23,203 nucleotides of DNA from a virus, in IMG/VR virus record IMGVR_UViG_3300037070_010305, positions 1 through 23,203 of that record; one strand, written 5' to 3'. Under the pieces are notes generated by a model that ran no database searches, had not been told where the DNA came from, and was given only the letters and a program-made list of their open reading frames with translations. Positions 1 through 23,203 of the stretch are shown here, one piece after another. Made by a program: the position numbers and the translations under genes. Every line of letters begins with the position of its first letter. Within the stretch, counting starts at the first letter, position 1.

Positions 1-974
1 GAGACATCACGCGCGGCTGCATTGCGCGACTCGAGCCAGTCCATCTCGGCAGGAGTGAGAGACATCTGCATCCACTCGAGACGGCCGTCCAGAATGGGGA
101 TGCGACCCGCGTTGTTCGGGCCGACCATGCCATCGTTGATCTGCTCCTTGATGGCCTCCTTCTGGGTGACCGTGAGGTTCGCGGGATCAGTTTCAGCCGG
201 CTTGTAGACGAGCGCACCGCTGGGCTTCGCACCATTCTGGAGGAGTGACTGATTCCACTTCCCGCTCATGTTGCGACCATCGATCTCCATGCTCGCGGCC
301 TCAACCGGGCTCATGCCGTACCAGTCGTCCAGCGGGTTGAAGAACTTGATGTGACAGATCGGTCCGGTGTTGTCGATCGGGTTCATGTCCCAACGCTTCG
401 TATCAGCGTTGAAATCGTAGATGAATCCCGCGACGCCCATCTTGCTCGGGAGCACGCGCATGCGATCGGGACGCTGGGTCCAGAGTTCCACCGGGCCACC
501 ACCGCCATCGATGTCATCGCCCATGGAGTTCTTGCGAGGAGTCTGGCCGATGCCCTCGACGTACGAGTTACCCGTGAGCATGAGGTATGAGATGACGTTG
601 TTGAAGAAGACCTTTCCGTTCTGCGTCGGGTTCGGCTTGTTCAGCAGCTTGACGAGCGGGTGCTTGCTCGGGAGCTGACGACACTTCTTCAGGTTGGTCT
701 TGTCGCCCTGCATCACGCGCAGAGGGATCTCGCTCGCGCTCTTGGCGATCATGTTGATGGAGCGGTAGGCCGGGAGACACTTGACGTAGGCCTCGCTCGC
801 GTACTGCTTGAAGTCGCGCTTGGTCCAGACGCCCCAATTCTCGTTCCCAGCGTACATCTGGTAGATGATCGGCGCGGTGTCGGAGATCTTCTCACCGACC
901 ATGCGCTGAGGAGTATGCACGCGCGCGGGTGGACGACCGATGCCAAACTCAAAGCCGAGGATATTGAATTCCAT
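1..974 (-). CDS. Portal protein, HK97 family (C-terminus beyond window)
   Basis: This is the dodecameric ring protein at the capsid vertex through which DNA is packaged and ejected. Translation from an ATG at 974 gives 324 open residues to the window edge. Visible family features are an N-terminal stretch with AYRSINMIAKSASEIPLRV, then HPLVKLLNKPNP, then a YLMLTGNSYVEG segment, then LWTQRPDRMRVLPS. Near the edge comes SLTPAEMDWLESR, the conserved HK97-portal segment before the clip and stem. An AGGA ribosome site sits about 7 nt before the ATG. It follows the large terminase by 8 nt on the same strand, the usual terminase-portal order. The protein is incomplete only because the window ends; no internal stop is seen. 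Confidence 0.93.
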   Translation of the reverse strand, partial: MEFNILGFEFGIGRPPARVHTPQRMVGEKISDTAPIIYQMYAGNENWGVWTKRDFKQYASEAYVKCLPAYRSINMIAKSASEIPLRVMQGDKTNLKKCRQLPSKHPLVKLLNKPNPTQNGKVFFNNVISYLMLTGNSYVEGIGQTPRKNSMGDDIDGGGGPVELWTQRPDRMRVLPSKMGVAGFIYDFNADTKRWDMNPIDNTGPICHIKFFNPLDDWYGMSPVEAASMEIDGRNMSGKWNQSLLQNGAKPSGALVYKPAETDPANLTVTQKEAIKEQINDGMVGPNNAGRIPILDGRLEWMQMSLTPAEMDWLESRNAAARDV

Positions 975-982
975 GTTGAGTC

Positions 983-2371
983 CTATTCTACAGGTGAACG
1001 AACGAGCACGAGACCAGCGCCTGACACGGTGTCGACTTGGTCATCATGCGGAAGTTTGGTGGGGATCATGTCCTCAGGCAGCGTGTCCCAATCAGCGAAC
1101 GCCTCCAGCTCCTCAAGGAACGCCTTGTTCCAAGGAGCTTGAATGAGCTTGATGTTCCGCGCCTCAGCCTGAGCCGACATCATCAGGGCTCGTTTAGCTT
1201 TTGAACCCTTCGGCGGAAGGAAGCGCACTGGCGAAGGACAGTCGATAAGTTCCTTCTGGTACATGGCACGCTCAGCCTTGCCAGCTTGAGCGGGGTCGAG
1301 CTCAAGCCAGGGCTCGCAATCCTCACCGTCAAGCATACATGTCGCTTTGATCTCCTCGAGCACACCCTCGGGGCGCTTACGGAAACGACGAACGTCACAG
1401 ATGGTAAAGATGCCATGGCTGTAATTCACTTTCGTCCCGACAGTCCAGTCAGGGTCAGGGTTGCCAGTGCTCGGTTCAGTCGCAGCTCTGTCCCAATAGC
1501 GTATCGTACGTCCGCTCTTCGGCTCAGTGGTCACGAAGTCAAACCACGCGCGCTGGAAGAACATGCCAGCGACAGGACGAACGTTCCAGTTCCCATGCCT
1601 CAGCTTCTCGCGCTCTACGAGAGGGAGCGCTTCCAGATTACCGAGGTAGTCCGGGTCGTTGGCCATGCCGAGCTCATTGTCCTCGATCCTGGAGGGAATG
1701 AACGTGAGCGACTTCGGCGGGACCAGCTCCTTCGTGACCGGATTGCGCGTGCAGAGATCAAAGAGCTCATCAGGAGTATCGGCCCAATGGATCGCATCAC
1801 CCTTACGAACGAAGTAGCGCAGCACACCCGAGCGTTCAGGGATGGGGAATCCGTTCTCGTCCAGCCACCACGAGATGAAGTCCTTGACCCACGAATCGCA
1901 CTCGGGGTTGCACGTCGCCCTCATGTAGGGGCGGATCTTACAGGGCTTAGCGAGGCGATTGCGAGATAGCAGGTAGAAGAACTGCGACTTGGAGAAGTGG
2001 GTGAGCTCGTCCCAACCGATGAACGGGTAAGCCGCGCCCTGATGCGAGAGCTTGTCCTTCTCGTGCTGCATATGAGCGAAGCGGATGCTCGGTCCAGCGG
2101 GCCACTCCCATCGCTTGGCGCTCTCTATCGGCGTGCCTCCTGCGCTGGAGTAGATCATCTCGCTCGTGTCCCAGAGACCACCATCGTTCGTGATCTGCGG
2201 GCTCGTACGCCTGAAGATGACTCCGGACCAGCCTGGATCGTTCACGCCCCTGAGCGGATCCATGAGAATGCCGAACGTCTTGCCTCCGAATGCGGCGCCT
2301 CCATAGATAGCGATGTCCGCTGATGTGGACAGGAACGCCTCTTGAGGACCGGGCTGAGGACGAAGGATCAT
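983..2371 (-). CDS. terL: Terminase large subunit (packaging ATPase-nuclease)
   Basis: This 462-residue protein is the motor that translocates phage DNA into the prohead and cuts it. The N-terminal ATPase has a Walker A-like GGAAFGGKT (residues 24-32), which resembles the variant P-loops common in terminases, and a Walker B with catalytic acid FIGWDE (D121, E122). The C-terminal RNase H-like nuclease shows its acidic motifs: YWDRAAT (D294), WLELDPAQAGK (E357, D359) and PHDDQVD (D443, D444, D447). The start at 2371 overlaps the upstream stop as ATGA and has a strong GGGAGGAG site. All motifs expected for an active enzyme are present and the length is normal. Headful or cos packaging cannot be decided from this sequence alone. 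Confidence 0.96.
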   Translation of the reverse strand: MILRPQPGPQEAFLSTSADIAIYGGAAFGGKTFGILMDPLRGVNDPGWSGVIFRRTSPQITNDGGLWDTSEMIYSSAGGTPIESAKRWEWPAGPSIRFAHMQHEKDKLSHQGAAYPFIGWDELTHFSKSQFFYLLSRNRLAKPCKIRPYMRATCNPECDSWVKDFISWWLDENGFPIPERSGVLRYFVRKGDAIHWADTPDELFDLCTRNPVTKELVPPKSLTFIPSRIEDNELGMANDPDYLGNLEALPLVEREKLRHGNWNVRPVAGMFFQRAWFDFVTTEPKSGRTIRYWDRAATEPSTGNPDPDWTVGTKVNYSHGIFTICDVRRFRKRPEGVLEEIKATCMLDGEDCEPWLELDPAQAGKAERAMYQKELIDCPSPVRFLPPKGSKAKRALMMSAQAEARNIKLIQAPWNKAFLEELEAFADWDTLPEDMIPTKLPHDDQVDTVSGAGLVLVRSPVE

Positions 2372-2955
2372 TTACTCCTCCCGTTGTCCGGAATGTAGAT
2401 GTTCACGCGCTCCTCACCCTCGGTTCCTGGAGCAGATGAGCCCGGCAGCGCACTCTTATCGGCCTTCTTCGCGCGCAGATAGGGTATCGCCTCACAGATC
2501 GCCTTCAGCCGGATCTTCCCATCCATCATGCTTCGGGCTATGTCGCGCCCCGAGGGCTTCAAGGGGATTCCGTCCGTGTTGTAGATCGCCTCAGCGTCCA
2601 ACTCCTCCTGAGACATCAGCCCGAGACCGACCACATCGCCCATCATGACCATTGCGAGCAGCTCCTCAGGGTCCACTGTCATCCGGACGAGCTTGTCCTG
2701 GAACGATTCAGTGGGATCGAGCTTCGGCGCCCTGATCTTGATCACTCCGGTGTTCGGAGCCTTGATGTTCATGGTGTCGAAGACGTTCTTGTCGCTCTTC
2801 ACGAACACGACGGTCTTCGGGAGGTTCGGCTTTCCTGGAGTCTTGCTCGGTATCGGCTTCTTCGTCTCGGGCGGTCGCTTGAGGACCATCTTCTTGGTAC
2901 TCTTCCTCAGGACGAGCTTCGGTTTCTTCTTCGGATCCCGTGACTTACTGCCCAT
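2368..2955 (-). CDS. Putative terminase small subunit
   Basis: This 195-residue protein lies directly upstream of, and overlaps by 4 nt, the large terminase, the usual place of the small subunit that recognises packaging sites. The first 55 residues are very rich in Lys and Pro (PKKKPKLVLRK, ETKKPIPSKTP) and are probably disordered and DNA-binding. The rest is helical. A segment SMMDGKIRLKAICEAIPYLRAKK followed by a C-terminal VNIYIPDNGRSK resembles the helical repeat and tail of small terminase-like phage proteins. The start at 2955 has an AGGA site about 8 nt upstream and a leader of about 50 nt from the putative promoter arm at 3008-3029. Assignment rests mainly on position and general resemblance, so another DNA-binding packaging accessory is possible. 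Confidence 0.6.
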   Translation of the reverse strand: MGSKSRDPKKKPKLVLRKSTKKMVLKRPPETKKPIPSKTPGKPNLPKTVVFVKSDKNVFDTMNIKAPNTGVIKIRAPKLDPTESFQDKLVRMTVDPEELLAMVMMGDVVGLGLMSQEELDAEAIYNTDGIPLKPSGRDIARSMMDGKIRLKAICEAIPYLRAKKADKSALPGSSAPGTEGEERVNIYIPDNGRSK

Positions 2956-3007
2956 GGAGCGAATCCTGGCATCATATTAGGAGCAAAGGCAAGCGTTAAT
3001 TGCCTAC

Positions 3008-3029
3008 GGATAATAGGGGTAGGGGTGTG
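3008..3029 (-). promoter_or_regulatory. Left arm of paired divergent promoter-like element
   Basis: Read on the minus strand, this element starts CACACCCCTAC and ends ATTATCC, pointing toward the packaging genes. It matches the right arm at 3238-3259 in 20 of 22 positions, as an inverted copy. Its TATTATCC end lies about 52 nt upstream of the small terminase start, leaving a normal leader with a ribosome site. No ordinary -35 box is placed correctly, so it may be read by a phage-specific or modified polymerase, or be an activator site. Confidence 0.5.
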
Positions 3030-3042
3030 CACCCTTCCCTCT

Positions 3043-3120
3043 TCCCTCTAAAAGACACTCTCAGAATATGTCTACTCAAGTATGAGATGATCGAAGAGAA
3101 TCGAGAGAGACTTAGAGGGA
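3043..3120. repeat. Inverted repeat within the divergent control region
   Basis: A perfect 9-bp inverted repeat joins TCCCTCTAA (3043-3051) with TTAGAGGGA (3112-3120), and a second pairing of CTCTC with GAGAG lies inside it. The loop is about 60 nt and contains one copy of the direct repeat ATCGAAGAGA (3090-3099). It could be a protein-binding region or a small structured RNA. No uridine tract follows, so it is not a typical terminator. Confidence 0.4.
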
Positions 3121-3237
3121 TAGGAGTTCGAACCAATCGAAGAGATCGACGATGAGAGAGATAACCTCGATAAAGAACAATTGCCAACAGGTAATACCCC
3201 CTAAGCTACCCTCAATTAGACAAGAAGACCCCGACCC

Positions 3238-3259
3238 CACACCCCTACACCCATTATCC
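3238..3259 (+). promoter_or_regulatory. Right arm of paired divergent promoter-like element
   Basis: This is the inverted near-copy of 3008-3029, starting CACACCCCTAC and ending ATTATCC. It includes most of a TATCCT (3255-3260) that fits the TANNNT -10 pattern. That hexamer lies only 9 nt before the ATG at 3270, so a transcript beginning at the usual distance would have almost no leader. No Shine-Dalgarno site precedes that ATG, which agrees with a near-leaderless message. No good -35 box was seen. Confidence 0.5.
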
Positions 3260-3269
3260 TACCCCAATC

Positions 3270-3923
3270 ATGCTCACCTACCTCCCTGACGAGTCGTATA
3301 CGATCAGCGCGAAGCTGCTCGATACGCCCACCCTCGCAAAGACGATAATGTTCACGAATCAGGTGATAAAGGGTGTCGTACTCGTCAATGATCTCCTCAC
3401 ACCATTCGCCAGCACGTCCCATAGGACGAGGGAGCTGTCGGATGGATACGTGGTCAACTCCTGGAGGAACAACCTCGGGAGCCTCCTCGCGTACGGTCGT
3501 GCGCTCTGCGACGAGTTCGAGATCCGCTCGACGCACACGGCGTATGGGGTCCGGGCCATGAGCGTCAAGTATCGGCAGCGTCCCAAGATGATCCATCGGT
3601 TCTATACGCAATACGATCACTTCGTAGTTGATCGCAATATCCCCCAAGATGATCCTTGGTGGCTGGGATATTCGGAGTATCATCGGAGGCATATGGCTGT
3701 CTTGACCACCGAGAACAAGCTCAACGAGGATCGTGACATCCCCGAGCTCGCGAACACGAAGCTCCCTCCGCCGATCCACAAGATCAACCGCTCGGGTAGC
3801 GCGGGCGCAGGCCGGTATCCGGTGCTCCATCCGTTCCCCGAGGTCAAGGGCGCGTTCATCGACAACGCATCCGGCGGCACGATCCGTCTTCACCAGGAAC
3901 AGACTCTGGATTGGGAGGCATAG
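3270..3923 (+). CDS. Probable pyrimidine dimer DNA glycosylase-family protein
   Basis: This 217-residue protein opens with MLTYLPDESYTISAKLLDTP and continues through LAKTIMFTNQVIKG. That resembles the N-terminus of the MSMEG_6728 / T4 endonuclease V-like (Pyr_excise) proteins, which begin M-x-T-[FY]-LP, followed by a Leu-Asp and an LGK-type helix. Residues near WWLGYSEYHRRHM match the family's later WLG...HRSH segment. T4 endonuclease V cuts DNA beside UV dimers, and its N-terminal residue acts in catalysis; whether this protein does so is inferred. The match begins at the first Met, which supports the 3270 start despite the absence of a ribosome site. The last 50 residues extend beyond the usual family length. 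It heads a nine-gene operon and could have another base-excision role. Confidence 0.5.
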   Translation: MLTYLPDESYTISAKLLDTPTLAKTIMFTNQVIKGVVLVNDLLTPFASTSHRTRELSDGYVVNSWRNNLGSLLAYGRALCDEFEIRSTHTAYGVRAMSVKYRQRPKMIHRFYTQYDHFVVDRNIPQDDPWWLGYSEYHRRHMAVLTTENKLNEDRDIPELANTKLPPPIHKINRSGSAGAGRYPVLHPFPEVKGAFIDNASGGTIRLHQEQTLDWEA

Positions 3924-3924
3924 C

Positions 3925-4173
3925 ATGGCCAAGAAATCAATCATCTACAACGAGGACGGATCGGTCCGCAGGCCTCTCCTTCATGCGCAACAGGAGCTCG
4001 GTGAGGCCCTCTTCCACGTCAGCGAGCTCGGCGATAGCATGGAGAGGATCCGTTACTTCCTCATGAGGCACGGCAAGCACTCCCACCGCGCGAGCCAGAT
4101 CCTCGCAGCCATCGAGGCACTCGACGGCACCATCCAAGCATTCGACAGCAAGATCCAAGGAATAGATCCATGA
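3925..4173 (+). CDS. Small helical protein of unknown function
   Basis: This 82-residue protein is not recognised. It starts at an ATG with a strong GGGAGG site at 3913-3918 and follows the preceding stop by 1 nt. An upstream in-frame Met at 3733 is rejected because it lies deep inside the preceding gene and gives an Arg/Ser-rich shadow. The N-terminus (IIYNEDGSVRRP) is followed by mostly alpha-helical sequence (QELGEALFHVSELGDSMERI, then SQILAAIEALDGTIQAFDSKI) that probably forms a helical hairpin. No membrane segment or metal site is visible. It belongs to the coupled 3270-6335 operon, and the next gene overlaps its stop as ATGA. Confidence 0.75.
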   Translation: MAKKSIIYNEDGSVRRPLLHAQQELGEALFHVSELGDSMERIRYFLMRHGKHSHRASQILAAIEALDGTIQAFDSKIQGIDP

Positions 4174-4376
4174 AAGTCATCCACACGAAGTACCTGCCCG
4201 TCCGACCGTTCGGTCCTGCACCGTATTTCCTCGCGTTCCTGAGCCTCGAACGTTTTAATGCGCCAGGGTGGCTCTACGGAGTGGTCTTCTGTCTCCTCAT
4301 TCTCATTACCATCATCACCGCTTACTGCGCGATCAAGCAGAAGCTGGTCCATCCGAGCGAACTGGACAAGCCATGA
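4170..4376 (+). CDS. Small single-span membrane protein
   Basis: This 68-residue protein has one strong hydrophobic segment, about residues 33-53 (GWLYGVVFCLLILITIITAY). A short basic N-terminal region precedes it and a charged tail (KQKLVHPSELDKP) follows. An AAGGA ribosome site lies about 8 nt before the ATG, which overlaps the previous stop as ATGA. Function is unknown. Small membrane proteins in phage early operons often interfere with host membrane processes or superinfection, but nothing specific supports that here. It is not a recognisable holin, and no endolysin lies nearby. Confidence 0.7.
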   Translation: MKVIHTKYLPVRPFGPAPYFLAFLSLERFNAPGWLYGVVFCLLILITIITAYCAIKQKLVHPSELDKP

Positions 4377-4702
4377 CCATCACCGTCAGCAAGCACTACA
4401 TCAACGTCATCCGTACCGAAGCAGGAGGATGGATCGCTGCGACGGAGGACGACGATCTTGCTCGTCGCTTTGAGAACGAGATGAACAAGACTCTCGCTCT
4501 CGTTGGAGCGCCGCTGGTCACGACCAAGAAGGTGCCTGTCCTGATGGATGGTGCTCCTAAGGCTTGGATGCCGAATGAGCCCGACTTCATCAACGTTATC
4601 AACTACCTCCGTGATGATAGTTGTCATGACAAGACCTTCAACGGTGACTCCGAGCTCATGAAGCGCGTTCTCGCCTACTGCCACGATCGGCGCGCTCGGT
4701 GA
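4373..4702 (+). CDS. Hypothetical protein, 109 aa
   Basis: The gene starts at ATG 4373, overlapping the preceding stop as ATGA. The longer open frame from 4268 is rejected because its first 35 residues are the out-of-frame shadow of the membrane protein gene. The product begins MTITVSKHYINVIRTEAGGW and looks like a small mixed alpha/beta protein. It has an acidic patch (ATEDDDLARRFENEMNK) and a C-terminal helix (DSELMKRVLAYCHDRRAR). No family is recognised. Its spacing and coupling make it a real member of the operon. Confidence 0.7.
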   Translation: MTITVSKHYINVIRTEAGGWIAATEDDDLARRFENEMNKTLALVGAPLVTTKKVPVLMDGAPKAWMPNEPDFINVINYLRDDSCHDKTFNGDSELMKRVLAYCHDRRAR

Positions 4703-4896
4703 GCTCCTTTCCCATCGTCTTCTCCATCTACGGAGGCCCACTCGATGGGAAGACTCATAGCATAGACCAGGAAGCTTACTTCCGCTTCGGCATACCGAGC
4801 GTCATCAGTCTTCCCTTCGAGGACAAGCTCGCGGTCCACAGCGTAGATGAGAGAAAGAAGACCATGAAGTTCATCGCCCTGGAGAATAAGAAATGA
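4699..4896 (+). CDS. Small GGPLDG-motif protein, GTG start
   Basis: This 65-residue protein starts at GTG 4699, which overlaps the preceding TGA as GTGA. It begins MSSFPIVFSIYGGPLDGKTH. The Y-G-G-P-L-D-G-K motif near the N-terminus is a feature of several small uncharacterised phage proteins. The remainder looks like a small beta-rich domain (VISLPFEDKLAVHSVD, then TMKFIALENKK). The start of the protein encoded two genes later (SSIYGGRPVGGKS) resembles this N-terminus, so the two may share a short motif. Function is unknown. Confidence 0.68.
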   Translation: MSSFPIVFSIYGGPLDGKTHSIDQEAYFRFGIPSVISLPFEDKLAVHSVDERKKTMKFIALENKK

Positions 4897-5288
4897 TCAA
4901 ACGTCAACGACTCTCCAAAGCCAGCGCGTTCTACGAGCAGCTCGGGAAGGTCGCCCGCACGAAGCGCGACAATCTCAAGGAGGAGATGAGAAAGCTCTAC
5001 GAGCCCGAGCGATTCGATATCTCGGCGCACGTGGAGGAGCTGAAAAAGGTGATGGGTGCCCCGGAGCATATGCTCTATAAGGGAGACCTCGAAGCATCTC
5101 TCAAGTACGCTCAGCGCCAAGCGGAAGAGAACGGATGCAGGGACATGTACCGCATGACCGCGGCGGTCTACCTCGGCGTCGGGTACGACGATGTCACCCA
5201 GGAGCAGCGTGACAAGATCAAGAAGTACTGCTTCGGCCTCGTCTATAGGCCAATGGGAACGATGACCGGCAGGTATCATCATGAGTAG
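4893..5288 (+). CDS. Hypothetical helical protein, 131 aa
   Basis: The ATG overlaps the previous stop as ATGA. The 131-residue product is strongly charged and mostly helical, with a probable amphipathic or coiled region at residues 5-55 (ASAFYEQLGKVARTKRDNLK, then EEMRKLYEPERFDISAHVEE). The C-terminal half (ASLKYAQRQAEENGCRDMY, then TAAVYLGVGYDDVTQEQRDK) ends in a His-rich tail, GRYHHE. No catalytic motif or family is recognised. Its stop lies 8 nt inside the next gene, typical of translational coupling. Confidence 0.7.
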   Translation: MIKRQRLSKASAFYEQLGKVARTKRDNLKEEMRKLYEPERFDISAHVEELKKVMGAPEHMLYKGDLEASLKYAQRQAEENGCRDMYRMTAAVYLGVGYDDVTQEQRDKIKKYCFGLVYRPMGTMTGRYHHE

Positions 5289-5658
5289 TATCTACGGTGG
5301 CCGTCCTGTAGGAGGAAAGTCGTATTTTCATCCTCGCGTCGACCATGCTGGTATCGAACGCGCCATGCGCCTCGCTGTGATGAAGGACCTCATGGCCAAG
5401 AATAGGCTCGTTATCGATAAGACTCAAGAGGATATCAGCAAGATCCTCGATGAGGCCAAGGAACACGATGACAAGGTAGATTCGTTGACGTACGCATTAT
5501 CATATATTGATGATTACGATCAGCGATATCGTCGTATGCAGGAGCGCCACGATCTCATCAGCAAGTGGGTCTCGGCCTTCGGCATCGGCATGCTCATCTT
5601 CTCGCTCACAGTCGTTATCACCCGCGAAGTTCTCTGGAGCATGTATGGAAATCTATGA
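5281..5658 (+). CDS. Coiled-coil protein with C-terminal membrane anchor
   Basis: This 125-residue protein has three parts. The N-terminus is SSIYGGRPVGGKSYF. A long charged helical region follows at about residues 24-93, with heptad-like hydrophobic spacing (KTQEDISKILDEAKEHDDKV, YRRMQERHDLISKW). A hydrophobic C-terminal segment at about residues 96-115 (FGIGMLIFSLTVVITREVLW) should place it as a tail-anchored membrane protein with the helical part in the cytoplasm. Function is unknown. The start overlaps the upstream stop by 8 nt. Confidence 0.7.
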   Translation: MSSIYGGRPVGGKSYFHPRVDHAGIERAMRLAVMKDLMAKNRLVIDKTQEDISKILDEAKEHDDKVDSLTYALSYIDDYDQRYRRMQERHDLISKWVSAFGIGMLIFSLTVVITREVLWSMYGNL

Positions 5659-6097
5659 AGCATGTATCGACGAAAAGGAGAACGGCGACTTCTGGCTCCA
5701 TTCGAAGTACTTCTCTTTCAACCTCGGCCGACCCGCCGGGACGATAACTCTCAACGCTGTCCGCGCCCACATCGCAGCTGTCAAGGCCAGAGGAGATTTC
5801 TCGCTATTCCCGACCGGCATACAGCGCCGCGATCGCAGGATCAAAGAGCTGGAGGAGAAATTAGAGATACGCGCTGAAGAGCTCAAGCTCGTGTACGCCG
5901 AACTCAATAGCCTGAAGGGGATGGCGCTGGATTGGAGAGCACGCCTCTCCTGTTCTCTCGGTAGGCTAAGATGCCACGATATCGAGGAGGTTCCGCGTCT
6001 CATTGAATCAAGAGCAGAGACTGCAGCGATAGCCATCAAAGCATGGAAGGATCGTGCTCTGGCAGCCGAGGCGGCTCTGGAGAAACTCCGTGGCTGA
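5645..6097 (+). CDS. Hypothetical protein with central coiled coil
   Basis: Starting at ATG 5645, with GGAG 6 nt upstream, this gives 150 residues. The frame is open from 5507, but those first 46 residues are a Ser/Ala-rich shadow of the preceding gene. The N-terminal 45 residues (MEIYEACIDEKENGDFWLHS, then KYFSFNLGRPAGTITLNAVR) look globular. Residues 60-95 (RRDRRIKELEEKLEIRAEEL, then KLVYAELNSL) form a clear heptad coiled coil. The C-terminus ends in an Ala-rich helix (AETAAIAIKAWKDRALAAEA). No known function. The next gene starts 8 nt before its stop. Confidence 0.72.
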   Translation: MEIYEACIDEKENGDFWLHSKYFSFNLGRPAGTITLNAVRAHIAAVKARGDFSLFPTGIQRRDRRIKELEEKLEIRAEELKLVYAELNSLKGMALDWRARLSCSLGRLRCHDIEEVPRLIESRAETAAIAIKAWKDRALAAEAALEKLRG

Positions 6098-6335
6098 ACC
6101 CGTACCATTCCAGGGAGCGAACCACAATCTCCTCCCTCCTAGCGGCGACAACGACTGCATGGAGCTGCCAGTATACAAAGGCAAAAGCCCGCGAGGAGAA
6201 ACATTCTACATCTCCTGCTGGAAGCTGACAAAGCCCGAGTTAGAGGAGCTCTTGAAGACCGGTAAGGTCTACGTCTTCGTCTACGGCGGAGGTCATCCGC
6301 CCATAGCGATCTCAGCCGAAGATCCCTTCACCTAA
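6090..6335 (+). CDS. Conserved small phage protein, 81 aa, GTG start
   Basis: A GTG at 6090, preceded by GGAG at 6079-6082, gives a product beginning MAEPVPFQGANHNLLPPSGD. This resembles a group of short conserved phage proteins with an N-terminal F-x-G-A-x-x-x-L-x-x-P-x-G-x-[DN]-D pattern. In that group the later segments are [SC]CW-x-x-[TP]-x-E-[LI]-E-x-L and V-[YF]-G-x-x-x-PP, matched here by CWKLTKPELEELL and VYGGGHPPIAISAEDPF. The family has no known function. An upstream in-frame ATG at 6054 is less likely because it lies well inside the preceding gene and gives a basic non-conserved extension. It is the last gene before the terminator. Confidence 0.78.
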   Translation: MAEPVPFQGANHNLLPPSGDNDCMELPVYKGKSPRGETFYISCWKLTKPELEELLKTGKVYVFVYGGGHPPIAISAEDPFT

Positions 6336-6340
6336 CGAAA

Positions 6341-6369
6341 GAGCCCGGTAGCACCTCGCCACCGGGCTC
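6341..6369. terminator. Intrinsic terminator between convergent units
   Basis: A perfect 9-bp stem, GAGCCCGGT (6341-6349) with ACCGGGCTC (6361-6369), encloses an 11-nt loop. It lies 5 nt after the stop of the rightward operon and 35 nt beyond the leftward gene's stop at 6405, so it could act in both directions. The T tract is weak on both sides (GTCGTATCAT rightward, TTTCGTT leftward). Confidence 0.75.
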
Positions 6370-6404
6370 CGTCGTATCATAGTCCGAGGACTACGAACAG
6401 TTCG

Positions 6405-7316
6405 TCACTTGTCGCTGTTGCCAGGGCCGTTGTCGTCGCAGTCGCGATCACGACCCCGACGGTGGCACGGCCCGCGCTCGATCATGCGCTCGATGCGGAA
6501 GTCCTGACGCAGCTGGCTGACCTCCTCCTCGGCGCGTTCGAGCTTGCGCTCCAGGCGACGGGCGTCCTTGCACTCGATCAGCTCACGGGTCCGAGCGCCG
6601 TCCAGCGCGATCAGCTCGCGGGTGCGGCAGTGCTGGCGATCGACCTCGTTCTCCAGCTTCTGGATGGCCAGACGGTTCTCGCCGGCGTCCTTGACCTGCT
6701 GCAGGATGCTGATGTCCAGCTTATTCCCGAGCACGTCATGCGTGCGCTCGATGCGCGCGTGCAGGGCGTCCTTGGCACGCTCCAGACGCTCGGTCAGCGC
6801 GTCCTTGGCGGTGTCGATGCGCGTGCCGAGCACGTCGCGGGTCTCGCAGAGGCCTTCCTGGAGGCGCATGGCGACGTCGCACAGCTCCTTCTGGATCTCG
6901 CGCTGGCCATCACCCAGGAAGTCCTTGGTCTGACCGATCAGCAGGCCGAGGAAGTCCTTGGCGCGGCTGGTCTCGGCGATCGAGTCCTTGGGCGACACGA
7001 TGTTGGCCGTGACATTCGCGAGGCTGAGGCCTGCAGCGAGACGGGACTCGCAGTCATCGTCACCGCGACGGTGACAGCCGTGGTCGTTGCGACCACCGAA
7101 GCCGAGGGCGGCGAGAGCGAGGAGACCGAGGCCACCTCCGTTGCCATCGCCATTGTTGATGCGATCGCTTGAGACGTTAGGCATGTCCATGATTCCTTCT
7201 TCCGTGGTGACCCGGTCCGGGATTGGAGCGGGAGTAGAAATTGATGGAGCCGGCTTCCGGACGATAACAGGAACCGTCTCACGAATCGGCTCGACATCTT
7301 TATCGGGTAGGGGCAT
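6405..7316 (-). CDS. Coiled-coil protein with hendecad repeats
   Basis: This protein of up to 303 residues is not recognised. From the 7316 start it shows a Pro-rich region (1-40) and a Gly/Asn-rich then hydrophobic segment (GGGLGLLALAALGFGG, about 60-75). It then has a Cys/His/Asp cluster (HGCHRRGDDDC) and a long helical region. Residues 161-204 consist of four 11-residue repeats. The C-terminus is a charged coiled coil ending in CHRRGRDRDCDDN, echoing the first cluster. An alternative start at 7193 (MDMPNVSS) has a far better AAGGA site, whereas 7316 has only AAGG touching the ATG. The plus strand is also open here, but gives a Leu/Ala-rich antisense shadow. The gene is divergent from the Cro-like repressor gene and probably controlled by the shared operators. 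Confidence 0.7.
   Translation of the reverse strand: MPLPDKDVEPIRETVPVIVRKPAPSISTPAPIPDRVTTEEGIMDMPNVSSDRINNGDGNGGGLGLLALAALGFGGRNDHGCHRRGDDDCESRLAAGLSLANVTANIVSPKDSIAETSRAKDFLGLLIGQTKDFLGDGQREIQKELCDVAMRLQEGLCETRDVLGTRIDTAKDALTERLERAKDALHARIERTHDVLGNKLDISILQQVKDAGENRLAIQKLENEVDRQHCRTRELIALDGARTRELIECKDARRLERKLERAEEEVSQLRQDFRIERMIERGPCHRRGRDRDCDDNGPGNSDK
6705..6836 (-). repeat. Four tandem 33-bp units encoding 11-residue repeats
   Basis: Read on the minus strand, this stretch encodes DVLGTRIDTAK, DALTERLERAK, DALHARIERTH and DVLGNKLDISI back to back. Positions Asp1, Leu3, a basic residue at 6, Ile/Leu7 and an acidic residue at 8 are kept. An 11-residue period favours a right-handed coiled coil or an elongated helical bundle. 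A more diverged unit, DFLGLLIGQTK, lies about 40 residues earlier. Confidence 0.75.
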
Positions 7317-7347
7317 GCCTTAGTTCTACGCACGCACACGCCGACCA

Positions 7348-7417
7348 GCAACCTAGGTTGCCTAACGGACAGAAATTCTAACCGTTAGGTTTCCTAACTT
7401 GCTTTTAGGCCCCTAGG
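7348..7417. promoter_or_regulatory. Operator array of CCTAR/YTAGG palindromes
   Basis: Four dyads are packed in 70 bp between divergent genes. (1) The perfect 14-bp palindrome GCAACCTAGGTTGC is at 7348-7361. (2) A dyad centred at 7375 has CCTAACGG (7361-7368), CCGTTAGG (7382-7389) and an AGAA/TTCT core. (3) GTTAGG, TTT, CCTAAC is at 7384-7398. (4) TAGG, CC, CCTA runs 7406-7415 and overlaps a CCTAGG palindrome at 7412-7417. All share the CCTA[A/G] half-site. A leftward -10-like TAGAAT (7380 to 7375) sits at the heart of dyad 2, so bound repressor would block it. The Cro-like protein encoded next door is the natural ligand. Confidence 0.72.
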
Positions 7418-7432
7418 CGCAACCCTGCGACC

Positions 7433-7633
7433 ATGCTTACACCCGTAGAAGTCGTCATCAAGACTCTCGGGTCAGTGAGAGACGTCGCCTTGACGTGTCG
7501 TATTTCTCATGGAGCAGTTTCTCAGTGGCGGATTCATGGACAGATTCCCTCTCATCACATGCCTGCGCTCCTGGGAAGATGTGGTCCGCTCGGTGTGACC
7601 GCTGAGGAATTGATTCTCGGTCGTCAAGAATAA
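7433..7633 (+). CDS. Cro/YdaS-like transcriptional repressor
   Basis: This 66-residue protein is essentially one helix-turn-helix domain. Residues about 10-36 (KTLGSVRDVALTCRISHGAV, then SQWRIHG) match the Cro/YdaS pattern, in which a G-x-x-x-x-V-A helix is followed by a recognition helix with V-S-Q-W-R. The following IPSHHMPALL matches the I-P-x-x-x-x-P-x-L tail of the same group. Such proteins bind palindromic operators as dimers and often repress their own synthesis. Here the operator array lies immediately upstream, which supports autoregulation and control of the divergent 6405-7316 gene. No Shine-Dalgarno site precedes the ATG. No partner CI-type repressor or integrase lies in the window, so a lysogeny switch is only a possibility. 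Confidence 0.8.
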   Translation: MLTPVEVVIKTLGSVRDVALTCRISHGAVSQWRIHGQIPSHHMPALLGRCGPLGVTAEELILGRQE

Positions 7634-7659
7634 ATGAGAGGCATCCTTTTATCTCACGA

Positions 7660-7665
7660 TATAAT
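7660..7665 (+). promoter_or_regulatory. Consensus -10 box, near-leaderless promoter candidate
   Basis: A perfect TATAAT ends 6 nt before the ATG at 7672, so transcription from the usual distance would begin at or next to that ATG. No convincing -35 box is found 15-18 nt upstream. The GAGG between the box and the ATG is too close to act as an ordinary ribosome site. Confidence 0.45.
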
Positions 7666-7671
7666 GAGGTA

Positions 7672-7857
7672 ATGGACAAGAAGACTCAAGCTCTCTGGCA
7701 TATCGCGAACTCGAGCCCGCCGTCTCGTCTCGTCCCTACCACCGGCGAGTACGAACGCTGTCCGCACTTCGAGGCGCTCATTAATCTTTCCAGGGACGCG
7801 CGCGGGGTGCCCCATTGGCCGGCGATGGTCCTCAAGGAAATGATCAAAGAAACATAA
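7672..7857 (+). CDS. Small hypothetical protein, 61 aa
   Basis: This short protein begins MDKKTQALWHIANSSPPSRL and is not recognised. It is mildly basic, with no membrane segment or metal-binding cluster. A C-terminal helix (WPAMVLKEMIKET) is likely. The reading frame is clear between flanking regulatory sequences and starts just downstream of a perfect TATAAT. GAGG lies only 2 nt before the ATG, so initiation may depend on a leaderless or very short leader. Confidence 0.5.
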   Translation: MDKKTQALWHIANSSPPSRLVPTTGEYERCPHFEALINLSRDARGVPHWPAMVLKEMIKET

Positions 7858-7865
7858 CAAAAGAG

Positions 7866-7892
7866 TTGCGATTGTTTCTAGAGCTATAGGAT
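7866..7892 (+). promoter_or_regulatory. Promoter candidate TTGCGA-15-TAGGAT
   Basis: TTGCGA (7866-7871) and TAGGAT (7887-7892) are separated by 15 nt, 12 nt before the ATG at 7905. Similar boxes occur at 11320-11347 and 14811-14837. The expected transcript would have a leader of only about 6 nt, and no ribosome site precedes the gene. Confidence 0.4.
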
Positions 7893-7904
7893 AAGCCTCT
7901 ACCG

Positions 7905-8129
7905 ATGCTGCGAACCTTCATCATCCGTGCGCTGGTCGACGTGGGATGCTTTCTCTCCTACGGCGGATGTTGGTTGGACGATTGGCACGTTCTCTACGTC
8001 TTCACCATTAACCCAGATATCATCGGCGGAACTGGCCCTCCCGATCCGAGATATCGTCGAAGGGAAATCCCGCCTATAGCTCTGGCCTATAGATCATGCG
8101 GGCCTACCTCATCCACGGCAACGGATTAG
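7905..8129 (+). CDS. Small hypothetical protein, 74 aa
   Basis: The product begins MLRTFIIRALVDVGCFLSYG and continues with an aromatic-rich segment (GCWLDDWHVLYVFTINPD) that might lie at a membrane surface. The second half is Pro/Arg-rich. No family is recognised. A promoter-like pair of boxes lies just upstream, but there is no ribosome site. The C-terminal 12 residues overlap the start of another short frame at 8096, and the tail's Ser/Thr-rich composition makes the true end less certain. Confidence 0.45.
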   Translation: MLRTFIIRALVDVGCFLSYGGCWLDDWHVLYVFTINPDIIGGTGPPDPRYRRREIPPIALAYRSCGPTSSTATD

Positions 8130-8221
8130 CCAGTACACGGCGGAAAGATGTACGAAGACTCGGTGATAAGCCGAGCACCACTTGTGGCTGGAACTATTTC
8201 GGGATAGCTCATCCGTGGTAG
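8096..8221 (+). CDS. Possible 41-aa protein
   Basis: A short frame from ATG 8096 encodes MRAYLIHGNGLASTRRKDVR, then RLGDKPSTTCGWNYFGIAHP and a final Trp. It overlaps the end of the preceding frame by 34 nt. The balanced composition and the motif-like CGWNYFGIAHPW end suggest it could be expressed, but there is no ribosome site and no recognised relative. It may be the remains of a longer gene. Confidence 0.3.
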   Translation: MRAYLIHGNGLASTRRKDVRRLGDKPSTTCGWNYFGIAHPW

Positions 8222-8342
8222 TAAACTAAACGAGGAGGAGAGCGCCTCGGGCCACATTCTTCCCTCCTGTCGCCGTACGTTGCGCAGGCCTTCCGAAAGG
8301 ATGCGGAGAAGGGATGCACTTGTCGTGCTAGACGTGATGAGC

Positions 8343-8370
8343 GACCCGTCGGTGAATCCGGCGGGTTTCT
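8343..8370 (+). terminator. Intrinsic terminator or attenuator
   Basis: ACCCGTCGG (8344-8352) pairs with CCGGCGGGT (8358-8366) around a 5-nt loop with one G-T pair, followed by TTCTCATTT. It ends about 20 nt before the ATG at 8389, with the ribosome site of that gene lying just after it. Transcription for the next gene must therefore read through or start within the few bases left. Confidence 0.65.
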
Positions 8371-8388
8371 CATTTATAGGAGGCCACC

Positions 8389-8997
8389 ATGCCAAAAGAA
8401 TCGAAGCACTATCGCCGCGTCAAGGACTTCATGCAGAAGGCCAAGCAGGCGACCCCCTCACATCCCACCGTCCCGAGCCTCGAGGTCCGCAAGCTCCGCG
8501 CTCGCCTGATCCTGGAGGAAGCGCTGGAGACCGTGACCGCGCTCGGCTTCGCGCCGTCCGCCGGCATCGACCTCGTCCAGAACGACGACACCATCAACCT
8601 CGTCGAGGTCGTCGATGGCTGCTGCGACGTCATGGTCGTCACCACCGGCACCTTGATCGCCTGCGGCATCCCCGACGTCGCTGTCCTCCGCGCGGTCGAC
8701 GAGAACAACCTCGCGAAGTTCGCCCCCGGCCATTCGTGGGACGAGTACGGCAAGTTCATCAAGCCGCCGGGCTTCAAGAAGGTCGACCTCGAATCGGTGA
8801 TCTTCGGCATCAGCGTGCCGAGGGTCGAGACCCCCGAGGACGACGAGGAGGAGCCGGAAGACAAGATGGACAAGACGCCGGTCGAGACCAAGGTCAAGAC
8901 CGACGAACCTGTCGAGACCGACGAAGACCTCGCGCTCAAGGGTCGTGAGGATGCCGATCGCATCGAGTCGGAAAAGATCGATGGTCATGACGCCTGA
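8389..8997 (+). CDS. HisE/MazG-like NTP pyrophosphohydrolase with acidic tail
   Basis: This 202-residue protein has an all-alpha pyrophosphohydrolase core (residues about 8-135) of the phosphoribosyl-ATP pyrophosphatase/MazG superfamily. Metal-binding candidates are EEALE (E43, E44, E47) and VEVVDGCCDVMVV (E73, D76, D80), followed by the helix TGTLIACGI. Such enzymes hydrolyse nucleoside triphosphates to monophosphates; the real substrate is unknown, with nucleotide-pool cleanup or removal of unmodified dNTPs as candidates. The last 55 residues (TPEDDEEEPEDKMDKTPVET and onward) form a highly acidic, probably disordered tail unusual for HisE. AGGAGG lies 5 nt upstream of the ATG. It heads a run of overlapping genes after a terminator. 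Confidence 0.78.
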   Translation: MPKESKHYRRVKDFMQKAKQATPSHPTVPSLEVRKLRARLILEEALETVTALGFAPSAGIDLVQNDDTINLVEVVDGCCDVMVVTTGTLIACGIPDVAVLRAVDENNLAKFAPGHSWDEYGKFIKPPGFKKVDLESVIFGISVPRVETPEDDEEEPEDKMDKTPVETKVKTDEPVETDEDLALKGREDADRIESEKIDGHDA

Positions 8998-9196
8998 CGA
9001 CATGTTCCCGCCGCCGGGCGGTCGCGAGAGGAATAAGAGCAAGGTCACGCTGAAGACTGCACTCCGTGGTGCAGTCGTGGCCTTCCTCCTCCTCTTCCTC
9101 ATGGTCATCTTCATCATCCTCTTCATCAAAGCCGTCGCGTGGTCCTGGTACTACATCCCAGGACCGGCGCCGGTTGCCGAGGTCAAGGTCGAATGA
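8987..9196 (+). CDS. Small single-span membrane protein
   Basis: This 69-residue protein starts MTPDDMFPPPGGRERNKSKV. A strongly hydrophobic segment of about 25 residues (TALRGAVVAFLLLFLMVIFI, then ILFIKAVAW) is followed by a short Pro/Val tail. Basic residues before the segment suggest the N-terminus stays in the cytoplasm. The start overlaps the preceding gene by 11 nt. An ATG 6 nt earlier (8981) is equally possible, while the frame's first Met at 8945 lies deep in the preceding gene. Function is unknown. Confidence 0.7.
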   Translation: MTPDDMFPPPGGRERNKSKVTLKTALRGAVVAFLLLFLMVIFIILFIKAVAWSWYYIPGPAPVAEVKVE

Positions 9197-9516
9197 GTGC
9201 GACGAAGGACCTCATCGAAGGCGCCTGCATCTACGACCACGATGGTCCTCGCCTCGAGGGCAATTGGGTAATCCACGGATGGCGCCTCCGTGAGGTCCTT
9301 CGGCACCACAACGATACGATAGGGACGTTATGGAAGAACATGGTCGCTCTGCAGGACCGAGTGGACCAGTTGGAGAAAAGAAATACCTCCACTGTCCATT
9401 CTGCGCCTGCCCCCACATCGACACCGGCGTCTGGGAAACGCGTCCGCACAAAACGCACCTCTGCGCGTGGTGCGACCGCGAATGGCGACCCTTCAACTAC
9501 CCAACCGTCGGGATAG
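9193..9516 (+). CDS. Hypothetical protein; C-terminal half overlaps a zinc-protein gene
   Basis: The start at 9193 overlaps the previous stop as ATGA. Residues 1-63 (MSATKDLIEGACIYDHDGPR through WRLREVLRHHNDTIGTLWKN to LQDRVDQLEKRN) look like a genuine protein ending in a coiled-coil helix. Residues 64-107 are Thr/Ser/Pro/Arg-rich and have the look of a read-through shadow of the zinc-protein frame that overlaps them. Either this is a 107-residue protein with a disordered tail, or the stop was lost, or expression shifts frame near the A-rich GAGAAAAGAAA (9374-9384). Function is unknown. Confidence 0.6.
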   Translation: MSATKDLIEGACIYDHDGPRLEGNWVIHGWRLREVLRHHNDTIGTLWKNMVALQDRVDQLEKRNTSTVHSAPAPTSTPASGKRVRTKRTSARGATANGDPSTTQPSG

Positions 9517-9524
9517 GTGGATGA
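9330..9524 (+). CDS. Small zinc-binding protein (CPFC/CAWC)
   Basis: This 64-residue frame contains CPFC (C22, C25), then H29, then RPHKTHLC (H40, H43, C45) and C48. The arrangement resembles small phage zinc-ribbon proteins with a C-P-x-C-x-x-x-H-x-D-x-x-x-[FW]-x-x-R-P-H-x-T-H-L-C-x-x-C core and a final PTVG-like segment, here YPTVGIGG. AGGGA lies 4 nt before the only in-frame ATG. Its stop overlaps the next start as ATGA, the normal signature in this genome, which supports this frame as the real gene end. It shares 187 nt with the upstream gene in another frame. It probably binds nucleic acid or protein; its exact role is unknown. Confidence 0.72.
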   Translation: MEEHGRSAGPSGPVGEKKYLHCPFCACPHIDTGVWETRPHKTHLCAWCDREWRPFNYPTVGIGG

Positions 9525-9913
9525 ACTTCGACGATTACGATAAGAAGCTACAGCTCTACCATATAAACGAGAGAGCTTCTGTTCGGTTAAGAGAAATATT
9601 CGAAGATGGTGCTGATTGTCACTACAAGCCGGAGGAGGGAGCTGATATAGCCTTCTTCGAGAGTTACGTCGGTTATAAATTAGCGATTGATTCCGAGTTT
9701 AATGAGATCGCCCGTGATTCTTATCTCGGTATGATCAATGATAAGTTAGAGATGAGAGCTACGATATTCGCTAAGAGTCGAGGGAAATTACTCGATGAAG
9801 GAGCATACTCTCAAGTTTTCATCCGCGATATAGGGGTCGAAGGTGAAGTCTGTAAAATGGTAGTCATCAGACGCGTCGTATGTATAGTAAGAGCGTCTCC
9901 TGGAGAAAACTGA
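9521..9913 (+). CDS. Hypothetical protein, 130 aa, AT-rich gene
   Basis: Start at ATG 9521, with AGGTGG just upstream and an ATGA overlap with the zinc protein. The product begins MNFDDYDKKLQLYHINERAS and is mostly helical in the first 100 residues. A beta-like C-terminus follows (YSQVFIRDIGVEGEVCKMVV, then IRRVVCIVRASP). No family is recognised. Codon choice is visibly more AT-rich (many TTA, ATA, AAT, GAT) than in the genes on both sides, which suggests a separate origin or recent acquisition. The in-frame ATG at 9467 is rejected as lying within the zinc-protein gene. Confidence 0.7.
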   Translation: MNFDDYDKKLQLYHINERASVRLREIFEDGADCHYKPEEGADIAFFESYVGYKLAIDSEFNEIARDSYLGMINDKLEMRATIFAKSRGKLLDEGAYSQVFIRDIGVEGEVCKMVVIRRVVCIVRASPGEN

Positions 9914-10185
9914 TGCGCACCGAGATAGAAATCGTTCGCTTGATCCGCGACAACGAGCCGTGTCCGTCGCCCGCACAGATCACCATGGAAGTCCAGCGCC
10001 GATGCGAGGAGATGGGCGTCAAGCTCGTCCGAATCATCCGCGACATCTGGCACCCTCAGCCGTGGTACGCCACGCGCTCCCTCATCGCCACCTCCGGCGC
10101 TCCCCTTCCTGACGACCCGTACTTCACGAACTACGCTGTCGTCCTCGGCAGGAAGATCAACCTCCGTGTCGAGTACGAGGCGTGA
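9913..10185 (+). CDS. Hypothetical protein, 90 aa
   Basis: Start at ATG 9913 (TGATG overlap with the preceding stop, GGAG 7 nt upstream). The product begins MRTEIEIVRLIRDNEPCPSP. The N-terminal half looks like a compact helical domain (AQITMEVQRRCEEMGVKLVR) of winged-helix-like size. A WHPQPWYATRSLIA segment and a C-terminal beta strand (YAVVLGRKINLRVEY) follow. No motif allows a function to be assigned. The next gene overlaps as GTGA. Confidence 0.68.
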   Translation: MRTEIEIVRLIRDNEPCPSPAQITMEVQRRCEEMGVKLVRIIRDIWHPQPWYATRSLIATSGAPLPDDPYFTNYAVVLGRKINLRVEYEA

Positions 10186-10472
10186 CGCGCTTCTATCTCA
10201 ACAAGGCGAAGTACGTCGCAGCGCAGCGACAGACCCGCGAGCACATCTGTCACTGGCCCGGCTGCAGGAAGCAGGTCCCGCCGGCGCAGTGGGGTTGCAA
10301 GCGTCACTGGTTCATGCTCCCGCAGAATCTGCGCGATGCGATCTGGGCAGCGTACCGTCCTGGCCAAGAACGGAACCTGACGCCATCGAAGTTCTACCTC
10401 GATACCGCTCATCGCGTAGAGAAGTGGATACAACAGAACGCTGAATACCCTACGCTAGTGGAGGATGTATGA
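10182..10472 (+). CDS. Conserved phage zinc-binding protein, GTG start
   Basis: This 96-residue protein starts at GTG 10182, overlapping the previous TGA. A probable zinc site is formed by C23, C28, C39 and H42 in HICHWPGCRKQVPPAQWGCK followed by RHWFMLP. This HWPGC...VPPA-x-WGC-x-x-HW-x-x-LP pattern and the later IWAAYRPGQE and TPS-x-[FY]-L segments resemble a group of conserved phage proteins of unknown function. The C-terminus is a helix ending VEKWIQQNAEYP. A role in DNA metabolism is plausible from its place directly before the ligase, but unproven. Confidence 0.8.
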   Translation: MTRFYLNKAKYVAAQRQTREHICHWPGCRKQVPPAQWGCKRHWFMLPQNLRDAIWAAYRPGQERNLTPSKFYLDTAHRVEKWIQQNAEYPTLVEDV

Positions 10473-11317
10473 TCGAACCGATGCTCGCCCATAAGTACAA
10501 CGAGAAGCGCCTGAAGAAGTTCTCAGGTGATCTCTTCATTCAGCCGAAGCTGGATGGCATTCGTGCGACATCCTACTGCCCCTTCGGTGAAGAGAGGGTG
10601 TCCATGCTCTCTCGTCAGGCGAACGATCTCGGCTGCTACGTTCCGCACATTGTCAAACAGATCAAAGGATCGTTCCAAGAGGACGTCACGCTCGATGGTG
10701 AGCTTTATCTGCACGGCCATCCTTTCCAGGATCTGATGCACATTATCAAGGGGGAGAGCGAGCTGACGAAGAAGATCGAGTATCACGTCTACGACATCTT
10801 CTTCCATGAATCACCAGAAGAGAATTTCCATATTCGTCACGACTTATTGAGTGATCTTCATAAGTGGTGTAAACGCTCGTGGCCCAACATCGTTCTCGTT
10901 AAGACATTCCGAGTTAGCGGAGAGAGGGGGGTCCTGAACCAGGAGATAACTGATCATCACGCTCTCTTCAAGCAGGGAGGTTATGAGGGAATCATGCTCC
11001 GTGACGGGGATTCCCGTTACGAGCCGGGGAAGAGGAGCAACGGTCTCCTGAAGTACAAGGACTACGAAGAGAACGACTTCGTCATTGCCGCTGTCACTCC
11101 TGGTGAGGGGAAGAACGCCGAATGTGCGACGCTCGTGTGTCTCGTCGGGAAGCAGGTCTTCGCGTGTACCTCGCCAGGAACGTACGAGCAGAAGAAGATG
11201 TTCCTCCGTCGTAAGAAAGAGCTCATCGGGAAGAAAGTTACCGTGAAATATCTGGCTCTCACGAAAGATGGAATTCCCAGAGAACCGGTCGCTTTGAAGA
11301 TAAATGAAATAGAATGA
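10469..11317 (+). CDS. ATP-dependent DNA ligase
   Basis: This 282-residue enzyme seals nicks by adenylating itself, then the DNA 5' phosphate. Nucleotidyltransferase motifs are in order: motif I PKLDGIRA with the adenylated Lys at K27; DGELY (motif III region); YHVYDIFF (IIIa); EGIMLRD (IV); and LLKYKDYEENDFVI (V). A C-terminal OB-fold region follows (AECATLVCLVGKQVF through GKKVTVKYLALTKDGIPREP). It is a minimal phage-type ligase lacking an extra DNA-binding domain. The start overlaps the previous gene as ATGA. It begins the replication and recombination block, fitting Okazaki-fragment joining and recombination. Confidence 0.94.
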   Translation: MIEPMLAHKYNEKRLKKFSGDLFIQPKLDGIRATSYCPFGEERVSMLSRQANDLGCYVPHIVKQIKGSFQEDVTLDGELYLHGHPFQDLMHIIKGESELTKKIEYHVYDIFFHESPEENFHIRHDLLSDLHKWCKRSWPNIVLVKTFRVSGERGVLNQEITDHHALFKQGGYEGIMLRDGDSRYEPGKRSNGLLKYKDYEENDFVIAAVTPGEGKNAECATLVCLVGKQVFACTSPGTYEQKKMFLRRKKELIGKKVTVKYLALTKDGIPREPVALKINEIE

Positions 11318-11319
11318 GT

Positions 11320-11347
11320 TTGCGAGATCGTCTTTCTTTTGTACGAT
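11320..11347 (+). promoter_or_regulatory. Promoter candidate TTGCGA-16-TACGAT
   Basis: TTGCGA (11320-11325) and TACGAT (11342-11347) are separated by 16 nt, in the gap after the ligase gene. The predicted start would lie about 55 nt before the ATG at 11410, leaving room for its AAGGA site. It shares the TTGCG and TAxGAT pattern with sites at 7866 and 14811. Confidence 0.5.
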
Positions 11348-11409
11348 GGCGTTTCCGGCGCGTGGGCCATAACCCTCATCCACGATTCACCAAGACAAGG
11401 ATTCTCATC

Positions 11410-11763
11410 ATGGCCAATGGCATCTCGAGCGGCAAGCCGCTCAACCACTTCATCGCCGATCTGCTCCTGAAGCACAAGGGCAAGACCGCCGACAAGGAGC
11501 TCGCGAAGGAGCTGAAGACCGAGTTCCCCAAGATGAAGAAGGACCTCGCCACCGTCGTCAAGCTCATCGGCCGCAAGCGTCGCTCGCTCAACAAGGGCAA
11601 GCTGAAGTACCGCACCCGCGTGGTCGAGACGATCACCGTCCCGGCGCCCGAGACCCCGATCGCCGAGTTCGGCGCCAAGCCGGCTCCCAAGGCCAAGGCC
11701 GAGAAGGCGAAGACCGACAAGGTGGTCAAGCCGAAGATGGTCCTCAAGAAGCCCTCGGCCTGA
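11410..11763 (+). CDS. Basic Lys-rich protein, histone-like tail
   Basis: From ATG 11410 (AAGGA about 9 nt upstream) this gives 117 residues. Residues 1-65 form a likely helical domain (KPLNHFIADLLLKHKGKTAD, then KELAKELKTEFPKMKKDL). The C-terminal 40 residues are Pro/Ala/Lys-rich (KPAPKAKAEKAKTDKVVKPK), recalling histone H1-like tails, so non-specific DNA binding is likely. The frame is open back to an ATG at 11314 that overlaps the ligase stop, but a promoter-like pair lies inside that extension and the composition changes at 11410. The gene is markedly richer in GC at third positions than the ligase, suggesting strong expression. Confidence 0.7.
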   Translation: MANGISSGKPLNHFIADLLLKHKGKTADKELAKELKTEFPKMKKDLATVVKLIGRKRRSLNKGKLKYRTRVVETITVPAPETPIAEFGAKPAPKAKAEKAKTDKVVKPKMVLKKPSA

Positions 11764-11776
11764 CCGAGCGGCACCC

Positions 11777-12061
11777 ATGAGCCAGTTCGGGTTGACGAGT
11801 AATGAGACGGGTGGTTACTTCTTCGCGATGCTGATGAAGCGTCAGGCGAAAAAGAAACTGTCCGACGGGTTGCTCGCCCGAGCCATGAACGAGGAGTTCG
11901 GCACCACGCGGTATGACCAGCGACTGATGCGCATGTATCGGAACCGCTACAACCGCGGGGAGCTGAACGCCCGGACTGGCAGACCTGCGAGCCCCGTTCT
12001 CAGGTACGATGATGATGGTAAGGTGTTCGCGGCTCGCCGTGGACCACCGCCGAAGAGATGA
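11777..12061 (+). CDS. Small basic helical protein, 94 aa
   Basis: The product begins MSQFGLTSNETGGYFFAMLM. It has a basic helical middle (KRQAKKKLSDGLLARAMNEE, then DQRLMRMYRNRYNRGEL) and a Pro/Arg-rich end (GPPPKR). Residues 30-60 resemble a DNA-binding helical region, but no named family is clear. The ribosome site is weak. Its stop overlaps the helicase start as ATGA, so the two are probably co-translated; an accessory role in replication or recombination is an inference from position. Confidence 0.65.
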   Translation: MSQFGLTSNETGGYFFAMLMKRQAKKKLSDGLLARAMNEEFGTTRYDQRLMRMYRNRYNRGELNARTGRPASPVLRYDDDGKVFAARRGPPPKR

Positions 12062-13545
12062 TAACCAAGCGTCCGCTTCGGGATTACCAAGATGGAGCCC
12101 TCCGATTCTTTCCAGGATCGGGGGCTTTTTTTGCTTTTGACATGCGGCTGGGGAAGTCGATAACTGCCATACGATGGATGGAGCAACGCAATGCTTTCCC
12201 TCTGCTTATTATTTCTCTGTCTACTGTTCTTATCGGCTGGGAAGAGGAGCTCGAGCGGGAGGGTATTAAGGAAGTCGTATACCTCCGAGGATCTCTTAAG
12301 GAACGCGAAGCCTACCTCAATTCCTGGGCCGGGAAGACCAATAAGCCGAAGGTGATCCTGGTGAACTACGAAGCCGTCCCTCGTCTCGAGGAAGCTCTCG
12401 TAGAGTACGGGTTCAAAGGTGTCGTAGCCGACGAAACCACCGTCTTCAAGAATTGGGGTCCAGCGATAACCAAGTCAATGCTCTATCTACGGAAGAACAT
12501 AGAGTTTGCTGTCGGGTTGAGCGGCCTGCCGAATCCAGAATCGTGGTTTGATATATTTCCGCAGATGGTATTCGCCCACGGATCGTTCATGGAGTGTACC
12601 AACTTCTTCAAGTGGAGGAAGCGCTACGCGAAGCAGTACGGGTATGACTGGATCATCCCCGTTAAGAACATGGTCAAGATCAAGGAGGCCTACCATGCAT
12701 GCGCGGTCACGATCACCCGAGCACAAGCCGGGTACCGAATCGGAAAGGTTTACCAACGTAGGATGGTGCCGCCGACACGGGAAATGGTGGCTATACAACG
12801 GGAGGTCGCGCGCACATGGGAGATTCCAGGTCTCACGGACTATGATGACGCGTCACTCGATCAAAACGACTCGCAAACCAAGTATTCATTCGTCATCACC
12901 TCCTGGCTCCGGCGGATGGTCGGAGGATTCCTACCAGGACGACGACTAGAAAGTAACAAATATGAAGAAGTCAAACGAATTATCAATTCTCTGCCCTCCA
13001 CCGAACGAGTCGTTATCTGGTTCGCCTTTAATGATGAGATCCGACGGGCAGGAGATTATCTTGGGAAACATTGTAAAGGTCGATGGGAATACATTGACGG
13101 TACAGTTGAACGAGAAAGGCGTAGAGTTCGTATCCAGAATTTCCGCCAAGGCTCCACCCGTTTCCTTCTCGTCCAGCAAACCTGCGGACGGTTCGGACTG
13201 GACCTATCATCTGCGGACACGGTAATCTACTTTTCGAATAGCCACTCCAATGAAGTTCGTTCTCAAAGCGAAGACCGTGTCGTCATGCCTGGAAAAGAAA
13301 GGGACGCCCTCATCATCGACCTCATTACAGAAGGAACTGTGGAGGAGGAAGTTTACGCTACCCTCAAAGACAAAAAGTCTACCTCCCGCTCACTACTGGA
13401 AAGAGTATGTGGCCGATTCGGAGTGGCTGTCGATCGATCCGGGCCTCGGGGGGACCGGCTGGGCTCTGTGGAACGGCGTCAGGCTCCTAGCCAGCGGGTC
13501 CGTTTCGTCCTCAGGAAAAGTGGATCTCAACGGGCGATGCAGTGA
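12058..13545 (+). CDS. SNF2-family helicase/translocase
   Basis: This superfamily 2 ATPase has up to 495 residues. Motifs are: Q-like LRDYQDGA; Walker A in DMRLGKS (K33, S34); VNYE (motif Ib region); VVADETTVFKN (D125, E126; the DEAH-box position); and SGLPNP (motif III). The C-terminal lobe has VVIWFAFNDEI, then QQTCGRFGLDLSSADTVIYF and RSQSEDRV (motifs V-VI). Phage proteins of this type are thought to remodel replication forks or recombination intermediates. The core ends near residue 450 (SRSLLERV); residues 451-495 lie in the overlapping resolvase region and look like a shadow, rich in Arg/Ser/Gly. The ATG overlaps the previous stop. Confidence 0.9.
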   Translation: MITKRPLRDYQDGALRFFPGSGAFFAFDMRLGKSITAIRWMEQRNAFPLLIISLSTVLIGWEEELEREGIKEVVYLRGSLKEREAYLNSWAGKTNKPKVILVNYEAVPRLEEALVEYGFKGVVADETTVFKNWGPAITKSMLYLRKNIEFAVGLSGLPNPESWFDIFPQMVFAHGSFMECTNFFKWRKRYAKQYGYDWIIPVKNMVKIKEAYHACAVTITRAQAGYRIGKVYQRRMVPPTREMVAIQREVARTWEIPGLTDYDDASLDQNDSQTKYSFVITSWLRRMVGGFLPGRRLESNKYEEVKRIINSLPSTERVVIWFAFNDEIRRAGDYLGKHCKGRWEYIDGTVERERRRVRIQNFRQGSTRFLLVQQTCGRFGLDLSSADTVIYFSNSHSNEVRSQSEDRVVMPGKERDALIIDLITEGTVEEEVYATLKDKKSTSRSLLERVCGRFGVAVDRSGPRGDRLGSVERRQAPSQRVRFVLRKSGSQRAMQ

Positions 13546-13891
13546 CATCTGCATAGGGCTCTCGAACGCCCTGTCAGAGTACCGTCCCAATATTGTCGCG
13601 GTCTGCTACGAGCAGCCGCAGAACGTAGGTCATGTCGCCGATTTGAGAGGCGATATTGTCAAGCTCACCACGCTATGCGGCTTCATCAATAATTTCTTCT
13701 ATAGCGCGCTGGGGTGTGCTGTGGTGCCTGTCCGGATCGTAGATTGGAAGGGGCAGTTGCCGAAGGAGGTAACGAAGATGAGGGTCGAGAGATATTTGAA
13801 GAAGTATGCAGCTCACAGCGTAACCGGGAAGAAAACGTCCCACGAATATGATGCAATCGGAATTGGCATGCATAAGATAGGTGTCCTATGA
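13409..13891 (+). CDS. RuvC-like Holliday junction resolvase
   Basis: This 160-residue RNase H-fold nuclease starts at GTG 13409, with GGAAAGAG just upstream. The start is fixed by the first catalytic strand, SIDPGLGGTGWALW with D10. Other acidic residues are E68 (AVCYEQPQN) and D148 (HEYDAIGIGMH), in the RuvC order; the usual third-motif pair D-x-x-D appears as HEYD, so the fourth acid is less certain. RuvC-type enzymes cut four-way junctions and help debranch replicating phage DNA before packaging. The frame is open back to 13250, but that part is the shadow of the helicase gene. It overlaps the helicase frame by 137 nt and the next gene by ATGA. Confidence 0.88.
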   Translation: MADSEWLSIDPGLGGTGWALWNGVRLLASGSVSSSGKVDLNGRCSDICIGLSNALSEYRPNIVAVCYEQPQNVGHVADLRGDIVKLTTLCGFINNFFYSALGCAVVPVRIVDWKGQLPKEVTKMRVERYLKKYAAHSVTGKKTSHEYDAIGIGMHKIGVL

Positions 13892-14808
13892 GCTATGATC
13901 CCCACAAGAACGGCGTCTCAGTTACTCTCCTCCAGGGATGGCAGACCTGCCGCGAGGCCGCTCGCCTGAAGTACGTGTGCGGCCTACGCGCTCCGCAGAA
14001 AAAGGTCTTCATGGAGGGTGACATCTATCACCAGTCCCTGAGCTACGTCATCAAGAACGGGATGAAGACGGCGCAGACCACGGTCATGAAGTTCGTCGCC
14101 GAGAACGAGAAGAAGCTGATGAAGTCGGCTGGTACCTTTGAACGCGAGTCGGTCGAGAACGTGCTCGACATGGTCACCGTGCTCATCCCCGCTTACTTCA
14201 CCTATTGGAAGAAGGATCCGGCGCGCAAGTTCGTGATGAACGAGGACGGCTTCGAGGTACCGATGAAGATGAGCGACGGTAAGATCGTCCCCTTCAAGGG
14301 TAAGGTGGACTCCGTGTGGGAGAGCGACAAAGGTGTTGTCGTCAAGGAGTCTAAGTTCAAGAGCAAGATCATCGAGGGATTCGAAGACACCCTCGGGCTG
14401 GACCTGCAGGTCACTTCCTACATCCTCGCGGTGAAGACGAAATTCCCGAAGAGCAAGATGGCATGCATGTACGACGTCGTCCGCAAACCAGCGCTCAAGC
14501 GTGGTAAGGAGGAGTCTCGCAAGCAATTCATCTGTCGTGTTGAGGAGGACATCGCCGGGCGGCCGGGCCACTACTTCTCCAGGACAGAGGTTCTCCTCAC
14601 GCCGGCGGAAGTAACCTTCGCGGCTGAGCGCATGCATTATCTCACTCAGCAATTCTACGACTGGTGGAAGACGGCATCGCACGATGTTAAGAAGAAGGAT
14701 CCTGGGCTGAATGGTGGCGCGTGCGAATCGAAGTATGGTCTGTGCGACTACGTGCCGGCCTGCCACCGCGGAGAGCTCTATAACTACTCCAAATTCAGTA
14801 AAGGCTGA
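13888..14808 (+). CDS. Cas4/RecB-like PD-(D/E)XK nuclease, probable Fe-S cluster
   Basis: This 306-residue nuclease of the RecB/AddB/Cas4 group has motif I near H48 (EGDIYHQ), then KGKVDSVW (D141), then VVVKESKFK (E154-S-K156) and QVTSY (Q174, Y178), the expected catalytic order. One N-terminal cysteine (C21 or C31) and three C-terminal cysteines, C279, C286 and C292 in ACESKYGLCDYVPAC, match the 4Fe-4S arrangement of AddB and Cas4. The likely job is DNA end resection for recombination, or exonuclease activity in replication. It sits between a resolvase and a Sak4-like ATPase, a typical phage recombination setting rather than a CRISPR locus. Confidence 0.88.
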   Translation: MSYDPHKNGVSVTLLQGWQTCREAARLKYVCGLRAPQKKVFMEGDIYHQSLSYVIKNGMKTAQTTVMKFVAENEKKLMKSAGTFERESVENVLDMVTVLIPAYFTYWKKDPARKFVMNEDGFEVPMKMSDGKIVPFKGKVDSVWESDKGVVVKESKFKSKIIEGFEDTLGLDLQVTSYILAVKTKFPKSKMACMYDVVRKPALKRGKEESRKQFICRVEEDIAGRPGHYFSRTEVLLTPAEVTFAAERMHYLTQQFYDWWKTASHDVKKKDPGLNGGACESKYGLCDYVPACHRGELYNYSKFSKG

Positions 14809-14810
14809 GC

Positions 14811-14837
14811 TTGCGCTGGTAATGTTGGCAGTATGAT
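14811..14837 (+). promoter_or_regulatory. Promoter candidate TTGCGC-15-TATGAT
   Basis: TTGCGC (14811-14816) and TATGAT (14832-14837), spaced by 15 nt, lie in the 53-nt gap before the Sak4-like gene. The expected start is about 18 nt before the ATG at 14862, just ahead of its AAGGA site (14851-14855). Confidence 0.5.
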
Positions 14838-14861
14838 GCTCGGTACACCCAAGGAAATGAC

Positions 14862-15746
14862 ATGGCAATGATTATCAAAAAGGCCGACAAGAAGTTGGTC
14901 AAGAAGCCTGTCACCACGATCAAGGAGGTGTTCGAGCTGCCGGATGAACCGAACGTACCGAGCAATGAGTTGCAGGATTATAGCATCCTCCTCTACGGTG
15001 CGAAGAAGATCGGCAAGACCAGCATCACGGCGCATTTCGAAGACGCGTTCTTCATGTCCACCGAGCCCGGCACCAAAGCACTGCGGGTCTATAAGGTGGA
15101 CATCCGAACCTGGAAGCAGTTCCTCGGGTATGTCAAGGTCCTGGAAGAGCAGGAAGGCCGCTTCAAGACGGTCATCGTCGATACCATCGATCTCGCATAC
15201 GAGTACTGCTTTAATCACATCTGCAAGTCCAAGGGTGTCGCCCACCCGAGCGAGATGGACGACTACGGCGCGACGTGGCGCGAGATTGCCCAGGAGTTCG
15301 ATGGCGCTGTTCGCCGCCTCCTCAGCATGAACCGCGGTGTGGTCTTCATATCCCACGATACCGAGAAGGAGATCGAGAAGCGCGATGGCTCCAAGCTCGA
15401 CCGCGTGCAGCCTACCATGGCACGCGCTGCGATGGCCGTGGTCGAAGCCGTGGTGGACATCATCGCGAACTACTACTATGACGGCACCGATCGCTACCTC
15501 CGCATCGAGGGCGAGGAGGACGTGGTGTCCGGCTGCCGGCTCGAGGAGCACTTCATCCGCAAGGGTGGTGAACCGCGCGTCGGTGAGGACAAGATCAAGG
15601 TCATCTCGATGGGCAAGTCGGCTGTCGAATCGCACACCAATTTCATCAAAGCTTTCAACAATGAACAGGTCGAGGTTGATGCCTCGGTCAAGACGCCTCC
15701 ACCGAAGAAAAAGACCTTCCTCATCGTGAAGAAGGCGAAAGGATAA
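14862..15746 (+). CDS. Sak4-like RecA-fold ATPase (recombination/annealing)
   Basis: This 294-residue AAA_24/Sak4-type ATPase has Walker A in LLYGAKKIGKTS (K52, T53) and Walker B in FKTVIVDTID (D107). A sensor-like stretch GVVFISHDTEKE follows. Phage Sak4 proteins bind single-stranded DNA and promote strand annealing, usually with a partner ssDNA-binding protein encoded next door; the DUF669-like gene 2 nt downstream fits that. The N-terminus is Lys-rich (IIKKADKKLVKKPV), and the C-terminal tail (KTPPPKKKTFLIVKKAKG) is basic. AAGGA lies about 6 nt before the ATG, and the gene has its own promoter candidate. Confidence 0.88.
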   Translation: MAMIIKKADKKLVKKPVTTIKEVFELPDEPNVPSNELQDYSILLYGAKKIGKTSITAHFEDAFFMSTEPGTKALRVYKVDIRTWKQFLGYVKVLEEQEGRFKTVIVDTIDLAYEYCFNHICKSKGVAHPSEMDDYGATWREIAQEFDGAVRRLLSMNRGVVFISHDTEKEIEKRDGSKLDRVQPTMARAAMAVVEAVVDIIANYYYDGTDRYLRIEGEEDVVSGCRLEEHFIRKGGEPRVGEDKIKVISMGKSAVESHTNFIKAFNNEQVEVDASVKTPPPKKKTFLIVKKAKG

Positions 15747-15748
15747 TC

Positions 15749-16396
15749 ATGGCTGGCTTGGGAATCAAGATCAACAAGAACACCTTCACCAAGGGCAACG
15801 AGGCGAAGAAGAACTTCAAGGGGAACGACTACCCCGACGATGCCGAGCTCGGGAAGGGCACCTACTCCACCATCCTTTACGAGGGGCGCGGCGTCGAGAC
15901 CAGCAACGGTCCGCAGATCGTGTTCGACCTGCTCGTCGGCGACAACGAGATCACCGACGACTCGGCTGGCAAGCGCGTGAGCCTCTGGTTCTCGCTCGAC
16001 ACCGAGGAGAACGAAGGCAAGCAGGCGCGCATCGTCTACCTCTACAAGTTCCTCGAGCAGCTGGGCTTCGATGCCGACAATCTCGACGAGGCGAAGCTGG
16101 TGAAGATCCTGGCGGAGATCAAGGCCAGTCCGCGCGGCATCCAGATCACCGCCAAGCAGAAGGGCGATCACCTCAACCTCCGCATGAAGAAGGTGCTCGA
16201 GGGCGTCGATCTCACCGACATCCTGGCCAGCTACGAGGGCCCCGGCGGCGCGACCGAGGAGGAGGGCGTCGACCTCGAGAAGATGAACCGCTCCGAGCTG
16301 AAGAAGTACATCGTCGCCGAGAAGCTCCCGATCACGGTCTTCGCCGGTATGTCCGACGACAAGATCCGTGAGCTGATCGTCGCGAAGAGCAAGTAA
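15749..16396 (+). CDS. DUF669-like ssDNA-binding protein with HeH/SAP-like tail
   Basis: This 215-residue protein has an N-terminal 160-residue domain resembling DUF669 proteins (KGNDYPDDAELGKGTYSTIL, then GPQIVFDLLVGD and KRVSLWFSL). These accompany Sak4-type ATPases and are believed to bind single-stranded DNA. Residues 175-212 form a separate helical module (DLEKMNRSELKKYIVAEKLP, ending MSDDKIRELI) of the HeH/SAP type that binds nucleic acids. AAAGGA lies close before the ATG. The same small module recurs in the next protein. Third-position GC is very high, suggesting abundant expression as expected for a stoichiometric DNA-coating protein. Confidence 0.78.
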   Translation: MAGLGIKINKNTFTKGNEAKKNFKGNDYPDDAELGKGTYSTILYEGRGVETSNGPQIVFDLLVGDNEITDDSAGKRVSLWFSLDTEENEGKQARIVYLYKFLEQLGFDADNLDEAKLVKILAEIKASPRGIQITAKQKGDHLNLRMKKVLEGVDLTDILASYEGPGGATEEEGVDLEKMNRSELKKYIVAEKLPITVFAGMSDDKIRELIVAKSK

Positions 16397-16451
16397 GCAT
16401 CAACCAACCGACCATTCACCCGGCCGAAACAGGCCAGAAGGAAGCAAGACC

Positions 16452-16922
16452 ATGGCAACTCCCAAGTCAGTCCTCACCGAAGCCGAGATCAACGTCCTCA
16501 AGTTGCTCGCGGCCTTCATCCTCGCCGGCGGTACTGCCGAGCCGGCTGGTGAGGCCCCCGAACCGCCGGAGCCGAACGAGCCGGAAGATGATCTCGTCGA
16601 TCTCGACCGTAAGGCGCTCAAGAAGATCATCACCGACGAGGAGCTCGAGGTCACCTTCAACATCAAGACCTCCGACGACGAGCTCCGCGGCCTGATCCGC
16701 GAGGCGCGTGGCGCCGGTGCCGGTGCGGGCGAGCCCGAGCCGCCTGAGCCCGCTGAACCCGAGGTCGAGCTCAAGAAGGGCCAGATCGTGAAGTTCAAGG
16801 TCAAGGGCAAGACCCACTCCGGCAAGGTGAAGGACATCGATTACGAAGCCGGCAAGGTGAAGGTCACGTCCGACACCGACAAGAAGCTCTATGAGCTGGC
16901 ACCCGACGAGCTGTTCACCTAA
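16452..16922 (+). CDS. HeH/SAP-like and SH3-like domain protein
   Basis: This 156-residue protein is modular. It has an N-terminal helix (TEAEINVLKLLAAFILAGG), a Glu/Pro-rich linker and an HeH/SAP-like module at about residues 50-85 (DLDRKALKKIITDEELEV, then SDDELRGLI). A second Pro/Glu linker precedes a C-terminal SH3/KOW-like beta barrel (KKGQIVKFKVKGKTHSGKVK, then DIDYEAGKVKVTSD). It probably binds DNA or a replication partner. The gene has an AAGGAAG site about 8 nt upstream and is the last before a strong terminator, with the same GC-rich codon pattern as the DUF669-like gene. No family name is assigned. Confidence 0.68.
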   Translation: MATPKSVLTEAEINVLKLLAAFILAGGTAEPAGEAPEPPEPNEPEDDLVDLDRKALKKIITDEELEVTFNIKTSDDELRGLIREARGAGAGAGEPEPPEPAEPEVELKKGQIVKFKVKGKTHSGKVKDIDYEAGKVKVTSDTDKKLYELAPDELFT

Positions 16923-16952
16923 TCCCTGGTGGCACTCGTAATGGACCAGTGG

Positions 16953-16982
16953 TACCTCGGAGGATTTCCTCCGAGGTATTTT
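16953..16982 (+). terminator. Strong intrinsic terminator before the polymerase gene
   Basis: An 11-12 bp perfect stem joins TACCTCGGAGGA (16953-16964) with TCCTCCGAGGTA (16967-16978), followed by TTTT. It lies 31 nt after the stop at 16922 and 10 nt before the ATG at 16992. It separates the highly expressed single-strand-binding genes from the polymerase and argues against a polymerase start at GTG 16929. Confidence 0.82.
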
Positions 16983-16991
16983 GGTCAACTC

Positions 16992-19163
16992 ATGCGATTC
17001 ACACTCCCACCCATCGTTGGCAAGTACGAGACCTTCGGTTTCGAATCGTTTAACCCGAAGAAGTTGATGTCGTGTGACACGGAGGCCACCGGGCTGGACG
17101 TGTGGGGCACCTATGGGATCGACCGTTCGCTTATGCCAGCGCGCGGGTTCATGTTCCAGTTCTGCGATGAGGACGGAAACGTCGCGAGCATCAGGTTCGC
17201 TGTTCTCCCCAGAACCAGATCTGTCCTTTACCACCCGGACGGCATAGCGCTCGCTAACAAGTTCCTCAGCAACGAGAAGCTCGAGAAGATATTCCACAAC
17301 TACCCGTATGACGGCAAGATTCTGGAGAAGGCAGATGTGAAGCTGCGCGGGGTCATCCATGAGACGATGATCCGCATGCACATCATCAACTCAGAGAGCG
17401 GTTCCCTCGGGCTGAAACAGATAGGTGAGGAATTTCTCGACATACCGGCTGACGACGAAGCTGATTTGCAGAAGAGCACCATTGCCGGCCGGCGCTTAGG
17501 GAAGAAGAACGGTTGGCCGCTGTCCGATAACGTCAAGGGTGACTATCATCTCGCGGATCCCGGTCTCACGCGCACGTACGGTGAGCGCGATGCGCTGCGG
17601 ACGATGTCGCTCTTCCTTCACCAGGAGGAGTTCTTCAAGGAGAACGCCGATCAGGTAGAGGTGTACGCCCGAGAGCTGCGCGCGATGCATGTCATATTTG
17701 CGATGGAGAAGAAGGGTACTGCAGTTGACAAGGCGAATGTCCAAGAGCTGGACAAGTTCTATACGGCTGTGACTGACAGGTCGCAGGCAGCCATCAAGAA
17801 GATAACTGACAAGCTCCTCAACGGTAAGCCGTTCAATCCCAATAGTTCTCCTCAGAAGCAGGTAATCTTCTTCGACAAGCTGGGGCATACCCCACTGGCC
17901 TTCTCCTTTAAGAAGAGCAAGAACGGAGGGGGTGGACGCGGAAAGCAGTGGACGAAATGCGTACACTGCAAAGGGACAGGGGAGAAGTTCAAGATCGGTG
18001 GAATGAAGACGTGCGGAGTGTGCAAAGGCGAAGGGAAGAACCCGAAATGTGACGGCGATTTCCTGGAGAGTATCGGCATCCAGTACGACGAGGACGAGAA
18101 TCCTAGCCAGAAAGATCCGCTCGCCTACAATCTGCTCTACAATTCTGCCGCCAATACGATGATGACGTTCGTCAAAGCCTACAAGCATCTGATGGTGCTT
18201 GAGGATGGCGAGTGGGTTATTCATCCGAACTACCGGCAGGCTAAGGTCAAGACCGCGCGTCTCTCGTGCGAGAAGCCCAATCTGCAGAACGTGGCCAGCG
18301 ACGACTCTGGTAAGAAGCGGGTTGATCTGCCGTACCGCGTGCGCGAGTGCTTCGTCCCCAGGAAGGGCAAGCTCTTTTACATACCCGACTATTCCCAGAT
18401 TGAAATCTGGCTCTTGGCTCTCCTTAGTAAGGACCAAGAGTTCATCGATTCTCTGGCTAAGGGTGGTGACGCACATCAGATCGTAGCTGACATGATCTGG
18501 CCTGACGCTTACGACCGACAGATCGTAAAGGACGCCAAGAAGATTCTCAAGGCACACCAGCACGAGAAGGACCCCGATAAATACCTGACACCGCTTCAGA
18601 AGAAGCACGTCAAGGCAGCGAAGATGATTCGCAAGATCGCCAAGAATCTGAATTTCTGCAAGGTGTACGGCGGAGGCCTCGGCAAGATCGCTCTCATGTC
18701 CGACAGCACGCTGGAGCAGGCGGCGCAGTTCGATGCTGACTATGACGTCAGGTTCCCGGCGGTCAGCAAGTTCATGGAGGACACCATCCGTTTCGCCAAG
18801 AGGCACGGGTATGTCAAGACCCCGTACGACCGTGTCTATCGTGTCGACCCGAATCTCGCGTACCGCGCGACCAACTACGCCATTCAAGGAACCGCTGCGG
18901 ACCTGATGAAGGGTGCAATGGTCAACGTGCATCAGCTAGCTATTCAAAAATACCCTGGCAAGCTAGACCTTCTGCTGCAGATTCATGACGAACTTGTCAT
19001 AGAAGCTGATAAATCAATTCATTCGGAGACGACAATGCGTGCTATCTGCAACGCCATGACTGAAGACTACAAGTTCTTAGGAGCACCGATCCGTTTCCCT
19101 GTCGGCATGAAAATCGCAACCGAGCGCTGGTCCAGCGCCACTGAGATCGAGCTCGCAGCATGA
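16992..19163 (+). CDS. polA: Family A DNA polymerase with DnaJ-type zinc insertion
   Basis: This 723-residue replicative polymerase has a 3'-5' exonuclease with CDTEATGLD (D29, E31), HNYPYD (N103, D107) and YGERDA (Y196, D200). The polymerase motifs are A DYSQIE (D466), B R547-x3-K551-x3-F555-x3-Y559-G, and C QIHDELV (H665, D666). Phe at 555 corresponds to F667 of Taq. No 5' nuclease domain is present. Between the domains, at residues 307-355, is an insertion with two CxxCxGxG units (C323/C326 and C341/C344, plus C353). Those units are known from the DnaJ cysteine-rich zinc domain. The frame is open from GTG 16929, but a terminator hairpin lies in those codons, so ATG 16992 is preferred although it lacks a clear ribosome site. 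Confidence 0.93.
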   Translation: MRFTLPPIVGKYETFGFESFNPKKLMSCDTEATGLDVWGTYGIDRSLMPARGFMFQFCDEDGNVASIRFAVLPRTRSVLYHPDGIALANKFLSNEKLEKIFHNYPYDGKILEKADVKLRGVIHETMIRMHIINSESGSLGLKQIGEEFLDIPADDEADLQKSTIAGRRLGKKNGWPLSDNVKGDYHLADPGLTRTYGERDALRTMSLFLHQEEFFKENADQVEVYARELRAMHVIFAMEKKGTAVDKANVQELDKFYTAVTDRSQAAIKKITDKLLNGKPFNPNSSPQKQVIFFDKLGHTPLAFSFKKSKNGGGGRGKQWTKCVHCKGTGEKFKIGGMKTCGVCKGEGKNPKCDGDFLESIGIQYDEDENPSQKDPLAYNLLYNSAANTMMTFVKAYKHLMVLEDGEWVIHPNYRQAKVKTARLSCEKPNLQNVASDDSGKKRVDLPYRVRECFVPRKGKLFYIPDYSQIEIWLLALLSKDQEFIDSLAKGGDAHQIVADMIWPDAYDRQIVKDAKKILKAHQHEKDPDKYLTPLQKKHVKAAKMIRKIAKNLNFCKVYGGGLGKIALMSDSTLEQAAQFDADYDVRFPAVSKFMEDTIRFAKRHGYVKTPYDRVYRVDPNLAYRATNYAIQGTAADLMKGAMVNVHQLAIQKYPGKLDLLLQIHDELVIEADKSIHSETTMRAICNAMTEDYKFLGAPIRFPVGMKIATERWSSATEIELAA

Positions 19164-21274
19164 CCGACGAAGCCATTGAGGCTTTCTCGGCATACGGAAT
19201 TGATCTCACTGAGTCTGGTAGCCAGCTCCTGGGTGATTGCCCGTTCTGCGGAAAGTCCAAATTCTATGTCCACCCTACGAAGACTACTTACAACTGCAAA
19301 GTCTGTAATGAAAGCGGTAACGCCACGTCTCTCCCCGGAGCGCTCTTCGATAAGGTCTATCGAAAAGATGTTTCTCCCACATCGATTAAGCGTTTCGCAT
19401 CGAATCGTGGCCTTCCTGTTGAGGCATTTTTAGACGACCCCAATCTCGGGTTCGATTCTGCCAGCGGTAAGATCGTCTTCAAGACGACGCGGTTCGACGG
19501 TACTTTCGTTGGGCTCCGTACCGCACACGAGACGAAAGAGGGCTTCAAGATCATGCAGGCGCGGGGTGTGGACCTCGGGCTCATCGGGTGTCAGGAGAAG
19601 ATCCGCAAGAACGAGCCGCTTTACATCTGTGAGGGCGAGTGGGACCGAGTTGCGTGGCGCTACCTCCTCAAGATGCTGAAGAAGCCCGGTGTCGTATGGG
19701 CGGTCCCCGGCGCTGGTACCTGGAAGAATGAGTGGTCGCCCGGCGTCGCTGGCGCTGACATCATTGCTCTCTACGACAACGATGAGCCGGGGAAGAAGGG
19801 TGCGGAGCGTTTCTTCCGCCTCAACAAGGGCCAGACGAAGAAGATCCGCTTCATCCATTGGGATGAGGACATGGAAGAGGGGTATGACATCCGCGATGTC
19901 GTCAAGGACAACCTCAAGACCCTGAGCGCGGCGTTCGAGTACGTCCAGACGCATCTGCAGACGCGTGCGCCAGGGGTCGAGGGCAATGAGGAGGAGAAGA
20001 AGCACAGCGAGCAGGAGAATGAACAGGACAAGCTCCCGCCCATCACGGTGAAGGAGCTGCACGCCACGTTCAAGAAGTGGCTGCACCTCGAGAACTGTGA
20101 TCTGCTCGACATCGTCATGGGATGCATGTGGTCCACCTACCTTCCAGGGAACCCGCTCTGGCTGATGGTGGTGTCCCCGCCGTCGGCATCGAAGTCTGAG
20201 ACGTTGATCCCGGTGTCGGCTTATCACCGGTGCTATCCGCTGTCAACCGTGACGACCAAGTCACTCATCAGTGGCTATCAGCTCCAGGGGAATGTCGACC
20301 CCTCGCTATTCGCTGCTATGGAGAATGAGCGTGCCGCAATCATCATCAAGGATCTTACACCGCTTCTACAAGGAAACGAGGCGGAGCGGGACGAAGTCTT
20401 TGGTATTCTGCGGGACGCTTACGACGGCTCAGCTTCGAAGATCTTCGGAAACGGGGTTAAGCGGGAGTATGAGAATCTTCATTTCTCTATCATTGCCGGG
20501 GTTACGCCGGCGATCGATGCGTTCGATTCCGTTGCAATGGGCGAACGGTTCCTCAAGTTCCGTGCTGATCGCGAAATTGACCGCGACGACGATATCACTC
20601 GTGCATACAAAGCGATTACCAACTGCGGCGACGAAAAGGAAATGCGCGAGGAGCTGAAGCAAGCGTGCGTCCGGTCCCTGGTGAGAAAGATAGACATCGA
20701 TGATACTCCTAAACCGGACGACCGATTCGCCGTCGTTATTTCCGAGCTGGCAACTGTATGCGCTCGGCTCCGTGCCGTCGCTCCCAGCGACAGGTTCACA
20801 GACATCCAACAGATGTCGCCAATCATGGAAGCTCCGCCTCGCCTTGCCACTCAATTCACGAAGCTGGCACAAGGACTTTCCATCCACTTTGGAACAGAGA
20901 ACCTTCTTGATGAGAGGATTATGCGACTTGTCCGAAGAGTCGTTGTCCATACACCAGACATTCTCACTGTTAGAGTGGTTAGAGGACTCTTTGATCTTTA
21001 CGAAGATGAGCAGTGTAACGTCAATCTTCTACAGACACGGGTCAAGGGTCTATCGCGGGACACTATCGCTTCAATCCTTACGAAGCTCGCAAGAACTGGA
21101 ACCGTTGAGTACGGCAAGGTCCTGGTGAAGACTGGTACGCTGCGACCGGCGTCCTCTTTCTACCGTCTCAACGAGCACGTCTACGACATCATCAAGAAGA
21201 ACAACCTCTTCGGTAATCTCCCGAAGAACGATCCGCTCTACCTGAAGCCACGATTCACACTGAGGAAGCCATGA
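19160..21274 (+). CDS. Primase-helicase with TOPRIM domain and altered P-loop
   Basis: This 704-residue protein overlaps the polymerase gene as ATGA. An N-terminal DnaG-type zinc ribbon (C27, C30, C46, C49; CPFC...CKVC) is followed by a TOPRIM primase core with ICEGEWD (E158, E160) and ALYDNDEP (D206, D208). A Glu/Lys linker follows at residues 274-292. The second half resembles phage ATPases with a GPPGSGKTE-type loop, a motif near AIIIKDLTPLL (D398), ILRDAYDGSASKIFG and a GVTPAID...GERFLKFR arginine-finger region. In this protein the P-loop reads SPPSASKSE (K345, S346), with every glycine replaced. A C-terminal winged-helix-like region is likely. It probably primes and unwinds DNA for the polymerase; ATP use is uncertain. 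Confidence 0.82.
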   Translation: MTDEAIEAFSAYGIDLTESGSQLLGDCPFCGKSKFYVHPTKTTYNCKVCNESGNATSLPGALFDKVYRKDVSPTSIKRFASNRGLPVEAFLDDPNLGFDSASGKIVFKTTRFDGTFVGLRTAHETKEGFKIMQARGVDLGLIGCQEKIRKNEPLYICEGEWDRVAWRYLLKMLKKPGVVWAVPGAGTWKNEWSPGVAGADIIALYDNDEPGKKGAERFFRLNKGQTKKIRFIHWDEDMEEGYDIRDVVKDNLKTLSAAFEYVQTHLQTRAPGVEGNEEEKKHSEQENEQDKLPPITVKELHATFKKWLHLENCDLLDIVMGCMWSTYLPGNPLWLMVVSPPSASKSETLIPVSAYHRCYPLSTVTTKSLISGYQLQGNVDPSLFAAMENERAAIIIKDLTPLLQGNEAERDEVFGILRDAYDGSASKIFGNGVKREYENLHFSIIAGVTPAIDAFDSVAMGERFLKFRADREIDRDDDITRAYKAITNCGDEKEMREELKQACVRSLVRKIDIDDTPKPDDRFAVVISELATVCARLRAVAPSDRFTDIQQMSPIMEAPPRLATQFTKLAQGLSIHFGTENLLDERIMRLVRRVVVHTPDILTVRVVRGLFDLYEDEQCNVNLLQTRVKGLSRDTIASILTKLARTGTVEYGKVLVKTGTLRPASSFYRLNEHVYDIIKKNNLFGNLPKNDPLYLKPRFTLRKP

Positions 21275-22137
21275 CCCTACCGGAATTTCCGACGGCCAAT
21301 TACCACAAGCCGTCGTTCGATGCCTTCTGGTATTGGATCAACGAGCGACACCTCATCTACAACAAATCGAAGGTTCTCAAGTCGCCGAAGCCGTGGACAA
21401 AGGATGAGATCCTGCAGTCCTACCGCTTCTGCAACGTCTACCGCGAGCTGGATAAGGTGACGATCTGGACGCGGAAGCACTGGCGCGAGCCGTACAAGGA
21501 CCACCCGAATCTGTGGTTCGCCATGGTGGTCGCGCGTCTGTTCAACTGGATCCCCACGCTCGAGGCCATCGGGTTTCCTATGGACGAAAAGTGGGTAGCG
21601 AACATCGAAGGCATCCTCGGCGATCTGCAAGAGAAGCAGAACATCTACGGTGCCGCCTACATCATCACCGCTGGCGGCCAGAGCGGGCCGAAGTACCAGT
21701 ACTCGGCGTCGTGCCTACGGGCGATCTGGCGAAATCCTCCTCCCTTCGCCAGGAAAGGAGCTCCGGCGTGCAGCATCCGTACGATGTGGGACCAGCTCAA
21801 GGACCTGCCGTCGTGCGGACCGTTCGTAGCGTACGAGATTGCCACTGACCTCCGCTGGTCACGGTACTACGATCGCAGCGATCACATGCTGTGGGCGAAC
21901 GCTGGTCCTGGAGCCAAGCGTGGCATCAGCCGCATCTGGACGGGGCAGATCGGAACGAAACCGCGGGACTGCAACGTCTACATGAGGCACCTCCTGAACA
22001 TCTCCGCGCGCTACCTCGCACCCGGTATGAAGCCGCTCGAGATGCGCGACATCGAGCACAGTCTTTGTGAGGTCGACAAGTACCTCCGCGCGAAGTACAA
22101 AGAGGGTCGCCCGAAAGCAAAGTACAACGGCGTATGA
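21271..22137 (+). CDS. aGPT-pyrophosphorylase/HMUDK-helical-domain family protein (DNA hypermodification)
   Basis: This 288-residue all-helical protein shows the signature of the alpha-glutamyl/putrescinyl-thymine pyrophosphorylase and 5-hmdU DNA kinase helical-domain superfamily. It has FDAFWYWINERHLIY (16-30), then PWTKDEILQSYRFCNVYREL (41-60), then LWFAMVVARLFNW, AYIITAGG and LPSCGPFVAYEIATDLRWS. That superfamily, related to helix-hairpin-helix DNA glycosylases, is found mostly in phages with hypermodified thymine or cytosine and acts on modified bases in DNA. The precise reaction here is not known. A GAGGAAG site precedes the ATG, which overlaps the primase-helicase stop, and two glycosyltransferase-like genes follow, strengthening a base-modification role. 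Confidence 0.78.
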   Translation: MTLPEFPTANYHKPSFDAFWYWINERHLIYNKSKVLKSPKPWTKDEILQSYRFCNVYRELDKVTIWTRKHWREPYKDHPNLWFAMVVARLFNWIPTLEAIGFPMDEKWVANIEGILGDLQEKQNIYGAAYIITAGGQSGPKYQYSASCLRAIWRNPPPFARKGAPACSIRTMWDQLKDLPSCGPFVAYEIATDLRWSRYYDRSDHMLWANAGPGAKRGISRIWTGQIGTKPRDCNVYMRHLLNISARYLAPGMKPLEMRDIEHSLCEVDKYLRAKYKEGRPKAKYNGV

Positions 22138-22895
22138 GAATCTACATCCCGACTCTCGGCCGGCAGGAACAGGCAACCTTCGTGTCTCTCCCAGCATGGG
22201 CGAAAAGGATTACGACTCTCGTTTGCGGGGTTGGTGAAAAGCCGTTCCTGGTGAAGAAATACGGGTGCACCGTATGGGAACGACCGGCAGAGGTCAAAGG
22301 AATTGGCGCTGTTCGGAATATGATCATGAAGTTCTCTCGTTACGAGAAGATAATCATGCTCGATGACGATCTCAAGTTTGCCATCCGCAACGCCGATGGA
22401 AAGCTCGTCAAGCCAACAGAAGCCCAGCTGACAGATATGTTCCATACGGTTCATAATCTTCTCGATCAATATGCGCACGGATCTATTTCTTCCAGGGAGG
22501 GGAATAACCACGTCAAGGAAGACATGATTGAAGTATCGCGTCCACAGCGCGTGCTGGCCTACAACCGCATGATGGTCAAGGAGACAGGGGCCCATTTCCG
22601 GGTCCGTATTATGGAGGATTTCGATATGACCCTTCAGCTGCTGCGGAAGGGGTACGCGAATTTCGTCATCTATAATTACTGTCATGACCAAGCGCATGGG
22701 AGCGGTGCGACTGGTGGGTGTAGCGGGTACCGGACCCCTGAGGTGCAGGCTGAGGCTGCTCGTCTTCTCCATTCTCATCATCCTGATTTCGTTACTATTG
22801 TCGAGAAAGAGACGAAAACGGCGTGGAAAGAGTTTGGCGGTAAGCGGGTTGACGTTAGAGTGGCGTGGAAGAAAGCATTCAAGAGCGCATTATGA
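22134..22895 (+). CDS. TET-associated-type glycosyltransferase (GT-A fold)
   Basis: This 253-residue protein begins MRIYIPTLGR. It has GAVRNMIMKFSRYEKIIMLD followed by DD (the D77-D79 metal and sugar-nucleotide site), then MEDFDMTLQLLRKGY (E161, D162) and GSGATGGCSGYRT. This matches the layout of glycosyltransferases found beside TET/JBP or thymine-modifying genes in phages, which attach sugars to hydroxymethylated bases in DNA. It follows directly after the aGPT-like gene with an ATGA overlap. The sugar and target base cannot be read from sequence. No signal peptide or membrane segment is seen, consistent with a cytoplasmic DNA-modifying enzyme. Confidence 0.78.
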   Translation: MRIYIPTLGRQEQATFVSLPAWAKRITTLVCGVGEKPFLVKKYGCTVWERPAEVKGIGAVRNMIMKFSRYEKIIMLDDDLKFAIRNADGKLVKPTEAQLTDMFHTVHNLLDQYAHGSISSREGNNHVKEDMIEVSRPQRVLAYNRMMVKETGAHFRVRIMEDFDMTLQLLRKGYANFVIYNYCHDQAHGSGATGGCSGYRTPEVQAEAARLLHSHHPDFVTIVEKETKTAWKEFGGKRVDVRVAWKKAFKSAL

Positions 22896-23203
22896 AAATC
22901 GTCATCCCGACACGTGGTACCGTTGAGAGAATGAAGACGGTGGATCTCCTGGGGAAGATGGGCCTCCTCGATAGGGCCATCTTCGTCTGCCATACCAGAG
23001 AACAGAGATCAAAGATACTCTCTGCCCCCGGCATCGTCCCACAGAATGTTCTCGTTCACGGTATCCCCGAAGCTCTGGATGCCTTGACGATTGTCCGCGA
23101 CTGGCTGGAGAAGAATGTCCTCCGCGACGGTGAGTGGTATATCGGGATGGACGACAATGTCATTCGCCTCGATAGCGTTGTCAATTCTCATTACGGCGAA
23201 CTA
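22892..23203 (+). CDS. Second glycosyltransferase-like protein (3' end beyond window)
   Basis: The frame from ATG 22892 overlaps the preceding stop as ATGA and is open for 104 residues to the window edge. It begins MKIVIPTRGTVERMKTVDLL, resembling the first strand of the preceding glycosyltransferase (IPTLGR). It has WYIGMDDNVIRLD (D87, D88, N89), a likely DxD-type nucleotide-sugar site with Asn in the third place. The rest lies outside the window. It may be a second transferase adding a further group to modified DNA, or a diverged duplicate of its neighbour. Confidence 0.65.
   Translation, partial: MKIVIPTRGTVERMKTVDLLGKMGLLDRAIFVCHTREQRSKILSAPGIVPQNVLVHGIPEALDALTIVRDWLEKNVLRDGEWYIGMDDNVIRLDSVVNSHYGEL

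Follow-up and report, generated by a model that had tools for sequence, protein, structure and literature searches.

In herpes simplex origins, inverted initiator boxes flank an AT-rich spacer; these origins lie between divergent genes and occur in more than one copy per genome. In bacteriophage SPP1, oriL and oriR combine direct repeats with an AT-rich unwinding element, and one protein binds both (PMC6316719). The c2-type lactococcal phages (Ceduovirus) have their origin in the gap that parts divergent early and late modules; its sequence is unrelated from group to group while the function is kept (PMC7150918). Because origin sequences are not conserved, those of most uncultivated phages remain undescribed. 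In this work we examine a pair of inverted arms that separates the packaging genes from the early genes of an uncultivated virus in IMG/VR, and we compare this locus with its counterparts in related viruses and with the systems above.

The divergent gap and its inverted arms

The window is the whole of IMG/VR record IMGVR_UViG_3300037070_010305, a linear stretch of 23,203 bases that comprises the entire assembled contig and is probably a fragment. Its leftward genes encode a portal protein that runs off the record (3..974, minus strand), the terminase large subunit (983..2371, minus strand; phrog_979, E 1e-140) and a putative small terminase (2368..2955, minus strand), which has no PHROG match and was assigned by its position and by the similarity of its C-terminal part to the same-position ORF of a related record, G004. 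The first rightward gene (3270..3923, plus strand) shows weak similarity, under the Pfam cut-off, to pyrimidine dimer DNA glycosylase. The rightward early block includes genes for a ligase, an SNF2-type DNA helicase (12058..13545, plus strand; phrog_62), a RuvC-like protein, an exonuclease, DNA polymerase A (16929..19163, plus strand), a primase-helicase that served as the query defining the virus family (19160..21274, plus strand), a relative of 5-hmdU DNA kinase and a glycosyltransferase. Among the scanned genes of this fragment we recognised neither an RNA polymerase nor a sigma factor.

Some features of the early block stand apart from the gap. The genes at 21271-22895, for 5-hmdU DNA kinase and a TET-associated glycosyltransferase, make it probable that the window virus carries hypermodified thymine. 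Besides the true polymerase there is a stand-alone 131-aa protein (4893-5288) that matches the DNA polymerase A family over residues 83-118 (E 2.6e-6). The helicase ORF and the RuvC-like ORF overlap by about 300 bases in different frames (13250-13545), an overlap barely present in the relative G034; the explanation is either a later RuvC start or an unusual end of the helicase. At 7317-7432 and 7433-7633 a DNA-binding protein of Cro type (P22_Cro, E 3e-6) is accompanied by a divergent gap of its own; the CTAACCGTTAG and CCTAACGG repeats in that gap probably form an operator distinct from the arms.

Leftward packaging genes and rightward early genes are parted by a non-coding gap of 314 bases (2956..3269; gene order minus, minus, minus, then plus, plus, plus), in which neither an RNA family nor a tRNA was found. 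The left arm, GGATAATAGGGGTAGGGGTGTG, occupies 3008..3029 and is assigned to the minus strand; the right arm, CACACCCCTACACCCATTATCC, occupies 3238..3259 on the plus strand. The two are inverted, separated by 208 bases and complementary at 20 of 22 positions; read outward, the left arm is CACACCCCTACCCCTATTATCC on the minus strand and the right arm keeps the plus-strand sequence given above. These coordinates, the degree of matching and the opposite orientation had been reported in an initial annotation and are exact. Dinucleotide shuffles of the gap (n=1000) reached at most 17/22, and a gapped inverted-repeat test gave a score of 34, against 24 or less in 300 shuffles. Gapped self-pairing over the whole gap was not above shuffles. 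The same annotation had seen only two copies in the window; indeed, each arm occurs once, and the 23,203-base record holds no further copy with three or fewer mismatches.

The spacer, or core, of the element (3030..3237) has a GC content of 45%, compared with 56% for the record. We ranked 50-base sites within each genome by nearest-neighbour stability; the weakest site of this spacer (at 3046) came sixth in the 23-kb record. Because its core is only moderately AT-rich, the window is the weakest instance of the pattern that we describe below. As the record is a fragment, a second copy of the element may exist outside it.

The arms had been described as unlike ordinary -35/-10 promoters, which is a fair description. 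TATTAT or CATTAT is present in each arm, a -35 box is absent from both, and the only sigma70-like candidate in the gap, TTAACG-17-TATGAT (2971..2999, minus strand), lies outside the left arm and is at chance level (9/12, with 0.7 expected). The arms might instead serve as binding sites, or as -10-containing promoters, through which a phage-encoded activator, repressor or polymerase controls both operons. The hexamers within the arms favour transcription control of this kind, as does the right arm, which stands 10 bp from the ATG at 3270 with no Shine-Dalgarno sequence before that codon, whereas the missing -35 box and the position of the sigma70-like site speak against it. Two further promoter types were set aside: inward-reading T7-type promoters (ATAATAGGGG), whose conserved part would fall mostly downstream of +1, and a sigma-54 promoter, for which the spacing is wrong.

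A pattern found post hoc, ATTG-N5-RGRTAAT, has three mismatch-free copies in the window, all confined to the gap. One overlaps the left arm (2999..3014, plus strand), one lies within the spacer (3180..3195, plus strand) and one overlaps the right arm (3253..3268, minus strand). The two plus-strand copies fall in an 18-nt direct repeat (2998-3015/3179-3196) that is identical at 15 of 18 positions, a level equalled by about 2% of shuffles. The sole G-quadruplex motif of the window (G3+N1-7; 3229..3252, minus strand) is on the right arm. Finally, TAC flanks the arms at both ends (3005-3007 and 3260-3262), so that the locus has the look of a non-autonomous mobile element (MITE) with 22-bp terminal inverted repeats and a 3-bp target duplication. 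We rank this as the least probable of the explanations considered here, since such a TAC match arises by chance once in 64, ATTG-N5-RGRTAAT crosses both arm boundaries, and unrelated repeats are found at the same place in relatives. Moreover, the arm unit had no match by blastn against phages and plasmids, and the exact arm motif had none by pattern search in IMG/VR.

Corresponding elements in related viruses

The phage collection held no near relative of the window. Single queries with the DNA polymerase, the small terminase, the HMUDK kinase and the first early gene found no close relative among viral contigs, and the terminase was the only single-protein scan to yield relatives. One of these, G004 (IMGVR_UViG_3300005844_000051; 35,388 bases), is a true relative because polymerase, primase, kinase and glycosyltransferase are all present, at 31-53% identity to the window, and it is the nearest record that shares many genes with it. 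It does not include the gap, as its contig ends about 160 bases before the small terminase gene, where the element is expected, in a run of nine G/C (L006 1-10). An alignment of the window and G004 primases, used as the query, recovered about 80 loci, with no match among genome contigs. The family comparison set consists of 35 long records from this primase search, and genes in relatives were called with a simple script.

The exact 22-mer is absent from all 35 records. In contrast, the arrangement recurs: each of the three relatives with the divergent order (G021, G030 and G045) has in its gap an inverted repeat of its own that lies beyond all dinucleotide shuffles. G021 and G030 share both the terminase of the window and its gene order, with packaging genes running left and early genes right; G045 keeps that order with a different terminase. 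The repeats of all three differ in sequence from the window arms; those of G030 are G/C-rich, as are the window arms. On this comparison, the layout appears to be kept across relatives and the sequence not. The two divergent genomes with end repeats, G021 and G030, have one element each; by eye, a second arm pair with C6/G7 runs was spotted in G021 near contig positions 28.43-28.59 kb. The left arm of the window also resembles the arms of G038 (ACACCCCCACCCCCCTATTGTT), with 0-3 of 1000 shuffles as similar and a weaker result for the right arm. After many comparisons this similarity is only suggestive, and the two whole elements are not alignable.

Inverted repeats scoring at least 16 numbered 15 in 1,049 kb of family sequence, compared with 3 in a mirror control and 2 of the same strength in 404 kb of unrelated control contigs. 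The excess is modest by count, and our argument rests on position and composition.

In relatives whose genes run in one direction, searching each genome with its own element by blast revealed a second copy, 72-90% alike (G034, G037, G038, G025 and G053). On the early side of G034 and G037, tail or other structural-side genes end to the left of the copy and an SNF2 helicase lies to its right, directly or past small genes. The other copy stands before the packaging genes, 0.5-7 kb upstream of the large terminase gene, in G034, G037 and G038. These packaging-side copies, the 52 bp between the left arm of the window and the putative small terminase start, and an easily melted site 1.1 kb before the large terminase gene of G024 (one of the two least stable in that genome) speak for a packaging (pac/cos) site beside the small terminase gene. 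Such a site is nonetheless very unlikely in our estimate, because the early-side copy lies at least 19 kb from the large terminase gene along the contig (G034, G037, G038 and G050), and a second copy before replication genes is needless for packaging. A bidirectional terminator was rejected because the window site lies at operon starts and because G034 has a separate terminator-like hairpin before its element.

The arms of one element match each other better than they match the arms of the other copy. G034 has CTCTTTACAAAG in both arms of one element and CTCTTAACGAA in both arms of the other, and the arms of G037 differ between elements as ...TATACAATCTTTATAC versus ...TATAAAATCCTTATAC. Selection for pairing, or homogenisation of the arms by template switching, could produce this matching within elements. 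Genome-specific arm sequences are what one would expect if a phage-encoded protein recognises the arms. The G037 arms consist of two tandem 11-bp iterons that face one another on either side of the core, and beside the second element of that genome lies a third arm-like stretch (1433-1473), which stands alone. The G037 core is about 95% alike between copies, yet inverted relative to the genes, and the same inversion is seen in G025 but not in G038. Elsewhere in these genomes the arm motifs are essentially lacking, being confined to the elements and not repeated at other operon starts.

An invertible segment (inverton) that flips a promoter between two gene sets would also place inverted repeats around a segment between divergent genes, and would allow for the differing core orientation in G037 and G025. 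However, in 11 records, several with end repeats as in complete genomes, no tyrosine recombinase over the cut-off and no serine recombinase was found, and we regard an inverton as even less likely than a packaging site.

These comparisons weigh against the proposal of the initial annotation that the arms act as promoters, each directed at its own genes. One-directional genomes retain a complete inverted repeat, although its left arm has nothing to drive. Some copies (in G037 and G025) carry the core in reverse with respect to the gene downstream, the arms change together within an element while differing between copies (G034 and G037), and the core is usually the least stable DNA of the genome. 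A family of promoters would place copies before several operons in a fixed orientation, whereas here there are two copies in 23 kb and the cores flip in relatives. What finds support in the idea of one signal for the packaging and early sets is a common cis element before both, which recurs in the family.

Easily melted cores in the family and in phage YuA

The least stable 50 bp of the entire genome lie within the element in G021, G030 and G045. In G034, G037, G038 and G025, the two least stable sites (ranks 1 and 2) are the two elements. Since these records had been picked by their repeats, we repeated the ranking on seven others picked without regard to repeats (G022, G024, G035, G054, G044, G023 and G048). 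Two least stable sites stand out, by 4.6-6.3 s.d., in G022, G024 and G035. They resemble each other in G022 (80% over 87 bp) and G035, and significant inverted repeats are present at both sites in G024 and G035 and at one in G022. G044 and G054 have a single such site; the pattern is weak in G023 and G050, and G048, like G023, has no clear pattern.

Pseudomonas phage YuA is more distant from the window than the family records and, like the window, has a relative of the 5-hmdU DNA kinase. The least stable DNA of YuA lies at 33163, before the terminase, and at 624, before the early helicase; both sites rank far ahead of the third. There, a perfect common 30-mer, GTTTAAGGTAAGTAAGTTAAGTAAGTTAAG, built of 9-bp tandem repeats, occupies 622-651 and 33160-33189; it is absent from the features of the YuA record. 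That record does annotate promoters with clear -35/-10 boxes at 489-568 and 33014-33160 (boxes at 509-537 and 33048-33076). These boxes lie about 85 bases or more before the 30-mer, which is outside them. Thus, each YuA region is a promoter plus a separate, easily melted repeat core.

A proposed origin, transcription control and the described systems

The flipping of cores, the symmetry of the element, the arms that change together and the least stable core fit an initiator with an unwinding element better than a directional promoter. The likeness to the SPP1 and c2-type origins leads us to take the arms as the edges of initiator sites in an origin. We therefore tentatively read the two arms as bounding a single symmetrical cis element of origin type, embedded in the early/late control region. 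The chance that this is correct is, in our judgement, a little short of even, and we consider it likelier than a directional promoter pair. In such an origin, a phage-encoded initiator would bind the inverted arms, bend or pair them and melt the weak DNA between; helicase and primase would then load on the melted core and replication would start. The divergent genomes have one such element and the one-directional relatives a pair, at the start of the early module and ahead of the packaging genes, an arrangement comparable to oriL and oriR of SPP1.

Several observations are consistent with an origin. Repeated, putatively bound sites lie beside the core: the arms and the three ATTG-N5-RGRTAAT copies in the window, the 11-bp iterons in G037 and the 9-bp repeats in YuA. 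Two similar copies are present in G034, G037, G038, G025, G053, G022 and YuA, and one region in the window fragment. Other observations argue against it. The number of elements tracks the operon-start regions, two where these are apart and one where they are together, which a promoter explains directly. YuA has its annotated promoters within both regions. The pattern is not present in every family member, and the window core ranks only sixth. GC skew switches at both elements in G034 alone (minimum at 18085, maximum at 54892).

Transcription control of both operons thus keeps a substantial share of our belief, though a smaller one than the origin, because the copies track operon starts. The elements sit at the starts of the early and packaging operons and are merged into one in divergent genomes, YuA has clear annotated promoters in both regions, and the 24 bp downstream of the G038 element are identical in both copies. 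Against it stand the symmetry of the element and the flipping of its core relative to the genes, the failure to find the arms again at other operon starts, and the arms that differ between copies of one genome yet match each other. Origin and transcription control may both be true. A bolder version, which we think improbable, is that a palindromic element whose self-complementarity rather than sequence is conserved, duplicated or common to the early and late starts, couples the start of replication with the early/late transcription switch, perhaps through a hairpin or cruciform that an initiator recognises by its shape.

Two simple features, the least stable site of a genome and an inverted repeat at the early or packaging start, coincide across members of a divergent family and in phage YuA, which can be cultured. 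Such sites can be found from sequence alone, and the question can be tested in YuA as a laboratory phage. The YuA intergenic regions (413-839 and 32840-33498) are alike in holding the least stable sites before the early helicase and the terminase and in sharing a 30-mer; unlike the window, they have weaker inverted repeats, adjoining promoters, unrelated sequence and genes that all run in one direction. YuA also has 28-nt repeats, annotated as sigma70 promoters that need a phage cofactor, which are phage-specific, promoter-like and of similar length to the arms. They differ from the arms in being five copies in gene direction along the early region, with no inverted pair and another sequence.

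The herpes simplex origins have a layout similar to that of the window, although virus, proteins and sequence are unrelated and the likeness is an analogy only. The SPP1 origins, bound by gp38, resemble the elements described here in being two per genome, in having an AT-rich core with repeats, and in lying one in the early region and one between genes (PMC6316719). Their repeats are direct and one origin is within gene 38, whereas here inverted arms surround the core; the window fragment has a single copy in place of two origins. The c2-type origins include early promoters and can sustain a plasmid in the absence of phage proteins, and inverted arms are not mentioned in the passages describing them; they share with the window element a position between divergently transcribed early and late modules (PMC7150918).

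Follow-up and report, generated by a model that had tools for sequence, protein, structure and literature searches.

We show that the partners of the HMUDK_hel family of phage proteins are nearly mutually exclusive in a sample of viral gene clusters and have been swapped repeatedly on the family tree, and that in the DNA studied here a member of this family is followed directly by a glycosyltransferase gene. This DNA, the window, is the whole stretch analysed, i.e., the entire IMG/VR record IMGVR_UViG_3300037070_010305 (23203 bases); both of its ends cut through genes, so the record is a fragment. On balance, we find it somewhat probable that the cluster at its end decorates thymine of the phage's own DNA with a sugar, gene A presenting the base and gene B transferring the sugar. 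The gene families support base hypermodification, apparently as a glycosylation route and not the kinase and amino-acid route implied by the HMUDK name.

Three genes behind the replication genes

The cluster and its upstream neighbours are as follows.

16929..19163, + strand: family-A DNA polymerase (PolA), often seen beside HMUDK_hel clusters; PF00476, E 2e-57
19160..21274, + strand: primase-helicase-like protein, upstream neighbour of gene A; phrog_47, E 3e-17; Zn_ribbon_DnaG slightly below cut-off
21271..22137, + strand: gene A, HMUDK_hel (aGPT-PPlase clade 1) protein, 288 aa; PF18723, E 1.3e-52
22134..22895, + strand: gene B, TAGT-family GT-A glycosyltransferase, 253 aa; PF20691, E 6.9e-20; phrog_842, E 6e-45
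22892..23203, + strand: gene C, probably a second TAGT-like glycosyltransferase, divergent and cut by the contig end after 104 codons; phrog_842, E 2e-4

Every junction in this row (PolA/primase, primase/A, A/B and B/C) is a four-base ATGA overlap. An earlier note on this DNA had described three overlapping genes at 21271-23203, lying immediately after the replisome genes and concerned with DNA modification. The overlaps are present, the set adjoins the PolA and primase-helicase genes, and the Pfam assignments of A (HMUDK_hel) and B (TAGT) bear out the modification theme; the note's idea of a multi-step decoration we rate as right, while the tie to replication and the defence against host restriction that it also raised are putative.

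Gene A scores 179.3 bits against PF18723 (cut-off 25), with residues 14-278 covering profile positions 2-278 of 281, and matches phrog_2396 with E 1.4e-59. The PWTxDxIL..YRFCNVYRELD stretch to which the note drew attention is real and contains family-conserved residues. Gene A has R26, F53, N55, R58, D61, D193, GPG 212-214, C266, E267 and K270, a set derived from alignments made here and not from a published list, which is invariant or almost so in alignments of 75 and 87 rows. These core residues are kept across all partner classes taken together, with D61, D193, C266, E267 and K270 near-invariant over all of them; at columns W71, M85 and F102 the majority residue differs between kinase rows and GT-A rows, which may merely track the tree. 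The phage records nearest to gene A in sequence are Sonora/YuA-type proteins (37.3% and 36.8%). Relatives in viral_contigs were recovered by alignment-based searches, whereas exact patterns taken from the bare sequence gave none. We found no HMUDK_hel fusion to a glycosyltransferase, kinase, thymidylate synthase (TS), PolA, PP2 or HD domain in the first 167 loci (domain E 1e-3), and genes A, B and C had no NCBIfam match at E 1.

The AlphaFold2 model of gene A (pLDDT 93.1, pTM 0.90) predicts an all-helical fold resembling a helix-hairpin-helix DNA glycosylase. Among its fold matches, the 5-PmdU glycinyltransferase from phage PaMx11 (8z2n) ranks first, with Z 11.5. The gene A family also aligns with the glycinyltransferase PUGT (hhalign E 2.6e-6, 88.7%), and an E...LC...K stretch, invariant Cys included, is common to both. 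By sequence, the best phmmer match in the PDB was to an unrelated protein (E 0.04), and sequence searches for a solved structure resembling HMUDK_hel or the PaMx11 kinase found none.

The note had also used the wording 'pyrophosphorylase/5-hmdU kinase', which is not supported as it stands: in YuA the kinase is a separate P-loop protein (PF18748), and the window contig, a fragment, contains neither PF18748 nor PF18751. We therefore rejected the reading that gene A alone is a kinase, as it is also without a P-loop motif. Our own kinase and amino-acid-transferase (PP2) profiles had no match in the incomplete window, and PF00303 (thymidylate synthase) none in this fragment, which ends inside gene C.

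Gene B reaches 72.3 bits against PF20691 TAGT (cut-off 27.5), and its DDD (residues 77-79) is shared by all 28 aligned sequences, the window's own among them. Its predicted model (pLDDT 90.6) has a GT-A fold and yields 191 matches in the PDB at E <= 0.001, with TarS/TarP first (best E 1.5e-7, TarS), enzymes that act on wall teichoic acid. To judge from its family, gene B may transfer sugar to a hydroxymethylpyrimidine in DNA. For gene C we prefer the start ATG 22892 (the ORF list gives GTG 22865), from which 104 codons run stop-free to the contig end. Taken from 22865 and from 22895, this cut gene matched no Pfam family at a threshold as loose as E 10, and no close relative was found in viral_contigs or phages, which led us to reject it as a firm TAGT. 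It matches phrog_842 over 89 residues, the TAGT profile built here with 15 to 19 bits, and the gene-B family by hhalign (75.8%, E 2.3e-5), and it reads MDDN where the TAGT family has LDDD. It is probably the start of a TAGT-like gene, the resemblance being weak. Of the two GT-A-like proteins (DDD and DDN) in the earlier note, gene B is thus firm and gene C only probable; the profile search of three proteins that the note had suggested placed A in HMUDK_hel and B in TAGT and left C without a Pfam match.

Partners of HMUDK_hel in viral clusters

The survey scans were led by gene A (twice), LuckyBarnes gp38 and YuA gp14, and took the best 80 loci each where more matched, so the proportions below describe the sample and not nature; the Fisher p values treat related clusters as independent. 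Partner labels depend on our own profiles, since these were built from hits of this analysis; the TS genes of Neferthena and of locus L210 escaped them. Among the 145 viral HMUDK_hel clusters sampled, a P-loop kinase accompanied 44, a GT-A 39 and a GT-B-like enzyme 21 (one with both glycosyltransferases), and 42 had none of the three partners within reach. Kinase and any glycosyltransferase (59 clusters) occurred together in none of the 145, against 17.9 expected. PP2, the family of amino-acid transferases, was near 34 of the 44 kinase clusters and near 0 of 58 glycosyltransferase clusters, including 0 of 38 with GT-A alone. GT-B-like and MT-like neighbours recur next to HMUDK_hel in the surveyed loci.

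A motif check and Pfam searches served as outside controls. The profile-free check, for a small ORF with an N-terminal P-loop, was positive in 37 of 47 kinase clusters and 3 of 46 other clusters, and in 0 of 44 GT-A and 0 of 20 GT-B clusters. Weak kinase-profile matches occurred on two GT-A loci, L280 (~5.3 kb off) and L226 (E 0.009). In the Pfam searches, whose records were chosen by our own labels, PF18748 was found in 0 of 34 TAGT-bearing records versus 11 of 12 records of the kinase class, seven of these hits being above the curated cut-off, and TAGT in 34/34 versus 0/12; PF18751 was likewise in 0 of the 34. Neither model found a kinase in LuckyBarnes, Neferthena or MW202897, whose genomes were deposited as complete.

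On the FastTree tree of HMUDK_hel the partner class changes 26 times, and a four-member clade with full support unites BouleyBill (kinase) with Neferthena (TAGT); the trees have long branches (LuckyBarnes, CBA120, PhiW14, Montesquieu), whose placement is unsure. Independent-pairs tests of kinase versus glycosyltransferase never went in the same direction, although the median p was only 0.0625.

All but three of the 37 TAGT-bearing records had a TS match (34 of 37); the three are this fragment and two contigs also without HMUDK_hel. At the residue that separates dUMP-type from dCMP-type enzymes, the 40 TS-matching GT-A clusters include 35 with N, five unread by the pattern and none with D; the YuA TS also has N (dUMP type). 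The Neferthena TS, missed by the TS profile and hence outside this count, has the dCMP-type Asp, so GT-A is not tied to thymine. The TS of BouleyBill is of the dCMP type too. TAGT without HMUDK_hel was found in MW202897, with a dUMP-type hydroxymethylase; of the 22 further records searched, 5 showed it as well, so not every TAGT requires gene A. The TET/JBP model PF12851 matched 0 of 37 records but none of the controls either, so this result carries no weight.

A proposed route and its alternatives

From the families, predicted folds, gene order and partner exclusion in the sample, we infer chemical steps, a base, a sugar and a role for gene A as follows. A phage thymidylate-synthase homologue, off the contig and expected downstream, would make 5-hydroxymethyl-dUMP, which PolA would incorporate, replacing some or all thymidine. 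The modified base is likely 5-hydroxymethyluracil, because the TS of L075 (IMGVR_UViG_3300031758_006716), the closest relative among the listed loci, has the dUMP-type residue. Gene A, a putative sister of the 5-PmdU glycinyltransferases, would bind 5-hydroxymethyluracil in DNA and present the base without doing the sugar chemistry; gene B would move a sugar from a sugar nucleotide to the hydroxymethyl group, and gene C might add a second sugar or act in another context. Related phages pair the gene A family instead with a P-loop kinase, after which an amino acid would be attached, or with GT-B-like enzymes. That the family works elsewhere with a kinase suggests an interchangeable-parts system for DNA decoration. 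More tentatively, HMUDK_hel could be misnamed and be no kinase part but a universal adaptor used when hydroxymethylpyrimidines in DNA are decorated after replication. As a DNA-glycosylase-like protein put to a new use, it would select and flip the base and hand it to a P-loop kinase, a GT-A, a GT-B or perhaps a methyltransferase. Phages would then replace the transferase while retaining the adaptor, and the exchange of one gene could change the genome's chemistry.

Several alternatives deserve weighing against sugar decoration of thymine. The cluster could serve an amino-acid hypermodification of the M6 kind, in which an off-contig kinase phosphorylates 5-hydroxymethyluracil, gene A takes part and the glycosyltransferases are an addition. 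The nearness of gene A to Sonora/YuA-type proteins, its Pfam name, which is that of the kinase's helical domain, and the fragmentary contig fit this route, but we consider it improbable given the 0 of 145 sampled clusters with kinase and glycosyltransferase, the 0 of 38 GT-A clusters with PP2 nearby, and the 0 of 34 TAGT-bearing records (LuckyBarnes, Neferthena and MW202897 included) with PF18748 or PF18751. Alternatively, a TET or dCMP hydroxymethylase would make 5hmC for the TAGTs to glycosylate, as in T6 or in the TET-linked systems from which TAGT takes its name. Neferthena does combine TAGT with a dCMP-type synthase, and in T-even phages TAGT is linked to glucosylated hydroxymethylcytosine (PMC13216743); the dUMP-type Asn in the L075 TS and in 35 of 40 GT-A clusters with a TS match makes a cytosine route unlikely, though worth keeping in view.

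Gene A might itself use its invariant Cys to act on 5-hydroxymethyluracil as a transferase or dehydroxylase, e.g., restoring thymine at undecorated bases, a step needed in both the sugar and the kinase route. We know of no cofactor site in the family. Its kinship to PUGT, with the shared E...LC...K, and the five residues near-invariant across partner classes speak for catalysis, as does the observation, in the part of PMC5977210 available, that PhiW-14 hydroxymethyluracil partly ends as thymine by a step not known; PhiW-14 and M6 carry the gene, but this is presence only, and we regard a catalytic gene A as rather unlikely. Finally, the glycosyltransferases could be here by chance and act on a non-DNA acceptor such as a virion protein or the host envelope, as related GT-A enzymes glycosylate many acceptors and TarS/TarP are the best fold matches. 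This seems highly improbable: a GT-A lies near HMUDK_hel in 39 of the 145 sampled clusters, the 38 GT-A-only clusters have TS near 35 and PolA near 31, and the curated families are named for glycosyltransferases of DNA hydroxymethylpyrimidines.

Glycosylated 5-hydroxymethyluracil is known from kinetoplastid base J; for phage DNA we found no report in the mainly open-access literature searched, and exclusive, exchangeable partners of HMUDK_hel were not met in these searches. If our reading is true, glycosylated 5-hydroxymethyluracil would be a widespread phage DNA form made by a modular set, and HMUDK_hel would be the specificity part common to the kinase and sugar routes. Such a part could explain why protected sites in the DNA of M6 and ViI, and less strongly of PhiW-14, show the TG/TC preference reported in PMC6449724, and would bear on enzymes for site-selective DNA labelling. 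It would perhaps also bear on a validated bacterial defence system, reported in 2026, with a domain annotated as 5-hmdU kinase (PMC13092281, in the excerpt available).

Comparison with known systems

L075 shares with the window a collinear block, helicase-RuvC-exonuclease-Sak4-PolA-primase-A and then TAGT, at 50% (gene A), 42% (PolA) and 35% (gene B) identity. It differs in that a gene for a B12-binding radical SAM protein separates A from B, and in its TS, with the dUMP-type Asn, which directly follows B with no gene C between. Pelagiphages of the HTVC023P type have the same families beside PolA: TS, aG/PT-PPlase1 and a putative beta-glucosyl-HMC-alpha-glucosyltransferase (PMC9599517). The accessible part of that 2022 account noted the HMUDK_hel-type protein with a glycosyltransferase and interpreted this as an M6-like hypermodification of thymidine; it makes no mention of a kinase/glycosyltransferase exclusion. 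Marine-looking loci of our survey may be such pelagiphages, and in relatives with their layout TS precedes PolA, unlike in the window block.

Brevibacterium phage LuckyBarnes, which was isolated on B. iodinum ATCC 15728 (PMC6588365) and whose complete genome lacks a kinase of either model, has TS, two TAGTs and HMUDK_hel in a row (gp41-gp38), three small genes after PolA. The order TS-TAGT-TAGT-HMUDK_hel differs from ours, and identity between gp38 and gene A is as low as 27%. Its TS residue is of the dUMP type, against the label dCMP hydroxymethylase in PMC6588365.

The M6/YuA thymidine hypermodification (5-NedU) shares HMUDK_hel (~34-40% identity), TS and PolA with the window family. Unlike the window, YuA has a P-loop 5-hmdU kinase, a glycinyltransferase relative (gp10) and a PLP-type gene annotated threonine dehydratase, and no TAGT; its gene annotated DNA repair photolyase we take to be the radical SAM enzyme of the pathway. 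To our knowledge, T6 has no HMUDK_hel. Its TAGT (gentiobiosyl-methylcytosine) is of the same Pfam family and GT-A fold as gene B, and acts after the alpha-GT, on glucosylated hydroxymethylcytosine, as the available text of PMC13216743 states.

Gene cluster at the end of the window

Genes run over both ends of the 23,203-base window, which is the whole IMG/VR record. The minus strand carries the portal and large terminase genes, and the plus strand holds a replication block (ATP-dependent ligase, SNF2-type helicase, RuvC-like protein, exonuclease, Sak4, PolA and primase-helicase) directly followed by gene A.

Features (window coordinates unless stated otherwise)
3270-3923, +: pyrimidine-dimer DNA glycosylase-like protein (PF03013, E 7e-4, below cut-off)
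8389-8997, +: MazG-like/PRA-PH nucleotide pyrophosphohydrolase (PF01503, E 2e-8)
21271-22137, +: gene A, Pfam HMUDK_hel, 179 bits
22134-22895, +: gene B, Pfam TAGT, 72 bits
22892 to contig end, +: gene C, 104 codons of ORF, weak match to the PHROG of gene B
L075 (IMGVR_UViG_3300031758_006716), 10789-12153: B12-binding radical SAM gene, between HMUDK_hel and TAGT

The same four-base junction, ATGA, occurs at PolA/primase, primase/A, A/B and B/C. An earlier note had proposed a base-hypermodification cluster of an HMUDK-helical protein and two glycosyltransferases, which the Pfam matches bear out for genes A and B; gene C is only a probable member, as a profile search of its 104 codons gave no Pfam match. 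DNA decoration stood as well, but the kinase reading of the route was not supported, given that the 5-hmdU DNA kinase (PF18748) was found in 0 of 34 TAGT-bearing records. Overall, the cluster is real and well conserved, and is predicted to decorate DNA. The repair glycosylase-like gene at 3270-3923 (+) may matter in a phage with altered thymine.

Partners of HMUDK_hel

HMUDK_hel loci were collected with four alignment queries in viral_contigs (the best 80 of a longer list each), one in genome_contigs, and from phage records. Clustering 390 ORFs of at least 200 aa at 85% identity gave 226 clusters, and the survey is based on the 145 viral clusters holding a member from the HMUDK_hel scans, among the matches listed.

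Partner classes in the 145 viral clusters, with nearby amino-acid transferase (PP2) and thymidylate synthase (TS) genes, among the matches listed
Kinase: 44 clusters; PP2 34/44; TS 36/44
GT-A only: 38 clusters; PP2 0/38; TS 35/38
GT-B-like (class defined by our own BLAST seeds): 20 clusters; PP2 0/20; TS 13/20
GT-A + GT-B: 1 cluster
None: 42 clusters; PP2 6/42; TS 23/42

Among the matches listed, kinase and any glycosyltransferase (GT) occurred jointly in none of the 145 clusters against 17.9 expected (Fisher p 2e-13, kinship ignored), and in none of the 93 with at least 4 kb on either side (expected 10.6, p 2e-8). Whole-record Pfam searches gave the same picture, with TAGT in 34/34 TAGT-bearing and 0/12 kinase-class records and PF18748 in 11 of the latter 12, 7 above the curated cut-off. 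The other kinase model, PF18751, matched only BouleyBill among 37 records, and HMUDK_hel was present in all 34 TAGT-bearing records except MW202897, whose whole circular record yielded none. A profile-free motif check of 157 clusters outside chromosomes found P-loop ORFs near 0/44 GT-A, 0/20 GT-B, 37/47 kinase and 3/46 other clusters. Weak kinase-profile matches occur on two GT-A loci, L280 (about 5.3 kb away) and L226 (E 0.009).

On the HMUDK_hel tree (123 rows), partner class changes 26 times (minimum possible 2, shuffles 52.6), well-supported branches force at least 11 changes per class, and kinase and GT as sole states require 13. The window pairs with L075 (support 99). A four-member clade (support 100) contains BouleyBill, which has the kinase, and Neferthena, which has TAGT; each carries a dCMP-type TS, and on their sequences the two represent a natural partner swap on predicted hydroxymethylcytosine. 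Both are Microbacterium phages with a MazG-like gene, and the P-loop kinase of BouleyBill (PF18751) overlaps HMUDK_hel. Independent kinase-GT pairs never changed in the same direction; on average, 5.3 of the 14 went in opposite directions (median p 0.0625). Therefore, the exclusion is strong by count but only suggestive once kinship is fully respected.

GT-B-like proteins stand in place of TAGT beside HMUDK_hel at L165, L114, L156, L179, L228, L220 and other loci. Against Pfam GT profiles, the L114 seed scored above cut-off and L165 below, L228 and L220 had no match, and L139 lay outside the scan. By eye, L228 also carries nucleotidyltransferase-like and radical SAM genes, which may point to synthesis of a special sugar nucleotide. 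At L142, L135 and L240, a class I methyltransferase-like gene precedes HMUDK_hel, followed by TS and PolA. HMUDK_hel further occurs on chromosomal or MAG contigs (69 genome_contigs clusters, e.g., L354 and L359), 62 of which have neither kinase nor GT in reach and 18 a nearby TS; the gene preceding HMUDK_hel at L359 is dCTP deaminase-like by eye.

Likely base and role of gene A

L075, whose gene A homologue is 50% identical, reads helicase, RuvC, exonuclease, Sak4, PolA, primase, HMUDK_hel, B12-binding radical SAM, TAGT and TS; the window follows the same order up to gene A, and L075 is the best guide to the genes beyond the end of the window. The radical SAM gene there may mean an extra step on base or sugar. 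By Pfam search, 34 of the 37 TAGT-bearing records contain TS; the exceptions are the window fragment and two contigs in which HMUDK_hel is missing too.

An Asn/Asp residue decides dUMP versus dCMP specificity in TS-family enzymes. For its assignment, sequences were aligned to three references: T4 dCMP hydroxymethylase, with D (N in two entries, apparently mutants), MilA-type CMP hydroxymethylase, also with D, and thymidylate synthase, with N. The residue is N in L075, YuA, Sonora, LuckyBarnes and MW202897, and in 35 of 40 non-chromosomal GT-A clusters with a TS profile match, the other five being unread by the pattern. Four GT-A clusters had no such match (the window, L280, Neferthena and L210). 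Since the residue is mostly N in relatives, thymine is the likely target in the window. Taken together, GT-A clusters are not restricted to thymine, as the annotated Neferthena TS carries D; that of BouleyBill does likewise. The TAGT gene of MW202897 lies next to genes for an HD-domain protein and a hydroxymethylase of the dUMP type.

In a structure search, the AlphaFold2 model of gene B (mean pLDDT 90.6) matched GT-A enzymes, among them TarS and TarP (best E 1.5e-7). That of gene A is all helical (mean pLDDT 93.1) and had no Foldseek match at E <= 0.001; the top-ranked structure (E 0.023, probability 0.98) was that of PUGT, the 5-phosphomethyl-dU glycinyltransferase from phage PaMx11 (8z2n). 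A second aligner also ranked 8z2n first (Z 11.5 over 220 residues, 4.1 A), followed by DNA glycosylases (Z 9.3 and lower), queuine salvage enzymes among them (Z 8.7), although by its own warning such values are no proof in helical proteins. A sequence search of the PDB found no HMUDK_hel structure. A comparison of profiles gives the same kinship: hhalign aligns HMUDK_hel with the glycinyltransferase family (88.7%, E 2.6e-6) along a glycosylase-like hairpin and an 'E...LC...K' stretch; all 60 aligned rows of the latter family keep the Glu and Cys of this stretch. Therefore, fold matches and sequence profiles together make gene A a probable sister of the amino-acid transferases, with a glycosylase fold.

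We propose that 5-hydroxymethyl-dUTP would be incorporated into phage DNA, and that after replication gene A would engage 5-hydroxymethyluracil, onto which gene B would transfer a sugar; gene C might act again, or elsewhere. In M6-like phages, HMUDK_hel accompanies a kinase, whose product would then receive an amino acid via a fold sister of gene A. In the HMUDK_hel alignment, the Cys and the adjacent following Glu are invariant, and gene A might itself be an enzyme working through that Cys, which we consider improbable. HMUDK_hel is common to kinase and sugar routes, and therefore its part would be recognition or presentation of the base. With base recognition or presentation as its contribution, HMUDK_hel is a candidate for the TG/TC choice: the accessible text of PMC6449724 describes a TG/TC preference of protected sites in M6 and ViI DNA and cites an unpublished result that purified M6 5hmdU kinase modifies TG.

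Comparison with known systems

In the literature searched, whose coverage leaves out the two main primary papers, we found neither a statement on exclusive, exchangeable partners of HMUDK_hel nor a report of glycosylated 5-hydroxymethyluracil in phage DNA. Chromosomal HMUDK_hel may be compared with the defence systems of PMC13092281, which were validated and contain TS and '5-hmdU DNA kinase' domains. The LuckyBarnes announcement left gp38 unnamed and presented gp41 as a dCMP hydroxymethylase (PMC6588365), whereas we read a dUMP-type Asn; at 517 aa, gp41 is a long protein that has additional sequence at its C-terminus. The available portion of a 2026 T4 paper reports, from a model, a GT-A fold for T6 TAGT, as well as solitary TAGT homologues in 288 of 753 genomes, and expects novel transferases (PMC13216743). 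To this, our analysis adds that HMUDK_hel exchanges its partners, and this makes the role of HMUDK_hel testable.
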